This document shows, piece by piece, positions 1-64,000 of a stretch of 64,000 nt of DNA; position 1 is the first letter of the stretch; each line of letters begins with the position of its first letter. Source of the DNA: an uncultured Oscillospiraceae bacterium (GTDB lineage Bacteria > Bacillota > Clostridia > Oscillospirales > Oscillospiraceae); assembly GCA_944386985.1 (NCBI GenBank), contig CALXDD010000003.1, positions 81,036 to 145,035 of the forward strand, in the 5' to 3' direction. The position numbers were made by a program, and so were the translations under genes. The notes under the pieces are model-generated. The model was not told where the DNA came from, made no database searches, and saw only the letters and a list, made by a program, of their open reading frames with translations.

Positions 1-60
1 GGCGATGGAGGTTTTGCCCACGCCCCCCTTGCCCGCCACGGCGATGATACAGGGTGCCAT
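1..60 (-). CDS. ParA/MinD-type P-loop ATPase (CooC-like), N-terminal fragment
   Basis: Only the first 20 codons lie in the window; the gene continues past base 1. The start of the protein carries the deviant Walker A motif GKGGVGKT of the SIMIBI class (MinD, ParA, NifH, CooC), preceded by a short hydrophobic strand. A strong ribosome binding site (AAGGAGG) lies just upstream of the ATG, 15 bases after the stop of the TetR gene, so the two are probably co-transcribed. The short N-terminus before the P-loop fits CooC-type nickel-insertion ATPases, and a nickel-type ABC importer is encoded nearby, but the fragment cannot separate CooC from MinD or Mrp. Confidence 0.7.
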   Translation of the reverse strand, partial: MAPCIIAVAGKGGVGKTSIA

Positions 61-75
61 ATCCCCCCTCCTTCC

Positions 76-705
76 CTAAATCCGCCCCTCGAAAGCCCGG
101 ACGAACAGCTCACATAGATGCTCCATTCTGGTGCGGCCGTCCAGGTCGCAGTCGGTGGAGCCCAGGACCTGGCGCTGCATGGCCCCCAAGATGGCGTCGT
201 AGGCGTTGTAGTAGATCTCCTTTACATCCACCTCCCGGCTGACGGTGCCGTCGGCCAGTCCCAGACGGATGGCCTGAACCAGAGGGCTGTCGGAGTCCTC
301 AAACCGCCCCGGCGGCCGGGAGCGGATGGCCACGGTAACCCCGGCGTTGTAGAGGGCCGTCTCCGCATTGAGAATGTAGCGGACGTACTCCGGGTGTTCC
401 ACATATAAGGTAGAGTAGAACCGCAGCATCAGGCGGATGCGCTGAATGCCTGTAAGGGCCTGATCGAGCTGACTGCTCAACAGGTTGTTGACTTGGGAAG
501 AGATGCGCTGCCAGAAGAGAAAGGTGGTGGCCAGAATCAGCTGGGAACGGGTCTCAAAATACCGGTATATCGACCGCTCCGTGATTCCTGCCGCCCGGGC
601 GATGTCCTTGATGGAGGTCTGTTCCACCCCCCGGCGGATGAAAAGGGACAGGGCTTTTTCCGTGGTCAGCTGTTTGTTCTGCTCCCGCAGGGCTGCCTGT
701 GGCAT
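76..705 (-). CDS. TetR/AcrR family transcriptional regulator
   Basis: A 209-residue regulator of usual TetR size. Residues about 12-58 form the helix-turn-helix domain, with the family pattern of a recognition helix followed by SIYRYFETRSQL. The C-terminal ligand domain is divergent and does not reveal the inducer. It is transcribed divergently from a methyltransferase and ABC importer and lies just upstream of a CooC-like ATPase gene in the same orientation. A perfect 7-bp inverted repeat overlaps its own promoter, so autorepression is likely. Regulation of the divergent genes is inference. Confidence 0.88.
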   Translation of the reverse strand: MPQAALREQNKQLTTEKALSLFIRRGVEQTSIKDIARAAGITERSIYRYFETRSQLILATTFLFWQRISSQVNNLLSSQLDQALTGIQRIRLMLRFYSTLYVEHPEYVRYILNAETALYNAGVTVAIRSRPPGRFEDSDSPLVQAIRLGLADGTVSREVDVKEIYYNAYDAILGAMQRQVLGSTDCDLDGRTRMEHLCELFVRAFEGRI

Positions 706-741
706 GGGGGAACCCCCTTTCCTGTATAAGATATCAAAAGA

Positions 742-760
742 TTGTCAGAGATACTGACAA
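742..760. promoter_or_regulatory. Putative TetR operator, 19-bp inverted repeat
   Basis: TTGTCAG and its exact reverse complement CTGACAA are separated by 5 bp. The repeat lies directly downstream of the -10 element of the tetR promoter, about where transcription would start, which is a typical place for an autorepressing TetR operator. It also lies in the shared upstream region of the divergent methyltransferase gene. Binding is inferred. Confidence 0.6.
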
Positions 761-764
761 TTTC

Positions 765-792
765 ACTATACCATGTTTTTGACTATTTTCAA
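765..792 (-). promoter_or_regulatory. Putative sigma-A promoter for the tetR / CooC-like operon
   Basis: On the minus strand, TTGAAA (787-792) is followed after 16 bp by TATAGT (765-770), close to the vegetative consensus. It is 60 bp upstream of the tetR start codon and abuts the 742-760 inverted repeat. Confidence 0.55.
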
Positions 793-976
793 CAGAAAAA
801 TTTAAAAAACGGTAAGAATATTTGTAAACCTTACATGGCGGTGGAAAGAAGTGGCAGAAAAATTTGCGGAAAAAGGAAAAGAAATATCCCCCCGGGAGGC
901 TTGCAGAGAGGGAGGGGAACTGGTATGTTAATACCATCACAATGATGTCCCGGAAGGGGACGGGAAGGACACGCCC

Positions 977-1726
977 ATGGATCTCGCAATTCGCAACAGA
1001 GCATATTGGACAGAGCGGGCCCCCTCCTACACGGAGGCCGTGGCCACCAACGTGGCCAACGGAGGTCGGCAGCTGTGGTGGGACATTTTAGCCGCCAACC
1101 TGCCCAAGGGGGAGCATTTGAAGATCCTCGACGTGGGCACCGGCCCGGGCTTCTTTGCCATTTTGCTGACGGAGATGGGCCACGAGGTGACGGCGGTGGA
1201 CTACACCCCTGCCATGCTGGAGGAGGCGAAGCATAACGCGGGTCCTCTGGCGGACCGGATCACCTTCCTGCAGATGGACGCCCAGGCCCTGACCTTCCCC
1301 GACCACAGTTTTGACGCCATCGTCAGCCGGAACCTCACCTGGAACCTGCCCCACCCGGAGGAGGCCTACCTCCAGTGGTACCGGGTGTTGAAGAAGGGCG
1401 GGCGGATGATCAATTTTGACGCCGACTGGTACGGCTACCTCTTTGACGAGAGCAAACGCGTGGCGGTCCAGCGGGACCGCGGCAACGTCCAGGAGGCGGG
1501 CTGCACCGACTACAACGCCTACGAGAAGGCCAGCGAGATGGAGGAGATCTCCCTGCAGCTGCCCATGGGGCGGTACGACCGGCCCCGCTGGGATGTGGAC
1601 ACCCTCCACCGCTGCGGCTTCCGGGAGATCTTTACCGACACGGAGGTGTGGAAGATCACCTGGGACAACGAGGAGAAGGTGAACTTCGCCGCTACCCCCG
1701 GCTTTATGATCTGTGCGGACAAATGA
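977..1726 (+). CDS. Class I SAM-dependent methyltransferase
   Basis: A 249-residue protein with a Rossmann-type methyltransferase core. Motif I (ILDVGTGPGFFA, residues about 50-61) binds SAM, an acidic residue follows strand 2 (VTAVDYTP), and a motif IV-like segment follows (FDAIVSRNLTWNLP). The N-terminal YWTERAPSY segment is common in small-molecule methyltransferases of this class. The substrate is unknown. A strong terminator separates it from the downstream ABC importer, so it has its own transcript, but its position between a CooC-like gene and a nickel-type importer suggests a role in metal or metal-ligand metabolism. That role is inference. Confidence 0.85.
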   Translation: MDLAIRNRAYWTERAPSYTEAVATNVANGGRQLWWDILAANLPKGEHLKILDVGTGPGFFAILLTEMGHEVTAVDYTPAMLEEAKHNAGPLADRITFLQMDAQALTFPDHSFDAIVSRNLTWNLPHPEEAYLQWYRVLKKGGRMINFDADWYGYLFDESKRVAVQRDRGNVQEAGCTDYNAYEKASEMEEISLQLPMGRYDRPRWDVDTLHRCGFREIFTDTEVWKITWDNEEKVNFAATPGFMICADK

Positions 1727-1737
1727 CAAGGACGCGG

Positions 1738-1785
1738 CGGGACGTCCCTCCCCGGGGGATCCGGGAAGGGGACGTCCCGTTTTTT
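1738..1785 (+). terminator. Rho-independent terminator after the methyltransferase gene
   Basis: An 11-bp perfect stem (1738-1748 with 1769-1779) is followed by six T residues. It lies 12 bases after the methyltransferase stop codon. Confidence 0.9.
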
Positions 1786-1901
1786 GGGTAGAATTTTGAT
1801 CGAATGATGGAAAAAATATCCCCCCGTCCGGCTTGCGAAGGCATGGAACCTGCGTTATCCTGTGTGCATATCAGGGCTTCATGACGACAGTTCTCAGCAG
1901 G

Positions 1902-1936
1902 GCGGCGCCTGTCATAGGGGTGACAGGCGCCGCTTT
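1902..1936 (+). promoter_or_regulatory. Leader hairpin upstream of the ABC importer operon
   Basis: A perfect 13-bp G+C-rich stem (1902-1914 with 1921-1933) with a 6-base loop sits 33 bases before the first permease start codon. It is followed by only three T residues, so it is a weak terminator or a possible attenuator. The preceding leader (about 1800-1900) shows no riboswitch core that I can recognise. Confidence 0.5.
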
Positions 1937-1968
1937 GTGCGGGGAGGGAAAGGAGGAGTTTTCCCCAC

Positions 1969-2910
1969 ATGCGCCGCTATATTCTGCACCGGCTGGTGCA
2001 GCTGATCCCCATTCTTTTGGGCATTACTCTTTTGACTTTTGCCATGATGCGTCTGGCCTCCGGCGATGCGGTGGAGGCTATGTACGAAAATCTGGGCACC
2101 AGCGTCTCCCAGGACATCATTGACGCCAAGCGGGCGGAGTTGGGGCTGGACAAGCCCTTTTTCGTCCAGTATTTCACCTGGCTGTGGGGGGTGGTCCGGG
2201 GGGATATGGGTACCTCCTATATCTCCGGGCAGCGGGTGTTTGAGACCTTTGTCTCCAAGCTGCCCAACACCATTCTCCTGACCGTATCCTCCATTCTGCT
2301 GACGGTGGCGGTGTCCATCCCCTTAGGCGTCCTCTCCGCCGTGCGCCACAACCGGGCGGCGGACTATGTGATCCGCTTTCTCAGCTTCATCGGAAACTCC
2401 CTGCCCAATTTCTTCGTGTCCCTCCTTCTCCTGCTGGTGTTCGCGGTGAAGCTGGAGTGGCTGCCGGTAATCAGCACCGGCGGGGGGCTGACGGGCCTTC
2501 TGCTGCCCACCCTTACTTTGACCATCGCCATGGCCGCCAAATACACCCGACAGGTCCGCTCCACGGTGCTGGAGGAGCTGGGGAAGGAGTATGTGGCGGG
2601 GGCCAGGGCCCGAGGGGTGCGGGAGTCGGTGATTTTGTACGCCAGTGTGCTGAAGGCATCCATGCTCACCATCCTCACTCTGCTGGCGCTCTCCATCGGA
2701 AGCCTTCTGGGGGGCACCGCCATTGTGGAGTCCATCTTCCTCTTCGACGGGGTGGGCAAGCTGGCGGTGGACGCCATCACCATGCGGGACTACCCCATGA
2801 TCCAGGCCTACGTCATGTGGATGGCCATCATCTATGTGCTGGTAAACCTCTGTACAGACCTTCTGTACCGGCGGCTGGACCCCCGGGTCCGGCTGGGAGA
2901 GGAGGGGTAG
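1969..2910 (+). CDS. ABC transporter permease, NikB/DppB-like
   Basis: A 313-residue inner-membrane permease of the peptide/nickel importer family. It has the usual N-terminal helix (YILHRLVQLIPILLGITLL), a soluble loop with the LGLDKPFFVQYFTWL pattern, five further membrane segments, and the cytoplasmic EAA loop (EYVAGARARGVRE, about residues 207-219) that docks the ATPase. It is the first gene of a five-gene operon, and the next gene starts 3 bases after its stop. Family membership is firm; whether it carries nickel, a metallophore or peptides cannot be decided from the permease. Confidence 0.92.
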   Translation: MRRYILHRLVQLIPILLGITLLTFAMMRLASGDAVEAMYENLGTSVSQDIIDAKRAELGLDKPFFVQYFTWLWGVVRGDMGTSYISGQRVFETFVSKLPNTILLTVSSILLTVAVSIPLGVLSAVRHNRAADYVIRFLSFIGNSLPNFFVSLLLLLVFAVKLEWLPVISTGGGLTGLLLPTLTLTIAMAAKYTRQVRSTVLEELGKEYVAGARARGVRESVILYASVLKASMLTILTLLALSIGSLLGGTAIVESIFLFDGVGKLAVDAITMRDYPMIQAYVMWMAIIYVLVNLCTDLLYRRLDPRVRLGEEG

Positions 2911-2913
2911 GCC

Positions 2914-3762
2914 ATGGAACAGAAACGACGCCGCCCACTGAGAGGTGTGACACTCCGGCTGGCTCTCTGCGCTCTGCTCACCGGCCTCATTCTTCTGGTG
3001 GCTGTCTTTGCGCCTCTCCTTACTCCCTATGATCCCTATGCCCAGGATATGTCCGCCGCCCTCCAGGCCCCCTCGGCGGCCCACCTTTTGGGGACGGATA
3101 CCTACGGCCGGGACGTGCTGTCCCGGGTCATTATGGGGGCACGGACCAGTGTCTTCTCCTCCCTGGCCCTGGTGGCTATTATCTGCGTGGGAGGGAGCTT
3201 TTTGGGGGTGCTCTGCGGCTGGCTGGGCGGGAAGGTGGACACGGTGGTCATGCGCCTCAGCGACCTCTTCCTGGCTTTTCCCGGCATGGTGTTCGCCATC
3301 GCCGTGGCAGGGCTCATCGGCGGCGGCATGGTCAACGCGGTCATCGCCCTGGCCGCCATTTCCTGGCCCAAGTACACCCGTCTGGCCCGGGGACAGACTC
3401 TGGCGGTAAAGTCCGCCCCCTATATCACAGCGGCGGTGATGGCCAACAACACCCCCTTGCAGATCATCTTCCGCCACATTCTGCCCAATATCGCCGGCCC
3501 CCTTCTGGTCACCGCCGCTCTGGACATCGGGACCATGATGATGGAGCTGGCGGGGCTGTCCTTCCTCAACTTAGGCGCCCAACCCCCCACAGCGGAGTGG
3601 GGCTCCATGATGAGCAAGGGCCGCAGTATGATCCAGACCTCCCCCTGGGTGGTGCTGGGTCCCGGTTTCGCCATTTTCCTCACGGTGCTGGTGTTCAATT
3701 TTTTAGGAGATACCCTCAGGGACTACCTGGACCCCAAGCGCCGGGGAGTACGTTCAGAATAG
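2914..3762 (+). CDS. ABC transporter permease, NikC/DppC-like
   Basis: The partner permease, 282 residues. It has an N-terminal membrane helix, the family segment LLGTDTYGRDVLSRVIMGAR (about residues 58-77), and an EAA-type loop before the last helices. GTDxxGRD is diagnostic of the DppC/NikC branch. It heterodimerises with the preceding NikB-like protein to form the translocation pore. It starts 3 bases after that gene and is followed after 10 bases by the binding protein, so the three are translationally linked. Confidence 0.92.
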   Translation: MEQKRRRPLRGVTLRLALCALLTGLILLVAVFAPLLTPYDPYAQDMSAALQAPSAAHLLGTDTYGRDVLSRVIMGARTSVFSSLALVAIICVGGSFLGVLCGWLGGKVDTVVMRLSDLFLAFPGMVFAIAVAGLIGGGMVNAVIALAAISWPKYTRLARGQTLAVKSAPYITAAVMANNTPLQIIFRHILPNIAGPLLVTAALDIGTMMMELAGLSFLNLGAQPPTAEWGSMMSKGRSMIQTSPWVVLGPGFAIFLTVLVFNFLGDTLRDYLDPKRRGVRSE

Positions 3763-3772
3763 GAGACAACCC

Positions 3773-5326
3773 ATGAAAAAAAGACTGACTGCACTTTTGT
3801 GCCTGCTGGCCATGCTGCTGCCGATGCTCACCGCCTGCGGCGGCAAGGAGACGGAGACGGGGGACAACGGAGAGAAGGTATTTCGCTACGGCACCACCGC
3901 CTACGGTCCCGCCATGAGCAATGCGGGCCTCAATCCCCACGACAACTATTCCGGCTGGTCCTGCGTCCGCTACGGGGTGGGGGAGACCCTCTTCCGCTTC
4001 ACGGAGACCATGGAGCTGGAGCCCTGGCTGGCCGCGGGCTATGAGTGGCTGGACGACGTGACGGTGCGCATCGATCTGCGCCAGGGAATTACCTTCTCCA
4101 GCGGCCGCAGCCTGGACGGCCAGGCGGTGAGGGAGTGCCTGGAGGATCTTATCGCCGTCCATGACCGGGCGCCGGGGGATCTGAAGATCCAATCCATAGC
4201 GGCGGAGGAGAACGCGGTGGTCATCACCTGCAGCGAGCCCAACCCCGCCCTTCTCAACTACCTCAGCGACCCCTACGGCGCCATCATCGACATGGATTAC
4301 GGTGTTACGGAGGATCGGAATGTGGCGGGCACCGGCCCCTTTGTGGCCTATGAAATTGCCGACGACCATGTGTATCTGAAGAAAAACCCCGATTACTGGG
4401 GCGGCGAGGTGAAGCTGGACCGGGTGGAGGTCACCGCCATCACCGATGGAGACACCCTGACCATGGCGCTTCAGTCCGGCCAGATTGACGCGGTCCAGGG
4501 CCTGCCCTACGCAAGCCTCCCACTCTTTACCGACAACCCCAGCTATACCATCAGCTCTGCCGACACCTCCCGGGTTTTCTTTGGGGCCTTCAACTATGAG
4601 ACCCCCGCCCTGCAGGATCTCCGGGTGCGGCAGGCCATCGCCATGGCCATCGACAAGGAGAGCTTCACCGAGACCCTCTTAAACGGCAACGGCACCCCCG
4701 CCGTGGGTCCCTTCCCGGGGAATTTCTCCTTTGGAAGCGGTGCAGTGACCGCACCGGGCTACGACCCGGAGGAGGCAAAAGCTCTGCTGGCCCAGGCGGG
4801 CTGGACGGATACTGACGGAGACGGCTATGTGGACAAGGACGGCGAGATGCTAACCATCCGCTGGCTCACCTACCCCGGGCGGATGGAACTGCCCCTGCTG
4901 GCAGAGGCGGCCCAGGCCACCCTTAAGGACATCGGCGTGAAAGTGGAGGTGAACTCCACTGCCAACAGCGCCGATATTCTGGAAAGCGGGGCGTGGGACG
5001 TGTACGTCAGCGCCTTTGTGGCGGCCCCCACCGGCGACGGCGCCTACTTCTTTACCACCCACTGCCTGGCCGACTCCGCCAAGAACCGGGGCGGTTATTA
5101 TAATGAAGAGTTGGAGGCGCTGGCGGCGCAGCTGCGGGGGACCTTTGAAACGGAGCAGCGGTCGGAATTGGCGGCGGAAATGAGTCAGATCATTCTGGAT
5201 GACTGCGGTTTCTTCTTCGCCTCCTATCTGAAGATGAACTTTGTGATGAAAAGCGGCGTCACTGGCTTCACCGCCCACCCTTCAGACTACTACGAGATCA
5301 CGGCCCAGCTGGATATGACCATGTAA
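3773..5326 (+). CDS. Nickel/peptide-type ABC solute-binding lipoprotein (NikA-like)
   Basis: A 517-residue extracellular binding protein of the SBP family 5 fold. A signal peptide with lipobox (LTAC, Cys about residue 22) predicts a lipid anchor. The mature start contains GLNPHDNYSGW and then GETLFRF, as in NikA-like members, and later segments include a GTGPFVAYEI block and a KKNPDYWGG block typical of the family. The C-terminal region (GDGAYFFTTHC, then GGYYNEELEAL) resembles nickel- and metallophore-binding members more than dipeptide binders, but this is a judgement by eye. It lies between the permeases and the ATPases. Confidence 0.88.
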   Translation: MKKRLTALLCLLAMLLPMLTACGGKETETGDNGEKVFRYGTTAYGPAMSNAGLNPHDNYSGWSCVRYGVGETLFRFTETMELEPWLAAGYEWLDDVTVRIDLRQGITFSSGRSLDGQAVRECLEDLIAVHDRAPGDLKIQSIAAEENAVVITCSEPNPALLNYLSDPYGAIIDMDYGVTEDRNVAGTGPFVAYEIADDHVYLKKNPDYWGGEVKLDRVEVTAITDGDTLTMALQSGQIDAVQGLPYASLPLFTDNPSYTISSADTSRVFFGAFNYETPALQDLRVRQAIAMAIDKESFTETLLNGNGTPAVGPFPGNFSFGSGAVTAPGYDPEEAKALLAQAGWTDTDGDGYVDKDGEMLTIRWLTYPGRMELPLLAEAAQATLKDIGVKVEVNSTANSADILESGAWDVYVSAFVAAPTGDGAYFFTTHCLADSAKNRGGYYNEELEALAAQLRGTFETEQRSELAAEMSQIILDDCGFFFASYLKMNFVMKSGVTGFTAHPSDYYEITAQLDMTM

Positions 5327-5347
5327 GGGCCGGAGAGGAGAAATCAA

Positions 5348-6127
5348 ATGGTACAGCCTCTGCTGGAATTTTCCCATACGGAGATCCGCTACGGCAGCCG
5401 CACAGCGGTGGAGGACCTGAGTCTCACCGTGTCCCCGGGGGAGATCCTGGGCATTGTGGGGGAGTCCGGCAGCGGCAAGAGCACGGTGGTGAAGGCGGCC
5501 ATGGGTCTTCTGGGGCCGGAGGGCGCCGTTACCGGCGGGAAAATCCTCTTCCGGGGACAGGATCTCTCCGCCCTCACCCCGGAGCAGATGCGGCGGCTTC
5601 GGGGAAGGGAGATGGGGATGGTGTTTCAAAACTGCACTGCCGCCCTGTGCCCCATCCGTACCGTCTGGGAGCAGCTGCGGGAGTCAGTGGGCCGGGAGCT
5701 GCCCAAAAAGGAGATCCGCAGCCGGGCGCTGGAGCTGATGGAGCGGGTCCACCTCACCGACGGGGAGCGGGTGCTTCAGAGCTACCCCTTTGAACTCAGC
5801 GGCGGCATGAACCAGCGGGTGGGCATTGTCATGGCTATGCTGCGCCGCCCTGACCTGCTGTTGGCCGACGAGCCCACCAGTGCCCTGGACGTGACGGTAC
5901 AAAAGCAGGTGGTGGAGGAGATGCTGGGCCTCCGGGAGGTCTACGGTACCGCCATCGTCCTGGTGACCCACAACATCGGCGTGGTGGAGCGGATGGCGGA
6001 CCGGGTGGCGGTGATGCACCGGGGCCGCCTGGTGGAGTGGGGGGACCGGGAACAGGTTCTCCGCTCGCCCAAGGCGGAGTATACCCGGGCGCTGATTGCC
6101 GCGGTGCCTCGGCTGAGGAGGGCGTGA
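5348..6127 (+). CDS. ABC transporter ATPase, NikD/DppD-like
   Basis: A 259-residue nucleotide-binding subunit. Walker A is GESGSGKST (about residues 38-46), the signature is LSGGMNQR, and Walker B is LLLADEPTSALD, followed by the switch His in VLVTHN. It lacks most of the C-terminal oligopeptide-binding extension of DppD/OppD (usually about 320 residues), which fits the shorter NikD branch. Its TGA stop overlaps the ATG of the next ATPase gene by one base. Confidence 0.92.
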   Translation: MVQPLLEFSHTEIRYGSRTAVEDLSLTVSPGEILGIVGESGSGKSTVVKAAMGLLGPEGAVTGGKILFRGQDLSALTPEQMRRLRGREMGMVFQNCTAALCPIRTVWEQLRESVGRELPKKEIRSRALELMERVHLTDGERVLQSYPFELSGGMNQRVGIVMAMLRRPDLLLADEPTSALDVTVQKQVVEEMLGLREVYGTAIVLVTHNIGVVERMADRVAVMHRGRLVEWGDREQVLRSPKAEYTRALIAAVPRLRRA

Positions 6128-6882
6128 TGGCAGAGCTTTTGGAGGTGCGGCAGGTGAGCCGCAGGTTTTACAAGGGGCGCAGCCTCGTCACCGCCGTCAA
6201 CGGCGTCAGCTTTTCTCTTGGCAGGGGGGAGGTACTGGGGATCGTGGGGGAGTCCGGCAGCGGCAAAACCACCCTCATCAAGATGGTGACCCGCCTTTTG
6301 GAGGCGGATGAGGGGGAAATTTTGCTGGAGGGGGAGGACATCACCCGAGCCGCCGGGGCAGGGCTTCGGAAGGCCCGGCGGCAGATGCAGCTGGTGTTCC
6401 AGACGCCCCAGGACTCCTTTGATCCCCGCCAGACACTGGGGCGGGGGATTTTGGAGGGCATGGTGAACAACGGCGTTCCCCGCCGGGAGGCAGAGAGGCG
6501 GCTGCCGGAGCTTCTCCGGCAGTGCGGCCTTTCCCCGGACTACGCCCGCCGCTACCCCTACCAGGTCAGCGGCGGCGAGTGCCAGCGGGCGGCCATCGCC
6601 CGGGCTGTGGCCGTGGAGCCGGCGCTCCTTATCTGCGATGAGGCCACCAGCGCGCTGGACGTGACGGTCCAGGCCCAGGTGATGGCCCTTCTGGAGCAGC
6701 TTCGCCGGGAGCGGGGCATGGCCATTTTGTTTATCTGCCACGACCTGGCCCTAGTGCAGCAGTTCTGCCATCGGGTGCTGGTCCTCCACCGGGGCAAAGT
6801 GGTGGAGGAGGGGACGCCGGATCAGGTGATTCTCCACCCCAAATCGGACTATACCCGGACTCTGGTAGATGCCGCTTTGTAA
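6127..6882 (+). CDS. ABC transporter ATPase, NikE/DppF-like
   Basis: The second ATPase, 251 residues from the ATG at 6127; longer in-frame extensions run inside the previous gene and lack a ribosome binding site. Walker A is GESGSGKTT (about residues 41-49), the signature is SGGECQR, and Walker B is LLICDEATSALD. It forms the ATPase dimer with the preceding protein. As last gene of the operon it is followed after 14 bases by a clear terminator. The short length again matches the nickel branch of the family. Confidence 0.92.
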   Translation: MAELLEVRQVSRRFYKGRSLVTAVNGVSFSLGRGEVLGIVGESGSGKTTLIKMVTRLLEADEGEILLEGEDITRAAGAGLRKARRQMQLVFQTPQDSFDPRQTLGRGILEGMVNNGVPRREAERRLPELLRQCGLSPDYARRYPYQVSGGECQRAAIARAVAVEPALLICDEATSALDVTVQAQVMALLEQLRRERGMAILFICHDLALVQQFCHRVLVLHRGKVVEEGTPDQVILHPKSDYTRTLVDAAL

Positions 6883-6896
6883 AACTATAGGAAAAG

Positions 6897-6931
6897 TACC
6901 CGCTGGAAGGCCCTTGCCAGCGGGTATTTTT
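6897..6931 (+). terminator. Rho-independent terminator of the ABC importer operon
   Basis: A 10-bp perfect stem (6897-6906 with 6917-6926) is followed by TTTTT. Confidence 0.9.
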
Positions 6932-6937
6932 GTCGAA
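6929..6937 (+). promoter_or_regulatory. Putative Spo0A binding site (0A box)
   Basis: TTTGTCGAA is an exact match to the core 0A box. It is embedded in TTTTTGTCGAAAAA and partly overlaps the T-run of the preceding terminator. It lies about 110 bp upstream of the ParB-BMP gene. A 9-bp match alone is weak evidence, but exact matches also occur upstream of spo0A and of the G5/3D gene. Confidence 0.4.
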
Positions 6938-7044
6938 AAATGGGCAGAGATAGGGATTGATTTTCCAGGCTGGGCATGATACCCTCAGGGAAAGAATTGC
7001 TATAGACGATGCATGTGTATGGTGCGCCGGAGAGGAGAGCCGAT

Positions 7045-8916
7045 ATGAATAGCATAGAATTTGAAGAATATCACAAGGCCCTCAAACAGGGACAAAAGGA
7101 TGTGAAGGCGGCGCTGTCCAGAGGAGAAAGCCAGTGGCTGCGGGTACTGCCGGAGGATCAGGACGCACTGGCGGTACGGCGGGAGAGCCTGGGGATTGTG
7201 GAGATCCCAATCGAGCTGCTGGACGGCACCTGCAACCAGCTGCGCCGGGATGCTTTTTCTCCCGGCTTCTATCCTATTTTGCAGGAGGGAAGCGAATTTT
7301 CCCAGAAGTGGGCTGCCCTGTGCGCCTCCCACTTAGAGGAGGGAATTCGGGACCCCATCAAGGCGGTGGAGTATCTCCACCACTTCTATGTGGTGGAGGG
7401 CCACAAGCGGGTCAGCGTGCTGAAGTATTTTGGGGCCATCACGGTGCCCGGCGTGGTTACCCGGCTGATTCCCAAGTATTCCGACGATCCGGAAGTAGTG
7501 GCCTACTATGAGTTCCTGGACTACTACCACATGACCGGCCTCCATTTCCCGGTGTTCCGCAAGCCCGGGGAGTATGCGGAGCTGCTGGAGATCATCGGCC
7601 GCACCAGCCGGGAGGCCTGGAGCGCTGAGGAGATCTACAATTTCCGCTCCCTGTACTTTATGTTTCGAAACGCCTATTTTCGGCAGAGCGGCCAGCGGGA
7701 GGATCTTTCGGAGTCCTTTTTGGTGTATCTGAAGATTTTCGGCTACCGGGATTCCATGAGCAAAATGTCCACTCAGATTGCCCAGGAGCTTGGAAAGATC
7801 CACCAGGAGATCCGCAACCGTACCGACAACGCCGGAACCGCCCTGGTGCTGGATGACAGCGGCAAAAAGCCCCTCATCACCCTGCCCACCTCCGGCAAGC
7901 TCTGTGCCGCCTTTATCCATGGGGGCCTGGCCAGATCCTCCAGCTGGGTTTATTCCCATGAGTACGGCCGCTTTACCATGGAGAACAACATGAACGGACA
8001 GGTACAGACGATGTCCTATGAGAACGTCCTCACTGATGAGGAGGCGGAGAAGGCCATCGAGGACGCTGTGGCCAAGGGGGCGGATGTGATTTTCACCACC
8101 ACTCCCAAGCTCCTTCTGGTCAGTGTGAAGGAGGCGGTGCTTCACCCGGAGGTGAAAATCCTCAACTGCTCGTTGAACACGACGTATCCCTCCGTGCGGA
8201 CCTACTATCCCCGACTCTATGAGGCCAAATTCATCAAAGGGGCCATCGCCGGTACTCTGACGCCGGACGGCCGCATCGGCTATGTGGCGGATTACCCCAC
8301 CTACGGCAATATTGCAGGCATCAACGCCTTTGCGCAGGGGGCAAAAATGGTCAACGCCAACGCCAAAATTTTTCTGGAGTGGTCCCAGTTGGAAAAGGGC
8401 GGAGGGGAGGACCGGCTGCGGGAGCAGGGAATCATCTATATCGATGCGCTGGACCGGCTCTCCGCCAACATCGGCGCCCAGCTCCCCGGCTCCCACAGCC
8501 TGGCCCTGGCCATGTGCCGGTGGGGGAATTTCTATCAGAGTATCGTCCAACGAATTATCGAAGGGACCTGGAAAAACGATATGCGGGGCAGCAGCGCCAT
8601 CAATTACTGGTGGGGGATGAACCAGGGAGTGGTGGATGTGCTGTGCTCCCGCAGTCTCTCCACCGGCGCCAGACGGCTGGTGAGCGTTTTGAAGGACGCC
8701 ATCCGGGCCGGGCGCCTGGACCCCTTTTACGGTGTGCTGCTGGATCAGCAGGGCCATGTGGCCCATGGGGACGACGCCCCTCTGTCCGCTGACCAGATTC
8801 TCACCATGAACTGGTTGTCCGACCGGGTGGTGGGCCGGATTCCGGATTACGAAGAACTGACGGAGCGGGGAAAGATTTTGACGAAGCTCCAGGGTGTGGA
8901 GAAGAAGGAGGCGTAA
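7045..8916 (+). CDS. ParB-like + BMP-family (PnrA-like) binding-domain protein without signal peptide
   Basis: A 623-residue protein starting at the ATG at 7045, which has a good ribosome binding site (GGAGAGGAG); an upstream in-frame ATG at 7009 does not. Residues about 40-160 resemble the ParB/sulfiredoxin fold, with a VVEGHKRVSVLKYFGA segment like the ParB nucleotide-binding motif. The C-terminal part from about residue 275 looks like a BMP/PnrA nucleoside-binding lipoprotein fold (LCAAFIHGG early, DGRIGYVADYPTYGNIAGIN later). BMP proteins are normally exported, yet this one has no signal peptide or membrane segment, so it is predicted to be cytoplasmic. A phosphoesterase gene follows at once. 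The function is unknown; a ligand sensor is inference. Confidence 0.8.
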   Translation: MNSIEFEEYHKALKQGQKDVKAALSRGESQWLRVLPEDQDALAVRRESLGIVEIPIELLDGTCNQLRRDAFSPGFYPILQEGSEFSQKWAALCASHLEEGIRDPIKAVEYLHHFYVVEGHKRVSVLKYFGAITVPGVVTRLIPKYSDDPEVVAYYEFLDYYHMTGLHFPVFRKPGEYAELLEIIGRTSREAWSAEEIYNFRSLYFMFRNAYFRQSGQREDLSESFLVYLKIFGYRDSMSKMSTQIAQELGKIHQEIRNRTDNAGTALVLDDSGKKPLITLPTSGKLCAAFIHGGLARSSSWVYSHEYGRFTMENNMNGQVQTMSYENVLTDEEAEKAIEDAVAKGADVIFTTTPKLLLVSVKEAVLHPEVKILNCSLNTTYPSVRTYYPRLYEAKFIKGAIAGTLTPDGRIGYVADYPTYGNIAGINAFAQGAKMVNANAKIFLEWSQLEKGGGEDRLREQGIIYIDALDRLSANIGAQLPGSHSLALAMCRWGNFYQSIVQRIIEGTWKNDMRGSSAINYWWGMNQGVVDVLCSRSLSTGARRLVSVLKDAIRAGRLDPFYGVLLDQQGHVAHGDDAPLSADQILTMNWLSDRVVGRIPDYEELTERGKILTKLQGVEKKEA

Positions 8917-8917
8917 A

Positions 8918-9508
8918 GTGCGGATCTTGACAGTGTCGGACTACGAGTGCCCGGGATTGTGGGACTACTTTACGCCTGAGAAGCTGAGCGGGATTGAATT
9001 GATCCTCTCCTGCGGAGATCTGAAACCACAGTATCTCTCCTTTCTGGCCACCTTTGCCCACTGCCCGGTGCTCTATGTCCATGGCAACCACGATGATCGC
9101 TACAAGCGGGAGCCGCCGCTCGGCTGTATCTGTGTGGATGGACAGCTCTATGAGTATCAGGGAGTAAGAATTTTGGGCCTGGGAGGATCTATGCGGTATT
9201 CCCGCGGAGAGCATCAGTATACGGAGCAGCAAATGGCCTGGCGGGCGAGAAAGCTGGCGCCCCAGCTTTTCTGGAAAAAGGGGTTTGATATTCTCCTCAC
9301 CCACGCTCCGGGCCGGGATATGGTGCCCTGTGACGACCTTGCGCATATGGGCTTTGAGACCTTTAATCGCTTGCTGGACAAGCACCACCCCGCACTTTTT
9401 GTACACGGGCATACCCATCTGAACTACGGTCGTCAGATCCCGCGGGAGAACCAGTACGGCAGCACCCGGGTGGTCAACGCCTATGAGCGTTATATATTGG
9501 ACCTGTAA
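8918..9508 (+). CDS. Metallophosphoesterase family protein
   Basis: A 196-residue calcineurin-like phosphoesterase starting at GTG 8918, one base after the previous stop, with AGAAGGAGG upstream. The metal-binding blocks are visible: SCGDLK, VHGNHDD, LLTHAPG and VHGHTH. The first block is DYE rather than the usual DxH, so one metal ligand may differ. Tight coupling to the ParB-BMP gene suggests a joint role, perhaps in nucleotide turnover (inference). The substrate is not evident. Confidence 0.85.
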
Positions 9509-9552
9509 CCCTATGCATCCCGGTTTCAGCCGGAGAAAGAGAGGAAAAGACG

Positions 9553-9873
9553 ATGATTGTGACCACAACGCCTTCGGTGGAGGGAAAGCGGATCGTGTCG
9601 TATCAGGGAATTGTGTTTGGAGAGGTGATCTCCGGCGTCAATGTGCTGAAGGATTTTACCGCGGGGCTGAGCAACTTCTTCGGCGGCCGCTCTGCCACCT
9701 ATGAGGAGGAACTGATGGAGGCCCGGGAGACAGCGCTTCGGGAACTGGAGCAGCGGGCCTCTGAAGTAGGGGCCAATGCCGTGGTGGGTGTGGACATTGA
9801 CTACGAGGTGCTGGGCGCCAACAACGGGATGCTGATGGTTACGGCCAGCGGTACCGCCGTGGTAGTGGACTGA
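9553..9873 (+). CDS. YbjQ/UPF0145 family protein
   Basis: A 106-residue member of the YbjQ family, which is annotated as a putative heavy-metal-binding fold but has no settled function. It shows the family pattern of an N-terminal [21 protein letters not shown] block, a helical middle ([23 protein letters not shown]), and a beta-rich C-terminus. The start has AGAGAGGAA upstream. It is 44 bases after the phosphoesterase gene and ends at a terminator, so it is probably last in the ParB-BMP operon. Confidence 0.88.
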
Positions 9874-9886
9874 AGTGAACAGCAGA

Positions 9887-9920
9887 AAAACCGGGGATAT
9901 GGCAGCATATCCCCGGTTTT
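9887..9920 (+). terminator. Rho-independent terminator after ybjQ
   Basis: A 15-bp perfect stem (9887-9901 with 9906-9920) with a GCAG loop; the 3' arm ends in TTTT and a second run of six T residues follows shortly after. Confidence 0.9.
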
Positions 9921-10124
9921 CCAATTTTTTCACGGTTTGAAAAAACTCCCCTGCGTTTCGCTGCCTTTTCGGTCTGTTTTCGAGACTGGTATCCGCTCCC
10001 TTTCCAAAGTCCCCTTTTTTTGCAGCGGTCTGCCGCCGCTTTTTTTGACGGAAACAGGAGACAGTAAAGAGTGCCGCCGAGAGAGACAGAACGCGGCCAT
10101 GTTTTGAGAGGGGGGATTGAATGG

Positions 10125-11186
10125 ATGAAAAGACAAAAACAACACAAACCATGGAGGACCCGCGCCGGAGCGCTGCTGCTGGGACTGGCAATGTTTTCCA
10201 GTATGGGCGGCGTGGCGCGGGGCGCCTCAGGAGCCGGTGAGGGTAGTATGCCCAAAACATTGATTCCCATTGGCCACACCGTCGGAATCAAGCTGTTTTC
10301 CGAGGGCGTGCTGGTAGTGGGCCTGTCCGAACTGGAGACAAACAAAGGAACCGCGGCCCCTGCCAAGGACTGCGGGCTGAAGGTGGGCGACTTTATTCTG
10401 GAGGCCGACGGCAAAGAGGTGGAGAGTACGGAGCACTTTCAGAGCCTGATGGCAGCCGCAGGAGGCGAAGAAACCTGCCTGACTGTCAAACGAAACGGGA
10501 AGACCATGGAGCTGGAGGTATCCGGCGTCCAGTGCAGTGACGGCGCCTGGCGTCTTGGCGCCTGGGTCCGGGACAGTCTGGCGGGCATCGGTACCATGAC
10601 CTTCTATGATCCGGAAAGCGGCGTCTTTGCCACTCTGGGTCACGGCATCAACGATGTGGATACCGGCCAGCTGATGACCCTGGACGTGGGTTCCATCATG
10701 GGTTCCACAGTGAAAGCGGTGCAGAAAGGCGTATCCGGTCAGCCTGGGGAACTGCGGGGCGATTTTGACATGAGCGGTGATTTAGGCGATCTCTATGCCA
10801 ATACCGCCTGCGGTGTATTTGGTACAATGGACAGCTGTCCTATGGCGGCCAACAGCAAGGCAATAGAAGTGGCCCGGCCCGATCAGGTGCGCAAGGGCAG
10901 TGCGGAGATCCTGGCCAACATCAGCGGCGACCAAGTGGAGCGCTATCAGGTGGAGATCACCAAGATCTGCAGCGGGTCCGGCGATACCCAGAATTTTATT
11001 ATTAAAGTAACGGACCCGAAGCTGTTGGAGGCAACCGGCGGTATTGTGCAGGGAATGTCCGGGTCGCCGGTGATCCAGGACGGCAGATTGATTGGAGCGG
11101 TGACGCACGTCATGGTGGACGACCCAACCAGCGGATATGGTATATTTATTGAAAACATGTTGAACGCTGCCGGACTGTCCGGCTAA
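10125..11186 (+). CDS. spoIVB: SpoIVB peptidase (S55 family)
   Basis: SpoIVB is the secreted serine protease that signals from forespore to mother cell and activates pro-sigma-K processing. The product is 353 residues from ATG 10125, with GAGAGGGGGG as ribosome binding site. An N-terminal signal/anchor helix (about residues 14-30) is followed by a PDZ domain (about 60-130, with GLKVGDFILEADGKEV) and the S55 peptidase domain. The catalytic His lies in TLGHGI and the catalytic Ser (about 314) in QGMSGSPVIQDG. It lies directly upstream of spo0A, the conserved order in spore-forming Firmicutes. Confidence 0.95.
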   Translation: MKRQKQHKPWRTRAGALLLGLAMFSSMGGVARGASGAGEGSMPKTLIPIGHTVGIKLFSEGVLVVGLSELETNKGTAAPAKDCGLKVGDFILEADGKEVESTEHFQSLMAAAGGEETCLTVKRNGKTMELEVSGVQCSDGAWRLGAWVRDSLAGIGTMTFYDPESGVFATLGHGINDVDTGQLMTLDVGSIMGSTVKAVQKGVSGQPGELRGDFDMSGDLGDLYANTACGVFGTMDSCPMAANSKAIEVARPDQVRKGSAEILANISGDQVERYQVEITKICSGSGDTQNFIIKVTDPKLLEATGGIVQGMSGSPVIQDGRLIGAVTHVMVDDPTSGYGIFIENMLNAAGLSG

Positions 11187-11199
11187 CGAGCCCATTCCG

Positions 11200-11236
11200 C
11201 GCGCGCTGACAAAAAACTGTGTCAGCGCGCGTTTTT
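11200..11236 (+). terminator. Rho-independent terminator after spoIVB
   Basis: A 12-bp perfect stem (11200-11211 with 11220-11231) is followed by TTTTT. It separates spoIVB from spo0A. Confidence 0.92.
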
Positions 11237-11259
11237 CTACTCTTTTCGGCACGACCACA

Positions 11260-11296
11260 TTCGACAAAAATGGAAAATATTGGATATTTTGTCGAA
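11260..11296. promoter_or_regulatory. Two inverted 0A boxes upstream of spo0A
   Basis: TTCGACAAA (11260-11268, minus-strand box) and TTTGTCGAA (11288-11296, plus-strand box) are exact matches to the Spo0A core site in opposite orientation, with 19 bp between them. A weaker TTCGACTT occurs at 11331. The position 170-206 bp before the spo0A ATG suggests autoregulation, as is known for spo0A in other species. Confidence 0.7.
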
Positions 11297-11465
11297 TATT
11301 TGTGGATGATTTTCCATTCTTCCTGCGTGATTCGACTTGAAAATCCTGTCCCATTATGCTAATTTATTGGTAAGGTCAAATGAAGCTTCAAGAATTCGTC
11401 TAAACAACCTCTTAACAGGGGAAGACGGGCCAAATATGTGATTTTTGGAAAAGGAATGTGGAAAA

Positions 11466-12221
11466 ATGGAGAATCGGATAAAAGTCATCATAGCGGATGG
11501 GAACGAGGAGTACCGGAGCCTGCTGACGGAAGCTGTGGAGGAGTCGGGAGAGTTCCAGGTAGTGGGCCAGGCCGGCGACGGACAGACAGCGGTGGAGCTG
11601 GCCCGGCAGACCGGGGCGGAGCTGATGCTGCTGGAGCTGGTTTTGCCGGGACTGGACGGCCTGGGCGTGCTCTCCAAGCTCAAGGAGATGGACAATGCGC
11701 CCCAGGTGATCGCCATGTCCGCCTTCTGCAGCCAGCAGACAGTGGCCATGGCGGGGATGCTGGGCGCCGCCTATTTCATGGCAAAGCCCTGTGATGAAAG
11801 CGCCCTGCTGGAGCGGATGCGGGCGGTGGTTTCCCTGACGGAGGAGGAACAGGAGGATCACGCCCCGGGGCTTGAGAGCCTGGTGACCTCTATCATCCAC
11901 GAGGTGGGGGTCCCGGCGCACATCAAGGGGTATCAATATGTGCGCGAGGCCATTATGATCGCCGTGGAGGATATGGAGGTCATCAACTCGGTGACGAAGG
12001 TGCTCTACCCCGAGGTGGCCAAGCGGTATGGTACGACTCCGTCCCGGGTGGAACGGGCGATCCGCCACGCCATTGAAGTGGCCTGGGACCGGGGCGATCT
12101 GGAGACGCTGCAGCGGTTCTTTGGCTACACTGTCTCCAATGCCAAGGGAAAACCCACCAATTCAGAATTTATCGCTATGATTTCCGACCGAATCCGGCTG
12201 CAGCTGAAGGTCAAGCGCTGA
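11466..12221 (+). CDS. spo0A: Sporulation master regulator Spo0A with altered receiver site
   Basis: A 251-residue Spo0A from ATG 11466; an upstream in-frame TTG has no support. Residues 1-120 form a receiver domain and about 145-251 the Spo0A effector domain, with the recognition region [21 protein letters not shown] almost identical to the classical one. Synteny after spoIVB makes this the spo0A ortholog. The receiver is unusual: the phosphoacceptor Asp is Glu57 ([14 protein letters not shown] at 11634-11636), and the acidic pair ADDN is ADGN (Gly12). Ser85 and Lys107 are kept. Canonical aspartyl phosphorylation therefore looks impossible. A mimic of the active state, or control by binding partners, is inference. 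Confidence 0.95.
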
Positions 12222-12255
12222 CGGCTATCCCAAAGTGAAAAGAGAAGAGAAAGAG

Positions 12256-12301
12256 AAAAAAGGACTGCCGCGGAAAGAGGGTTCCGCGGCGGTCCTTTTT
12301 T
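12256..12301. terminator. Bidirectional terminator between spo0A and gerQ
   Basis: A 20-bp stem (12256-12275 with 12282-12301, one G-T pair) flanked by A6 and T6 serves both the plus-strand spo0A and the minus-strand cwlJ-gerQ operon. Confidence 0.92.
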
Positions 12302-12306
12302 GCCGT

Positions 12307-12696
12307 CTACCGGTTCCGCCAGGGTCTGGGTTTGGGGGCGGGATGAAACTCCACAAATTTCAGGGAGTACAGATCCCCGGAGACATACCGGTCCCGGTCG
12401 GGCTGGTAGAGGACGATGTAGTCGTTGCCCACGGTGTGTAGGATGCCCTGCCACACCACGGAGCCCTGGCTGCCGATGAGGAAGGTAGCCACCACAAAGC
12501 TGCCGAGGTTGCGCATGAGAAGGCTCTTGATGGAGCCCTGGAAGGCCTCGGCGTTGGTCATGGGATTTTCCGTGGCCTCCGGCGAGAGGGGGTTGGTCAT
12601 ATCCAGTCCGCCGGAGGACACGGGGACGGTCTGCCCCGTGAGGGGAAGCCCCTCGCCCTGTTCCTGGGCGGACAAAATGCCGAATTCCTGGATCAT
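12307..12696 (-). CDS. gerQ: Spore coat protein GerQ-like
   Basis: A 129-residue protein. Residues about 50-120 match the GerQ fold: a helix ending in LLMRNLGSFVVATF, then beta strands with VWQGILHTVGNDYIVLYQP and a YSLKFVEFHP end. GerQ is a coat protein required for CwlJ function in Bacillus, and here the gene follows the cwlJ-like gene after 25 bases with its own AAGGAG site. The N-terminal 50 residues are poorly conserved. The pairing with cwlJ is the main support for the assignment. Confidence 0.82.
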   Translation of the reverse strand: MIQEFGILSAQEQGEGLPLTGQTVPVSSGGLDMTNPLSPEATENPMTNAEAFQGSIKSLLMRNLGSFVVATFLIGSQGSVVWQGILHTVGNDYIVLYQPDRDRYVSGDLYSLKFVEFHPAPKPRPWRNR

Positions 12697-12721
12697 GGGT
12701 CAATACTCCTTCCAAAATTGC

Positions 12722-13162
12722 TCAGGTTTGATAATAGGCGTTGGTGGGATTATAGAAGCAGTGGTCCCCGATGCGGATATACCAGTATCCTACATCGGAG
12801 GGAAACCGGGAGCGGCAGTTGGGGCCGAAGGGGTTGTAGAACCACAGGGCGTCGGCCACCTCCGGCAGCCGTCCGCCGGCGATGGCCCAGTCGGCGATCT
12901 CATAGTGGATGGCCTCCGGGCGCATGTTGTAGATGTTTTGGGGGTTGTAGGCCCCGTTTTCTGTTTCACTGGCGCAGACGAACTGGTAGGGCTGAAAAAT
13001 GATGTTGCGGATGCTGCCCTGGCCCACCCGGGCGTACTCGCCGCCCTTGGCGTTGACGCGGTTCATCACCACGGTGGCCACCGCCCGCATCCCGCGGTCG
13101 CCCTCGCCGCCTGCCTCACATTGGATGAGCCTCGCAAGAAGCTCGCGGTCAGAATAAGCCAT
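12722..13162 (-). CDS. cwlJ: Spore cortex-lytic enzyme, SleB/CwlJ family
   Basis: A 146-residue cell-wall hydrolase of the SleB/CwlJ (hydrolase_2) family, which degrades cortex peptidoglycan during germination. Visible blocks are LLARLIQCEAGGEGDRGMRAVATVVMNRV near the start (given here as its positions, about residues 8-36, with catalytic Glu in CEAGGE), then IIFQPYQF and ALWFYNP. There is no signal peptide or peptidoglycan-binding domain, which fits CwlJ rather than SleB. It is first in an operon with gerQ. Confidence 0.9.
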   Translation of the reverse strand: MAYSDRELLARLIQCEAGGEGDRGMRAVATVVMNRVNAKGGEYARVGQGSIRNIIFQPYQFVCASETENGAYNPQNIYNMRPEAIHYEIADWAIAGGRLPEVADALWFYNPFGPNCRSRFPSDVGYWYIRIGDHCFYNPTNAYYQT

Positions 13163-13290
13163 AGATTCTCACACTCCTGCTCGCTTCATTGTATGCCGGC
13201 AGCGGAGATTGGTGCTGGACAATCGGGGCAGGGTGTGGTATGCTGAAGCGCGAATAAAATCTGCCGAATGAGAAAGGAGTATGGGGAAAT

Positions 13291-13542
13291 ATGACCTATA
13301 CATTTCGTCCCCGGGGGGTCTGCTCCCGGGAGATGCACATTGAGCTGGAGGACGGCGTCATCAAGTCCCTGGAGGTCATCGGCGGCTGCAGCGGCAATCT
13401 CCAGGGGATTTCCCGCCTGGTGGAGGGCATGCCGGCGGAGGAGGCCATCCGTCGGCTGAAGGGCATCCGCTGCGGGTTCAAGGATACCTCCTGTCCCGAT
13501 CAGCTGTCCATCGCGCTGACCGAGGCGCTGAAAAAAGCCTGA
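13291..13542 (+). CDS. TSCPD domain protein (TIGR03905 type)
   Basis: An 83-residue stand-alone TSCPD-domain protein. The namesake motif is TSCPDQL (about residues 68-74), and a conserved GGCSGNLQGI loop (about 33-42) supplies further cysteines. Similar domains occur at the end of some ribonucleotide reductases, where they are thought to bind metal; the stand-alone form has no known function. It has an AGAAAGGAG site upstream and its own terminator. Confidence 0.88.
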   Translation: MTYTFRPRGVCSREMHIELEDGVIKSLEVIGGCSGNLQGISRLVEGMPAEEAIRRLKGIRCGFKDTSCPDQLSIALTEALKKA

Positions 13543-13550
13543 CAGACAAA

Positions 13551-13599
13551 GCAAGACAGGACCACCCCTATGATGGGGGCCCTGTCTTGCTTACTTTTT
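13551..13599 (+). terminator. Terminator after the TSCPD gene
   Basis: GCAAGACAGG (13551-13560) pairs with CCTGTCTTGC (13581-13590), with an inner CCCC/GGGG extension; TTACTTTTT follows. Confidence 0.85.
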
Positions 13600-13675
13600 A
13601 TAGATTGTTGGCAGGTGGGGGATTCGTATCCCCCAGACATCCTTGTTTCAGAGGAGATTGCCGGCGGTAAAGCCG

Positions 13676-14185
13676 TCATTCCTGCGCTCCCAGGCTGCCG
13701 GGCGTCTCAGTCAAGTCCAGCCCGTACGCCCCGATCTCCACTGAGCCGTCCTTCAGAGAGAGGAAGGGGGAGAACTCCACCGTTTTCCCCTCATAGGTCA
13801 GGGAGATGGAGGCGTCGGCGAAAATGTCGCTGACATTGCACTGGAGAAGAAAAGGTCCGCAGTCCGGGTCCTCATAAAGGAGGATTTTTTCAGCGGTTTC
13901 CAGATCGTTGCGGTACAGCTGCAGCTGCATGCCGTCGTAGCGGGGAATCACCAGATAGTAGTCTCCGGCGGAGAGATAATGGGTGGGCAGCTGGTCGCTG
14001 TCCAGATACCGTTCCGCATAGAACGCCAGATCCTCCGTCTCCTGGTAGCCCAGGTACGCCGCTGCGTAATACTGTCCCTCGGCAAAGGGGATGGCGTCCT
14101 GTTTGTTGTCTGCGGTTTCCGAGGCACATCCGGCCGGCAGCAGGCAGACCAGAAGCAGCAGTGCCCAACAGACGTATTTTTTCAT
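13676..14185 (-). CDS. Predicted lipoprotein of unknown function
   Basis: A 169-residue protein with a signal peptide and a lipobox (LPAGC, Cys at residue 20), so it is predicted to be anchored on the outer face of the membrane. The mature part is acidic and beta-rich, with several aromatic segments (EGQYYAAAYLGYQ, YLSAGDYYLVIPRYDG). I do not recognise a family. It lies 100 bases downstream of vanT in the same orientation with no clear terminator between, so read-through from the van operon is possible. Confidence 0.75.
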   Translation of the reverse strand: MKKYVCWALLLLVCLLPAGCASETADNKQDAIPFAEGQYYAAAYLGYQETEDLAFYAERYLDSDQLPTHYLSAGDYYLVIPRYDGMQLQLYRNDLETAEKILLYEDPDCGPFLLQCNVSDIFADASISLTYEGKTVEFSPFLSLKDGSVEIGAYGLDLTETPGSLGAQE

Positions 14186-14285
14186 AGCAAGATTTCACGC
14201 TCCTTCCTTTGCGGAGCCTTATTGTATCAGAAAAGGCGGCGGCCCGCAAGGAGGATTTCGGATTGGAAAAAATGGGAAGAAACAG

Positions 14286-15497
14286 TCAGCGGCACACCAC
14301 AGGAAGCCGGTGTCCCAGCCCGGCAAGAAACTCGTTGGTGAGGATGCCGCACTTTTGGGCGACCTCCTCCGCCCGGATCTCCCTGCCGCCGTCCTCGCCA
14401 ATGAGGGTCACCGTGTCCCCAGCCACTGCCTGTGGGACGGCGGTTACATCCACCAGCAGCTGGTCCATGCACATCCGCCCCACCATGGGGCAACGGCGTC
14501 CGGAGAGGAGCACCTCCCCGCCCCGCTGGGTGAGACAGGCGGGGAGACCGTCGGCGTAGCCAATGGTCACCACCGCCAGCCGGGTGTCCCGCGCCGCCTG
14601 AAAGGCAAGGCCATAGCCTGCCCGTTCTCCGGCGGAGATGGTCCGCACCGAGGCCGCCCGGGCCCGGAGGGACAGCACCGGCCGGAGGGGCAGAGGACAG
14701 GGGACGCAGCCGGGGCTGCTTTGAACGCCGTAGAGGGCGATGCCCGCCCGGGCGTAGGCAGAGCCGGGCCGGGGCGGCAGGGTCCAGATCCCGGCGCTGG
14801 CCTGGAGGTGGACGGCTCCCGGGTTCAGTCCGGCGTTCCGGATGCATTGGACCGCATCCTCAAACAGAGCCAATTGGCGTCGGGCAAAGGCAGCGTCCCG
14901 GGGAATTGGACTGTCCGCGGTGCAAAGGTGGGAGAATACCCCCTCCACCTGGAGATGAGGCAGGTGGAAGAGGGTCAGGAGGGCCTCCTTATCCTCCGCC
15001 GGAATGCCCAGCCGGTGCATCCCGGTGTCTAAGGCCAGGTGGACCCGGAGAGGAATGCGCTGGGCGGAGAGTGCCTCACCGTGGGAGAGATCCGCCACCG
15101 CCTGTTGGAGACGAAAGTGTTGGAGAAGGGGGACCTCCTCCGGCGGGGTATAGCCCAGAATCAGGATGGTTCCCCGGACGCCGCGGCGTCGAAGGGCGAT
15201 CCCCTCGGAGAGACAGGCCACGGCAAAGGCATCCACTCCTTCCCGCTGGAGGGCCAGGGACAGGGGAACCGCACCGTGTCCGTAGGCGTCTGCCTTTACC
15301 ACCGCCATCAGACGGCACCCGGCGGGGAGAGCGTTCTGGAGGACCTGGGCGTTGTGACAGGCGGCATCCAGATTTGTTTCCCGCCAGGCCCGGCCGGTGG
15401 GGGAGACGCGCAGACCCTCCAAGGGCCGGGGGAGGCGGCGGAGGGCGGAGAAGAGGGAGAGGGAAGAATGTCGGGCGGGAAGGAGCGCTTCTGTCAT
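14286..15497 (-). CDS. vanT: VanT-like serine/alanine racemase, racemase domain only
   Basis: A 403-residue PLP-dependent racemase. The PLP lysine is in VVKADAYGHG (about residue 68), and the C-terminal domain contains the GYGLAF tyrosine and a GRMCMDQ block. In VanG-type operons vanT makes D-Ser for the D-Ala-D-Ser ligase. Known VanT proteins are about 700 residues with an N-terminal membrane acyltransferase-like domain for L-Ser uptake. Here that domain is absent and only about 37 unaligned residues precede the racemase fold. The start overlaps the vanXY stop by 4 bases. An alanine racemase function cannot be excluded; the operon position favours VanT. Confidence 0.85.
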   Translation of the reverse strand: MTEALLPARHSSLSLFSALRRLPRPLEGLRVSPTGRAWRETNLDAACHNAQVLQNALPAGCRLMAVVKADAYGHGAVPLSLALQREGVDAFAVACLSEGIALRRRGVRGTILILGYTPPEEVPLLQHFRLQQAVADLSHGEALSAQRIPLRVHLALDTGMHRLGIPAEDKEALLTLFHLPHLQVEGVFSHLCTADSPIPRDAAFARRQLALFEDAVQCIRNAGLNPGAVHLQASAGIWTLPPRPGSAYARAGIALYGVQSSPGCVPCPLPLRPVLSLRARAASVRTISAGERAGYGLAFQAARDTRLAVVTIGYADGLPACLTQRGGEVLLSGRRCPMVGRMCMDQLLVDVTAVPQAVAGDTVTLIGEDGGREIRAEEVAQKCGILTNEFLAGLGHRLPVVCR

Positions 15498-16237
15498 GCG
15501 GGGTCCCCCCAGACGGTGAGGAAGAACCCATTCTGGTTGTCCCCGGAGATCTGCCAGCAGCCCTTGGGGATCTCCAGCTCCACCGCCTCCCCCGGGCAGG
15601 GGAGATAGGAGACGGTGACGGACCGGCCATTTGCCAGATGGAGGGTCCGGGGCTGCTCCTGGACAAAGGGGCGGTATTCCTCCAGACAGAGGTCATGCTC
15701 CTCCATCAGCGTGGCGTGGGGGGCGCCGACGTAGCGGAAATGCCAGGGCTCCTCGCTGATACCGGTGAGGGCCTCCTTTTCCCGCCGGTACCGCTGAAGA
15801 AAGCCGTAGCGGGCGGCGCAGCGGCGGAACTCACCGCACACCCCGCTGGAGGGAAAATTGGGGCGGATGAAGTCGATGACGGGGGCGGCCTTCCCAAGAT
15901 CGATGGCCAGCCCCGTCTGGTGCTCGCTGCAGCCCGGCAGGGCCACATACTGCCGGGTGAAGGCGGGGCCTTCCTTTTCCATGGTATCGTCCCAGATGGC
16001 CTGCTGCTCCCGCTGGCTGCGCCAGCCGGAGACGGGGACAATCCGCCCCCGGCCCCCCACCGCCTGGATGCAAGCCGAAAGCAGTCCGGCGGTCCGGCGC
16101 TCCAGGAGGATCTGGGGAAACCGGTCGTCGGCGGGGACCAGGCCTTCCGGTTCAGGTCCCTGGAGGGGATGACGGGCATTGACGAGAACCAGGGGGCCGT
16201 TATGGATCTGGCGGCGGTGCAAAGTCAGCGTGCCCAT
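15494..16237 (-). CDS. vanXY: VanXY-type D,D-peptidase
   Basis: A 247-residue zinc D,D-dipeptidase/carboxypeptidase of the VanY/VanXY family. The zinc-binding motif is SEHQTGLAIDL and the catalytic Glu/His are in EEPWHFRYVG, with an upstream SGWRS block. No signal peptide or membrane anchor is seen, which fits cytoplasmic VanXY rather than VanY. It would remove D-Ala-D-Ala and D-Ala from precursors so that D-Ala-D-Ser termini prevail. The start overlaps the end of the vanG gene by 13 bases. Confidence 0.88.
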   Translation of the reverse strand: MGTLTLHRRQIHNGPLVLVNARHPLQGPEPEGLVPADDRFPQILLERRTAGLLSACIQAVGGRGRIVPVSGWRSQREQQAIWDDTMEKEGPAFTRQYVALPGCSEHQTGLAIDLGKAAPVIDFIRPNFPSSGVCGEFRRCAARYGFLQRYRREKEALTGISEEPWHFRYVGAPHATLMEEHDLCLEEYRPFVQEQPRTLHLANGRSVTVSYLPCPGEAVELEIPKGCWQISGDNQNGFFLTVWGDPA

Positions 16238-17271
16238 TGTGACACCCCCGTTTCCAAAATCCGGTCAATGAGCTGGGGGAAGGAGAGGCCGATGCCCGCC
16301 ATCATACTGGGGTAGCGGCTGTGAGGGGTGAAGCCGGGTATGGTGTTTACCTCGTTGAAGAGGATACGGCCCTCCGGTGTCAGAAAGAAGTCTACCCTGG
16401 CAAAGACCTGGCAGTCCAGGGCCCGGAAGAGCACCTTAGCAGTCTCCTGAATCTCCCGGGCCTTCTCCGGGGCGATCCGGGCGGGACAGTGGATGGAGGA
16501 GGTCTTCAGGGTGTACTTTTCCTCAAAGTCGAAGAACCCCTGACTCAGCGCGATCTCGTCCACCAGTCCCACCGTCAGCGTCTCCCGGCCCAGCACGGCG
16601 CAGCCCACCTCGAAGCCGGATACCGCCTCCTCCAGCAAGATCTCCCGGTCGTTGGCGAAGGCCAGCTCCACTGCCGCTTTCAGTTCCTCAGACTTCTCCA
16701 CCCGGGTGACGCCGAAGGAGGAGCCGGAGCGGACGGGCTTGACGAAAAGGGGATAGCCCAGGGACTCCCCGGCGGCGGCCATGTCCGAAAGGGGAGCGCC
16801 CCGGCGGAAGAGAGTGCTGCGGGGCACCGGGATGCCCGCCAGGGCGGCCAGCTTGTGGGCCCGGTCCTTGTCCATGCACAGAGCACTGGAGAGAGCGCCG
16901 CAGCCGATAATGGGGACCCCCGCCAGCTCCAAAAGGCCCTGGACGGTGCCGTCCTCCCCATTTTTGCCGTGGAGCACCGGGAAGGCGGCGTCAAAGGAGA
17001 GGCGGCGGTCAGAGCCGTCCAGCAGCAAAAGATGGCTGCGTCCCCGGTCCAGGCTCAGGGTGCAGGGAGTGCAGCGGTCCTGGCACCAGGTGCCGTTCTC
17101 CAGCCGGGAGAGGGGACCGTCGTAGAAAAGCCACTTGCCGTCCCGGGTGATCCCCACCAGCAGAGGAGTGTGCCGATTGGTGTCCATGTGGGTGAGGATG
17201 CCGTAGGCGGACTGGAGAGACACGCCGTACTCCGTGGAGCAGCCGCCGAACAACACCAAAATCTGTTTCAT
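16225..17271 (-). CDS. vanG: D-Ala-D-Ser ligase, VanG type
   Basis: A 348-residue ATP-grasp ligase of the D-Ala-D-X family and of normal length. Family blocks include the N-terminal LFGGCSTEYGVSL, FPVLHGKNGEDGTVQG, LFVKPVRSGSSFGV, and the ATP/Mg-binding FNEVNTIPGFT. The segment DFEEKYTLKTSSI (about residues 251-263) matches the omega loop of VanG/VanC-type ligases, which carries EKYTL rather than the Ddl sequence. From memory it aligns closely with VanG over its whole length. Together with vanXY and vanT it is predicted to confer low-level vancomycin resistance, if expressed. Confidence 0.93.
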   Translation of the reverse strand: MKQILVLFGGCSTEYGVSLQSAYGILTHMDTNRHTPLLVGITRDGKWLFYDGPLSRLENGTWCQDRCTPCTLSLDRGRSHLLLLDGSDRRLSFDAAFPVLHGKNGEDGTVQGLLELAGVPIIGCGALSSALCMDKDRAHKLAALAGIPVPRSTLFRRGAPLSDMAAAGESLGYPLFVKPVRSGSSFGVTRVEKSEELKAAVELAFANDREILLEEAVSGFEVGCAVLGRETLTVGLVDEIALSQGFFDFEEKYTLKTSSIHCPARIAPEKAREIQETAKVLFRALDCQVFARVDFFLTPEGRILFNEVNTIPGFTPHSRYPSMMAGIGLSFPQLIDRILETGVSQWAR

Positions 17272-17294
17272 AGAAAAGACCTCCTGAAAAGGCG

Positions 17295-17341
17295 AATGCG
17301 CCCTGTTTTGCTGTAAAAATCATAGCAAAACAGGGCGCATT
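17295..17341. terminator. Strong hairpin between vanS and vanG
   Basis: An 18-bp perfect stem (17295-17312 with 17324-17341) lies in the 119-bp gap between vanS and vanG. On the minus strand, the direction of the operon, the 3' arm is followed by CGCCTTTT, a poor T-run; on the plus strand it is followed by TTGTTTT. It may partly end vanRS transcription or act as an attenuator ahead of vanG. Confidence 0.6.
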
Positions 17342-17390
17342 TTGTTTTCGCTTTCTCTTTCGCCTTTCCTGAGAAAGTCTTGGGAAAATC

Positions 17391-18485
17391 TTACGAATTT
17401 CTTGCGGCGGGCAGCGTAACAGTAAAGATGATCTGCTCCTCGGCGCTTCGGGCGGTGATGGTGCCGCCGTGGGCCTCCACGATTTCCTTGGCAATGGCGA
17501 GACCAAGGCCTGCGTTGCCGGTGCCGGTGCTCCGGGAGGTGTCCAGACGGAAAAACTGCTCGAACATCCGTGAGAGTTTCTCCGGAGGGATGGTCCGGCC
17601 GGCGTTTTGGAAGGTGAGGACGATCGTCTGGCCCTGCCGCCGGCCCTCCACCTGAATGGCGGTGCCGGGGTAGCCGTAGTGGAGGGCGTTGTTGAGGAGG
17701 TTGTCGAAGACCCGGGCCATTTTATCCGCGTCGCATATTGCGGTGAGATCATCGGCTAAGGCCAGGGCACAGGACATGTCCTTTTGCTGCAGCACCGGGG
17801 CAAACTCACTGCACATCTGCTCCAGCATCCGCTTGAGATCCACTGTCCGGCACTCCAGCTCCAGATGGGTCAGGCTGAAGCGGGTGATGTCGAAAAATTC
17901 ATTCACCAAATCCTCCAGCCGCTCCGCCTTCTCCAGTGCCACCCCGGTGTACCGGGCCCGGAGCTGAGGGGAGAGCTGGGGCTCATCCCGCAGAAGAGTG
18001 AGATAGCCGATGACGCTGGTGAGAGGCGTTTTCAGATCGTGGGCCAGATAGACCACCAGGTCGTTTTTTCGCTGCTCCGCGTCCCGGGCCGCCCGGGCGT
18101 TCCGAAGAGCCTGTTCCCGCACCAGGTTCAGCTGATCCTCCGCCTGCTCCATTCCCTCCGGCAGGTGGATAGGCTCCTCGCCGGGGTGGGCCAGTTTCTC
18201 CGCCCCCTCCAGCAGCAGTGCCAGATTTTCCACTGGTCTTGCGATAAAGAAATAGCTGATGACCAGCCAACCCGCCAGCACCACTGCGGCTCCTACAAAA
18301 AAGAGGTTTTGCTCCACCCAATTCAAAAGCCGATAGAGAAAGGTGTCGTACCAGGTGATGGAGGCGCAGATGACGATACAGACCAGGGCGATGAGGACCA
18401 CCGCCACCGCCCATCCGAAAAGGGACAAAAGATAGCTGCCCCACACCTGCAGAGCGGTCTGCCGCTCCCGGCGGGGACGTCTCAT
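17391..18485 (-). CDS. vanS: VanS-like sensor histidine kinase
   Basis: A 364-residue kinase from the ATG at 18485; a TTG at 18503 would add six residues and overlap vanR. Two membrane helices (about residues 14-38 and 63-84) flank a short external loop, typical of VanS. A HAMP-like linker precedes the phosphoacceptor block VYLAHDLKTPLTSVIGYLTLL (His near residue 155; 21-residue block cited by key residues H-D-L-K-T-P). The ATPase domain has NLLNNALHYG and GLGLAIAKEIV. It pairs with the adjacent vanR. Confidence 0.92.
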   Translation of the reverse strand: MRRPRRERQTALQVWGSYLLSLFGWAVAVVLIALVCIVICASITWYDTFLYRLLNWVEQNLFFVGAAVVLAGWLVISYFFIARPVENLALLLEGAEKLAHPGEEPIHLPEGMEQAEDQLNLVREQALRNARAARDAEQRKNDLVVYLAHDLKTPLTSVIGYLTLLRDEPQLSPQLRARYTGVALEKAERLEDLVNEFFDITRFSLTHLELECRTVDLKRMLEQMCSEFAPVLQQKDMSCALALADDLTAICDADKMARVFDNLLNNALHYGYPGTAIQVEGRRQGQTIVLTFQNAGRTIPPEKLSRMFEQFFRLDTSRSTGTGNAGLGLAIAKEIVEAHGGTITARSAEEQIIFTVTLPAARNS

Positions 18486-18495
18486 TCCAGTCGGA

Positions 18496-19188
18496 TTACG
18501 CAATGGTATACCCCACCCCCCATACAGTTTTGATGAACTTGGGCTTCCGGCTGGGCTCGTGCATTTTCTCCCGCAGCCGGGCGATGTGGCTCATAACGGT
18601 ATTGTTGCTGTCCATGTACCGCTCCCCCCACACCGCCTCGAACAGCTCCTCGCTGGACACCACCTGACCCTGGCGGCTGCAGAGGTGCCACAGGATAGAA
18701 AACTCCAGGGGAGTGAGAGAGAGTTCCTCCCCAAAAAGGACGCACTTGTGGGTGGCCTTGGAGATCTGCAGGCCCCGGATGTCGTATTCCTCCAGGGCCT
18801 CCGGCTGGTGCTGGGGGTTGTAACGGGTGTAACGCCGCAGCTGAGTCTTCACCCGGGCCACCAACTCCAGGGGATTGAAGGGTTTGGTGATGTAGTCGTC
18901 GGCCCCAAGGGTCAGTCCGGTGATCTTGTCCATATCCTCCACCTTGGCTGTCAGCATCAAAATAGGAAAGAGGTGGCGCTCCCGGATCTTCTGGCAGAGG
19001 GTGAAGCCGTCCAGGTCCGGCAGCATTACATCCAGAATGGCCAGATCCAGGGGCTGGTGTTCCACGCAGGTCAGGGCCTCGGCAGCGGTGCCGAAGACAT
19101 GGACGGTGTACCCCTCATTTTTCAGATAGACTGCCACCAGATTGGCAATGGCCTCTTCATCATCTACAATTAATATATCTGTGCTCAT
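18496..19188 (-). CDS. vanR: VanR-like response regulator (OmpR/PhoB family)
   Basis: A 230-residue regulator from the ATG at 19188, chosen over 19200 because GGAG lies just before it and VanR proteins begin at this point. The receiver has the acidic pair in IVDDEE, phosphoacceptor Asp in LAILDVMLPDLDG, and Lys in YITKPFN. The C-terminal winged helix ends with KTVWGVGYTI. It starts the minus-strand van operon and is predicted to activate vanG-vanXY-vanT. Confidence 0.93.
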   Translation of the reverse strand: MSTDILIVDDEEAIANLVAVYLKNEGYTVHVFGTAAEALTCVEHQPLDLAILDVMLPDLDGFTLCQKIRERHLFPILMLTAKVEDMDKITGLTLGADDYITKPFNPLELVARVKTQLRRYTRYNPQHQPEALEEYDIRGLQISKATHKCVLFGEELSLTPLEFSILWHLCSRQGQVVSSEELFEAVWGERYMDSNNTVMSHIARLREKMHEPSRKPKFIKTVWGVGYTIA

Positions 19189-19292
19189 ACCGCGCTCCAT
19201 AAGATGAATCTTGGGATTTGTCCGGCATCAATATAGCATAGATTCCGGCAGATTTCCACTCCGTTTTCAGCTTCGGATTTTCAGATAGGAGA

Positions 19293-19409
19293 GGATTATC
19301 ACGACATCAAGCCGCTGAAGCGTATGGGAAGAAGCCGGTCGAGCTGGGAGTATTCTCTGAAGGAGTGAAGAATCTTCTGGTGAAGTGTCCAGGAACGGTG
19401 GATTTCTGA
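19293..19409 (+). pseudogene. Possible remnant of a gene end (39 codons)
   Basis: The frame reads GLSRHQAAEAYGKKPVELG, continues VFSEGVKNLLVKCPGTVDF, and ends in TGA at 19407. It has protein-like composition but no start codon or ribosome binding site, and the frame upstream (19240-19292) is less convincing. It could be the C-terminal end of a deleted gene. I do not recognise the parent family, and chance is possible. Confidence 0.3.
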
Positions 19410-19689
19410 ATATATACATTTTTTTAATATGACGGAGAAAATGGATTTATTGGTCTGCCTTTAAAAAGACATGAATTTGCCTTTTTGCGGAGAAAGGGAA
19501 AAATACCTCTCCCAAAAGGCGGCGGTGCGTGTTGGCGCGTCCTCAGGAAGAGAAGGAATGAAAAGTGGCGGGTATTTCTGAAATATGCCAAAAATATCGA
19601 CTCGGTCTAAGTTTCAATAGGCGAGATACGGAGAGAGATTCTAATAATTCTATAAAATAATTTTTATACAGTTTACCAAAAAATCCCAA

Positions 19690-19718
19690 TTGACAGAGAG
19701 GGGAGAGTTGCATATAAT
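19690..19718 (+). promoter_or_regulatory. Perfect consensus sigma-A promoter for the ArsR gene
   Basis: TTGACA (19690-19695), 17 bp, TATAAT (19713-19718). Both hexamers and the spacing are ideal. It lies 44 bp before the ArsR start codon, as expected for a strong promoter that is normally repressed. Confidence 0.8.
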
Positions 19719-19761
19719 AGGAAGGTAAAACTGGACAAATTTGGGAGGAGTAGAGACAGAC

Positions 19762-20046
19762 ATGACAGTGCATGAGAAAAACGCGCGCGTGTTCAAGGCA
19801 TTTTGCGATCCCAATCGCCTGAAGATCCTGGACATGCTGCGAAATGGGGAACAGTGTGCGTATGCGCTGTTGGAGGTATTGAAGATCGGCCAACCCACAT
19901 TGTCTCACCACATGAAGATCCTGACCGACGCGGGGATTGTCCGCGCCTGGAAGGAGGGGAAATGGATGCATTACACCTTGGACATGGAGGGCATCCAGGA
20001 TGTGCGTGATCTGCTGCAGGAGATCACATCGCCCCGGGAACAGTGA
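19762..20046 (+). CDS. ArsR/SmtB family transcriptional regulator
   Basis: A 94-residue winged-helix regulator from ATG 19762, with GGGAGGAG 12 bases upstream. It has the FKAFCDPNRLKILDML helix, a recognition helix in GQPTLSHHMKILTDAGIV, and the wing KEGKWMHYTLD. The helix-3 metal-box signature ELCVCD of metal-sensing members is replaced by EQCAYALLE with a single Cys, so it may not sense arsenite or zinc in the classical way. No target gene follows; it ends at a terminator and is monocistronic. Confidence 0.9.
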   Translation: MTVHEKNARVFKAFCDPNRLKILDMLRNGEQCAYALLEVLKIGQPTLSHHMKILTDAGIVRAWKEGKWMHYTLDMEGIQDVRDLLQEITSPREQ

Positions 20047-20061
20047 TCTACAGAAAGGAAC

Positions 20062-20102
20062 AGGAACTGCCGGCTTGCTTGCAAGCAGCAGTTCCTTTCT
20101 TT
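20062..20102 (+). terminator. Terminator after the ArsR gene
   Basis: A composite stem (20062-20070 with 20088-20096, with an inner 5-bp stem 20074-20078/20081-20085) is followed by a T-rich run. Confidence 0.8.
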
Positions 20103-20253
20103 ATCTGCTTTACGCGCCGTTAACATAGAAGCGCTCTTATATTTTACACAGCCGTGCTATGATAAAAACTAAGTGCGGAATCAGGATTGCGCATTGCAAT
20201 AGAGGAAGATCCCCGATATAATGAAAAAAAGACAGAGCACAGGAGGGTGGGCC

Positions 20254-20934
20254 ATGATTTATCTGGTAGAGGATGACGGAAATATCCGCAAGCTGGTAGA
20301 GTACGCGCTGCGCAAGGAGGGCTTCGAGGTGGAGGGATTTGCCGCGCCGGACGCATTCTGGGCGGCCATGGAGCGGGAGCAGCCCCAGCTCCTCCTGCTG
20401 GATATCATGCTGCCCCAGGAGGACGGATTGTCCATTTTGAAGAAGATCCGGGCAGCCTCCCATACGGCAAGGCTGCCGGTGATCCTTCTGACTGCCAAGG
20501 GCAGCGAGTACGACAAGGTCACCGGACTTGATCTGGGGGCCGACGACTATGTGTCCAAGCCCTTCGGCATGATGGAGCTCATGAGCCGGATTCGGGCGGT
20601 GCTGCGGCGGACGGAGAGCCCCAAGGAGCCGGAGGAGTACCGCTGGTGCGGCATCTATCTCTGTCCCGCCAAGCACATTGTCCAGGTGGACGGAGAGGAC
20701 GTGGCGCTGACTCACAAGGAGTATGAGCTGTTGAGCCTTTTTCTCCGCAGCGGCGGCAACGTGCTGACCCGGGACGCCCTGCTGGAGACGGTGTGGGGCT
20801 ACACCTTCGACGGGGAGACCCGGACGGTGGACGTCCATATCCGAAAGCTCCGGCAGAAGTTGGGGGAGGCCGGCAGCTGCATCGAGACAGTGAAGGGCGT
20901 GGGCTACAAGCTGGGGGAGCGGACCCATGTATAG
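20254..20934 (+). CDS. Response regulator, PhoP/PhoB-like (OmpR family)
   Basis: A 226-residue regulator from ATG 20254, which follows AGGAGGG at the proper distance; an upstream in-frame ATG lacks one. The receiver has VEDDGN, phosphoacceptor Asp in LLLDIMLPQEDG and Lys in YVSKPFG. The C-terminal winged helix contains RTVDVHIRKLRQKLG and ends in VKGVGYKL. It overlaps the histidine kinase gene by 8 bases. Architecture and the PAS-containing partner are like PhoPR/PhoBR of Firmicutes, but a phosphate role is not shown. Confidence 0.92.
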   Translation: MIYLVEDDGNIRKLVEYALRKEGFEVEGFAAPDAFWAAMEREQPQLLLLDIMLPQEDGLSILKKIRAASHTARLPVILLTAKGSEYDKVTGLDLGADDYVSKPFGMMELMSRIRAVLRRTESPKEPEEYRWCGIYLCPAKHIVQVDGEDVALTHKEYELLSLFLRSGGNVLTRDALLETVWGYTFDGETRTVDVHIRKLRQKLGEAGSCIETVKGVGYKLGERTHV

Positions 20935-22624
20935 GCGGATTTTCCGCTCCATCTGTCTGGTGGCCCTGTCGGCTGTGCTTGTGGCGGCGGCCTTGATTCT
21001 GGGGGTGGTGTACCGCCATCTGAAGGACCAGTCCATTCAGAACCTCACGGAGGAGACCCGGGCGGTGGCGCGGGAACTGGAGAACTGGAACGAGGGGGAC
21101 CCCGCCCCGGTGCTGCTGAGCAGCGGCAGCCGCCTGACCATCATCGCCCCGGACGGAACGGTACTCTTTGACAGCCAGCGCCCAGCGGAGGAGATGGGCA
21201 ACCACGGCGACCGGGAGGAGGTGCGCCAGGCCCTGGTCACCGGGTCCGGCAGCGCTGAACGGACCTCCGCTACCACGGGGATGGGTACCTACTACTATGC
21301 GGTGCAGCTGTCAAGCGGCAACATACTGCGGATGTCTGTCACCTATCTCAATGTGGCGGCGCTGCTGGGCAGCGTGCTGGGGCCGACGGTGGCCATCGCC
21401 ATCGCGGCGGTGGGCCTCTCGGCCATGCTGGCCATGGGCCTTTCCCGGGCCATTGTGGAGCCATTGAACAATTTGGATTTGGACCACCCCACAGGCAAGG
21501 GGGTCTATGAGGAGCTGCAGCCCCTTCTGCAGCGCCTGGTGCGCCAGCGGCGGACCATCAGCGAGCAGTTGGTCCAGGCCAACCAACAGAAGGAGGAGTT
21601 CCGGCTCATTACGGAGAACATGAGCGAGGGCTTTCTGGTGGTGGACAGCGCTACCCGCCTTTTGACCTATAACGGGGCGGCGCTGCAGATGCTGGGTCTG
21701 CCCATGCCCCGGCCGGGGGACAGCGTGCTGGATCTCAACCGCACGGAGGATTTTCGACAGATGGTGGAGCGGGCCCTCGCCGGAGAGCACAGCAGCTGTA
21801 CCATCCAGGATGACAGCCGCAGCTACCAGATGATGGCCAACCCCGCCACCCAGGGGGACAGCGTCATCGGCGCGGTGATTGTGATCCTGGATGTGACGGA
21901 GCAGACCGAGCGGGAGCGGCTGCGGCGGGAGTTTACCGCCAACGTGTCCCACGAGCTGAAGACGCCTCTCACCTCCATTTCCGGTTTTGCTGAGTTGATG
22001 AAGAGCGGTACGGTGGCGGCAGCGGATGTGGTGGACTTCTCCACCACCATCTACGACGAGGCCCAGCGGCTTATTGTGCTGGTCAACGATATCATCAAGC
22101 TTTCGGAGCTGGACGAGGGGGAGCAGCGCTACGAGTGGGAAGACGTGGATCTGTACGGTCTCTCCGCCGAAATTCTGCACCGGCTGGCGCCGGCGGCGGA
22201 GCGGAACAGTGTGACGCTGCGGCTCACCGGCGGCTCCGCCTGCGCCAGGGGCGTACCCAAGATTCTGGACGAGATGATTTACAACCTCTGTGATAACGCC
22301 ATCAAATACAACAAGCAGGGGGGCAGTGTGGAGGTCAGCGTGCTGCGTACTGTCTCCGGCGTGCGCCTGACGGTGCGGGATACCGGCATCGGCATCCCAC
22401 TCGCTCACCAGAGCCGGGTGTTTGAGCGGTTTTACCGGGTGGACAAGAGCCACTCCAAAGAGATCGGCGGCACCGGCCTTGGCCTGTCTATCGTCAAGCA
22501 CGGGGCTATGTACCATGGGGCGGAGCTGTCCCTGGAGAGTGCCGTGGATCGGGGCACCACAGTGACGCTGTATTTCCGCAGCAAGCCCCGGGATTTTCTG
22601 GCAGCAAAGGAGCGCGAGATATGA
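20927..22624 (+). CDS. Sensor histidine kinase with PAS domain, PhoR-like
   Basis: A 565-residue kinase. A membrane helix (about residues 6-28), an external sensor region, a second helix (about 143-168), a PAS domain (about 220-320) and the HisKA/HATPase core follow in order. The phosphoacceptor His342 is in ANVSHELKTPLTS; ATP-binding blocks are NLCDNAIKYNKQ and GTGLGLSIVKHG. The layout matches PhoR/ResE-type kinases. It is cognate to the preceding regulator, and its end overlaps the aldo/keto reductase start by 4 bases, an unusual operon partner. Confidence 0.92.
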   Translation: MYRRIFRSICLVALSAVLVAAALILGVVYRHLKDQSIQNLTEETRAVARELENWNEGDPAPVLLSSGSRLTIIAPDGTVLFDSQRPAEEMGNHGDREEVRQALVTGSGSAERTSATTGMGTYYYAVQLSSGNILRMSVTYLNVAALLGSVLGPTVAIAIAAVGLSAMLAMGLSRAIVEPLNNLDLDHPTGKGVYEELQPLLQRLVRQRRTISEQLVQANQQKEEFRLITENMSEGFLVVDSATRLLTYNGAALQMLGLPMPRPGDSVLDLNRTEDFRQMVERALAGEHSSCTIQDDSRSYQMMANPATQGDSVIGAVIVILDVTEQTERERLRREFTANVSHELKTPLTSISGFAELMKSGTVAAADVVDFSTTIYDEAQRLIVLVNDIIKLSELDEGEQRYEWEDVDLYGLSAEILHRLAPAAERNSVTLRLTGGSACARGVPKILDEMIYNLCDNAIKYNKQGGSVEVSVLRTVSGVRLTVRDTGIGIPLAHQSRVFERFYRVDKSHSKEIGGTGLGLSIVKHGAMYHGAELSLESAVDRGTTVTLYFRSKPRDFLAAKEREI

Positions 22625-23448
22625 AGGAGTGGACTCTTTCCAACGGACTCTCTCTGCCGGCAGTGGGCTTTGGCACCTACAAGGCTGCCGGGGAGGAGGC
22701 GGTAGACGCTGCATTTGAGTCGGGATACCGCTATTTTGACACCGCCGCCTTTTACGGCAACGAGGAGGCGGTGGGCCGGGCGCTGACCAGGCAGCCCCGG
22801 GAGCAGTGGCAGGTGGCCACCAAGATCTGGAAAACGGAGTTGGGCTACGACAAGGCCTGGGCCTCCTTTGAGGGGAGTCTCCGGCGGCTGGGGACAGAGT
22901 ATGTGGATGTACTGCTGATTCACTGGCCCAAAGCCGCCCCCAACGATCCGGACTGGCAGCGGCTGGACCGGGAGACCTGGCGGGCCATGGAGGAGATGCA
23001 GGCCCAGGGCCTTGCGAGGACCATCGGGGTCAGCAACTTCCTGCCTCACCACCTGGAGAATCTGAGGGTGACGGCCAATGTCCCGCCAGCCATTGACCAG
23101 ATCGAGTTTCACCCCGGCTATCTCCAGGAGGAGACGCTGGACTATTGCCGGGCTCACGGTATTCAGGTCCAGGCATGGAGTCCTCTGGGGCGGATGCGGA
23201 TGATGGGCCACCCGCTGCTGGTGGAGCTGGCGGAGAAGTACGGGGTTTTCCCGGCACAGATCTGTCTGCGCTTTGCCCTGGAGATGGGGGTGATGCCCCT
23301 GCCCAAGTCCTCCGATCCCAGACGGATGGCGGAGAACCTGGCGCTGTCCTCCTTCTCTTTGGAGCCTGTTGATGTGGAGCGGATCAGAGGAATGGAGGAG
23401 GCCGGCTGGTCCGGGGAACATCCGGACCGGGAGCGGGTCATGCTCTGA
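22621..23448 (+). CDS. Aldo/keto reductase
   Basis: A 275-residue NADPH-dependent oxidoreductase of the AKR5-like group. The catalytic tetrad is visible: Asp and Tyr in YFDTAAFYGNE, Lys in VATKIW, His in LLIHWP. The IGVSNF and AWSPLGR blocks and the cofactor-binding LPKSSDPRRM are as usual. It probably reduces 2,5-diketogluconate, methylglyoxal or similar carbonyls, but the substrate is open. The overlap with the PhoR-like kinase gene implies co-expression, and the operon ends here. Confidence 0.92.
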   Translation: MKEWTLSNGLSLPAVGFGTYKAAGEEAVDAAFESGYRYFDTAAFYGNEEAVGRALTRQPREQWQVATKIWKTELGYDKAWASFEGSLRRLGTEYVDVLLIHWPKAAPNDPDWQRLDRETWRAMEEMQAQGLARTIGVSNFLPHHLENLRVTANVPPAIDQIEFHPGYLQEETLDYCRAHGIQVQAWSPLGRMRMMGHPLLVELAEKYGVFPAQICLRFALEMGVMPLPKSSDPRRMAENLALSSFSLEPVDVERIRGMEEAGWSGEHPDRERVML

Positions 23449-23470
23449 GCACCTTTTATTGAAAGAAAAT

Positions 23471-23512
23471 AAAGCGCCATATTTCCGGCTATCGACGGAA
23501 ATATGGCGCTTT
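23471..23512 (+). terminator. Terminator after the aldo/keto reductase gene
   Basis: A 17-bp perfect stem (23471-23487 with 23496-23512) whose 3' arm ends in TTT and is followed by GCTTT. Confidence 0.9.
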
Positions 23513-23662
23513 GCTTTATAAACGGTACAAACCATAGCGGCTTTTTTATGGAAACATGACTGGAAAACCTTGTGTGTTCGTGGTAAAATAAAAAATTGAG
23601 CAGAATATATTGGGCCATATCGCCGGCTGCCTGCCGGCGGAGAACATAAGGAGGAACATGCT

Positions 23663-24175
23663 ATGCCTGCTGGTGAACGACGGCAGATAGAGGAACAACA
23701 GACGGAGCCGGAAGGACGACGAATGGATTGGAGAGAGGCGGAGGACCGGCTTCGACGGCGACGGAACAGAGGGCGGCGGCTGGCTGCGGCGGCGGCACTG
23801 GTGGTGGGCGGCGCGGCGCTGCTGTTCTGGCCGGTGCGCTGGGGCGGCCATATCTATGCGGTGCTGCTGGGACTGGCGCTGCTGCTGGCGGCGTCACTGC
23901 TGGCGGGACGGATGACCGAGGACGGCGGCACTCTGGACGAGGAGGTCCGCCGGGAGCTTGCGGTGCGCCGGCAGCAATTTCGGCGCCTGGGGGACTGGCT
24001 GGTGGGCATCGGCGTGGTGCTGCTGGTCAACGGCCTTTTGATGCTGACCCTCATGCGGGAGGACGGCACCCAGTGGGCGCTTGTACTGGGGATGATCCAG
24101 GCGGGACTCGGCTGCTTTCTGTGCCTTGAAATGTGGACTACCGTCCGGGCCTATCGCTGGATGCTGCGGGACTGA
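23663..24175 (+). CDS. Four-helix membrane protein of unknown function
   Basis: A 170-residue protein with a basic, Arg-rich cytoplasmic N-terminus (residues 1-38), four predicted membrane helices (about 40-57, 65-80, 113-130, 139-157), and a short tail. AAGGAGG lies 8 bases before the ATG. I do not recognise a family. It is flanked by terminators on both sides, so it is monocistronic. Confidence 0.8.
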   Translation: MPAGERRQIEEQQTEPEGRRMDWREAEDRLRRRRNRGRRLAAAAALVVGGAALLFWPVRWGGHIYAVLLGLALLLAASLLAGRMTEDGGTLDEEVRRELAVRRQQFRRLGDWLVGIGVVLLVNGLLMLTLMREDGTQWALVLGMIQAGLGCFLCLEMWTTVRAYRWMLRD

Positions 24176-24179
24176 GAAT

Positions 24180-24212
24180 AAAAAGCGGATCTGGTTTCCA
24201 GATCCGCTTTTT
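24180..24212. terminator. Bidirectional terminator
   Basis: A 15-bp perfect stem (24180-24194 with 24198-24212) with A5/T5 flanks serves the plus-strand membrane protein gene and the minus-strand SLH-GH18 gene. Confidence 0.92.
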
Positions 24213-24233
24213 CTTTTAAGAAAGTATACGTTC

Positions 24234-25943
24234 TCAGCCCGCCTTCTGGTCCAGTACCGCCTGCCACACATTGTAGTGGAGACCTTCCTCCTCATAGGTG
24301 GGGATGCTGCCCACATACCAGAGGGAGACGCCGTCGATGCCGAACATGCGTGCCAGCCGGATCTTCTCGGTGACGGACCGGGCGTCCTCATACCAGATGG
24401 TGTAGCGGGTACCGTCCTCGATGGAATAGGTGACGTAGGGGACCTTGTCCATATCGTCCCAGCCTATCACCGCCGACTGCTGCTGCAGCCTCTTTACCAG
24501 AGTAGAGGGAGAGGGGGCGAAACGGTCGGTGCTGGCAATTTTGCCATCCTCGTCTACCTGATACCCGGAGGAGTCAATGGAGACAGCGAGGGCCGCCTTG
24601 CTCAAATCCTGAAGACCGGTGTCCGGGTCGGTGAGAGCCACCAGGGCGCCGTACACGTCGGTGAGACCGGCGGAGGGGTTGGAATTGTCCAGAGCATCAC
24701 GGCCCACATAGTAGTCAGGGATGGTGAAGTCATAGTCGTGGGCCATGAGGATCACCTTGTCCGCAACTTCTCCGATGGCCCGATAGTCATAGCCGTCGTA
24801 CCAGGTGTCGTCGGAGACGCAGACATAGAGAACCTGATCGTTCTTCATCATGCTCCGCAGCTGCTGGAGGAAGTCTACAAAGGCATCCTTTATGCCGTCC
24901 CGGTCTCTGAGTCCCTCGAAGTCGATGGTGACACCGGCATAATCCACAGCCCCCTGGGCAATGGCCTGGGCGGCCTGGGTGCGGCGCTCTTCTGTGGACA
25001 AAGCGGCGGCCAGGTCGTTGGTCTCGGTGCCGTCAGACAAGGTCAGAGAGTCGTAGGTGGAGGTAAAGAAGCTGAGATTGCAGGGAGTACCGTGTTCGGC
25101 AAAGTAGCCGGTGGCCAGCTCAAAACCATCGGGAACGGCCCAGCTGTTGTCCCCGGTCCTCTCTGTCAGCAGATAGGGAACACCGTCCTTCCCCACCTCC
25201 AGCCGGGACCAGCCGACAGATACCGCGTCCATTCCGGCGGTCAGGTCGATCTTGCTGTAGGAGGACAGGGCGTAGAAGCCGTGAATCCAGTCGAGAGAAC
25301 TGGTGAAGCGCTGGTAAGTCCGTACCAGCAGGGCCGCGGCCTGCTCCCGGGTGGCGGTGCCGTCGGGACGGAAGGTGCCGTTCCCGTTGCCCTGGAGAAT
25401 GCCCAGGGTATATGCTACCAGGATATACCCGGCGTCAGCGTCGGAGTAGGACACGTCCGTGAAAGGATTCTTCTCCTGCTTTTCCACAGCGGCCTTTGCG
25501 AGGGACTGATACCCCAGGCCCCGGACCATCATCTCCGCCATCTCCCCCCGGGTGATGGGAGCGGTGGGGCGGAAGGTACCGCCGGCATCCACAGCACCAT
25601 GGGTAAGAAGGGCCTCAATATAGGGGATGTAGAACTCATTGGTGCAGTCGGAGAAGGAGGAGGTGGTGACGTCCGCCGGTTCCCAGGAGAAGAAGCGGCA
25701 CAGAGCCACGGCAAACTCCGACCGGGTCAGACTCTTCCCAAGTCCAAAGGTGCCGTCGGGATAGCCGGTAAAGAGACCGGCGGCGGTGGCCTGCTGGATC
25801 TCCCCGTAGGCCCAGTGGCCGGAGGGAACGTCGGAGTAGATGCCGTCGGCCATGGCGCCGGGGGCCAGACTGGCGCTCAGCGCCAGCGTCAAACAAAGGG
25901 CAATTAAAATCGAGGCAAATGAGCGGCGGGTCATGAAAAACAC
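24234..25943 (-). CDS. SLH-domain protein with C-terminal GH18-like domain
   Basis: A 569-residue exported protein. A signal peptide (about residues 1-32, ending AMADG) is followed by three S-layer homology repeats (about 35-215; the first contains SGHWAYGEIQQATAAGLFTG), which bind cell-wall polymer. The C-terminal 330 residues form a glycosyl hydrolase 18-type barrel like that of spore peptidoglycan hydrolases (YaaH/SleL-like), with the catalytic Glu in YAGVTIDFEGL and a late GIDGVSLWYVG block. It is likely a surface-attached peptidoglycan or glycan hydrolase. An ATG three codons in (25934) is an equally possible start. Confidence 0.88.
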   Translation of the reverse strand: MFFMTRRSFASILIALCLTLALSASLAPGAMADGIYSDVPSGHWAYGEIQQATAAGLFTGYPDGTFGLGKSLTRSEFAVALCRFFSWEPADVTTSSFSDCTNEFYIPYIEALLTHGAVDAGGTFRPTAPITRGEMAEMMVRGLGYQSLAKAAVEKQEKNPFTDVSYSDADAGYILVAYTLGILQGNGNGTFRPDGTATREQAAALLVRTYQRFTSSLDWIHGFYALSSYSKIDLTAGMDAVSVGWSRLEVGKDGVPYLLTERTGDNSWAVPDGFELATGYFAEHGTPCNLSFFTSTYDSLTLSDGTETNDLAAALSTEERRTQAAQAIAQGAVDYAGVTIDFEGLRDRDGIKDAFVDFLQQLRSMMKNDQVLYVCVSDDTWYDGYDYRAIGEVADKVILMAHDYDFTIPDYYVGRDALDNSNPSAGLTDVYGALVALTDPDTGLQDLSKAALAVSIDSSGYQVDEDGKIASTDRFAPSPSTLVKRLQQQSAVIGWDDMDKVPYVTYSIEDGTRYTIWYEDARSVTEKIRLARMFGIDGVSLWYVGSIPTYEEEGLHYNVWQAVLDQKAG

Positions 25944-26051
25944 CCCTTTCCTCCACAGGAAAATGATTACTTTTACTATACTCCAGGGAGAAAATTATGT
26001 CAACAATTGGGCGGCGAAAACGGACAGCCGTCGGAAAAACAGAACAGCAAA

Positions 26052-26103
26052 ATCAAGAAAAGCATGAGGGAGCCTGCCGGCACATCCGGCAGGCTCCCTC
26101 ATG
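26052..26103 (-). terminator. Terminator after the carbohydrate kinase gene
   Basis: An 18-bp perfect stem (26063-26080 with 26086-26103). On the minus strand it is followed by CTTTTCTTGATTTT. Confidence 0.85.
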
Positions 26104-26108
26104 GTTGT

Positions 26109-27071
26109 TCAGACATTCCGTCCCAGCGCGGCCAGAAGATCCGCCTCAGGGACGATGGCAGGGATGCCGCCGCGCTTCTCCGTGGAGAGGCTGGAGGCCA
26201 TGGAGGCAAAGGCGGCGATGTCCGCCAGCTCCGCCTCCGTCAACTCCTCCGGCGCTTTCCCCAGCTTCAAAAGACGGCTGACGGCGCTGCCGCCGAAGAT
26301 ATCCCCTGCGCCGGTAGTGTCGATGGTGTTGGTGGGGGGACAGGGGGCATGGACGGCAGCCTTGGCGTTGGCTATGTAGCAGCCCTTGGGGCCGAGAGTC
26401 ACCATGGCCAGCTTCACGTCAAACTCCTCCAGCAGGCGGCGGGCGCCCTCCTCCTCGCCGCAGCCCCAGAGGAACTCCACCTCATTGTCGCTGATCTTTA
26501 CCACATCCGCCTGGTGAAGGCCCCATAGGATCTGCTCTTTTGCCTCCTCCTCGCTGTTCCACAAAGGGGGGCGGAGGTTGGGATCAAAGGTGATGAGCTT
26601 GCCCCGCTCCTTGGCGTAGGCCACCGCCTTTTGGGTGGCGGTGCGTACCGGTTCCCCGGTGAGACTGAGGGTTCCGAAGTGGAAGGCACGGCTCTCGTCA
26701 ATCAGGGACAGATCCAGCTCTTCCCAGGTCAGGCAGGTGTCCGCCCCGGGCTTTCGGGCAAAGCTGAAGGACCGGTCTCCCTCCGGGGAGAAGGTGACAA
26801 AAGCCAGGGTGGTGAAAACAGACGGGTCCACCACGATGCCGCGGGTCTCAATGCCGGCATCAGTGAGGGTACGGAGCAGCAGATGGCCGAAGGCGTCGTC
26901 ACCGACTTTGCCTAAAAAAGCGGTGCGCTGTCCGTAGGCGGTGAGAGCGGCCAGAAAGTTTCCCGGCGCGCCGCCGGGGTTGGCCTCCATGACAGGATAT
27001 CCGGCGTCGTTGCTGCCCTTGGTGGCAAAGTCAATGAGCAGCTCGCCGATGGCGGTGATATCGTAAGGCAT
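26109..27071 (-). CDS. PfkB-family carbohydrate kinase (fructokinase-like)
   Basis: A 320-residue sugar kinase from the ATG at 27071, preceded by AGGAGG; longer in-frame extensions run through non-coding DNA. The N-terminal GGAPGNFLAAL block is the PfkB signature 1 region, and NTIDTTGAGDIFGG carries the anion hole and catalytic Asp. GELLIDF near the start and the PGGAPGN block are typical of bacterial fructokinases (ScrK-like). It is monocistronic, so the sugar is not given by context. Confidence 0.9.
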   Translation of the reverse strand: MPYDITAIGELLIDFATKGSNDAGYPVMEANPGGAPGNFLAALTAYGQRTAFLGKVGDDAFGHLLLRTLTDAGIETRGIVVDPSVFTTLAFVTFSPEGDRSFSFARKPGADTCLTWEELDLSLIDESRAFHFGTLSLTGEPVRTATQKAVAYAKERGKLITFDPNLRPPLWNSEEEAKEQILWGLHQADVVKISDNEVEFLWGCGEEEGARRLLEEFDVKLAMVTLGPKGCYIANAKAAVHAPCPPTNTIDTTGAGDIFGGSAVSRLLKLGKAPEELTEAELADIAAFASMASSLSTEKRGGIPAIVPEADLLAALGRNV

Positions 27072-27134
27072 CCCAAATCCCTCCTGTTGAATGTTGTCTC
27101 TTATTATAGGAGAAATGGCGGAAAAATGCAACGG

Positions 27135-27165
27135 AAAAACCGCCTTCCACCGTGGTGGAAAGCGG
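27135..27165 (-). terminator. Terminator after the ThrE-type exporter genes
   Basis: CCGCCTTCCACC (27140-27151) pairs with GGTGGAAAGCGG (27154-27165), with one mismatch. On the minus strand TTTTT follows. Confidence 0.8.
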
Positions 27166-27186
27166 CTGAAGTCCTGTAAGCAGCAC

Positions 27187-27627
27187 CTATCGGAGAAGGA
27201 GGTAGAGGCGGTGAAACACATGGAGAATGGCCATCATGCACAGCATCCCGCCGGCAATGGCCCCCGCAAGGAGAAGGGTGTTCATGCCCTGGCTGCTGAA
27301 GGCCTCCCACTGGGCGCTGACGGCGTACTGCATGGTGGTATAGAGAGAGCCGCCGGGGATCAGGGGGATGGAGGCGGACACCAGAAATACCGTAGCGGGG
27401 GATTTTTTCACCCGGGCCATAATTTCGGCGTACAGGGTAAGAGCCAGGGAGGAGACAAAGAACCGGGGGACGTCCCAGGGAGTCAGCAGTCCCGCCAGGA
27501 GATAGACGCCCCAGGCCAGAAGGCCGCCCATGGCAGCGGGGAAGAGCCGGTCCCGCCGGACGTTGAAGAGCAGGGAAAAGCCCAGGGACCCGATAAAGGC
27601 GGTTACCAATTGAATTACATATGTCAT
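27187..27627 (-). CDS. Threonine/serine exporter ThrE, small subunit (YjjB-like)
   Basis: A 146-residue membrane protein with four or five predicted helices, matching the ThrE_2 (YjjB) half of split threonine/serine exporters. Typical are SLGFSLLFNVRRDRL near the N-terminus and the LVSASIPLIPGGSLYTTM segment. It starts 4 bases after the YjjP-like gene ends and should form one transporter with it. Substrate assignment rests on the family. Confidence 0.88.
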   Translation of the reverse strand: MTYVIQLVTAFIGSLGFSLLFNVRRDRLFPAAMGGLLAWGVYLLAGLLTPWDVPRFFVSSLALTLYAEIMARVKKSPATVFLVSASIPLIPGGSLYTTMQYAVSAQWEAFSSQGMNTLLLAGAIAGGMLCMMAILHVFHRLYLLLR

Positions 27628-27631
27628 GGCC

Positions 27632-28411
27632 TCACCCCCCGATCACCGACGCCGCCACGAAGCCGGCGGCAATGGTCATGGACAGCAGCACCGCCTCTAA
27701 AAACCGGAGCAGGCCGGAGATGGTGTCCCCATTGAAAAGGTCCCGCAGGGAGTTGGTGAGCATGATGCCGGGAATCAGCAGCATGATGTTGCCGATATTG
27801 ATTTTTTCCACCGAGTCCCCAAGACCCCACTGGACGGCCAGAAAGGACAGAAGTCCCCCAAAACCGGAGCAGAGAAGAGCGGCTAAAAAGCTGTTGAGTT
27901 CCAGCCACTTGAGTCCCGCGTCCACGCACTTGAGCAGCACGCCGATGATGGCGGAGGCGATGGCGTCCCGCCAGGAGCCGCCGAAAAAGAGGGTGAAGGA
28001 GGCGGAGACCAGAGCCCAGATGGCAAGCTGGGCAGGAAAGCTGTGACTGGGGGTGCTGCGGATGCGCTCCAGAGCGCTCTCCACTGTGGCCATGGGGGGC
28101 AGGCGTTCCGCAATGAGGCGGGACAGCTCATTCAGCCGTTCCAGCCGCCTCAGGTCAAACTGCAGTCCGGAGATCCGCCGTGTTTGTGTGACGGTGCCGA
28201 AGGCCTTGCCGGAGATGGTGACCACAATGGAGGAGGTGATGGTGAACACGTCCACCCGCTCCGCACCATAGGCAAGGCAGACCCGGCGGATGCTGTCCTC
28301 CACCCGGCTGACCTCCGCGCCGGAGCGGAGCATCTGCTCCCCGATGGACAGAGCGTTGCTGAGATATTCATTGGCATAGTCCACTGCCTGCTGATCGGGA
28401 TGGGGACACAT
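27632..28411 (-). CDS. Threonine/serine exporter ThrE, large subunit (YjjP-like)
   Basis: A 259-residue protein of the ThrE (YjjP) family. The cytoplasmic first half has the conserved MLRSGAEVSRVEDSIRR and ERVDVFTITSSIVVTI segments; the second half has five membrane helices, including the LLIPGIMLTNSLRDL motif. The ATG at 28411 has AGGAGGT six bases before it; an ATG at 28417 is too close, and the much longer frame upstream is not coding-like. It is the first gene of a two-gene operon. Confidence 0.9.
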   Translation of the reverse strand: MCPHPDQQAVDYANEYLSNALSIGEQMLRSGAEVSRVEDSIRRVCLAYGAERVDVFTITSSIVVTISGKAFGTVTQTRRISGLQFDLRRLERLNELSRLIAERLPPMATVESALERIRSTPSHSFPAQLAIWALVSASFTLFFGGSWRDAIASAIIGVLLKCVDAGLKWLELNSFLAALLCSGFGGLLSFLAVQWGLGDSVEKINIGNIMLLIPGIMLTNSLRDLFNGDTISGLLRFLEAVLLSMTIAAGFVAASVIGG

Positions 28412-28670
28412 GGCCATACCTCCTATGGATAAGCTTGGGAAGAATCCCGAGAGAGTATAGCACAGATCCCGGCCTTTCTGCAACCGCTTTTGTTGGAAAA
28501 AACAGGGAAAATATGGGGAAATTTCCGAAAAGTTTTGTCTGGCGGTACAAAATAAAGATCTGTTCTCCGGAGGGGGACGGGAAAATTTGGAGAGCGGACG
28601 GGATTTCTCTTGCATTTTCAGAAAAATGGTGTAGGATATAGTGCAGAAAATAATGAAATGAGGCGTATTC

Positions 28671-29801
28671 ATGACAAAAGTAGACGTGATCTCCGGCTTC
28701 CTGGGCGCAGGCAAGACCACGCTGATCAAGAAACTGATTCAGGAGGCCCTCCAGGGGGAGCAGATCGTGCTGATCGAAAACGAGTTCGGGGAGATCGGCA
28801 TTGACGGCGGCTTCCTCAAGGAGGCGGGCATCCAGATCAGTGAGATGAACTCCGGCTGCATTTGCTGCTCCCTGGTGGGTGACTTCGGTAAGGCCCTGCA
28901 CCAGGTGATGGAGCAGTTCCACCCTGACCGCATCCTCATCGAGCCCTCCGGCGTGGGCAAGCTGTCCGACGTGCTGAAGGCTGTGGCCGATGTGGCGGTG
29001 AAGGAGCCGGATATGGCCCTCGGCAGCGCCATTACTGTGGCCGACGGCACCAAATGCAAGGTCTATATGAAGAACTTCGGCGAGTTCTACAACAACCAGG
29101 TAGAGAGCGCCGGCACCATCGTCCTCAGCCGCACCCAGAAGATGGATGCGGCCAAGCTGGAGGAGACGGCGGCCCTGCTGCGGGAGAAGAACCCCAAGGC
29201 GGCCATCATCACCACTCCCTGGGACCAGCTCAGCGGAGAGCAGATCCTCTCCGCCATGGACCGGCGGGGCGAGCTGGAAGAGGAGCTTTTAGAGGAGGCC
29301 CGGCAACACGAGGAGGAGCACCACGGTCATCACGATCATGACCACGATCATCACGATCATGGGGACCATGGCCACGAGCACCACCACGATCACGGCCCCG
29401 ACTGTACCTGCGGCTGCCACGACCATGACCATGCACATCATGATCATGACCACGAGCACCACCACGACCACGGTCCCGACTGCACCTGCGGCTGTCACGA
29501 CCATGACCACCATCATCACCACCATGCCGACGAGGTCTTCACCAGTTGGGGCGTGGAGACGCCCAAGACTTTCCGGGAGGAGGAGATCCGCCATGCCCTC
29601 ACGGAGCTGGACAGCGGCAAATACGGCGCGGTGCTGCGGGCCAAAGGAATTGTGCCCTGCGACGACGGCACCTGGCTCCACTTCGACCATGTGCCGGAGG
29701 AGCAGGAGATTCGCCGGGGCGGCGCGGACTACACCGGCCGGCTGTGTGTCATCGGCTCCAAGCTGGATGAGGCGGGGCTGAAGGCCCTCTTTGGGGTGTA
29801 A
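28671..29801 (+). CDS. CobW/COG0523 family GTPase with His/Cys-rich tandem repeat
   Basis: A 376-residue metal-trafficking GTPase. The P-loop is GFLGAGKTT (about residues 9-17), the conserved metal site is GCICC (62-66), and the G4-like region is SRTQKMD. Between G domain and C-terminal domain, residues 213-285 form a His/Asp-rich loop holding two copies of a 26-residue repeat that includes GPDCTCGC. The CobW_C domain follows (about 288-376). COG0523 proteins deliver or buffer Zn, Co or other metals; the His/Cys insert suggests strong metal storage. The next CobW-like gene begins 3 bases after its stop. Confidence 0.93.
   Translation: MTKVDVISGFLGAGKTTLIKKLIQEALQGEQIVLIENEFGEIGIDGGFLKEAGIQISEMNSGCICCSLVGDFGKALHQVMEQFHPDRILIEPSGVGKLSDVLKAVADVAVKEPDMALGSAITVADGTKCKVYMKNFGEFYNNQVESAGTIVLSRTQKMDAAKLEETAALLREKNPKAAIITTPWDQLSGEQILSAMDRRGELEEELLEEARQHEEEHHGHHDHDHDHHDHGDHGHEHHHDHGPDCTCGCHDHDHAHHDHDHEHHHDHGPDCTCGCHDHDHHHHHHADEVFTSWGVETPKTFREEEIRHALTELDSGKYGAVLRAKGIVPCDDGTWLHFDHVPEEQEIRRGGADYTGRLCVIGSKLDEAGLKALFGV
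29373..29528 (+). repeat. 78-bp in-frame tandem repeat (two copies) in the CobW gene
   Basis: Copies at 29373-29450 and 29451-29528 encode HEHHHDHGPDCTCGCHDHDH followed by a variable His/Asp tail. The first 60 bases are nearly identical apart from synonymous changes; the ends diverge. Such a repeat can expand or contract by recombination. Confidence 0.85.
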
Positions 29802-29804
29802 GCC

Positions 29805-30737
29805 ATGCGGGAAATTCCTGTTTATATGATTGTGGGCTTTCTGGACAGCGGAAAGACCCGTTTCATCAACGGGGTGCTGGAGGAGGGCTTTGCCCGGGAC
29901 GACCGGACCATCCTCCTCTCCTGCGAGGAGGGGGAGGAGTCCTATGAAAAGCGGGCCCTGGACAATGTGACGGTGGTCACGGCGGAGGACCTGGAGGAGC
30001 TGACGCCCGCCTATCTCACCTCTCTGGAGAAGAAGTACAAGCCGGACCAGATTCTGGTGGAATATAACGGCATGTGGTCCTTAGAGGAGTTCTGTACCAG
30101 GCGGCTGCCCAAGAACTGGACCCTCTACCAGATTATGTGTATGGTGGAGGCCCCCACTTTCGCTCTCTACACTCAGAACATGGGGCAGATGATGATGGAG
30201 AAGATCCGGGCGGCGGATATGATCGTCTTCAACCGCTGCACCGACGAGTTGAAGACGGCCCTCCGCAAGCGGAATCTCCGGATGGTGAACCGTCAGGCAG
30301 ACATCTTTTTAGAGGCTCCAGACGGCCAGGCGGAGGACTACCGGGACGGAACCGTCTCCGCCTTCGACCGCAGCCAGAGTGTCATTGAGATCCCTGACGA
30401 GGACTTCGGCGTGTGGTATGTGGAGGTGATGGACGAGCCCTCCCTCTATAAGGACCGCACCGTGAAGTTCAAGGGTGTGGTGTGCCAGGACAAGCGGTTT
30501 GGCGGCTATTTCACCGTGGGCCGCCACGCCATGGTCTGCTGCGCCGAGGACATCACCTACCTGGGGCTGCCCTGCGAGGCGGATCACGGGGAGCAGTATG
30601 CCACCCGGGATTGGGTGGAGGTGACGGCCAAGGTGGAGGTGCGCTATTGGCCGGTGTATCACGGGGAGGGGCCCGTGCTGGTGGCGACGGAGATCCGCCG
30701 CTGCGAGAAGCCGGAGCCGGAACTGGTACAATTTTAA
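29805..30737 (+). CDS. CobW-like P-loop protein with C-terminal DUF1980-like domain
   Basis: A 310-residue protein. The N-terminal half is a CobW-like GTPase fold with P-loop GFLDSGKTRF (about residues 11-20), but it lacks the CxCC metal motif. The C-terminal half (about 205-300), with VKFKGVVCQDKRFGGYFTVGRH and then MVCCAEDITYLGLPC, resembles the DUF1980/TIGR03943 domain that is usually linked to a permease. In such systems a CobW-like GTPase and the DUF1980 protein are often neighbours, with a suspected role in metal or cofactor trafficking. Here the two are fused and paired with a His-rich CobW protein. Confidence 0.85.
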   Translation: MREIPVYMIVGFLDSGKTRFINGVLEEGFARDDRTILLSCEEGEESYEKRALDNVTVVTAEDLEELTPAYLTSLEKKYKPDQILVEYNGMWSLEEFCTRRLPKNWTLYQIMCMVEAPTFALYTQNMGQMMMEKIRAADMIVFNRCTDELKTALRKRNLRMVNRQADIFLEAPDGQAEDYRDGTVSAFDRSQSVIEIPDEDFGVWYVEVMDEPSLYKDRTVKFKGVVCQDKRFGGYFTVGRHAMVCCAEDITYLGLPCEADHGEQYATRDWVEVTAKVEVRYWPVYHGEGPVLVATEIRRCEKPEPELVQF

Positions 30738-30855
30738 GAGAATGCGGGGCGGGGAGCTTTCTCCCCGCCTTTCCGCTGAAAAAGCGCCCCTTTTCTGGAA
30801 CGATGGGGGCAATTTTCCGGTCTTATTAGGTAGAGAGACCGAAAGGAGGCAGCCT

Positions 30856-31416
30856 ATGGATGACAAAAAGATCATCGAGCTCTATTTTGCCCGCAGTCAG
30901 GATGCTCTGCACGCGGTGAGCGAGAAATACGGCCCCTACTGCCGGGCTATCGCCTGGAACATTCTGGGCAGTGACCAGGATGCCGACGAGTGCGTCAACG
31001 ACACCTGGCTGCGCTCCTGGGAGGCCATCCCGCCCCAGCGGCCCAGCCATCTGTCCGTCTTTCTGGGAAAGATTACCCGGAATTTGGCCCTGAATCGCTG
31101 GGCCGCCCATAAGGCAAAGAAGCGGGGGGCCGGAGAAGTGCCCCTCGCGCTGGTGGAGTTGGAGGAGTGTGTGGCCGGGGGAGAGGGGCCGGAGGAGGCT
31201 CTGGACGAAAAGGTCCTCACGGAGGCCATCGCCGCCTATCTCCGCACCCAGCCCATGCTGCGGCGGATGGTGTTCATCCGGCGGTACTGGTACTTCAACA
31301 CAGTGCCGGTGATTGCCAGGCAGCTGTCCATGGCGGAGGGGACTGTCAAGTCCGCGCTCTACCGGATGCGCCGGGAGCTGAAGGAATATCTGGAAAAGGA
31401 GGGGATCACGCTGTGA
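30856..31416 (+). CDS. Sigma-70 family RNA polymerase sigma factor (ECF-like)
   Basis: A 186-residue small sigma factor from ATG 30856, with AAAGGAGG before it. Region 2 covers about residues 10-85 (DADECVNDTWLRSWEAIPPQRP) and region 4 about 125-180, with helix-turn-helix VIARQLSMAEGTVKSALYRMRRELK. It lacks sigma regions 1 and 3, as ECF factors do. The following gene overlaps its stop and encodes a single-pass membrane protein, the usual place for a cognate anti-sigma factor. Its targets are not evident. Confidence 0.9.
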   Translation: MDDKKIIELYFARSQDALHAVSEKYGPYCRAIAWNILGSDQDADECVNDTWLRSWEAIPPQRPSHLSVFLGKITRNLALNRWAAHKAKKRGAGEVPLALVELEECVAGGEGPEEALDEKVLTEAIAAYLRTQPMLRRMVFIRRYWYFNTVPVIARQLSMAEGTVKSALYRMRRELKEYLEKEGITL

Positions 31417-32180
31417 AAAGTGAAAAGCTGCTGCGGGCCATGAACGACCTGCCGGAGCATCTGATCGCAGAGGGGAACGTCCGGCGGCATCCTCTGATCC
31501 GCATCGCCGCCGTGGCGGTGTGTCTTCTGTTGCTGGTTTCGGGCCTGTATCCCTATTTCCGGAGCCGGGGGCAGAGCGGGGACGGCATGGCGATAGGCGT
31601 CACGGTGAACGGAGCGCTCTATGAAATCCACGCCCCCGGCAGCGCCGCGGCCCGGCAGACGGGTCTGCCGGATGTTATTGGGGAGGAAATGGTAGGGCTC
31701 CAGGTGGAAACCATTGACCAGGGAGCAGTCTGCCAGTACCGGCCTGTGGAGAACCAGCGGGCGGTGTACATCCTGGAGCAGGAGAATGGCGTGCTTCGCT
31801 ACCTCATTTTTACCGGCTATTACATACCCGGAGACAACGGCAACGCCCATGTGGAGGCGGACCAGATGTTCCTGACCTACGGGGTCACCGGACCGGAGGA
31901 CCTTGCCTCCGTCAGCTGGGGGGAAGAGACGGTGACGGATACGGCATTCCTTGCGGATTTCTTCCATACCTTTACCAGTCTCTCCGGGGCCGATTGTTAC
32001 GGACAGCTGGACTTTTCGGAGCAGCTGGATGACGGCAAGGGAGGGGTCGCGGTGTGGATCGAGACGGCCAGCGGCCTGCGCTGGAGCGGGATCTACAGTG
32101 AGACCACCAGCGTGTTCTCCTGGTGCGGAAATCATTATCTGTTGGAGGAGAGCCCTCTGGCCGGAGCGGAGGCCAGCTGA
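31413..32180 (+). CDS. Single-pass membrane protein, putative anti-sigma partner
   Basis: A 255-residue protein starting at GTG 31413, inside the sigma gene stop, with AAAGGAGGGG upstream. A short cytoplasmic N-terminus (about residues 1-28) precedes one membrane helix (about 29-48) and a 200-residue extracellular domain. No zinc-binding anti-sigma motif (HxxxCxxC) is present, and I do not recognise the external domain. The role as sigma regulator is inferred from overlap and topology. Confidence 0.75.
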   Translation: MKSEKLLRAMNDLPEHLIAEGNVRRHPLIRIAAVAVCLLLLVSGLYPYFRSRGQSGDGMAIGVTVNGALYEIHAPGSAAARQTGLPDVIGEEMVGLQVETIDQGAVCQYRPVENQRAVYILEQENGVLRYLIFTGYYIPGDNGNAHVEADQMFLTYGVTGPEDLASVSWGEETVTDTAFLADFFHTFTSLSGADCYGQLDFSEQLDDGKGGVAVWIETASGLRWSGIYSETTSVFSWCGNHYLLEESPLAGAEAS

Positions 32181-32212
32181 CAAAGGTGAGCCTATTGAGA
32201 AGCGGCACACAT

Positions 32213-32255
32213 AAAAAGATGGAGCGTTTTCGATCAGAAAGCGCTCCATCTTTTT
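32213..32255. terminator. Bidirectional terminator
   Basis: A 14-bp perfect stem (32213-32226 with 32242-32255) with A5/T5 flanks ends the sigma operon (plus) and the dlt-like operon (minus). Confidence 0.92.
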
Positions 32256-32271
32256 CGTGTCTGTGAGTTGG

Positions 32272-34092
32272 TTATCCTTCAATGAGGTCCAGCAGCGCCT
32301 CGCCGCTGATCTCCTCCACATTATATCGTCCCATGCCATAGAGGCACTGGGGAAGGCCCTTGACAAGGACGTTGGTCCTTGCCTCGGTGGTGAAGGTGGC
32401 CTTCAGGCCGAGCTCACGGCAGAGGGCCTGGCTCAGGGTGGTGTAGTCCCCGTTGGGGTAGGCCATGGCCGTTACCGGTTCCCCAACCCCCTCCAGGATC
32501 TCCGACATGGACCGCTCCATATCCGAGAGGAAGGCTGCCATGTAGTCCTCCTCCGATTCCCCCTTCAGGGGCACCGCAGAGGTGCGGGCGGGGGATTCGT
32601 CCAACTGAGCGGACTGGTGCATGTCGTAGGTGTGGCTCTGGATGGAAATGACTCCGCTCTCCGCCATCTCCCGGGCTTCTTCATAGGAGAAGTGTGGGGT
32701 GATGGCCGTGCCGGTGTCCTTGTAGGTGTCCTTTCCCACAGACACACCAATGGTGAAAATCACCGCCTGCATATCGTATTTTTCCAGAACAGGCCAGGCG
32801 ATGGTGTAGTTGCTCTCATACCCGTCGTCAAAGGTGATGAGGATGGGCTTCTCCGGCAGGGGGGTGCCCTCCTCCACATAGGCGTAGAGGTCTTCGAGGC
32901 CCACGGCGGTGTACCCGGCCTCGCTGAGGGCGGCCATCTGCTCTTCAAAGCAGGCCGCCGAGATGGTGACGCCGCCGTCCCCCTCCTCCGCAATGTGGTG
33001 GTACATGAGAACGGGAACCTCACAGGTGTAGCCGCTGTCATCGAGACCGCCTGTGCGGTTTGTAAGCGTTTTCACATGGTCTGCCGCATTCTCCGCCGTC
33101 ACATAGGCTCCGAAGTCCTCCGGGATATAGACGCTGTCATCCCCGAACATCCTTGCCAGAGCCATGTCGCCCACGGCGTTGCGGAAATGGGTGGAATCAT
33201 AAAAGTACCGGGGCTCCCAGCTGACGGAACTGTAGGTGAAGTCCCAGTAGTCCGTCACCTCCGCCAGGGCGGTGTAAAAGGCCGCCAGATCCTCGTCGGT
33301 GAAGGTGTTGAGATACTCCCCGTACACCGGGGCGCAGACCACATAGAGGTCCACCCCCGCCGCTTCACACATGTCCCGGATGGCGGCCACGCTCTCCATG
33401 GTGGTTTCGATCTCCCCCATCCGGGCGGGGTAGACGGGATAGTCGGTGAATACCGGGTAGGCCTCGTAGTACCGGTCAAGATCTCCAATGTTCTCCACGT
33501 CCCGGGCCCGCTTGTCGTAGGCCCCGGTCTCCTCGTCAAAGACGTCGAAGGGCTGAGACAGCTCCGTATCCGCCGCCTTGTCCTTCAGCTTGTCCCAGGC
33601 GTAGTTGGGGTCCGCCAGCAGGTAGCCCCCGTAGAAGGTGAGGGGGTTCTCCCCGCTGACCTCCTCGTGAAGCTTCAATGTCAGCTGATCCTGGCCGGTG
33701 TCGTAGGTGACGCCGTTGTCCACATAGATATTGAGGACAATGTTGCGGACGGTACAGTTGTCCAGAAGCCACCGTACCGTCTCCTCCGCGTCCTTCATAT
33801 CCACCCCGTAGGAGATGGTGTTGTAGAAGGACGCGTCTAAATACTCGTTGAGGGCCTCCACCGGGTAGGAACTGGTGGAGCTGCACCCCACCAGATAGGA
33901 GTCATACTCCTGCCAGTGCTCCTTGAGGTAGGTGGTCTTGGCCACCCGGGGGTTCAGCGTCTCGCTGAAGGAGTACCAGGTCATGTGGCCGAAGACGCCA
34001 AAGGGGTCCACCACATAGTTCACCGCCATCAGCAGCAGGGGAAGGGACAAGAGGCATCCCAAAAACATGAATACCCATTTTTTTGACTGCAT
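32272..34092 (-). CDS. SGNH/DltD-like protein fused to a polysaccharide deacetylase domain
   Basis: A 606-residue membrane-anchored protein. An N-terminal helix (about residues 5-26) is followed by an SGNH-type domain (about 60-340): a candidate nucleophile in VGCSSTSS (about 68-75) and the DSTHFR block carrying the C-terminal Asp/His. From about 375 a NodB-type deacetylase domain follows, with VLMYHHI, the metal Asp pair in LITFDDGYES, and a SHTYDMH zinc motif. It is the last gene of the dlt-like operon, in the DltD position, 12 bases after the MBOAT gene. DltD completes D-alanylation outside the membrane; attaching a deacetylase suggests two linked wall modifications (inference). Confidence 0.88.
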   Translation of the reverse strand: MQSKKWVFMFLGCLLSLPLLLMAVNYVVDPFGVFGHMTWYSFSETLNPRVAKTTYLKEHWQEYDSYLVGCSSTSSYPVEALNEYLDASFYNTISYGVDMKDAEETVRWLLDNCTVRNIVLNIYVDNGVTYDTGQDQLTLKLHEEVSGENPLTFYGGYLLADPNYAWDKLKDKAADTELSQPFDVFDEETGAYDKRARDVENIGDLDRYYEAYPVFTDYPVYPARMGEIETTMESVAAIRDMCEAAGVDLYVVCAPVYGEYLNTFTDEDLAAFYTALAEVTDYWDFTYSSVSWEPRYFYDSTHFRNAVGDMALARMFGDDSVYIPEDFGAYVTAENAADHVKTLTNRTGGLDDSGYTCEVPVLMYHHIAEEGDGGVTISAACFEEQMAALSEAGYTAVGLEDLYAYVEEGTPLPEKPILITFDDGYESNYTIAWPVLEKYDMQAVIFTIGVSVGKDTYKDTGTAITPHFSYEEAREMAESGVISIQSHTYDMHQSAQLDESPARTSAVPLKGESEEDYMAAFLSDMERSMSEILEGVGEPVTAMAYPNGDYTTLSQALCRELGLKATFTTEARTNVLVKGLPQCLYGMGRYNVEEISGEALLDLIEG

Positions 34093-34104
34093 CTTCCGCC
34101 CTCC

Positions 34105-35664
34105 TTAAAACTGTGCGTAGATGAACTCCGCGGCTACATAGCCCTGGCCCACGGCGCCCAGCAGCACGATCACCAGAAGGGGTATCATCACCATGGCCCA
34201 CTGGACCACAGCGCTGCGCCCCTCCATCCACTTGCGGACGTGGCCGCCCTTCTCCTGGTACCACTCCACGGCGGTGACGACCACCATGCCGAGAGCCACG
34301 ACCCAGTAGTCGAAGGCGGTGAGGCCAAAGGAGAGGAGAGTGCCGTCGGTGAGGCTTTGAAGCTGGAAATCCGTCACCGTGGCCCGGATCATGGCAAGAG
34401 CCGTCAGGAGCCGGGGGGCCCGGGTCATGTACCGCCCCACAAAGACGATGAGGCTGGTACGGGCCATCTGGAAGAAGTGCCAGGCCTTGCCGTCCCAGCG
34501 GATGGGAATGCGCTCCCGGAGTTTTACAAAGGTGGGCTCCAAGAGAAGTCCCGCGGTGATGAGGCCGCCGTTATAGAAGCCGTAGGCGATATAGCGGAAG
34601 TTGGCCCCGTGCCAGATGCCGATGACGAAGTACACCACGAAGGTGGCCATAGAGGTGGCGAAGATCTTCCCCATGACGCCGCCGAAGTGCTTGCGGGCAA
34701 AGGAGCCCAGCTTCCGAAAGCCCTTGGACAGGGCGATGGGGTAGAACACATAGTCCCGCATCCAGGCCCCCAGAGTGATGTGCCAGCGCCGCCAGTACTC
34801 CGTGAGACTGAGGGCAAAGAGGGGGCGGCGGAAATTTTCCGCCATCTCAATGCCCAGCATCTGTCCCACGCCCCGGGTGATGTCGATGCCGCCGGAAAAG
34901 TCGCAGTAGAGCTGGATACTGTAGCCCAGCACCGCCGCTGCCATTATGGACCCGGAGTAGCCCCACACATCGGAGAAAACGGCGTTGACCATAACGCCGA
35001 TGCGCTCGGCGATGACCAGCTTCTTGAAATAGCCCCACATACACAGCTGGATGCCGTACTTCAGCTGGTCCCAGCTGAGCTTGTGTTCTCCTAAAAGCTG
35101 GGGTCCCAGCTGGTCATACCGGGCGATGGGGCCCTGGATGATCTGAGGGAAAAAGGACACAAACAGGGCATAGCGCCCCAGGTTCTCCTGGGGCGCGTAT
35201 TTTCCCCGATAGCAGTCGATGACATAGCTGATGGACTGGAAGGTGAAGAAAGATACCCCCAGGGGCATCAAAAGATCCGGCGCGGGCAGGTGAAGCCCGG
35301 AGGCGTTGTTGATCACCTCGGCGGTAAAGCTCCAGTATTTGAGGATATAGAGGAGTCCGAAGTTGAGAAGGCAGGCGGCCAGCACCACCTGCTTCTTTTT
35401 CCGGTCAAAGGCGGGTTTCCTTGCCTTCCGTTCCTCTGCGGGCAGGGCCTTCAGGCGGCTGTTGAGCGCCCCCAGAAGCCGCCCCGCCAGGTAGGTGGTG
35501 CAGGTAGTGATGAGAAGATACACCACCGTCTTTCCGCCGCCCCAGAGATAGAAGGCGTAGCTGGCCAAAAGCAGCAGCACCCACTGGAATTTCCGGGGGA
35601 CCAGATAGTAGAGCACCACCAGGACCCCCAGAAACACCAGAAATGTCAGGGATGTGAAGGACAT
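34105..35664 (-). CDS. MBOAT family O-acyltransferase (DltB-like)
   Basis: A 519-residue multi-pass protein of the membrane-bound O-acyltransferase family. It begins like DltB/AlgI (FTSLTFLVFLGVLVVLYYLVP) and carries the catalytic His in VIGIWHGANFRYI (about residue 330), with the RRWHITLGAWMRDYVFYP block before it. DltB moves D-Ala from carrier protein to the membrane exterior, and AlgI-type proteins O-acetylate. The adjacent carrier protein and adenylation enzyme favour a DltB-like role. It begins 3 bases after the carrier-protein gene. Confidence 0.9.
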   Translation of the reverse strand: MSFTSLTFLVFLGVLVVLYYLVPRKFQWVLLLLASYAFYLWGGGKTVVYLLITTCTTYLAGRLLGALNSRLKALPAEERKARKPAFDRKKKQVVLAACLLNFGLLYILKYWSFTAEVINNASGLHLPAPDLLMPLGVSFFTFQSISYVIDCYRGKYAPQENLGRYALFVSFFPQIIQGPIARYDQLGPQLLGEHKLSWDQLKYGIQLCMWGYFKKLVIAERIGVMVNAVFSDVWGYSGSIMAAAVLGYSIQLYCDFSGGIDITRGVGQMLGIEMAENFRRPLFALSLTEYWRRWHITLGAWMRDYVFYPIALSKGFRKLGSFARKHFGGVMGKIFATSMATFVVYFVIGIWHGANFRYIAYGFYNGGLITAGLLLEPTFVKLRERIPIRWDGKAWHFFQMARTSLIVFVGRYMTRAPRLLTALAMIRATVTDFQLQSLTDGTLLSFGLTAFDYWVVALGMVVVTAVEWYQEKGGHVRKWMEGRSAVVQWAMVMIPLLVIVLLGAVGQGYVAAEFIYAQF

Positions 35665-35667
35665 ACC

Positions 35668-35892
35668 TTATGCCTGAAGCCGCTGGATCAGCGCCAGCAT
35701 GGCGGCCACGGAGTTGAAGTTCTCCGGAACCAAGTCGTCTACGGAGATGGTGACGCCGTAGGTGTCCATAATGGCGGAGACAATGGTGACGATGTCCAGA
35801 GAGTCCAGAATTTCATCGTCGATCAGGGCCTCGGAACCGGCAAAATCGATGCCGGGGCAGGTCTCAGTCAAAAGCTGCAGCAATTCTTCCAT
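35668..35892 (-). CDS. Acyl/D-alanyl carrier protein (DltC-like)
   Basis: A 74-residue carrier protein from the ATG at 35892, which has AAAGGA upstream; a TTG two codons earlier is less likely. The phosphopantetheine site is Ser in LDSLDIVTIV (motif DSLD). The length and acidic four-helix pattern fit DltC. It would receive the activated amino acid from the adenylation enzyme two genes upstream and present it to the MBOAT protein. Confidence 0.9.
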   Translation of the reverse strand: MEELLQLLTETCPGIDFAGSEALIDDEILDSLDIVTIVSAIMDTYGVTISVDDLVPENFNSVAAMLALIQRLQA

Positions 35893-35894
35893 AG

Positions 35895-36668
35895 TCAATC
35901 ATCCTTTCTTATCAAAACGGCCGCGGTCCATCCGTCGGGACAAAAGCCGTTCTTCTCGTAAATGTGCCGGGGTGCGGCGTAATCCTCCCGGACCCACACC
36001 ACGCTCCCTTTCTCGCCGAACCGCCGGGTAAACTCCGCCGCAAGGCTCCCGGCCAGCCCCTCCCCCCGGTGACCTGGGTCCGCCGCCAGATGGCGCAGCT
36101 CCCAGCCCTTCCGATAAGGGGCGGCACGCAGCAGGGCAATGAGCCGCCCGCCCTCGTCCCGGCGGGTAAGGACCCGGCCCCCGGCGCAGTTCGCCGCCAG
36201 CTCCTCCAAGTCCGGGAGGCAGCCGGTGCGGGGATCGAAGCACCGCTGGAGAAGGTCCATAGCCTCCTCGGCATCCACCGCCTCCGGCGGCGGCAGAGCT
36301 TCGCCGGTCTCGCTGCCCGGCCGCTGCATCCGTATCCGGGTAGACTCCCGAACAAATCCCCAGGCTTGCCAGAGGTCGGCTGCCGCCGCGGTGTCCCGGG
36401 GGCGGCGAACGATCTCCGTAACCACCTGGCTGGGCCAGGGAAGATCCGGCGGGCAGCCGGGATCGTTGATATAGTAGTACATCCGCCAGAAACCCTCCCG
36501 CCTTCGGAAGAGGAGAAGGCCTCCCGCCCAGGGATGGGCGTAGAGGGTCCCGGCGGCCATCTCCCGGCGGAGCTCCTCTCCGCTGAGGGTACAGTTTGTC
36601 AGCATGCCCGGCCGCATACAGGCGGAGATGGCTGCGCTGAGGGCCGGATAGTCAACGACCTGTCTCAT
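35895..36668 (-). CDS. GNAT family N-acetyltransferase
   Basis: A 257-residue protein whose C-terminal half (about 135-255) is a GNAT domain: the acetyl-CoA loop lies in LAADPGHRGEGLAGSLA, followed by the VWVREDYAAPRHIYEKNGF end block. The N-terminal half looks like a second, degenerate GNAT fold. Its start overlaps the adenylation gene by 17 bases, and it ends 3 bases before the carrier protein, so it is an integral part of the operon. Standard dlt operons have no such gene. It could acylate the carrier-bound amino acid (inference). Confidence 0.87.
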   Translation of the reverse strand: MRQVVDYPALSAAISACMRPGMLTNCTLSGEELRREMAAGTLYAHPWAGGLLLFRRREGFWRMYYYINDPGCPPDLPWPSQVVTEIVRRPRDTAAAADLWQAWGFVRESTRIRMQRPGSETGEALPPPEAVDAEEAMDLLQRCFDPRTGCLPDLEELAANCAGGRVLTRRDEGGRLIALLRAAPYRKGWELRHLAADPGHRGEGLAGSLAAEFTRRFGEKGSVVWVREDYAAPRHIYEKNGFCPDGWTAAVLIRKDD

Positions 36669-38172
36669 GGAAATAGGCGTCCTTCAGCTTTACCCGGTCT
36701 ACCTTTCCGTTGGCGTTGTGGGGCAGGGCGTCCAGCTGGCGGAATACGTTGGGCTGCATATACTTGGGTACCAGGGTTTTGAGATGGCCCAGAATGGCGG
36801 CGGCGTCCGCTTCTCCGGCATAATAGCAGACGATGGCGTCCTGGGGAGCGTCAAAGAAGCAGATGGCGTCCTTCAGCGGGGCGAAGCTGGCCAGGGCCCG
36901 CTCGATCTCCCCCAACTCAATGCGGTAGCCCATGTGCTTGATCTGGCCGTCCTGCCGGGACTGGAATACCAGCAGCCCCTCCTCGTTTAAGAGGGCGATG
37001 TCGCCGGTGCGGTAGATCCGGTCGGGGTAGTGGGGGGTCAGGGGGTTTTGGATGAAGGAGGCGGCGGTTTTCTCCGGGTCACGGAAATAGCCGTGGGCCA
37101 GACCGGAGCCCCGGATGCAAATTTCTCCTGGGCTCCCCTGGGGCACCGGCCGCAGCTGCTCGTCCAACAAAAAGAGCTCCTTGTTGGCACAGGCGGAGCC
37201 GATGGGAATGGGCTCATAGTCCGCGAATTCCCGGTCCACCTTGTACCAGGCGGCGTCCACCGTAGTCTCCGTAGGGCCGTAGAGGTTGATATAGGCGACT
37301 TCCGGCAGGGCGGCACGCCAGATATTCAGGTCTCTTGCCAGCATGGCCTCGCCACCTGCCAGCACGGTCCGGAGATTTTCCGGGCGGTGCTCCGCCAGCA
37401 CGCCGGACGCTGCCACCAAGTGGAAAGCGGAGGTGGCCCACTGGAGGGCAGTGACCTTCTTCTGGTTGAGGCAGTCCACCAGGAGCTTGGGGAAGAGGAA
37501 CAGTTTTTTAGGCAAAATCTCACAGGTGGCCCCACATTTGAGAGTCATGTAGAGGTCCTTTACCGAGCCGTCAAAGTAGAAGGGGGCTTGATTGCCCAGC
37601 ACATCCATCTCGGTGAACTCCCCGGCCTCCGCCAGCCACTCCGCCAGATCCATGACGCCCCGGTGGTGGCAGACGATGCCCTTGGGCACGCCGGTGGAGC
37701 CGGAGGTGAAGATGATATACACCGGGTCCATATCCAGCACCGACGCCCGTCGCTGTGCCAGCAGCGCCGGGTCCTCCGGTTCTGTGAGGTGGGGGGTGAT
37801 GGGTTCCAGGGGGTATCGGTCCCGGAGCTGAGCCGCCAGCTTCTCGTCGCCCTCGCCGTAAAGAATCACCGGGGCCTCCAGCTGATCCAAAATAGCCTCC
37901 AGCCGCTTTCGGGGCATCTGGCCATCCAGCGGGACATAGCAGCAGCCGCACATGAGGGCAGCCATAAAGGCGATGGGGCTGCGGACGCCCCGCTCCACCA
38001 GCACAGCGATGGGGGTGCGGTTTTCCGGAGCCCGCCGGGCCAGCCAAGTGCCAAGGCGGCGGGCCTTATCCTCTAATTCCCGGAAAGTTACGGCGCTGTG
38101 CTCGTCGGCAAAGGCCACCTTATCCGGCAGCCGCCGGGCCGTGGCCTCCAAATATTCCACAACATTCCGCAT
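36652..38172 (-). CDS. Amino acid adenylation enzyme (DltA-like)
   Basis: A 506-residue adenylate-forming enzyme from the ATG at 38172 (AAAGGAAC upstream). Core motifs are IIFTSGSTGVPKG, LYGPTETTVDAAWY, YRTGD and the catalytic Lys in NGKVDRVKL near the end. DltA is about 500 residues and activates D-Ala onto DltC. Length, motif order and the neighbouring carrier and MBOAT genes support a DltA-like role. The exact amino acid is uncertain, as the operon differs from the classical dltABCD. It is the first gene of the operon. Confidence 0.88.
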   Translation of the reverse strand: MRNVVEYLEATARRLPDKVAFADEHSAVTFRELEDKARRLGTWLARRAPENRTPIAVLVERGVRSPIAFMAALMCGCCYVPLDGQMPRKRLEAILDQLEAPVILYGEGDEKLAAQLRDRYPLEPITPHLTEPEDPALLAQRRASVLDMDPVYIIFTSGSTGVPKGIVCHHRGVMDLAEWLAEAGEFTEMDVLGNQAPFYFDGSVKDLYMTLKCGATCEILPKKLFLFPKLLVDCLNQKKVTALQWATSAFHLVAASGVLAEHRPENLRTVLAGGEAMLARDLNIWRAALPEVAYINLYGPTETTVDAAWYKVDREFADYEPIPIGSACANKELFLLDEQLRPVPQGSPGEICIRGSGLAHGYFRDPEKTAASFIQNPLTPHYPDRIYRTGDIALLNEEGLLVFQSRQDGQIKHMGYRIELGEIERALASFAPLKDAICFFDAPQDAIVCYYAGEADAAAILGHLKTLVPKYMQPNVFRQLDALPHNANGKVDRVKLKDAYFHETGR

Positions 38173-38224
38173 GGTTTTGTTCCTTTCACAAAGCGGAGAG
38201 GGACTCCGCATAGAAATTCAGTTT

Positions 38225-38253
38225 AGTATATCACACCCGCCCCGGCATTGCAA
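38225..38253 (-). promoter_or_regulatory. Putative promoter of the dlt-like operon
   Basis: On the minus strand TTGCAA (38248-38253), 17 bp, TATACT (38225-38230), 53 bp before the DltA-like start codon. Confidence 0.5.
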
Positions 38254-38444
38254 GGCAAAAACGGCCCGGAATCGCCGTTTCTCCCCTCCTTTTAGGCCGC
38301 AACAGACAGCTGCTTGACTTTTTTTCATCTTCCGGGATATTCTCAGGGCAAGGCGAGGCAGGATGCCAATTTCAGAAAATCTCCGGCCGGCGGCTCCCTG
38401 AGCTTCCATCGACTCTCTGCTCCTTATACGCTCTTGCGGGGTGA

Positions 38445-38980
38445 TCAGGACAAGCTGCCGGACAGCAGAGCAGAGATGCGGCTGACAGCGAGCCGCACCT
38501 GGTCCGCACCGAATTCCCGGCGGTGCTCCATATAGGCGTAAAAGCCCCCCTGAATCTGGTAGGTCAGGAGAATATTGCAGGCCGCATTGTCCCGCAGTCC
38601 GGCCGCATCCGGTAGATCATGGCCTTGATCTCCCGCTCAATGCTGGTGGGCAGCACGGAAGCCTGGGAGCCGGAAAAGAGAATTTCGATGAGACTTTGCT
38701 GGGCGCAGAAGGCGTCGAACAGCTCCAGAACGAATCGCTCATGCTCCGAGGCAAATCGCTCGGGGTGGGTGATACTGCTGAGAATGCTCTGTACCACCTC
38801 CTGTTGAAGATGGTCCGAGAGGTCGTAGAGGTCGTGGTAGTGGAGGTAAAAGGTAGCTTTGCTGATCTCCGCCAGCTCGCACAGTTCCTTGACGGTAATC
38901 CGCTCCAGGGGTTTCCGGGCACGCAGCTGCAGAAAAGCGCTGCGGATGCTCCGCCTGGTTTTCTTTTCCCGCAGATCCAT
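38445..38980 (-). pseudogene. TetR/AcrR regulator interrupted by a single frameshift
   Basis: The intact frame (38564-38980) encodes a TetR helix-turn-helix domain (ELAEISKATFYLHYHDLYDL) but stops after 138 residues, short of the usual 180-200. From about 38610 another frame continues in protein-like sequence (NAACNILLTYQIQGGFYAYM, then SALLSGSLS) to TGA at 38445, as expected for a TetR C-terminus. Restoring one base near 38605-38615 would give a protein of about 178 residues. It could be a real pseudogene or a sequencing error. It is divergent from glgB and upstream of the dlt-like operon. Confidence 0.75.
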
Positions 38981-39070
38981 AGGCGTTCTCCTTGACAGTT
39001 TTCGTGATATGTCCAGTAGTGTACGGCGGCGCAGTATTGCAGATGGCGCCGCGAGTTCTGATTCGGTAAA

Positions 39071-39091
39071 CTGATTATAGTAAATTATCAG
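39071..39091. promoter_or_regulatory. Imperfect palindrome, possible TetR operator
   Basis: CTGATTATAGTAAATTATCAG is a 21-bp imperfect palindrome (7 of 10 pairs match) between the frameshifted tetR and glgB. AATTATCAGA occurs at 39083-39092 and again at 39101-39110, 18 bp apart, on one helical face if the spacing is near two turns. It is a candidate site for the TetR regulator. Confidence 0.35.
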
Positions 39092-39122
39092 ACCTTCGTC
39101 AATTATCAGAGGAGTGACAAGA

Positions 39123-40895
39123 ATGGATGTGTACGGCTTTTACACCGGCCAGGTTTTCGACGCCTATCGGGATCTGGGAGCGCACTGGACGGCGGAGGGG
39201 GTGGTGTTCCGCACCTTCGCGCCCTCCGCCCGGGAGATCCGCCTCCTTTGGCGGGACAGGGAGATCCCCATGGCAAAGGTGTGGGACGGGAATTTTTATG
39301 AGGCGACGGTGCCGGAGGGGGAGGAGGGGGAACCCTATGCTTTCCGCATCCTGGGCCAGGATGGCCGGTGGGTAGAGCACTGTGACCCCTACGGCTTCGG
39401 CATGGAACTGCGGCCTGCCCACCGCTCCCTTCTGCGGACCCTGGGGAGTTACCGGTTCCACGACGCGGCCTGGATGCGGCGGCGGACGGACTGCGTCAGC
39501 CGTCCGTTGAATATCTATGAACTCCACTTGGGCTCCTGGAGGACGCCGGAGGAGGGAAAGTGGTATCGCTACGACCAGCTGGCGGAGCCGCTGGCTGCGT
39601 ATCTTCAGGAGAGCGGCTACAACTATGTGGAGTTTCTGCCCCTCAGCGAACACCCCTGCGACGAGAGCTGGGGGTACCAGAATACCGGGTTCTTCGCCCC
39701 CACCAGCCGCTACGGCACAGCGGATGATTTAAAAAAGCTCATTGACCAGCTTCACCAGCATCAGATCGGGGTTATTTTAGATTTCGTTCCCGTCCACTTC
39801 GCTGTGGACGATTATGGCCTGGCCCGGTACGACGGCACCGCGCTCTACGAGTATCCTCACCGGGATGTGGAGGTCAGCGAATGGGGGAGTCACAATTTCA
39901 TGCACTCACGGGGAGAGGTCCGCAGTTTTCTCCAGTCTGCCGCCCACTACTGGCTGGAAGAGTACCATTTTGACGGTCTTCGGATGGATGCCATCAGCCG
40001 TATCCTCTACTGGCAGGGAGACGAGCGGCGGGGAGTCAACGGCAACGGTGTGGAGTTCCTCAAGAACATGAATCGGGGACTGAAGGAGCGGCACCCGGAC
40101 TGTATTCTGGCGGCGGAGGACTCCACCAATTTCCCCAAGGTCACCGCCCCGGTGGACCAGGGGGGACTGGGCTTTGATTACAAATGGGACCTGGGGTGGA
40201 TGCACGACACGCTCTCCTACTTCCAGACGGCCCCCGCCTACCGGTCGGAGAACTACCACAAGCTGACCTTTTCCATGATGTACTTTCCCAACGAACGGTA
40301 TCTTCTGCCGCTCAGTCACGATGAGGTGGTCCACGGCAAGGCCACCATCCTCCAGAAGATGAACGGGCAATATGAGGGAAAGTTCCCTCAGGCACGGGCC
40401 ATGTATCTCTATATGATGGTGCACCCGGGGAAGAAGCTGAACTTCATGGGCAATGAATTTGGACAGCTGCGGGAGTGGGATGAGAAGCGGGAGCAGGACT
40501 GGATGCTGCGGAAATACCCTGTCCACGACGGATTTTACCACTTTATGGCCCGGCTCAATCAGCTGTACCTCAAACACCCGGCCTTGTGGAAGAAGGACTA
40601 TGACCCGGAGGGCTTCACCTGGCTGGACTGCCACGAGGAGGCGCAGTGTATCTATGCCATAGAGCGGACCGGCGGCGGAGAGCAGCTGGCGGCGGTGCTC
40701 CACTTTGGGGACGAGCCAAGGGAGTACGAACTGCCTTTGCCTGGGGTGAAGAAAGTGGAGACCCTGCTGGACAGCGACTGGCAGTGCTTTGGCGGCGGGA
40801 CGCCGGAGGGGGAAAAGCGGTGTGCGCTCAAGAAGGGGGTTCTCCGCTGTGGACTGCCACCCTTCTCCGCTGTCCTCCTGAAACTGGAGCGGTAG
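39123..40895 (+). CDS. glgB: 1,4-alpha-glucan branching enzyme
   Basis: A 590-residue GH13 enzyme from ATG 39123, with AGAGGAG upstream; a GTG at 39114 overlaps that site. It has an N-terminal CBM48-like domain (about residues 20-105) and a catalytic barrel with the nucleophile Asp in DGLRMDAISRILY, acid/base Glu in LAAEDSTNFP and transition-state Asp in LPLSHDEVVHGK. It makes alpha-1,6 branches in glycogen. Other glg genes are not in the window, so it is isolated here. Slightly short for the family because the N1 domain of long GlgB proteins is missing. Confidence 0.94.
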   Translation: MDVYGFYTGQVFDAYRDLGAHWTAEGVVFRTFAPSAREIRLLWRDREIPMAKVWDGNFYEATVPEGEEGEPYAFRILGQDGRWVEHCDPYGFGMELRPAHRSLLRTLGSYRFHDAAWMRRRTDCVSRPLNIYELHLGSWRTPEEGKWYRYDQLAEPLAAYLQESGYNYVEFLPLSEHPCDESWGYQNTGFFAPTSRYGTADDLKKLIDQLHQHQIGVILDFVPVHFAVDDYGLARYDGTALYEYPHRDVEVSEWGSHNFMHSRGEVRSFLQSAAHYWLEEYHFDGLRMDAISRILYWQGDERRGVNGNGVEFLKNMNRGLKERHPDCILAAEDSTNFPKVTAPVDQGGLGFDYKWDLGWMHDTLSYFQTAPAYRSENYHKLTFSMMYFPNERYLLPLSHDEVVHGKATILQKMNGQYEGKFPQARAMYLYMMVHPGKKLNFMGNEFGQLREWDEKREQDWMLRKYPVHDGFYHFMARLNQLYLKHPALWKKDYDPEGFTWLDCHEEAQCIYAIERTGGGEQLAAVLHFGDEPREYELPLPGVKKVETLLDSDWQCFGGGTPEGEKRCALKKGVLRCGLPPFSAVLLKLER

Positions 40896-41018
40896 GGTGG
40901 AAGAGCGCTCAATTGCCGGAAAGGGCTCTTTTCTGTCCTCTGAAGAGGGGCGGGGGGTATTGTACACCATCAGGTGAGATAGGGCAGACAGTACAACGTC
41001 AGCAAGTATTCAACAGCA

Positions 41019-41060
41019 TAAGAAAAGATGCAGCGGTACTTACCGCTGCATCTTTTCTTA
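41019..41060. terminator. Bidirectional terminator between glgB and ade
   Basis: A 20-bp perfect stem (41019-41038 with 41041-41060) with a 2-base gap at the tip. It lies at the convergent ends of glgB and ade. Confidence 0.85.
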
Positions 41061-41076
41061 TACTCGTATACCTCTA

Positions 41077-42813
41077 TTAAATATATTGTTGGGTGTTCAC
41101 ATCGATAATGCCTCTCGTGGTGAGCCGCAGGGTAGGGATCACCGGCAGGGCCATGAAGCTGAGAGTCATGAAGGGGTCGATGCCAGGGTTCACCCCCTGA
41201 CGGAAGGCTGCCGCTTTGGCGTCCTCCAGATCCCGGTTCACATGCTCCAGGGTGTCCTCGCTCATAATGCCGGCGATAGCCAGCACCACCTCAGCAGCGG
41301 GGGCGCCGTCCTTCCACACCACGATGCCGCCCCGACTCTGCACCACCCGGTTCACCGCATCGGCCATGGACTGCTCGTCCGTGCCCACCACGATGATGTT
41401 GTGGGAGTCGTGGGAGATGCTGGTGGCCACCGCTCCCTCCTTCAGGCCGTAGCCCTGGAGATAGCCGATGCCGATGTGGTGGGTGTTCTTATGCCGCTCG
41501 ATGACCGCCACCTTCAGGATATCCTTCTCTACGTCGATGGCCTGGGCATAGCCCTTGTCCTCGGTGAGAATCTCCCCATCCACCAGACCGATAACGCCCC
41601 GGGGCCGGGGATCTGCAAAGTCCTGGGCGGTAAGGGGCGCCACATGGAAAGTGTCCAGGGCCCGGCGGGCCAGGTTGGGATCTACCTGGGAGACCTCGAA
41701 GTCCTTCAGCTTGCCGTCGCTGTACATGAGCTCGCCCAGCTTGAAGACCTTTTCAATGTGGAAGTCCTGGAAGTTGTCAATGACCACGATGTCCGCCAGA
41801 TAGCCGGGGGCGATGGCGCCCCGGTTGTTCAGAAGGAAATAACGGGCGGCGTTGAGACATGCCACTTTCACTGCCAGAACGGGGTCCACTCCGGCCCTGA
41901 TGGCGTTTTTCACCAGATAGTCGATATGCCCCTTCTCCAAAAGGTCGCTGGGGTGCTTGTCGTCGCAGCAGAACATGCACCGGTCGGCGTACTGGGGGGT
42001 GAGCAGGGGCAGCAGGGCCTCCAGATTCCGGGCGGCGGTGCCCTCCCGGATCATGATGTACTGGCCCATCTCCAGCTTCCGCAGAGCGTCCTCAAAGCTG
42101 TAGCACTCGTGGTCGGAGTAGACGCCGGAGGCCACATAGGCGTTGAGGTCGTAGCCGGTGATGCCGGGGGCGTGGCCGTCGATCTTCTTGTGGTGGGCCT
42201 GGGCCGCCACGATCTTCTCCAGCACCTGGGAGTCTCCGGCAATGTCCCCCACATAGTTCATCATCTCCGCCAGACCCTGGACCCGGGGATGCTCGTAGAA
42301 GGAGTCGATGGAGCGGTAGTCCAGCACCGCGCCGCTCTCGTCCATGGGGGTGGCGGGGACGCAGGAGGGCAGCATAAAGCGCACGTCCACCGGCAGGTCC
42401 TCGGTGGCCTGGAGCATATACTCAATGCCGTCGGTCCCCATGACATTAGCGATCTCGTGGGGGTCAGTGATCACCGTAGTAGTGCCGTGGGGCAGCACCG
42501 CCTTGGCAAACTCCTTGGGGGAGACCATGGCGCTCTCCAGGTGGATGTGGGCGTCAATAAAGCCGGGGAGCAGCAGCTTTCCGGTGAGATCCAGCTCCTC
42601 TGTCCCCTGATAGGGACAGCCGATGCCCACGATCAGCCCCTCCGCCACGGCGATGTCCCCCGTACAGATCTGATTGGAGAACACGTTGACATAGGAGGCG
42701 TTCTTCAGCACCAAATCCGCCTTCTCCCGACCGGCAGCCACATTGACAATCCGCTGCTTTCTTGCCAGCATGCGGTTGATTTTTCCTGTGTAACTCTCCT
42801 GATGGATACCCAT
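41077..42813 (-). CDS. ade: Adenine deaminase
   Basis: A 578-residue metal-dependent amidohydrolase converting adenine to hypoxanthine in purine salvage. The start is the ATG at 42813 (AAGAAGG upstream). The metal site is in PGFIDAHIHLESAMVSP, with further ligands in TDPHEIANVMG, GHAPGITG and SDHE. The C-terminal domain contains ISHDSHNIIVVG, typical of Ade. Length matches the family. It is monocistronic; I see no purine riboswitch in the upstream region. Confidence 0.94.
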   Translation of the reverse strand: MGIHQESYTGKINRMLARKQRIVNVAAGREKADLVLKNASYVNVFSNQICTGDIAVAEGLIVGIGCPYQGTEELDLTGKLLLPGFIDAHIHLESAMVSPKEFAKAVLPHGTTTVITDPHEIANVMGTDGIEYMLQATEDLPVDVRFMLPSCVPATPMDESGAVLDYRSIDSFYEHPRVQGLAEMMNYVGDIAGDSQVLEKIVAAQAHHKKIDGHAPGITGYDLNAYVASGVYSDHECYSFEDALRKLEMGQYIMIREGTAARNLEALLPLLTPQYADRCMFCCDDKHPSDLLEKGHIDYLVKNAIRAGVDPVLAVKVACLNAARYFLLNNRGAIAPGYLADIVVIDNFQDFHIEKVFKLGELMYSDGKLKDFEVSQVDPNLARRALDTFHVAPLTAQDFADPRPRGVIGLVDGEILTEDKGYAQAIDVEKDILKVAVIERHKNTHHIGIGYLQGYGLKEGAVATSISHDSHNIIVVGTDEQSMADAVNRVVQSRGGIVVWKDGAPAAEVVLAIAGIMSEDTLEHVNRDLEDAKAAAFRQGVNPGIDPFMTLSFMALPVIPTLRLTTRGIIDVNTQQYI

Positions 42814-42913
42814 TGCGGCACCTTCTTTCTTTTTGATTGTTACCCGCCAGCATACCACAAAGTAGTGGAAATGTCCATTCAAACCCGACGAAAATTTATA
42901 AATTCTGGTCAAT

Positions 42914-43174
42914 ATGCATATCTCCCTGCCGTTGACAGAAGGCCCGGCAGAGCGGAAAACGCGGAAGCGAGGTCCCCGGGGGCGGATGGGGAAGGGGCAA
43001 TCCTATGGCGGTCCGGCAGACGGCGGCGACAGGTTTACCGTCACCTTCCCAGTGGGGGCGCAAAACTGTCCGGACCGTTTCGCTCTGTGCCTGGTCCCCA
43101 TTGCATGTACCGGCTGCCTCATTCCCTCCACCTGGTGCGCCATTATGGAACGGCTCAGGGAAAACGACGACTGA
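42914..43174 (+). CDS. Doubtful small frame, 86 codons
   Basis: An open frame with G/C-rich third positions and a cysteine-containing end (ALCLVPIACTGCLIPSTWC). No ribosome binding site precedes the ATG, and the other strand is open over the same stretch. It may be a small protein or chance in G+C-rich DNA; nothing links it to a known family. Confidence 0.2.
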   Translation: MHISLPLTEGPAERKTRKRGPRGRMGKGQSYGGPADGGDRFTVTFPVGAQNCPDRFALCLVPIACTGCLIPSTWCAIMERLRENDD

Positions 43175-43408
43175 TATGGGCAAAAAGAGCCGCGGAGACC
43201 GCGCTCAGGGGCGTTTTTATAGGAAAATCGGAAGGTTTTTTCGTCGAAAACCGGGGAGAAGCCGCCATTTTGCATTTTTGTCATTCCATGAAAAAATACA
43301 AAAATTATTCGTCTCAATTTTGTCACTGTTGTTACGATTTGTAACTATTTATAAAAAAGGTTCCACAAAAAACACGAAAAAGGTGAGTGATTTTTTGACG
43401 AAAATTGT

Positions 43409-43417
43409 TTCGACAAA
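43409..43417 (-). promoter_or_regulatory. Putative Spo0A binding site upstream of the G5/3D gene
   Basis: TTCGACAAA is an exact minus-strand 0A box, 21 bp upstream of the -35 element of the next promoter. A one-mismatch TTTGACGAA lies at about 43394. Confidence 0.5.
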
Positions 43418-43438
43418 AAATGATATGAGCCTAAAAAC

Positions 43439-43467
43439 TTGACAAATAGGCAAAAGTACGTTATACT
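43439..43467 (+). promoter_or_regulatory. Sigma-A promoter of the G5/3D gene
   Basis: TTGACA (43439-43444), 17 bp, TATACT (43462-43467). A leader of roughly 85 bases follows before the start codon. Confidence 0.75.
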
Positions 43468-43558
43468 CACCACAGTTTTTTGAATGGTAACAAAAGTTAC
43501 AAACCCTTTGAAAAGGTATGAAACAGTTGCCGCAAAGAACCAATAGGAGGTTATCACT

Positions 43559-44590
43559 ATGCTTACCAACAGCAATCGGGCGAGAGACTTCCGCAATAAA
43601 CGCGTGTGGGCCTTTTCAGCCGCCGTCGTGCTGGCGGCACTGGCCATCCCCACATCTTCCTCTGGCTTTGTCGCCGCCGCTGATTTGAACAGCACGCAGT
43701 CCGGCATTGTTCAGATGGAGGATCTGACATCGAATGTCTATCTCGCCAACGGTGCAAAGCTGACCGCTCAGCAGGACGGAAACGAGGTTCTGCTGAAGGC
43801 TGGTCAGGAGGTCATTATTCATTATAATGGAACGGATCTGGTAGAGACCGCTCAGGACGAGACGGTTGCCATCCTGCTGGAGCGGCTGGGCATTGAGCCC
43901 GGTCCTTTGGATATGGTGGCGGTGGAGGACGCGGACAGCGCCTCTGTCCAGATCCATGTGGGATCCAATGTTGTGCTCTATGACCGGGTGGAGACGGTGA
44001 CGGAAAGTCCCGTTACCTATGTGTACAACGACGTGCTCCCCACCTGGAGCGAGACCGTGCTCCAGCAGGGCAAGGACGGCGTCCACACCGAAGTCTATGA
44101 GGTGGTCTACAGCAACGGCAGGGAGGTCTCCCGCCAGCTGGTAGAGGAGACGGATACCCAGGCTACCAAGACCGTCATTGAGAAGGGCACTCTCAGTAAC
44201 TTTGCCCCCAACGACGCCGCGGTCGCCGACATCGTGAAGAACGGCGACGGCACCGGAAAGATCGTTCTGGAGAACGGTCAGGAGCTGACGTTCAACCGGA
44301 CGTTGGACATGAGGGCAACCGCCTACACCACCGGCGATCCCGGTGTGGGTACCATCACCGCCTCGGGCACCACGGTCCGGGTGGGGACGGTGGCGGTGGA
44401 CCGCTCCCAGATCCCCTTCGGCACCAAGATGTATGTGGTGTCCAACGACGGGGCCTACCTCTACGGCTTCTCCATTGCGGAGGATACCGGCGGAGCGATC
44501 CGGCCCAATCGGATCGATCTTTACTTTGAGACCTATGAGCAATGTATCAACTTCGGAGTGCGTAACTGCACCGTATACATTCTCGACTGA
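43559..44590 (+). CDS. Exported G5 and 3D domain protein (YabE/Rpf-like)
   Basis: A 343-residue exported protein with AGGAGG 8 bases before the ATG. A signal peptide (about residues 1-41) is followed by a ubiquitin-like DUF348 repeat region (about 50-135), a G5 domain (about 140-225) and a 3D domain (about 245-342). The 3D domain has the expected Asp residues in AEDTGGAIRPNRIDLYF and folds like MltA, suggesting lytic transglycosylase activity on peptidoglycan. The family includes Bacillus YabE/YocH and is often induced during growth restart. It is monocistronic, with a terminator. Confidence 0.92.
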   Translation: MLTNSNRARDFRNKRVWAFSAAVVLAALAIPTSSSGFVAAADLNSTQSGIVQMEDLTSNVYLANGAKLTAQQDGNEVLLKAGQEVIIHYNGTDLVETAQDETVAILLERLGIEPGPLDMVAVEDADSASVQIHVGSNVVLYDRVETVTESPVTYVYNDVLPTWSETVLQQGKDGVHTEVYEVVYSNGREVSRQLVEETDTQATKTVIEKGTLSNFAPNDAAVADIVKNGDGTGKIVLENGQELTFNRTLDMRATAYTTGDPGVGTITASGTTVRVGTVAVDRSQIPFGTKMYVVSNDGAYLYGFSIAEDTGGAIRPNRIDLYFETYEQCINFGVRNCTVYILD

Positions 44591-44611
44591 ATCGAACAGA
44601 GCAGATGACTT

Positions 44612-44654
44612 GGCCCCGGGCCGCCATTGGCGGTCCGGGGCCGCACCGTTTTTT
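44612..44654 (+). terminator. Terminator after the G5/3D gene
   Basis: A 14-bp stem (44612-44625 with 44629-44642, one mismatch) is followed six bases later by TTTTTT. Confidence 0.85.
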
Positions 44655-44694
44655 CCTCGAATAGGGAAGTGCGATGCACCGGAAGACGAAGGAG

Positions 44695-45774
44695 TTACAT
44701 CCACAGCCGAAAGACTCCGCTGTCGTGAAGCTGCTTGAAAAACAGCAGCAGCACCGGCAGAAGGAGCATCCCTCCTACACCGAAAAAGGAAAACCCTACA
44801 TACATGGCCAAAAGAGCCGTCAGCGGCGGCAGCCCCGCCTGTGCCGCCATAACCCGCGGTTCCAAGAGGCTCCGCACCAGCAGAATCATGGCGTACAGCG
44901 CCAGCAGCGCCACTCCCATGGGCACGCTGTCCAGCAAAATGTGGTACAGCCCCCAGGGTACCAGCACGGTCCCTGCCCCCAGCACCGGCAAAGCGTCCAC
45001 CAGCGCCACCAGCACCGCCGCCAGCAGAGCATACTCCAGCTTCATATACCAGAACCCCAAGAGCAGCATCACAAAGGTTACAAAGCACAGAAAGCTCTCC
45101 GCCTTCAGCCACTTCCAGAAGGTGCTGCGAAAACAGGCCGCGATCTCGTGGAGGGCGTGCTGCCACCGCTTGGGCGTCTGGCGGCGGAGAAAGGCCGTGA
45201 TCTCTGGATAGGTCATGGTAGTGAGGTAGGCTGCCAGTATGGTGGTGAAGAGAAACAGCAGCAGCCGGGGGACTCCTGCCGCGGCGGAGGAGGCCCATCC
45301 GAGAGCTTTCCCCGACAGCTCCCCGGCCAGGGAGATTCCCTCTTCCGACAGCTGTGCCAGCGCTCCCTCCAGCCAGCTTCGGACCTCCCGGGGGCAGGAG
45401 CGGAGAAACCCCTCATACCGCTCCTCCGCACGCTCCATCAGCGCAGGCAGCGCCTCCAGAGCGCGGGGCAGCTCCTCCAGCCACCCGGCGGCCTCCCGCC
45501 ACAGCCGGATCGTCCCCCATCCCAGCACTGCCAGAAGCAGTCCCAGCAGCACTGTGGTCAGCACCACCGCAACAAAGCCACGCCGCAGCCCCAGCCGCCG
45601 GCTGCCCCACCGCACCGCCGGTTCCAGAAGCACAGCTGTCCCCAGGGCGATGACAAAGGGCAGTAAAGGGGCCAGTAAAAACCGCAGCGCCAGATATCCA
45701 AGAGCGGCCGCCAATAGCAATTTCCACCACCTGTTGTGCAATGCCGACAATCCTCCTCCACAAGATGCTGTCAA
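44695..45774 (-). CDS. ytvI: AI-2E family transporter, sporulation protein YtvI-like
   Basis: A 359-residue integral membrane protein with about eight helices. A long soluble loop (about residues 75-155) lies between helices, and the C-terminal part has the family segments LVDALPVLGAGTVLVPWG and LLEPRVMAAQ followed by GLPPLTALLAMYVGF. The length and loop fit YtvI, a sporulation protein of the AI-2E/PerM superfamily. GGAGGAGG occurs inside the first codons, so a TTG at 45741 may be the true start. Confidence 0.85.
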   Translation of the reverse strand: MTASCGGGLSALHNRWWKLLLAAALGYLALRFLLAPLLPFVIALGTAVLLEPAVRWGSRRLGLRRGFVAVVLTTVLLGLLLAVLGWGTIRLWREAAGWLEELPRALEALPALMERAEERYEGFLRSCPREVRSWLEGALAQLSEEGISLAGELSGKALGWASSAAAGVPRLLLFLFTTILAAYLTTMTYPEITAFLRRQTPKRWQHALHEIAACFRSTFWKWLKAESFLCFVTFVMLLLGFWYMKLEYALLAAVLVALVDALPVLGAGTVLVPWGLYHILLDSVPMGVALLALYAMILLVRSLLEPRVMAAQAGLPPLTALLAMYVGFSFFGVGGMLLLPVLLLFFKQLHDSGVFRLWM

Positions 45775-45863
45775 AAACTGTTTGATTTTACCTGTTGCGC
45801 GTTAAGGACAGATGTGCTACACTGGTAGACACAAAAGACAACTGCACGCGGGAGGTGCACAAC

Positions 45864-46304
45864 TTGAGCAGTAAAACCAAATTTTATATTGTGGCGGCAG
45901 ATGCGCTCCCCGAAATTTTCATCAAAGTGGCGGAGGCCAAGCGAATGCTGCAGACCGGCGAGGCGGCCACCGTAGGCGGCGCCACCCGGAAAGTCGGCAT
46001 CAGCCGCAGCGCTTTCTATAAATACAAGGATTCCGTTCAGCCCTTCAATAACATGAAGGCGGGCCACATCATCACCTTCTACGCCATGCTGAAGGACAAT
46101 CCCGGTGTGCTGAGCAGCATCCTTTCTATTTTTGCCTCCTCGGGCGCGAATATTCTGACCATCAATCAGAGTATTCCCACCAATGGCTGCGCGGCGGTGA
46201 CCATTTCGGCGGAGACGTCGGAGATGGAGATCACATTGGAGGATCTGATCGCCCGGGCGTCTGCGGCGGCAGGCGTGGTCAAATTTGAAATTCTGGCGGG
46301 CTGA
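45864..46304 (+). CDS. PheB-like ACT domain protein
   Basis: A 146-residue protein starting at TTG 45864, which has GGGAGGTG six bases upstream; the longer frame has no such site. The first 70 residues form a helical domain (EATVGGATRKVGISRSAFYKYKD-like segment at about 35-57), and the rest is an ACT domain (about 72-146; LKDNPGVLSSILSIFASSGANI contains its ligand helix). This is the PheB/YszB type. It lies 38 bases before hom, which lacks its own ACT domain, so it may supply amino-acid feedback control (inference). Confidence 0.88.
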   Translation: MSSKTKFYIVAADALPEIFIKVAEAKRMLQTGEAATVGGATRKVGISRSAFYKYKDSVQPFNNMKAGHIITFYAMLKDNPGVLSSILSIFASSGANILTINQSIPTNGCAAVTISAETSEMEITLEDLIARASAAAGVVKFEILAG

Positions 46305-46342
46305 GTCCCCCTTATGACAGACAGAGAAGGAGTCGTATTGTT

Positions 46343-47524
46343 ATGGCTAAGATCGCAATTATGGGCTTTGGTACGGTAGGCGCCGGCGTGGCCGAGGTAC
46401 TCCGCCTCAACGGAGAGCAGATGTCCGCGGCACTGGGCGAAGAGCTCTCCCTCAAGTATATTCTGGATGTCCGGGATTTTTCCGACAGTCCCTATGCGGA
46501 TAAAATGATCAAGGACTTCTCCATCATCGAAAACGACGATGAAGTGGAGGTGGTGGTGGAGTCCATCGGCGGCAAAGGCGTGGCTCTGGACTTCACCCGC
46601 CGCGCCCTCCAGGCCGGGAAGCATGTGGTGACCTCCAATAAGGAGCTGGTGGCCACCCACGGCAAGGAACTGCTGGCCATCGCCAAGGCCCGCAATGTGA
46701 ACTATCTCTTCGAGGCCAGCGTGGGCGGCGGCATTCCCGTGCTGCGCTCCATGTTCCAGGAGCTGGCCACCAACCAGATTGAAGAAGTTGTGGGTATCCT
46801 CAACGGCACCACCAACTACATCCTCACCCGGATGGAGAAGGCCGGTATCTCCTGCGCCGATGCGGTGAAGGAGGCCCAGCAGAAGGGCTATGCCGAAAAA
46901 GACCCCACCGCCGATGTGGAGGGCATCGACGCCTGCCGCAAGATCTGCATTCTCTCCGATCTGGCCTTTGGCAAGGAGGTGGCTCCGGAGAATGTCAGCG
47001 CTGAGGGTATCACCAACATTCACCGGCAGGATGTGGATATCGCCGCCTCCGCCGGTTATCAGATCAAGCTCCTGGGTCATGCCATGCGGCTCCCCGATGG
47101 GAAGCAGGCGGCCTATGTGGCCCCCCATCTGGTACCGGAGAGCTGCCCCCTGGCTCCCGTCAGCGATGTGTTCAACGCCATTATCATCCGGGGCAACGCC
47201 GTAGGCGATGTGATGTTCTACGGCCGGGGCGCCGGAGATCTGCCCACCGCCTCCGCCGTCCTCAGCGATGTGATGGACGCCCTCAATCACCGGGAGAAGC
47301 GGCGGAACCTGGGCTGGAGCCAGAGCGCGGATCTGGTGGCTGCCGACGATCTGGTCATGCGCTGGTACCTCCGGGGAGACTTCTCTCTGGACGCTGCCAG
47401 GGCTGCCTGCGGCGAGGTGGAGGAACTGGCCCCGGGCGCGGTGCTTACCGCTCCCATGACCGGCGTAGCTGCCAAGGAGGCCGCCAAGGCTCTTGGTGCC
47501 GCGGCCATGCTCCGGGTATTATAA
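46343..47524 (+). CDS. hom: Homoserine dehydrogenase
   Basis: A 393-residue enzyme reducing aspartate semialdehyde to homoserine, for threonine and methionine synthesis. The N-terminal Rossmann fold has GFGTVGAGV (about residues 8-16); the catalytic region has ILNGTTNYILTRM and the conserved YAEKDPTADVEGIDA. It ends after the catalytic domain, without the C-terminal ACT domain found in the 430-residue enzymes such as that of B. subtilis. A PheB-like ACT protein is encoded just upstream and aspartate kinase just downstream. Confidence 0.95.
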   Translation: MAKIAIMGFGTVGAGVAEVLRLNGEQMSAALGEELSLKYILDVRDFSDSPYADKMIKDFSIIENDDEVEVVVESIGGKGVALDFTRRALQAGKHVVTSNKELVATHGKELLAIAKARNVNYLFEASVGGGIPVLRSMFQELATNQIEEVVGILNGTTNYILTRMEKAGISCADAVKEAQQKGYAEKDPTADVEGIDACRKICILSDLAFGKEVAPENVSAEGITNIHRQDVDIAASAGYQIKLLGHAMRLPDGKQAAYVAPHLVPESCPLAPVSDVFNAIIIRGNAVGDVMFYGRGAGDLPTASAVLSDVMDALNHREKRRNLGWSQSADLVAADDLVMRWYLRGDFSLDAARAACGEVEELAPGAVLTAPMTGVAAKEAAKALGAAAMLRVL

Positions 47525-47580
47525 TGGAATAGCCCCGTGGGGGCCTATGTTCGAGATGAAGGAAAGAAGGTAGTTAAGAA

Positions 47581-48795
47581 GTGAAACTGATTGTTCAGAA
47601 ATTCGGCGGAAGCTCTGTCCGGGATGCTCAGCGCATTCAGAATGTGGCCGGTATCATCGCCGACACCTATAAAGCAGGCAACAATGTGATCGTGGTCCTG
47701 TCCGCCCAGGGCGACACTACTGACGATCTCATTGCCAAGGCCGCGGAGATCAGCGACAACCCCTCCAAGCGGGAGATGGATATGCTGCTGTCCACCGGCG
47801 AGCAGATCTCCATCGCCCTGTGCGCCATGGCGCTGGAGAAGATGGGTGTTCCCGCCGTGTCTCTGGCCGCCTGGCAGGTGGGTATCCAGACCAACCGGAC
47901 CTACTCCAACGCCCGCATCAAGCGCATTGACCGTGAGCGCATCCAGAGCGAGCTGGACCGCAAGAAGGTGGTGCTGGTGGCCGGCTTCCAGGGTGTCAAC
48001 CGCTACGGCGATATCACCACTCTTGGCCGCGGCGGCTCCGACACCAGCGCCGTGGCGCTGGCTGCGGCTTTCGGTGCGGATCTCTGCCAGATCTATACCG
48101 ATGTGGACGGTGTGTACACCACAGATCCCCGCATTGTTCCCAACGCCCTGAAGCTGCCGGAGATTACCTATGACGAGATGCTGGAGCTGGCCAGCCAGGG
48201 CGCTCAGGTGCTCCACAACCGCAGCGTGGAGCTGGCGAAGAAATATAATGTGAATATGGAAGTTGTGTCCAGCTTGGAGAGAAAGCCCGGCACAAAAGTC
48301 AAGGAGGTAGCAAAAATGGAAAAGAGCAATATCGCCGGTGTGGCGAAGGATATGAACCTGGCCCGGATCGCTCTGGTGGGTCTGCAGCACACCCCCGGCG
48401 TGGCCTTCAAGATCTTCTCCCTGCTGGGTCAGGCCCGGATCAACGTGGACACCATCATCCAGTCCATCGGCCGCGAGGAGAACAAGGACATCTCCTTCAC
48501 CCTGCCCAAGGGCAGCGTCAAGGAGGCCATTGCCCTGCTGGAGGACAACAAGGAGGCTCTCGGCTTCGACCACATCACCGTGGACGACAAGATTGCCAAG
48601 GTGTCCATCGTGGGAGCCGGCATCATGACCACTCCCGGTGTGGCCGCCAAGATGTTTGAGGCCCTGTATGATGCCAACATCAACATCCAGATGATCAACA
48701 CCAGTGAGATTCGCGTCAGCGTTCTGATCGATGAGGAGGACGCCAACCGTGCGGTGAAGGCTGTCCACGACCGCTTTTTCGGCAACGAGGAGTAA
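47581..48795 (+). CDS. lysC: Aspartate kinase
   Basis: A 404-residue aspartokinase starting at GTG 47581. The kinase domain begins KFGGSSV and contains LGRGGSDTSAVALAAA; two ACT domains follow (about residues 265-404), giving lysine/threonine feedback control. At codon 246 an in-frame ATG (48316) follows AAGGAGG at ideal distance, predicting a separate 159-residue beta subunit as in Bacillus aspartokinase II. It lies 56 bases after hom, in one operon with hom and the ACT protein. Confidence 0.95.
   Translation: MKLIVQKFGGSSVRDAQRIQNVAGIIADTYKAGNNVIVVLSAQGDTTDDLIAKAAEISDNPSKREMDMLLSTGEQISIALCAMALEKMGVPAVSLAAWQVGIQTNRTYSNARIKRIDRERIQSELDRKKVVLVAGFQGVNRYGDITTLGRGGSDTSAVALAAAFGADLCQIYTDVDGVYTTDPRIVPNALKLPEITYDEMLELASQGAQVLHNRSVELAKKYNVNMEVVSSLERKPGTKVKEVAKMEKSNIAGVAKDMNLARIALVGLQHTPGVAFKIFSLLGQARINVDTIIQSIGREENKDISFTLPKGSVKEAIALLEDNKEALGFDHITVDDKIAKVSIVGAGIMTTPGVAAKMFEALYDANINIQMINTSEIRVSVLIDEEDANRAVKAVHDRFFGNEE
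48301..48318 (+). promoter_or_regulatory. Internal ribosome binding site and start for the LysC beta subunit
   Basis: AAGGAGG (48301-48307), eight bases, ATG (48316-48318), in frame with lysC, directly before the ACT domains. The product would be residues 246-404. Confidence 0.7.
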
Positions 48796-48809
48796 GAGAG
48801 AACATACGG

Positions 48810-48847
48810 AAAGCCGCCCATTCCGAGTATTGGAAGTGGGCGGCTTT
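48810..48847 (+). terminator. Terminator after lysC
   Basis: AAAGCCGCCCATTCC (48810-48824) pairs with 48832-48847 (one bulge); the 3' arm runs into TTTTT. Confidence 0.88.
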
Positions 48848-48972
48848 TTATATCTTCTGATAGGGAAAGCCCCTTTGACCACCAGAGGAGTACATCGGCG
48901 TCATCATCTGTAAAACAGGGAGACAGCCCCTCGCCGGATGATAGGGGCAGCGGTACTGTTCTGCAAAGGGGC

Positions 48973-49016
48973 AAAAAGGGGAGGCCGCCGCAGAGTGCAC
49001 ACACTCTGCGGCGGCC
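48973..49016 (-). terminator. Terminator after lgt
   Basis: A 15-bp perfect stem (48983-48997 with 49002-49016). On the minus strand the T-run TTTTT (48973-48977) comes five bases after the stem, so efficiency may be reduced. Confidence 0.75.
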
Positions 49017-49027
49017 CTGAAGCGGAC

Positions 49028-50104
49028 TTATTCGTTCTTCATTTCCTGCTCGGTTTCCTTCTGAGAAGGAACTTCTTCTTTCTGGGGAGGAGTCGGTTCG
49101 GCCAGGGCGGCGTCATTTATGGGCGTCTCCGGCGTCTGCTCTCTGCGGGAAAGAAAATCCACTGCCTCCTCAGCGGAGGGGGCTGCCTGCCGTTGGGCTT
49201 GGAGCTGTTCCGCCTGAGCGGCCTCCGCTTTGGCCCGGCGATTTACAAAGAGATCCTCCGGGCTGGGGTGCCGCCGGCGCTTGACGATCAGCACCGTTAC
49301 CGCCGCGACAAACAGCATCAGGGACAGCGCCTGGGATACCCGGATGGGCTGGCCGAAGAAGGTCCAGTCGAAGAGGTAGAGACTGTCGGTGCGCAGCCCC
49401 TCGATCCAGAAGCGGCCGAAGGCGTACCAGGCGAAGTAGAAGCAGGCGTTCTCGCCGTCAAAGCTGCGGAATTTCGATACCACCCGCCACAAAATGAGAA
49501 AGCCGATCACGTTCCACAGGCTCTCATAGAGAAAGGTGGGGTGGACCTCGATGTACTCCGTGGCGGAGGTCCAAAGACGCATCCGCCAGGGAAGGGTGGT
49601 CTCCGCGCCGAAGGCCTCCCGGTTGATGAAGTTGCCCCACCGGCCGATGGCCTGCCCGATGAAGAGGCCCATGACCCCCACGTCCATCAGCGCTCCGATG
49701 GAGAGCTTTTTGGCTTTGGCAAAGAGAATCAGCACAATGACCGCGGCGATGATGCCGCCGTACACGGCGGCGCCGCCGTCCCAGATGGCCACCGCACGGC
49801 CCCAGTCCAGCTGGCCGTTCTCATCCAAATAGAGGTCCAGATAGAAGAGCACATAGTAAAGCCGGGCGCCGATGAGGCTGAAGGGCAGCACCCAGATCAC
49901 AAACTCATAGAGATTGTCCTCGGTGATGCCGTACTTGGGGGCCTGTTTGGCGCAGAAGAGCACCGCCAGGATGACCCCCAGGGAGATGAGGACGCCGTAC
50001 CAGTAGACGCCGTTTCCGATGTCCAGGAGCTTGGGGTCCGGGTTGATGGACCAGTCCCCGAACAGCCCGGGAAAGCTGATGGGCATGTCCTGCAATGCAT
50101 GCAT
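49028..50104 (-). CDS. lgt: Prolipoprotein diacylglyceryl transferase with long C-terminal tail
   Basis: A 358-residue membrane enzyme that transfers diacylglyceryl to the lipobox cysteine of prolipoproteins. Seven helices are expected; the Lgt signature is in FIGQAIGRWGNFINREAFG (about residues 148-166), with HPTFLYESLWN after it. The usual protein ends near residue 275; here about 75 extra residues rich in Ala, Gln, Glu and Pro follow the last helix, on the cytoplasmic side. It starts 3 bases after the M16 peptidase stop. Confidence 0.94.
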   Translation of the reverse strand: MHALQDMPISFPGLFGDWSINPDPKLLDIGNGVYWYGVLISLGVILAVLFCAKQAPKYGITEDNLYEFVIWVLPFSLIGARLYYVLFYLDLYLDENGQLDWGRAVAIWDGGAAVYGGIIAAVIVLILFAKAKKLSIGALMDVGVMGLFIGQAIGRWGNFINREAFGAETTLPWRMRLWTSATEYIEVHPTFLYESLWNVIGFLILWRVVSKFRSFDGENACFYFAWYAFGRFWIEGLRTDSLYLFDWTFFGQPIRVSQALSLMLFVAAVTVLIVKRRRHPSPEDLFVNRRAKAEAAQAEQLQAQRQAAPSAEEAVDFLSRREQTPETPINDAALAEPTPPQKEEVPSQKETEQEMKNE

Positions 50105-50107
50105 GAC

Positions 50108-51385
50108 TCAGTTCGCCTCCTTGGGATAGATGATGGAGATCGCTGTCCGCTCCGCTGTGACGTTCTCCCGGAGGAAGGCCTCCACGTCCGCCTTGGTGAT
50201 GGTGTCGAAGACCTCCGGGAAGCGGTAGTAGTCAAAGCCCTGGAACACGCCCTCCGCCGCGGCGATGGCGATGGTCTCAAAGGAGTTGAGGGACCGCACC
50301 AGCTGGCCGTAGGCTGCCCGGCGGATCTGCTGATAGAAGGTCTCGTCAATGCCCTCCCGGCTCAGACGCTCCGCCTCCGCCGTCACCGCCTGGTGGACGG
50401 CCCTGGGGTCCTTGGTGTCGCCGCCCACATACAGGTAGGCCGCCCCGGGCAGAAGGTCGAAGTTTCCGCCGAAGCTTCCGTTGATAAGCCCCTCCTCGTA
50501 GAGGCGGCGGTAGAGGGGGCTGCTGTCTCCGAAGAGGATGTCGCAGGCCATGTCGCCGATCATGCCCATGCGGAGGTGCTCCTCTCCGTCCTTGGGGGGC
50601 TGGCACTTGTAGCCCGCCAAAAACTGGGGCATGGACACCTCCATCCTCTGCTCCGCCTCCTGGTGGGCGGGGGCGAAGGAGGACTCCTCCCCATAGTCCC
50701 GGGGGATTACGGGGCCGCTCTCGGCGGGCAGTACCTCCCGGGCGATGTCCGCCACCTTCTGAGGGTCTACGTTGCCCACCACGCACAGCACCATGTTGGC
50801 CGGGGTGTAGAAGGCCTTGTGGCAGTGGTAGAGGGTGTCGGCGGTGATCTGACGGATGCTCTCCACGGTGCCCGCCACAGACACCCGGGCGGGACTCTCC
50901 TTGTAAAGGCACTCCATCAGCTGCTGATAGACCTGCCACTCCGGGTTGTCCTCCACCATGCGGATCTCCTGGCCGATGATGCCCTGCTCCTTCTCCACGC
51001 TCTCGTCGGTGAAGTAGGGGATGGAGACGAAGCTGAGGAGGATGCGGAGATTGTCATAGAAGTGGTCGGTGCTGTCGAAGTAGTAGGCGGTGATGGCGTT
51101 GCTGGTGAAGGCGTTGGGCTCGGCGCCGTTTTTGGCCAGCTCCTGGAGGGCGTTGCCCTCCTCGGTGTCGAACATCTTGTGCTCCAGGTAGTGGGCGATG
51201 CCGGCGGGGGTGTCAAGCCACTGGCTATTCAGCTGAAAGCGCAGGTCCATGCCGCCGTAGCGGGTGACAAAATAGGCGCATGCCTTGGCGTGATACGGCT
51301 TGGAGACCACCCGGATGGTCAGGCCGTTCGGCAGGGTGTCGTGCCACACCTGCTCGCCGATGCGGGGATAGCTGTGCTCAAGCAC
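50108..51385 (-). CDS. M16 family zinc peptidase (YmfH-like, active subunit)
   Basis: A 425-residue inverzincin-type peptidase. The active site HYLEH (inverted HxxEH; about residues 66-70, in GIAHYLEHKMFD) and the downstream Glu region are present. It overlaps the preceding M16 gene, which lacks the motif, by 8 bases. Such active/inactive pairs (YmfF/YmfH in Bacillus) are common in Firmicutes and form heterodimers. The function is not established; a role in peptide processing or degradation is likely. Confidence 0.92.
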   Translation of the reverse strand: MLEHSYPRIGEQVWHDTLPNGLTIRVVSKPYHAKACAYFVTRYGGMDLRFQLNSQWLDTPAGIAHYLEHKMFDTEEGNALQELAKNGAEPNAFTSNAITAYYFDSTDHFYDNLRILLSFVSIPYFTDESVEKEQGIIGQEIRMVEDNPEWQVYQQLMECLYKESPARVSVAGTVESIRQITADTLYHCHKAFYTPANMVLCVVGNVDPQKVADIAREVLPAESGPVIPRDYGEESSFAPAHQEAEQRMEVSMPQFLAGYKCQPPKDGEEHLRMGMIGDMACDILFGDSSPLYRRLYEEGLINGSFGGNFDLLPGAAYLYVGGDTKDPRAVHQAVTAEAERLSREGIDETFYQQIRRAAYGQLVRSLNSFETIAIAAAEGVFQGFDYYRFPEVFDTITKADVEAFLRENVTAERTAISIIYPKEAN

Positions 51386-52652
51386 GGTCCATCTCCTCCT
51401 TTCCGGTGAGGAAATAAATGGTGTCCAGGGAGACGGCCCGGGCGGCAGCCATGATCCGCTCCGGCGTCACCGCCAGGGCGGCCTCCATGAGACTTTCGGG
51501 GCTGTTCTGCTGGCCGGTGGCGATCTGCCCCATGTAGAAGTCCTCCAGCCGTCCGGCGGAGTCGCTGATGGAGCGGTGGCCGTTGGCGATGCAGCTGCGG
51601 GCGCCGGTGAGCTCCCAGTCCTCCCAGTTCCCCTGCTTCATGCATTCCAGCTGGGCCAGGATCTCGTCCAGGGCCTTCTGGTAGTTCTTGAACTCAATGC
51701 CGGAGGACACGGTGATGAGGTTTTTGGAGCGGTGGTAGGCGCTGCTGGCATAGTAGCAGAGGCTGAGCTTCTCCCGCACGTTGAGGAAGAGCTTGGAATT
51801 GCTGGTAGCACCGAACATGGTATTCATGACAAACACCGCGTCCCGGTCCTTGCAGTCCACGGAGAAGCCAACGCTTAGCTTGCCCTGGGTCACATCCATG
51901 GCCTGGCGGATCACCAGGGGCTCGGACCGGACGGGGTGGACCAGAGGCGGGGCGATGGCGGTCTCCCGGGAAACCGGCAGATCCCGGAGGATTGGCTCCA
52001 CTGCCGCTGTGACCCGTTCCAGCTCCGCACGGCCGCAGTAGTAGAGCTCTAAGCGGGAGGAGGCCAGCTGAGCCTCGTAATGGCGGGTGAGGCTCTCAGC
52101 GGTGATGGGGGCTACATCCGCCTCTTCGCCGATGTGGCTGAGGCCGTAGGCCTCCCCGCGGCACATCTCTTCAAGAAGCCGCTTGCCGGCGTAGGTCCGC
52201 TTGTCGTTGACGGCGGAGCGGATGGCGTCTAAGAGATTGGTCCGCTCGGAATCCACATACTCCCGCTTGAGAAGACCGTCCTCCAGCACAGGGTGGCAGA
52301 TGAGCTCCCCCAAAATTTCCGCCACGCCCTCCAGCAGCTGTCCGCCGCCGGGGACAAAGGCGTCGTCAATAGCGGAGGCCACAAAGCCCCACAGCTGGTA
52401 CTCCCCACGCTTGCGGACGATGTGCTCCACATTGGCGCCGTAAAGAAGATCCAGGGCGGCGCTGAGCTTTTCCATGTCGGGGTACTTCCGGCAGCCCCGC
52501 TCCAGAACAGCACACAAAAGGGCGTTGTACCCGGCGGTCTCGGCGCGGAGGGGGGTGAGGAACTGGGCGCTGAGGAATCCCGTTTTGAACTTCACCGCGG
52601 GCACATAGGTGAGGTACACATTGTCCCGCAGTTTTGTGCGAATCATAGTCAT
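51378..52652 (-). CDS. M16 family protein, inactive partner (YmfF-like)
   Basis: A 424-residue M16 homolog with the same two-domain fold as its neighbour but without HxxEH at the expected place (TAGYNALLCAVLERGCRK). It is the first gene of the operon YmfF-like, YmfH-like, lgt. The second half has VGFSVDCKDRDAVFVMNTMFG and a LSLCYYASSAYHR segment typical of M16 C-terminal domains. It is predicted to shape substrate binding in a heterodimer. Confidence 0.9.
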   Translation of the reverse strand: MTMIRTKLRDNVYLTYVPAVKFKTGFLSAQFLTPLRAETAGYNALLCAVLERGCRKYPDMEKLSAALDLLYGANVEHIVRKRGEYQLWGFVASAIDDAFVPGGGQLLEGVAEILGELICHPVLEDGLLKREYVDSERTNLLDAIRSAVNDKRTYAGKRLLEEMCRGEAYGLSHIGEEADVAPITAESLTRHYEAQLASSRLELYYCGRAELERVTAAVEPILRDLPVSRETAIAPPLVHPVRSEPLVIRQAMDVTQGKLSVGFSVDCKDRDAVFVMNTMFGATSNSKLFLNVREKLSLCYYASSAYHRSKNLITVSSGIEFKNYQKALDEILAQLECMKQGNWEDWELTGARSCIANGHRSISDSAGRLEDFYMGQIATGQQNSPESLMEAALAVTPERIMAAARAVSLDTIYFLTGKEEMDRA

Positions 52653-52855
52653 AGTGAGCTCCTCTCATCGGAGATTTTTCGCAATCAGCGATAGTATACC
52701 GCTTATTTGTGAAATTTTCCACTGCTGCGGCAAAGTTTTTTCCAAAAGTGGGAAAATAGTAAGGAGGGCTCCTGTATGAGTATACAGGGGCGGCGGCGCA
52801 AAAAATGGAAAATTTAGGCGAATATTACATCTATGTAACATTCGAGGGTTCCCCC

Positions 52856-52884
52856 TTTACAGATGGAGAAAAAGTGAGTATACT
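52856..52884 (+). promoter_or_regulatory. Promoter of ireB
   Basis: TTTACA (52856-52861), 17 bp, TATACT (52879-52884), 33 bp before the ireB start codon. Confidence 0.7.
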
Positions 52885-52917
52885 ATAAAGCAGAATGGAG
52901 AAATGAGGTGATAGAAG

Positions 52918-53166
52918 ATGGATGAATTTACCCGCAAGTATGATTTCACCAAAGAGCAGGATGAGGAGATCCACCGGATCCTTCTGCTGGTGTATCAGGC
53001 TCTGGAGGAGAAGGGGTACAACCCCATCAACCAGATCGTGGGCTATATCCTGTCGGAGGACCCCACCTATATCACCAACCACAACCAGGCCCGTACGCTG
53101 ATCCGGAAGATCGACCGGGATGAGCTGCTGCAGATCCTGGTGCGGAAATATCTGAACAATATCTGA
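52918..53166 (+). CDS. ireB: IreB family regulatory phosphoprotein
   Basis: An 82-residue member of the IreB/UPF0297 (YrzL) family. Typical are [20 protein letters not shown] and [18 protein letters not shown], then [13 protein letters not shown]. In Enterococcus IreB is phosphorylated on N-terminal Thr by the kinase IreK; Thr residues at 5 and 11 are possible equivalents. In many Firmicutes it sits with alaS and ruvX; here it is alone, upstream of pyk. Confidence 0.93.
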
Positions 53167-53206
53167 ACGGCTTTTGGCGGTTTTTTCCCGCAATAGGAAG
53201 CATGAT

Positions 53207-53232
53207 GGCACCTCTTTTGAGGTGTCGTTTCC
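53207..53232 (+). terminator. Weak hairpin between ireB and pyk
   Basis: An 8-bp stem (53207-53214 with 53219-53226, one G-T pair) with TTTT loop is followed by GTTTCC. It may be a weak terminator or attenuator ahead of pyk. Confidence 0.45.
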
Positions 53233-53269
53233 TTTCACAGCGCCAGAAGCAGGAAAAAGGAGCAACTGT

Positions 53270-54682
53270 ATGCGAAAAACAAAAATCATATGCACCATCG
53301 GTCCCGCCTGCGAGAATGAGGAGACCCTCTCCAGAATGTGTCTCGCCGGCATGAATGTGGCCCGGCTGAACTTCTCCCACGGCACCCACGAGGAGCACCA
53401 GAAGAAGATCGACCTGGTGAAGTCCGTGCGGGAGAAGCTGGGACTGCCCATTGCCATCATGCTGGACACCAAGGGTCCGGAGTACCGCATCCGCACCTTT
53501 GAAAACGGAAAGGTGGTGCTCAAAGAGGGGGAGCGGTTCACCTTCACCACGGAGCAGATCGTGGGCAATGAGGATCGGGTTTCGGTGAGCTACGCCGGCA
53601 TGGTCCGGGACCTGGCAGTGGGGGACAAAATTCTCCTGAACAACGGCCTTTTGTCCTTTGAGGTGGAGGAACTAACAGATACCGACGCCATTTGCCGGGT
53701 GCTGGTGGGAGGCGAGACCTCCAACAACAAGAGCATGAGTTTCCCGAACAAGGTGCTGAACCAGGCATTCCTCAGCGAGCAGGATAAGAAGGACATTCTC
53801 TTCGGCATCCAGAACGACGTGGATTTCATCGCCTGTTCTTTCGTCTCCCGCCGGCAGGACCTGGAGGATATCCACGACTTCCTGCGCCAGTACGACGCCG
53901 ATCACATCGGCCTTATCGCCAAGATTGAAAATCAGTCCGGCATTGACAACATCGAGGAGATCTGCGAGGCCTGTGAGGGCATCATGATCGGTCGGGGCGA
54001 TCTTGGCGTGGAGGTGCCCTTTGAGCAGCTGCCCTCCATCCAGAAGCGGCTGATCACCAAGTGCCGCCTTCTGGGCAAGCGGGTCATCACCGCTACGGAG
54101 ATGCTGGAGTCCATGATCCACAACGCCCGGCCCACCCGGGCGGAGATCTCCGATGTGGCCAACGCCGTTTACGACGGCTCCAGCGCCATCATGCTCTCCG
54201 GGGAGACCGCCGTGGGCAAGTATCCGGTAGAAACGGTGGAGACCATGTCCAAAATCGCTGAGACCACGGAGGGAAGCATCCGCTATGCCAAGCGGTTTCA
54301 TAACCGGGAGTTCCGCATCAATAACACTGTGGACGCCATCTCCCACGCCACCTGCGGCGTGGCCATCGATATCGGGGCCAAGGCCATCGTGGCCTGCTCT
54401 CTGTCGGGCATGACGGTGCGGATGGTGTCCCGGTTCCGCCCCCCGGTGGATATTCTGGGACTCACCACCAACGAGCGCACCTGGCGGCGGCTGGCGCTCA
54501 GCTGGGGTGTGCTGCCCGCCATGTGCGACGAGTTCTCCTCCACCGACGTGCTCTTCTATAGCGCCCAGCAGAAGGCCAAGGAGATGTTCCATCTGGAGAA
54601 GGGGGACAGGATCGTCATCACCGGCGGCGTTACCAATGGCAAGAGCGGCAATACCAACCTGATTAAGGTGGAGAATATCTGA
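53270..54682 (+). CDS. pyk: Pyruvate kinase
   Basis: A 470-residue pyruvate kinase from ATG 53270 with AAGGAG upstream. It has the TKIICTIGPAC start, the active-site MLDTKGPEYRI, the B domain (about residues 70-170), Lys in LIAKIENQSGI, the metal-binding GRGDLGVEVP, and ATEMLESM. It ends at the normal C domain, without the extra PEP-utilising domain of Bacillus Pyk. It catalyses the last, ATP-forming step of glycolysis and is monocistronic apart from possible read-through from ireB. Confidence 0.95.
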   Translation: MRKTKIICTIGPACENEETLSRMCLAGMNVARLNFSHGTHEEHQKKIDLVKSVREKLGLPIAIMLDTKGPEYRIRTFENGKVVLKEGERFTFTTEQIVGNEDRVSVSYAGMVRDLAVGDKILLNNGLLSFEVEELTDTDAICRVLVGGETSNNKSMSFPNKVLNQAFLSEQDKKDILFGIQNDVDFIACSFVSRRQDLEDIHDFLRQYDADHIGLIAKIENQSGIDNIEEICEACEGIMIGRGDLGVEVPFEQLPSIQKRLITKCRLLGKRVITATEMLESMIHNARPTRAEISDVANAVYDGSSAIMLSGETAVGKYPVETVETMSKIAETTEGSIRYAKRFHNREFRINNTVDAISHATCGVAIDIGAKAIVACSLSGMTVRMVSRFRPPVDILGLTTNERTWRRLALSWGVLPAMCDEFSSTDVLFYSAQQKAKEMFHLEKGDRIVITGGVTNGKSGNTNLIKVENI

Positions 54683-54711
54683 CATTTTGCAAAACGGAGA
54701 ACATCCAGCAC

Positions 54712-54746
54712 AAAAAGAGAGGGAACCGAAGTTCCCTCTCTTTTTT
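54712..54746. terminator. Bidirectional terminator after pyk
   Basis: A 15-bp perfect stem (54712-54726 with 54731-54745) with a CGAA loop and A5/T6 flanks, between pyk and the convergent phospholipid operon. Confidence 0.93.
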
Positions 54747-54784
54747 GCTGTGTAAATTTTCCGGCACGGTTTTCCAGAGCAGGA

Positions 54785-55447
54785 TTATGCTGCCGGAGCT
54801 TCTTCCTTTGTCAGGAGTCCCAGCAGACGGGATGCGGGCCGGAGAAGGAAGCTCCTGCCGGCAATATAGTAGCACCCCTCCGCCAAAATGATGCCGGCGG
54901 CCACGTCCGCCACCACATGCTGCCGGGTGGTAAGGGTAGAGAAGCACACCAGAACAGCCATGACCCCTGTGGCCCACGCGGCCCATCGGGGAAGCCCCCT
55001 GTGGTTCCGGGCGCCGATGAAGCACAGCCAGCTGACCAGGCAATGGATGGAGGGGAAGAGGTTGTAGGGGGCGTCGATGCGGTAGAGAAACCGCATGAGG
55101 TCGTCCCACACTGTGTTTCCCGGAATTTCTGGCCGGGGCATGGTAGTGGGCAGCAGGACGAAAAACAATAAGCACACCGCTTTGGAAAGAAAATCAGCCA
55201 GGAAAAAACGAAAAGCTGCGTGCTTCTCCTGGCGGGCACAGAGAACATACACCGCCGCCCAGCAGAGATAACAGCCAAAGTAGATGGATACGGTCCAGGG
55301 GAGGAGGGGAATCATGCGGTCAGGAGGCAGCATCATCTCTACATGGGGGGCATTCCTCGCTAAAAAAGAGCCGCCGTAGTACACCAATTGGTTCCAGCAC
55401 ACCGCCAGAAGCGGGAGCAGCAGCGCCCGCCGCCGGTCCTTACCCAT
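54785..55447 (-). CDS. PAP2 family membrane phosphatase
   Basis: A 220-residue protein from the ATG at 55447, overlapping the end of psd by 8 bases. It has about six helices and C-terminal PAP2 motifs: SIHCLVSW (motif 2, FPSIHC) and TTRQHVVADVAAG (motif 3). The first motif (KxxxxxxRP) is weak, as in the inositol-phosphorylceramide synthase-like branch. As last gene of the phosphatidylethanolamine operon it may dephosphorylate phosphatidate, PGP or undecaprenyl pyrophosphate; the substrate is open. Confidence 0.87.
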   Translation of the reverse strand: MGKDRRRALLLPLLAVCWNQLVYYGGSFLARNAPHVEMMLPPDRMIPLLPWTVSIYFGCYLCWAAVYVLCARQEKHAAFRFFLADFLSKAVCLLFFVLLPTTMPRPEIPGNTVWDDLMRFLYRIDAPYNLFPSIHCLVSWLCFIGARNHRGLPRWAAWATGVMAVLVCFSTLTTRQHVVADVAAGIILAEGCYYIAGRSFLLRPASRLLGLLTKEEAPAA

Positions 55448-56276
55448 GGCCGTCCCCCTCCTCTCCCATGCCGATCCACATGCCCTGGCGGACCCGGAGT
55501 TCCTTGCCGAGGGACAGCTCCATGGTAACGCGAGGCAGAAGGCGGATACGGCCGGGTTCAAAAAGCTGCACGATGGTGGAGCCCGCCAACTCAAAGCGGC
55601 CCATCTCCTCCCCCCGGCGGAAGCGGCCGCAGGACTTTTGAGGTACAATGCCGCCCACCACCAGGGCCCCCACCTCTGTCTGGACCACCGGGCCGAAGTG
55701 CTCCGTGTTCAGAAGAGTCCACATCCGTCGATTGAGGGTGTAGACAGGAAAGGAGGAGCAGGCCGCCTCCTGAACGCTGTGGAGGGCGCCGGGGATGAAG
55801 TGGTTCTCCCCCTGAAAGCCGTCGTCGATGTAGCAGTAACGGTGGTAATCCGAGGCCTCCAGGCGGAAGATCAGGCAGTCTCCGCCCTGATAGCGGCGGG
55901 CCAGATGTTGGTCCTGAAGGAGATCCCGGACGCGATAGGAAAAGCCCTTGATGGCAAAGCTGCTGTCCGCCCGTATGGGGTGGACGCTGAGGTAGCCGTC
56001 ACAGGGGCTGATGAGGTGGTAGGGACTGGCGTCAATGACCGTCTCCCGGTCCTCCCGGATGAAAAACTCCCGGAAGGAGCCGTAGCTTTTCTGCTGGGCT
56101 GGGGTGAGAGGGATGTTGTGGCGCCTGGCGTACCAGCCTACCACCGGCCGGGACCAGCGGGAGCGGAGGAAGCGGACCGCACAGCGGTCCGCCCGGGTGC
56201 TCAAAACCAGGGACAGCACCGCCCGCCCCGGCTTGGTCCCGTATAAAAACTGCACTGCAGGGGAGCTCTTGTTCAT
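55440..56276 (-). CDS. psd: Phosphatidylserine decarboxylase
   Basis: A 278-residue enzyme from the ATG at 56276, overlapping the pssA stop by 4 bases. It converts phosphatidylserine to phosphatidylethanolamine. The self-cleavage site that creates the pyruvoyl group is the Ser of FELAGSTIVQLFEPG (about residues 236-250; AGST in place of the usual LGST). SPCDGYLSV and DYHRYCYIDDG are other family blocks. Product and length fit the Psd type 2 branch common in Clostridia. Confidence 0.93.
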   Translation of the reverse strand: MNKSSPAVQFLYGTKPGRAVLSLVLSTRADRCAVRFLRSRWSRPVVGWYARRHNIPLTPAQQKSYGSFREFFIREDRETVIDASPYHLISPCDGYLSVHPIRADSSFAIKGFSYRVRDLLQDQHLARRYQGGDCLIFRLEASDYHRYCYIDDGFQGENHFIPGALHSVQEAACSSFPVYTLNRRMWTLLNTEHFGPVVQTEVGALVVGGIVPQKSCGRFRRGEEMGRFELAGSTIVQLFEPGRIRLLPRVTMELSLGKELRVRQGMWIGMGEEGDGHG

Positions 56277-56893
56277 AGATCCACCCCCGCCAGCACAATG
56301 ATCAGGCTGGCGCTGCCGCACAGCAGTACCCCCAACTTCCCTAAAAGCGCCGGCTTCTTCAGCTTGAAGGGGATGAGGAAGGCGGCGGACATGGCAAGCA
56401 GCAGCACAGGGGCCACCCGTCTGGGGGGCTGTCCCGTCATATGGCTGATACCGAACACCAGGGGCAGGAGGAGAGCCACAGTGGTCACCGGGAGCCCCAG
56501 GTACACCTGGCGGGCCTCCTGGGTCTGGTCCTGGCGCTCCTCCTCGTCCACGTTGAACCAGGCCAGGCGGATGAGGGTGCAGAGGAGGTAGAGACCGCAG
56601 ATGTAAAAGCCTGCGGAGTGGCTGCCAGTGAGGTGACTGACGATCATGGCAGGCAGCACGCCGAAGCAGATGAGGTCGCTGAGGGAATCGATCTGGATGC
56701 CGAAGCGCTTCTCCTTGGCGGTGCGTACCTTGGTGGAGGCGATCTTCCCGTCAAACATGTCGCACACGCCGGAGATGATGAGACAGGTCAGCGCCGAGCG
56801 CAGGTTCCCCTGGGCGGCAAAGGAGATCCCCATAAAGGAGACCAGCATTCCAAAGTAGGTCAGGACAACGGTGTAGTTATAAACGCCCAACAT
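56273..56893 (-). CDS. pssA: CDP-diacylglycerol-serine O-phosphatidyltransferase
   Basis: A 206-residue CDP-alcohol phosphatidyltransferase from the ATG at 56893 (AGGAGGG upstream); a longer open frame runs into the previous gene and is not used. The family motif DGxxAR...G...D...D appears as CDMFDGKIAST, then KEKRFGIQIDSLSDLICFG. Several membrane helices follow. It makes phosphatidylserine for the next gene product, Psd. Confidence 0.93.
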   Translation of the reverse strand: MLGVYNYTVVLTYFGMLVSFMGISFAAQGNLRSALTCLIISGVCDMFDGKIASTKVRTAKEKRFGIQIDSLSDLICFGVLPAMIVSHLTGSHSAGFYICGLYLLCTLIRLAWFNVDEEERQDQTQEARQVYLGLPVTTVALLLPLVFGISHMTGQPPRRVAPVLLLAMSAAFLIPFKLKKPALLGKLGVLLCGSASLIIVLAGVDL

Positions 56894-56904
56894 AGAGAAC
56901 CCTC

Positions 56905-57486
56905 CTATCTGGCAAAGTAGGCGAAAAAGATACTGTAGCCCAGGATACACCAGGGCTTGGCGGACAAAATAATCCAGGTGAATTTTTTGGTGGACATTCC
57001 CGTAAGACCGGAGAAGTAGCAGAGAAAGTCGTCCGGCGCAAGGGGGAGCAGGATGGCAAGAAACAGTACCAGGGTGTAGCTGCGCCGCTTGTTTACCCAA
57101 GTCACCAGAGAGTCGTATTTCTCCACCGGCACCATGCACCGCACCAGACTCATGCCAAAGCGTTTGGCCAGAAGGAAGGCGATGATGGACCCGGCGCTGA
57201 TGCCGATGTAGTTGCACCAGAAGCCCCCCATGGCTCCAAACATGCCCGCTCCCACGATACATCCAAAAAATCCCGGCAGCACGGGCAGCACCACCTGAAG
57301 AGCCTGGATGACCACTAAGATCAGCGGCGCGAACAGGCCGAAGCTCTCCACATAGGCCCGGAAGGACTCCATGGTGCGAAACTGTCCGTCCAGATAGCCC
57401 TTGAGAAGGAAGAGTCCGGTGAGGAACAGCAGGAACACCAGAAACCCGGTGAGCAGGTTTTTGAGTTTGGCAATGTTCGGCGTCAT
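56905..57486 (-). CDS. TVP38/TMEM64 (DedA-like) membrane protein
   Basis: A 193-residue membrane protein from the ATG at 57486, with AGGAGG upstream. It has the SNARE-associated/DedA-type core, with VLPGFFGCIVGAGMFGAMGG, then GISAGSIIAFLLAKRFG and LLPLAPDDFLCYFSGLTGMS. The superfamily includes lipid scramblases and transporters. As first gene of an operon with pssA and psd it may flip newly made phospholipid (inference). It ends 11 bases before pssA begins. Confidence 0.9.
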   Translation of the reverse strand: MTPNIAKLKNLLTGFLVFLLFLTGLFLLKGYLDGQFRTMESFRAYVESFGLFAPLILVVIQALQVVLPVLPGFFGCIVGAGMFGAMGGFWCNYIGISAGSIIAFLLAKRFGMSLVRCMVPVEKYDSLVTWVNKRRSYTLVLFLAILLPLAPDDFLCYFSGLTGMSTKKFTWIILSAKPWCILGYSIFFAYFAR

Positions 57487-57798
57487 GGGAGGCCTCCTGG
57501 AACGATTTCTTTGGTCTGCAAAGTCCGGCACATTTGCTGGAAACCAGTATACCGTCCAATTCTTAATATCCTGCTAAGAAATTTCTGAAGATCTCTTAAG
57601 GTTTCCTTAGTATTTGTGAAAAGGCCCTTTGACAAGGCAGGGCGGCATTGATAAATTTCCCTGGGAAAAACCTTGCAGGGCGGAGGGCGCAAAAAATCCC
57701 CCGCTCCAGATTTCGGGAGCGGGGGCGAAAGCGGCAAGGCTGTTTTTTTGACGAATTGGGGCGCCGGCAGACCTGCTCTGCCAGCGCCCGGAATAAAG
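57487..57798. other. 312-bp intergenic region between rpoD and the phospholipid operon
   Basis: It holds the rpoD terminator (57691-57725) and the A+T-rich upstream region of the TVP38-like gene, with a -10-like TATACT on the minus strand at 57546-57551 but no matching -35. Nothing else is seen. Confidence 0.6.
57691..57725 (-). terminator. Terminator after rpoD
   Basis: A 10-bp G+C stem (57698-57707 with 57716-57725). On the minus strand ATTTTTT follows (57691-57697). Confidence 0.9.
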
Positions 57799-59184
57799 TC
57801 AGTTGAGAAAATCCTTCAGCTTCTTGGAGCGGGAGGGGTGGCGGAGCTTCCGCAGGGCCTTGGCCTCGATCTGGCGGATACGCTCACGGGTGACGTTGAA
57901 CTCCTTGCCCACTTCCTCCAGAGTGCGGCTGCGGCCGTCCTCGATGCCGAAGCGGAGCTTCAGAACCTTCTCCTCCCGGGGAGTGAGGGTAGAGAGCACG
58001 TCCACCAGCTGCTCCTTGAGGAGCGTGAAGCTGGCAGCCTCGCTGGGCTCGCTGGCGCCCTCGTCGGGGATGAAGTCGCCGAGGTGGCTGTCCTCCTCCT
58101 CGCCGATGGGGGTCTCCAAAGAGACAGGCTCCTGGGCGATCTTCAAAATCTCCCGAACCTTCTCCACGGGCATTCCCATCTCTGCGGAGATCTCCTCCGG
58201 GGAGGGATCGTGGCCCAGCTCCTGAAGGAGCTGACGGCTGACCCGGATCACCTTGTTGATGGTCTCCACCATGTGCACGGGAATGCGGATAGTCCGGGCC
58301 TGGTCGGCGATGGCCCGGGTGATGGCCTGCCGGATCCACCAGGTGGCGTAGGTGGAGAACTTGTAGCCCTTTGTGTAGTCGAATTTTTCAACGGCCTTGA
58401 TCAAGCCTAAGTTGCCCTCCTGGATCAGATCCAGAAACAGCATGCCACGGCCCACATACCGCTTGGCGATGGATACCACCAGACGGAGGTTTGCCTCCGC
58501 CAGCTTCTGCTTGGCCCGCTCGCCGGCCTTGATCTTGGACTGCAGACCCTTCATGGCCTCCGGGGGCAGTTCAATGCCGTCCTGCTGCATCAATTTCAGC
58601 GTCTCGGTGGCGTTGTTTCCCTCAGTCATGGCGGTGGCCAGCTTGATCTCCTCGTCGGGGGCCAGCAGGGGTACCTTGCCGATCTCCTTGAGGTACATGC
58701 GGACGGGATCATCAATGGAGAAGCTGTCCACCAGAGTGTTGGGGTCCACCAGCTCCTCTTCCTCGATGTCACTGATTTCCTCCATGGGGGGCTCCAGATC
58801 ATCCGGCAGCTCCGGCAGCAGATCCTCCTCGGCGCCGATCTCAATGCCAAGCGCCTCCAGAGAGTCGTAGATGTGCTCCATCTGATCGCCGTCTAAATCT
58901 AACTCGTCCAAGACCTCCATCATCTCCGTGGAGTCCACCTTGCCCCGCTTCTTGCCCCGGGCAAAGAGGTCCATCACCTTCTCGTTGGAGTTGAGGATCG
59001 AAGCGGCGGACAGGGTGGACACCAGCTTGTCGTCCAGCTTCTGCAAAACACGCTTCTCGCCGCCCTCGCTCTTTTCCCGCTTGGCGCCACGCTTGACGGG
59101 CTTGAGATCCACCTCAGGCAGCTCCTCAAGAGGGGTGTCCTGGACCAGATCATTGACGTCAACGTGTTCGAAATCTTTACTCAT
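57799..59184 (-). CDS. rpoD: Primary sigma factor RpoD/SigA
   Basis: A 461-residue housekeeping sigma factor. Region 1.1 is acidic (residues about 35-115), region 2 contains [29 protein letters not shown] (about 255-283) and [13 protein letters not shown], region 3 follows, and region 4 ends with [25 protein letters not shown]. It has a longer acidic N-terminus than the Bacillus protein (about 370 residues). Its start overlaps the dnaG stop by 8 bases, the conserved dnaG-rpoD arrangement of the macromolecular synthesis operon. Confidence 0.96.
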
Positions 59185-60964
59185 GTGGCTTTCCTCCGTA
59201 ACCCTTTTTTGCTTTATATTTCTCCTGGGCCGCCACCAGGGGGTCGCTCTCCTGCGCCCCAGACCGCGCCCGGCAGGAATCTTGGATAATGGCTATGTAG
59301 TCGGCCATGGCCTGACGGCTGTTGGCCATGGACTCGGGCTTCTGCAGAAGCCCGGTAAAGTGGTTCATCTCCTCGCGCTCCAGCTCCTGGGACAGGAGAC
59401 TGACGCCGCCCTGCTGCCCGGACTGGTGACAGCGGAGGAGGATGGAGTAGATTTTACCCAGCAGCGGCGAAGAAAATTCCTCGGGCCTCAGCTGACAGCA
59501 GCAGTCAAACAGCGTGCTGTCCCGGGTGAGCAGCCGGATGACCCCCTCCTCCGCCATGGCGGAGCGGAGGTCCGTGTACCGGCAGCCCCGCTCCTTGGGC
59601 TGAAGCTGGGCGGCAGGGTTGAGGCTGGTCCGCTCCAGCTGCCTGCGCTCCCGGCTGGCGCGCTGGCGGAAGGCTCTTTTTACCTCCAGCTCCATGGCCT
59701 CTTTGGAGATGCCGGCCCGTTCCGCCGCCCGTCCCGCGTACACCTCCCGCTCCACCGCGTTTGCAAGGGAGGCAATAACGCCGCTGATCTCCTCGGCGTA
59801 GGCCACCCGCTGGCGGTCGTCGGTGAGGTCGTATTTGGCGGCCACTGCGTCCATGCGGAACTCAATGTGGTTCTCGCTGCCTGTGAGCAGGGCCTCAAAG
59901 GCCTCCCGGCCATGGAACTTGATGAAGTCGTCCACGTCCTGCTTCACATACTGCCCGTTCTCCAGCCGCCGGGGCAGCTGTAGTACCTTCACAGAAAACT
60001 CCGAGTTGTTGAGAAGGTCAATGGCCTTCTGAGTGGCGTTTTTTCCCGCCTCGTCGTTGTCGTAGCAGAGCACCAGCTCCTTGGTGTACCGGCTGAGCAG
60101 GCGGATCTGCTCTACGGTGAGGGCGGTGCCCATGGAGGCCACCGCGTTGTCAAAGCCCGCCTGGTGGAGGGTAATTACGTCGATGTTGCCCTCGCAGAGA
60201 ATGATGTTGCCCCGCTTGCTCTTCTTGGCTAAATTCATACCGTAGAGGACCCGGCGCTTGCTGTATACCATGGTCTCCGAGGTGTTCATATACTTGGGCT
60301 CGCTCTTGTCCAGCACCCGGCCGCCGAAAGCTACCACATCGCCCCGTACGTCAATGACAGGAAACATAAGGCGGTTTCGAAACTTGTCATAAAGCCTGCC
60401 CTGCTGGTTCTGCACCACCAGGCCCGCTGCCAGCAGCTCCGCTTTGGTAAAACCCTTCTGGAGCATGGCGGTAAGGAGGCTGTCCCAGCTGTCCAGCGAC
60501 GCGCCGAGGCCGAAGTTGGTGGCGGTGCGCCGGGAGATCTTCCGGCGGTTCAGATACGCCGCCACCGCCGCCCCCTGGGGAGACTGGAGATTCTGGTAGT
60601 AGAACTGGGCGGCGGCCCGGTTCAGATCCAGAAGCCGCTGCCGCTTCTGTCCGGCCTCCCGGTCCCCGTCCTCCTCCGGCAGTTCCAGATTGGCCCGCTT
60701 GGCCAGAAAGGCTACCGCATCCCGAAAGGAGAGATTCTCCTCCTCCATGATGAAATTGATGACGCCGCCGCCCTTCTTGCAGCCGAAGCAGTAGAAGATC
60801 TGTTTGTCCGGCGAGACGGAGAAGGAGCCGGTTTTTTCATTGTGAAAGGGACACAGCCCGAAGTAGTTGTTGCCCTTTTTGGTGAGATGGACGTAAGCGG
60901 ACACCACATCCACAATGTCGCTGCGGGCGGTGAGCTCGTCCAGAAATTGCTGGGGAAACGCCAT
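59177..60964 (-). CDS. dnaG: DNA primase
   Basis: A 595-residue primase from the ATG at 60964 (AAAGGAGG before it; a start 7 codons upstream would bury that site). The zinc finger at about residues 33-60 has [11 protein letters not shown] and YCFGCKKGG, the TOPRIM domain has [14 protein letters not shown] and [15 protein letters not shown], and a C-terminal DnaB-binding domain follows. It makes RNA primers for replication. It is the first gene of the dnaG-rpoD operon. Confidence 0.96.
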
Positions 60965-61280
60965 GGCTGCCTCCTTTCCCGCCATTTGACAGACTGTCCC
61001 GATAAATCGGCTATTAGTATATACGCCGTGCTTTTGAAAATCCCTCTTTTTTTACAAAATAATTTTTGAATTCCCAGAAAAGGCGGAAAGACCAGAGAAG
61101 GGAAGAGGATTCCTACCTTTATATAATATAGCGTTGCCCAAATTGCATAAAGGCTTCTGGGGAGACGGGAGGAATTTTGAAGAAAACAAAGGCTTGACGG
61201 CGGAAGGGAGGTATGCTATAATCTCAACTTGCGTAGATATGTTCTGCGAATTTTGGTGCGCCAAAACGGAGGGAGTCCCT
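60965..61280. other. 316-bp divergent region between dnaG and ybxF
   Basis: It contains the strong promoter of the ribosomal operon (61194-61222). On the minus strand a TATACT (61016-61021) is a possible -10 for dnaG, without a good -35. The middle is A+T-rich and shows no gene or RNA. Confidence 0.6.
61194..61222 (+). promoter_or_regulatory. Strong promoter of the ybxF-rpsL-rpsG-fusA operon
   Basis: TTGACG (61194-61199), 17 bp, TATAAT (61217-61222), 59 bp before the ybxF start. Confidence 0.8.
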
Positions 61281-61526
61281 GTGCTGCGAGAGCTTTTGAA
61301 CCAGCCAAAGGTGGTGGGCGTCAAACAGTCCCGCAGAGCCATCCGGGAGGGGAGAGCCATTCGGGTTCTTCTGGCCGCCGACGCCGACCCAGCTTTGACC
61401 CAGCCCCTTGCGGAGCTGTGCGGTCAGCAGGGGATTGAGGCGGAGAGCGGTTTTACCATGGAGGAGCTGGGACGAGCCGCCGGCATCCAGGTGGGCGCCG
61501 CCGTAGTGGCCCTTCTGCACCAGTAA
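61281..61526 (+). CDS. ybxF: L7Ae-family ribosomal protein (YbxF-like)
   Basis: An 81-residue L7Ae/L30e fold protein starting at GTG 61281, with ACGGAGGGAG before it. It shows the family pattern [25 protein letters not shown] and ends in a VGAAVVALL strand. In Bacillus YbxF binds kink-turn RNA and the ribosome. Its place directly upstream of rpsL is conserved in Firmicutes. Confidence 0.9.
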
Positions 61527-61620
61527 AACTTTTGGTTTTTGCCGGGATATTTTTCTGTATCCTGTCAAAAATATAGGGAGCCAGCGCTCCCGGAAATATT
61601 CTTTCAGAAAGGAGAAAACT

Positions 61621-62037
61621 ATGCCTACTTTTAACCAGTTGGTCCGTAAGGGTAGAGATCAGGTGACCTACAAGTCCAACAGCCCTGCCATGCAGCACGG
61701 CCTGAACACCCTGAAGAACAAGGAGACCGACCTGCCTTCTCCTCAGAAGCGCGGCGTCTGCACCGCTGTTCGTACCTCCACCCCCAAGAAGCCCAACTCC
61801 GCACTGCGTAAGATCGCTCGTGTGCGTCTGACCAACGGCTATGAGGTCACCGCCTATATTCCCGGCGTGGGCCACAGCCTGCAGGAGCACTCCGTGGTGA
61901 TGATCCGCGGCGGCCGTGTGAAGGATCTGCCTGGTGTGCGTTACCACATCATCCGCGGCACTCTGGACACCCAGGGCGTCAACGGCCGCATGCAGGCCCG
62001 TTCCAAGTACGGTGCCAAGCGTCCCAAGGCCAAGTAA
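61621..62037 (+). CDS. rpsL: 30S ribosomal protein S12
   Basis: A 138-residue S12. Conserved blocks are [11 protein letters not shown] at the start, [17 protein letters not shown], and the [14 protein letters not shown] loop at the decoding centre. The two lysines linked with streptomycin response (in TPKKPNS and GRVKDLP) are wild type. AGAAAGGAG lies before the ATG. It is followed by rpsG after 149 bases. Confidence 0.97.
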
Positions 62038-62186
62038 GAGAGCGTATCGATCCCCGCTTTGCCGAATAGGTTGACATAGTTTTTGTTCTATATAAAACTG
62101 TGGTTGCCTCTTTGGCAGGCAATACGCTGCGCACTGCGCAGAGAGTACCTATGAATTCATAAATTTTAATGAAGGAGGGAAGCAAA

Positions 62187-62657
62187 GTGCCCAGAAGAGG
62201 TAACGTTCCCAAGAGAGAAATTTTGCCGGATCCTATGTACAATAGCGTTCTGGTGACCAAGCTTGTCAACAGCATCATGCTGGATGGCAAGAAGGGTGTG
62301 GCACAGAAGGTCGTGTACGGCGCCTTTGACATTGTCAAGGAGAAGACCGGCAACGATCCCCTGGAGGTGTTCACCACTGCTATGGAGAACATCATGCCCA
62401 GCCTGGAGGTTAAGGCCCGCCGTGTGGGCGGCGCCACCTATCAGGTGCCTATGGATGTGCGTCCTGTTCGCCGTCAGACCCTGGGTCTGCGGTGGCTGAC
62501 CACCTATTCCCGCGCCCGCAGCGAGCGCACCATGGCTGAGCGCCTGGCCGCTGAGATCATGGACGCCGCCAACAACACCGGTTCCGCCGTGAAGAAGCGC
62601 GAGGATACCCACAAGATGGCCGAGTCCAACAAGGCGTTCGCCCATTTCCGTTGGTAA
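62187..62657 (+). CDS. rpsG: 30S ribosomal protein S7
   Basis: A 156-residue S7, the usual length, starting at GTG 62187 with AAGGAGGGA upstream. Family blocks include [30 protein letters not shown] and [15 protein letters not shown]. It organises the head of the 30S subunit and binds 16S rRNA near the exit site. The 149-bp gap from rpsL contains TTGACA (62071) but no well-placed -10. Confidence 0.97.
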
Positions 62658-62687
62658 CTGTCTGAATCTAAACAAGGAGAAACAACT

Positions 62688-64000
62688 ATGCCGAGAAAGG
62701 TATCTCTGGAAAACACAAGAAACATCGGCATTATGGCTCACATCGATGCAGGAAAGACCACCACAACGGAGCGAATCCTGTATTATACCGGCGTGAACTA
62801 CAAGATCGGTGAGACCCATGATGGTACCGCCACCATGGACTGGATGGAGCAGGAGCAGGAGCGTGGTATCACCATCACCTCCGCTGCTACCACCTGCTAC
62901 TGGCAGGGAACCAAGAATCAGTTCCCCCAGACCCGTCTGAACATCATCGATACCCCGGGCCACGTGGACTTCACCGTTGAGGTGGAGCGTTCCCTGCGCG
63001 TGCTGGACGGCTCTGTTACCGTTATGTGCGCCAAGGGCGGCGTGGAGCCCCAGTCCGAGACCGTCTGGCGTCAGGCCGATAACTATCACGTGCCCCGCAT
63101 GATCTACGTCAATAAGATGGATATCATGGGCGCGGATTTCTATAACGTCCTGCGCATGATCGACGAGCGTCTCAAGTGCAACGCCGTTCCCATCCAGCTG
63201 CCCATCGGTAAGGAGGCTGATTTCCGCGGCATCATCGACCTGGTCGAGATGGACGCAGACGTCTACTACGATGAGCTGGGTAAGGACATGCGTGTGGAGC
63301 CCATTCCCGATGACATGATGGAGCTGGCACAGGAGTACCGCGAAAAGCTTTTAGACGCAGTCTCCATGTTCGACGATGAGATCATGGAGATGTACCTGGA
63401 AGGCAAGGAGATCCCCACCGATAAGATCCGCAAGGCTATCCGCCAGGCTACCGTGGCCGTGGAGATGATCCCTGTGGTCTGCGGTACTTCTTACCGCAAC
63501 AAGGGCGTGCAGAAGCTGCTGGATGCTATCGTGGATTATATGCCCTCTCCTGTTGATATTCCCGCCATCAAGGGTATCAACCCCAAGACCGACGAGGAGG
63601 ACGAGCGTCCTGCCGACGACAACGCCCCCTTCTCCGCTCTGGCCTTTAAGATCGCTACCGATCCCTATGTGGGCCGCCTCAGCTTTATCCGGGTCTACTC
63701 CGGCGTGCTGAATACCGGCAGCGCCGTGCTGAACTCCACGAAGAATCAGCGCGAGCGGATTGGCCGTATCCTGCAGATGCACGCCAACCACAGAGAGGAT
63801 ATCGAGACCGTGTACAGCGGCGATATTGCCGCTGTGGTGGGTCTGAAGAACACCACCACCGGCGATACTCTGTGCGATCAGAACCATCCGATTATTCTGG
63901 AGTCCATGGAGTTCCCCGAGCCCGTGATCCGCGTGGCCATCGAGCCCAAGACCAAGGCCGGCCAGGAGAAGATGGGCATTGCCCTGATGAAGCTGGCCGA
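62688..64000 (+). CDS. fusA: Elongation factor G, 5' part
   Basis: The first 437 codons of EF-G; the gene runs off the window end. The start codon follows ACAAGGAGA. GTPase motifs are [18 protein letters not shown] (about residues 13-30), [16 protein letters not shown] (switch), DTPGHVDF and VNKMD. Domain II begins near residue 300. It drives ribosomal translocation. Identity is certain although the C-terminal 260 residues are missing. Confidence 0.97.

Follow-up and report, generated by a model that had tools for sequence, protein, structure and literature searches.

Spo0A of an uncultured Oscillospiraceae bacterium and its relatives: a candidate pseudo-receiver in command of sporulation

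The spo0A gene, its product and its neighbours

In this study, we examined a window of 64,000 nucleotides (the whole stretch of DNA that was analysed) from an uncultured Oscillospiraceae bacterium whose genome is a 3.0 Mb draft of 83 contigs, 95.5% complete. Spo0A, the master switch for spore formation, is normally activated by phosphate on one aspartate. The window contains a spo0A coding sequence of 251 amino acids on the forward strand (11466..12221), the sole Spo0A_C gene found in its own genome. The product is composed of a receiver (REC) domain with a remodelled pocket at residues 7-118 (11484..11819, forward strand; Pfam Response_reg, 67 bits) and a Spo0A_C DNA-binding domain at residues 140-243 (11883..12194, forward strand; Pfam, 157 bits), the latter being intact, as a first-pass annotation of the sequence had described it. 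The protein scores 285 bits against TIGR02875, the NCBIfam Spo0A equivalog, for which the cut-off is 200. With a receiver, a Spo0A_C domain and a score above that cut-off, the three features by which an orthologue was recognised, the gene is, as judged from its sequence, a true Spo0A orthologue. The AlphaFold2 model of the receiver is confident, with ten-residue blocks up to residue 120 at pLDDT 84-98, and Foldseek overlays the modelled receiver on the phosphorylated Spo0A receiver 1qmp_D with an rmsd of 0.8 Å over 122 columns. Sequence, model and overlay agree on a receiver fold that lacks the phospho-acceptor Asp, as in an aspartate-less receiver.

The departures from a phosphorylatable receiver lie in the pocket, all codons of which are given on the forward strand. 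The phospho-acceptor Asp is replaced by E57 (GAG, 11634..11636). Of the two acidic metal ligands, the first, D11 (DD1, 11496..11498), is kept, and the second, the direct Mg2+ ligand (DD2), is replaced by the non-acidic G12 (11499..11501), so that residues 10-13 read ADGN. The pocket Ser/Thr and Lys are both present as S85 (11718..11720) and K107 (11784..11786). The first-pass annotation had named the same Glu57, Gly12, Ser85 and Lys107, and the translation bears it out at each position. Two residues beyond the Lys (K+2) stands C109 (11790..11792). A changed second acid that activates a receiver is known from CheY D13K.

A base-call error at E57 is ruled out because the residue recurs in two sister species, which carry the whole D11-G12-E57 set at 92-94% identity (L032 = L113, and L114), and in strain genomes, namely the strain-named, non-MAG records of Flavonifractor sp. 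An100 (L070) and Pseudoflavonifractor capillosus An827 (L071), together with Pseudoflavonifractor sp. 60 (L086) and the complete genome of Clostridiales bacterium CCNA10 (L075). A second, canonical Spo0A, for which the annotation had asked that the genome be checked, is likewise rejected, since the profile search returned a single Spo0A_C match there; moreover, each of the 11 genus genomes has one full-length Spo0A among the matches listed. The draft and incomplete state of the assembly leaves some room for an artefact, or for a canonical copy in the missing part of the genome, but in view of the same residues in two sister genomes, of E57 in strain genomes and of these single copies we regard either as exceedingly improbable. 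Alongside its single Spo0A, the genome encodes SpoIVA and SpoIVB, both above their cut-offs, and a SpoIIE-like protein whose match falls below the curated cut-off. One family member, G078, has nine Spo0A_C matches in a 4.3-Mb single-contig genome, from which one copy (L299) was fetched.

The upstream neighbour of spo0A is spoIVB (10071..11186, forward strand; TIGR02860, 374 bits against a cut-off of 305). The annotation was correct in placing spo0A after spoIVB but not in adding that this is so in all spore-formers: at 30 of 71 named loci spoIVB lies upstream in the same orientation at a distance of up to 3 kb, and at the other 41 it does not. These 71 are the loci, out of 80 named, with at least 1.8 kb upstream; they were searched by tblastn with the SpoIVB of the window as query, and strongly diverged copies could have escaped it. 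In view of these counts, adjacency to spoIVB was dropped as proof of orthology. A scan of short flanks found spoIVB upstream in 62 of 150 cases in the family, 22 of 64 in the rest of the order and 27 of 52 in the rest of the class. At four loci (L061, L072, L094 and L102), spoIVB is upstream of spo0A on the opposite strand. Just downstream of spo0A, a small protein on the minus strand (12722-13162) weakly resembles SleB, a spore cortex-lytic enzyme (35 bits, far under the cut-off of 236). A VanG-type cluster occupies 14286-19200 on the minus strand, with a VanT-like serine racemase (468 bits; cut-off 460), a VanG-type D-Ala-D-Ser ligase (512; 495) and VanR (390; 350), and, below their cut-offs, VanXY-like (244; 500) and VanS-like kinase (371; 400) proteins.

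The receiver pocket in the family, the order and the class

The alignment comprised 264 distinct relatives, the short proteins L004, L267 and L143 and identical duplicates having been removed beforehand. The sample was made up of the places returned as loci and 100 chosen regions, and per genome it was generally the best Spo0A match that was read. The family set (n=140) consisted of 63 distinct proteins from genomes, 76 named relatives and the window's own protein; other families of the order contributed 68 rows (69 with L107) and other orders of the class 56. Named relatives were assigned to the family by similarity, and by tree in the case of those included in the 57-row tree described below. 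L107 and L108 were taken out of the family set for residue counts, and L107 was retained in the count of 0A boxes.

When the Spo0A proteins of related Oscillospiraceae were aligned at residues 12 and 57, as the annotation had proposed, residue 12 proved never to be acidic in the 140 family members (A 63, S 20, T 17, P 16, G 12, V 5, and 7 others: Q, N, I, F, R) and residue 57 always to be so (D 113, E 27), with D11 kept in all of them. Other orders of the class have D12 in 52 of 56 and D57 in 55 of 56. The other families of the order show several kinds of deviation from the canonical pocket: residue 57 is D in 49, E in 9, N in 8, W in 1 and S in 1, residue 12 is D in 22 and E in 17, and K107 is retained in 52 of 68. 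Stronger pocket changes in these other families are found in L160 (W57, Q107), L216 (S57), L226-L228 (Q11, P107) and L203-L204 (N57, L107). The residue lost in all family members read is described as a direct metal binder in a 2025 review of pseudo-receivers (PMC12632262). The altered Spo0A is, on these alignments, not the oddity of one lineage, with the direct metal ligand gone from 140 of 140 and pocket changes spread over the order, and the sequences lend good support to the annotation's proposal that phosphorylation of the window Spo0A by the usual route is impossible. E57 is present in 36 of 177 Spo0A proteins with a broken acidic pair versus 0 of 87 with an intact pair (L220, with gaps at 11 and 12, was left out); in phylogenetically independent pairs the association is not significant (median p 0.5), the acidic pair seldom differing between the compared rows.

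A general change of receivers in the genus genomes is rejected. Both acids and the Asp are kept in all 20 other receivers, with the Lys in 18 and Arg in 2; these represent 18 loci from the 11 genus genomes, which fall into a few kinds with several copies each, and two genes of the window; L134, whose match is to the DNA-binding domain, was not counted.

Exchanges between D and E at residue 57 were counted on a careful tree of 57 rows (27 E57 proteins, their 27 nearest D57 relatives and 3 outgroups) from which the pocket columns were excluded. This tree has 13 such changes, 10 of them forced by well-supported branches, and bootstraps gave 12-13. Within the window's own genus E57 appears at three separate places, in the window's clade, in L118 and in L121, the last being 93% identical to its D57 sister L120. 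L083, which has D among the E57 proteins of its clade, probably represents a reversal, and its exact placement there is weakly supported. On the family tree, 12 D/E changes fall at 57 and none at D11, D64, D241, E196, E204 or E234; positions 15 and 171 swap D and E 13 and 29 times, as often as 57 or more. From the number of swaps at 57 it would seem that D and E are functionally equivalent there, which ordinary phosphate acceptance could hardly allow; such swaps would be drastic in a protein that was switched by phosphorylating D57.

Selection on the receiver was followed through column entropies and substitution rates. Relative to the other orders, the family has its largest rises in entropy at 61, 12 and 103, and at 57 the values are 0.71 vs 0.13. 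D11, D64, G65 and P108 are invariant in the family, and S85 and K107 nearly so. Mean column entropy of the receiver is 1.99 in the family vs 1.71 in the other orders, and that of the DNA-binding domain 0.44 vs 1.02. Part of the pocket pattern may reflect faster evolution of the receiver as a whole, because its entropy is higher and positions outside the pocket (82, 52, 36 and 117) are loosened too. In eight close pairs, dN/dS was 0.05-0.21 for the receiver and 0-0.03 for the DNA-binding domain. We read the receiver pattern as probable remodelling with faster evolution, not as decay.

Several residues near the pocket have changed and then become conserved in the family, R17, F87 and C109 being newly conserved. 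F87 (T+2) is found in 119 of 140 members, where other orders mostly have V (39/56); R17 and E14 of helix 1 in 121 (other orders C, 29/56) and 109 (other orders K or R, 40/56); and C109 in 115, where other orders have Phe in 39 of 56. It is possible, though rather unlikely, that the old phosphorylation pocket has been rebuilt into a binding or sensing site and that Spo0A answers to a ligand, to redox state or to a partner. The rarity of C109 elsewhere (3/69 in the rest of the order, 4/56 in other orders) would suit such a site, but Cys109 is not universal in the family and may serve packing only, and F87 is also present in B. subtilis Spo0A and in 26 of 69 proteins in the rest of the order.

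The spo0A promoter and the sporulation circuit

A sequence scan found two exact 0A boxes (TGTCGAA) before spo0A, one on the minus strand at 11260..11266, 206 bases before the ATG, and one on the forward strand at 11290..11296, 176 bases before it. A one-mismatch box (11331-11337, minus strand) abuts a sigma-A-like promoter recognised by eye on the forward strand (TTGAAA at 11337-11342, a 17-base spacer and TAATTT at 11360-11365), the whole spanning 11331..11365. This element of box and promoter, TTCGACTTGAAA, recurs in 10 of 11 genus upstreams, L118 being the one without it; a wider pattern occurred in 10 of the 138 upstreams of the family and in none of 121 others, against 1 of 138 for the control.

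Exact boxes were counted in the 250 bases upstream of 139 genes (63 of the family set and 76 named, L107 included although it is outside the family). At least one was present in 94 and at least two in 32. The corresponding numbers were 26 and 0 among 54 genes from other orders of the class (0.48 boxes per gene) and 25 and 4 among 66 from elsewhere in the order (0.45 boxes per gene). Given an expectation of 0.02-0.04 exact boxes per gene and the rarity of scrambled words, these counts indicate that the 0A boxes before spo0A are real. The number of boxes hardly differs between D57 genes (0.94 per gene) and E57 genes (1.16), and the doubling of boxes in the family is, as far as these counts go, not a general companion of pocket damage. 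Across the window's own genome, a longer and more stringent 0A-box pattern was not enriched (10 matches vs 9 for the reversed-pattern control), two of the 10 being the boxes of the spo0A promoter. Strong boxes also precede a FlgB-like flagellar gene (G000:C1:90376, L312) and a GAPDH-like gene (G000:C11:2420, L319) by about 100-130 bases, both genes being named by eye and the boxes statistically unsupported.

The upstreams of spoIIE at 11 loci (frames wrong for L300, L302 and L309) contained no clear 0A boxes and were not used as support; one-mismatch sites lie near the start in L301, L304 and L306, and L308 has one exact box 200 bases upstream and one one-mismatch box. In 7 of 11 cases (L301, L303, L304, L305, L306, L308 and L310), inspection by eye showed about 40 conserved bases (TTTTCCCGACAG, followed by AACCTCA and a TGTA-type end) a short way upstream of the first Met of the SpoIIE-like gene, perhaps the spoIIE promoter. 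The SpoIIE-like proteins themselves (L300-L310, from G000:C8 and the genus genomes) are shorter, with open frames of 543-692 aa, and match only the middle and C-terminal parts of TIGR02865, none of the 11 over its cut-off; their N-terminal part may be changed or missing.

In Bacillus, a Spo0E-like phosphatase acts on phosphorylated Spo0A. Such a phosphatase (PF09388) was found in 56 of 147 genomes of the class and in none of 147 from the order; among class genomes in which the pocket was read, it is present in 34 of 50 with a canonical pocket, being absent from 16 of them, and in 0 of 6 with a non-canonical one. Spo0A is mostly kept and lost together with SpoIVA: in the 147 order genomes both are present in 134, both are absent in 6, and one without the other is found in 4 and 3. 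The Fisher value for this association (p 1.3e-6) overstates the link, because four of the six joint absences belong to one genus.

It could be argued that constraint has been relaxed and that Spo0A is decaying towards the loss of sporulation, in agreement with the greater variability of the family receiver, with the still more variable pocket elsewhere in the order (N, E, W and S at 57; K107 in 52 of 68) and with a report of Oscillibacter valericigenes as non-sporulating despite spo0A and sporulation sigma factors (PMC3558957). However, D11, D64, G65 and P108 are invariant and K107 nearly invariant in the family, and receiver dN/dS is well below 1, findings for which decay of Spo0A alone was disfavoured; SpoIVA accompanies Spo0A in most genomes of the order and 0A boxes are kept before spo0A. 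We consider such decay very unlikely.

Proposed control of Spo0A without aspartate phosphorylation

The window Spo0A resembles canonical Spo0A of B. subtilis and C. difficile (TIGR02875) in domain order, equivalog score, DNA-binding domain and receiver fold, as well as in its spoIVB neighbour and the 0A boxes before its gene. It stands in contrast to them in having neither the phospho-acceptor Asp nor the direct metal ligand, and in belonging to an order in whose 147 genomes no Spo0E-like phosphatase was found. It shares these pocket changes with aspartate-less receivers or pseudo-receivers, among which Glu most often takes the place of the Asp (26%) and, of the two acids, the first tends to be retained and the second to be missing (PMC4395418, PMC12632262). 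However, Spo0A is not presented as one of them in either paper: the main text of PMC12632262 does not mention it, and its two mentions in PMC4395418 concern Asp-to-Glu substitutions and a reference title. ChxR of Chlamydia also has a natural Glu at the phospho-site and binds DNA constitutively (PMC4395418), but it belongs to the OmpR family and is not a sporulation regulator, and it is likened here by description, not by sequence. In actinomycete GlnR, the unphosphorylated Asp of the phospho-site supports the homodimer by charge interactions (review PMC10704036). Its likeness to the window Spo0A is proposed by analogy; GlnR is an OmpR-family protein with a different pocket (Arg52, Thr9) and is known from structures, whereas the window Spo0A is known from sequence.

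The first-pass annotation had suggested either a constitutively active, phosphomimetic form or control by level, partner proteins or a ligand. As a general answer the phosphomimetic form is not favoured, because D57 and E57 interchange 10-13 times as if they were equivalent and because Glu alone is often not enough to mimic phosphate, Spo0A being among the named examples (PMC4395418). A broader form of the idea is that phosphorylation persists: D57 relatives would receive phosphate despite an impaired metal site, or would do so at a different residue or from Ser/Thr kinases, and E57 lineages, the window's among them, would be constitutive phosphomimetics. Such persistence would account for D57 in 113 of 140 members, for Glu as the sole replacement and for the near fixation of S85 and K107; Glu at this site can partly mimic phosphate (PMC4395418, PMC12632262), and Glu phosphorylation has been recorded in other cases (PMC4395418). 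Nevertheless, we judge it improbable, as every family member read lacks the metal ligand, the order sample has no Spo0E-like phosphatase (0/147), Glu by itself is often insufficient, and repeated interchange is hard to square with one residue being switched and the other always on.

We propose instead that the receiver of Spo0A became a pseudo-receiver while its fold and the DNA-binding domain were retained. Residue 57 would no longer be a phosphate acceptor; D11, D/E57, S85 and K107 may form a metal-free charge network of which residue 57 is one corner, and this network might stabilise a receiver conformation that is competent for binding or that binds a partner, in the manner reported for the unphosphorylated Asp of GlnR. 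The sporulation decision could then be set by the amount of Spo0A and not by histidine-kinase phosphorylation, and such level control may run through the autoregulated spo0A promoter with its 0A boxes, these last two steps being the least certain. Alternatively, control might be exerted by a ligand or partner that uses the rebuilt pocket (F87, C109, E14, R17).

These parts do not carry equal weight. That Spo0A is independent of Asp phosphorylation seems to us quite likely. Control by Spo0A level, the weakest part, is a tentative proposal that we place slightly on the doubtful side; it fits the 0A boxes before spo0A. Taken whole, the statement that the family's Spo0A receiver is a pseudo-receiver independent of Asp phosphorylation, with Spo0A level deciding sporulation, is one towards which we lean only slightly. 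We lean a little more firmly to the wider formulation, in which a Spo0A without Asp phosphorylation would command entry into sporulation in the Oscillospiraceae and, probably, in a number of further families of the order: the metal site would have been lost first, residue 57 would then have drifted between Asp and Glu, the Spo0E branch would be absent, and control would have passed to the amount of Spo0A or to a new ligand or partner.

In favour of a pseudo-receiver we counted the ligand loss in 140 of 140 as against 4 of 56 in other orders, the acidic residue 57 in all 140, the D/E swaps, the low receiver dN/dS, the 20 of 20 intact other receivers, the lack of Spo0E (0/147), the co-occurrence with SpoIVA and the 0A boxes. 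Counted against it are that D57 relatives might still be phosphorylated weakly, that the independent pairs are non-significant, that the receiver is loosened and that swaps are frequent at 15 and 171. Also counted against it are the absence of Spo0E from 16 of 50 canonical class genomes, the non-independent co-loss with SpoIVA, extra boxes that do not follow pocket damage, no genome-wide box enrichment and no clear spoIIE boxes.

Asp phosphorylation of Spo0A is treated as general in a review and an evolutionary survey (one of the two being PMC6136694), and the main text of PMC6136694 contains no word beginning Oscillo or Ruminococ. A literature search, which most subscription papers lay outside, found no description of Spo0A as a pseudo-receiver among the titles and abstract openings listed, and nothing on Spo0A with D56E. 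Pseudo-receivers are already known, and Glu-for-Asp is their commonest change; Spo0A as one of them would be new.

It seems, then, that this bacterium and its relatives probably start sporulation in another way than by Asp phosphorylation. How pseudo-receivers are switched is called a mystery in the 2025 review (PMC12632262), and the natural D/E swaps at residue 57, at least 10 in number, would offer ready-made pairs for testing it. If a whole family of gut bacteria sporulates without Asp phosphorylation, kinase-centred models would fail for many gut spore-formers.
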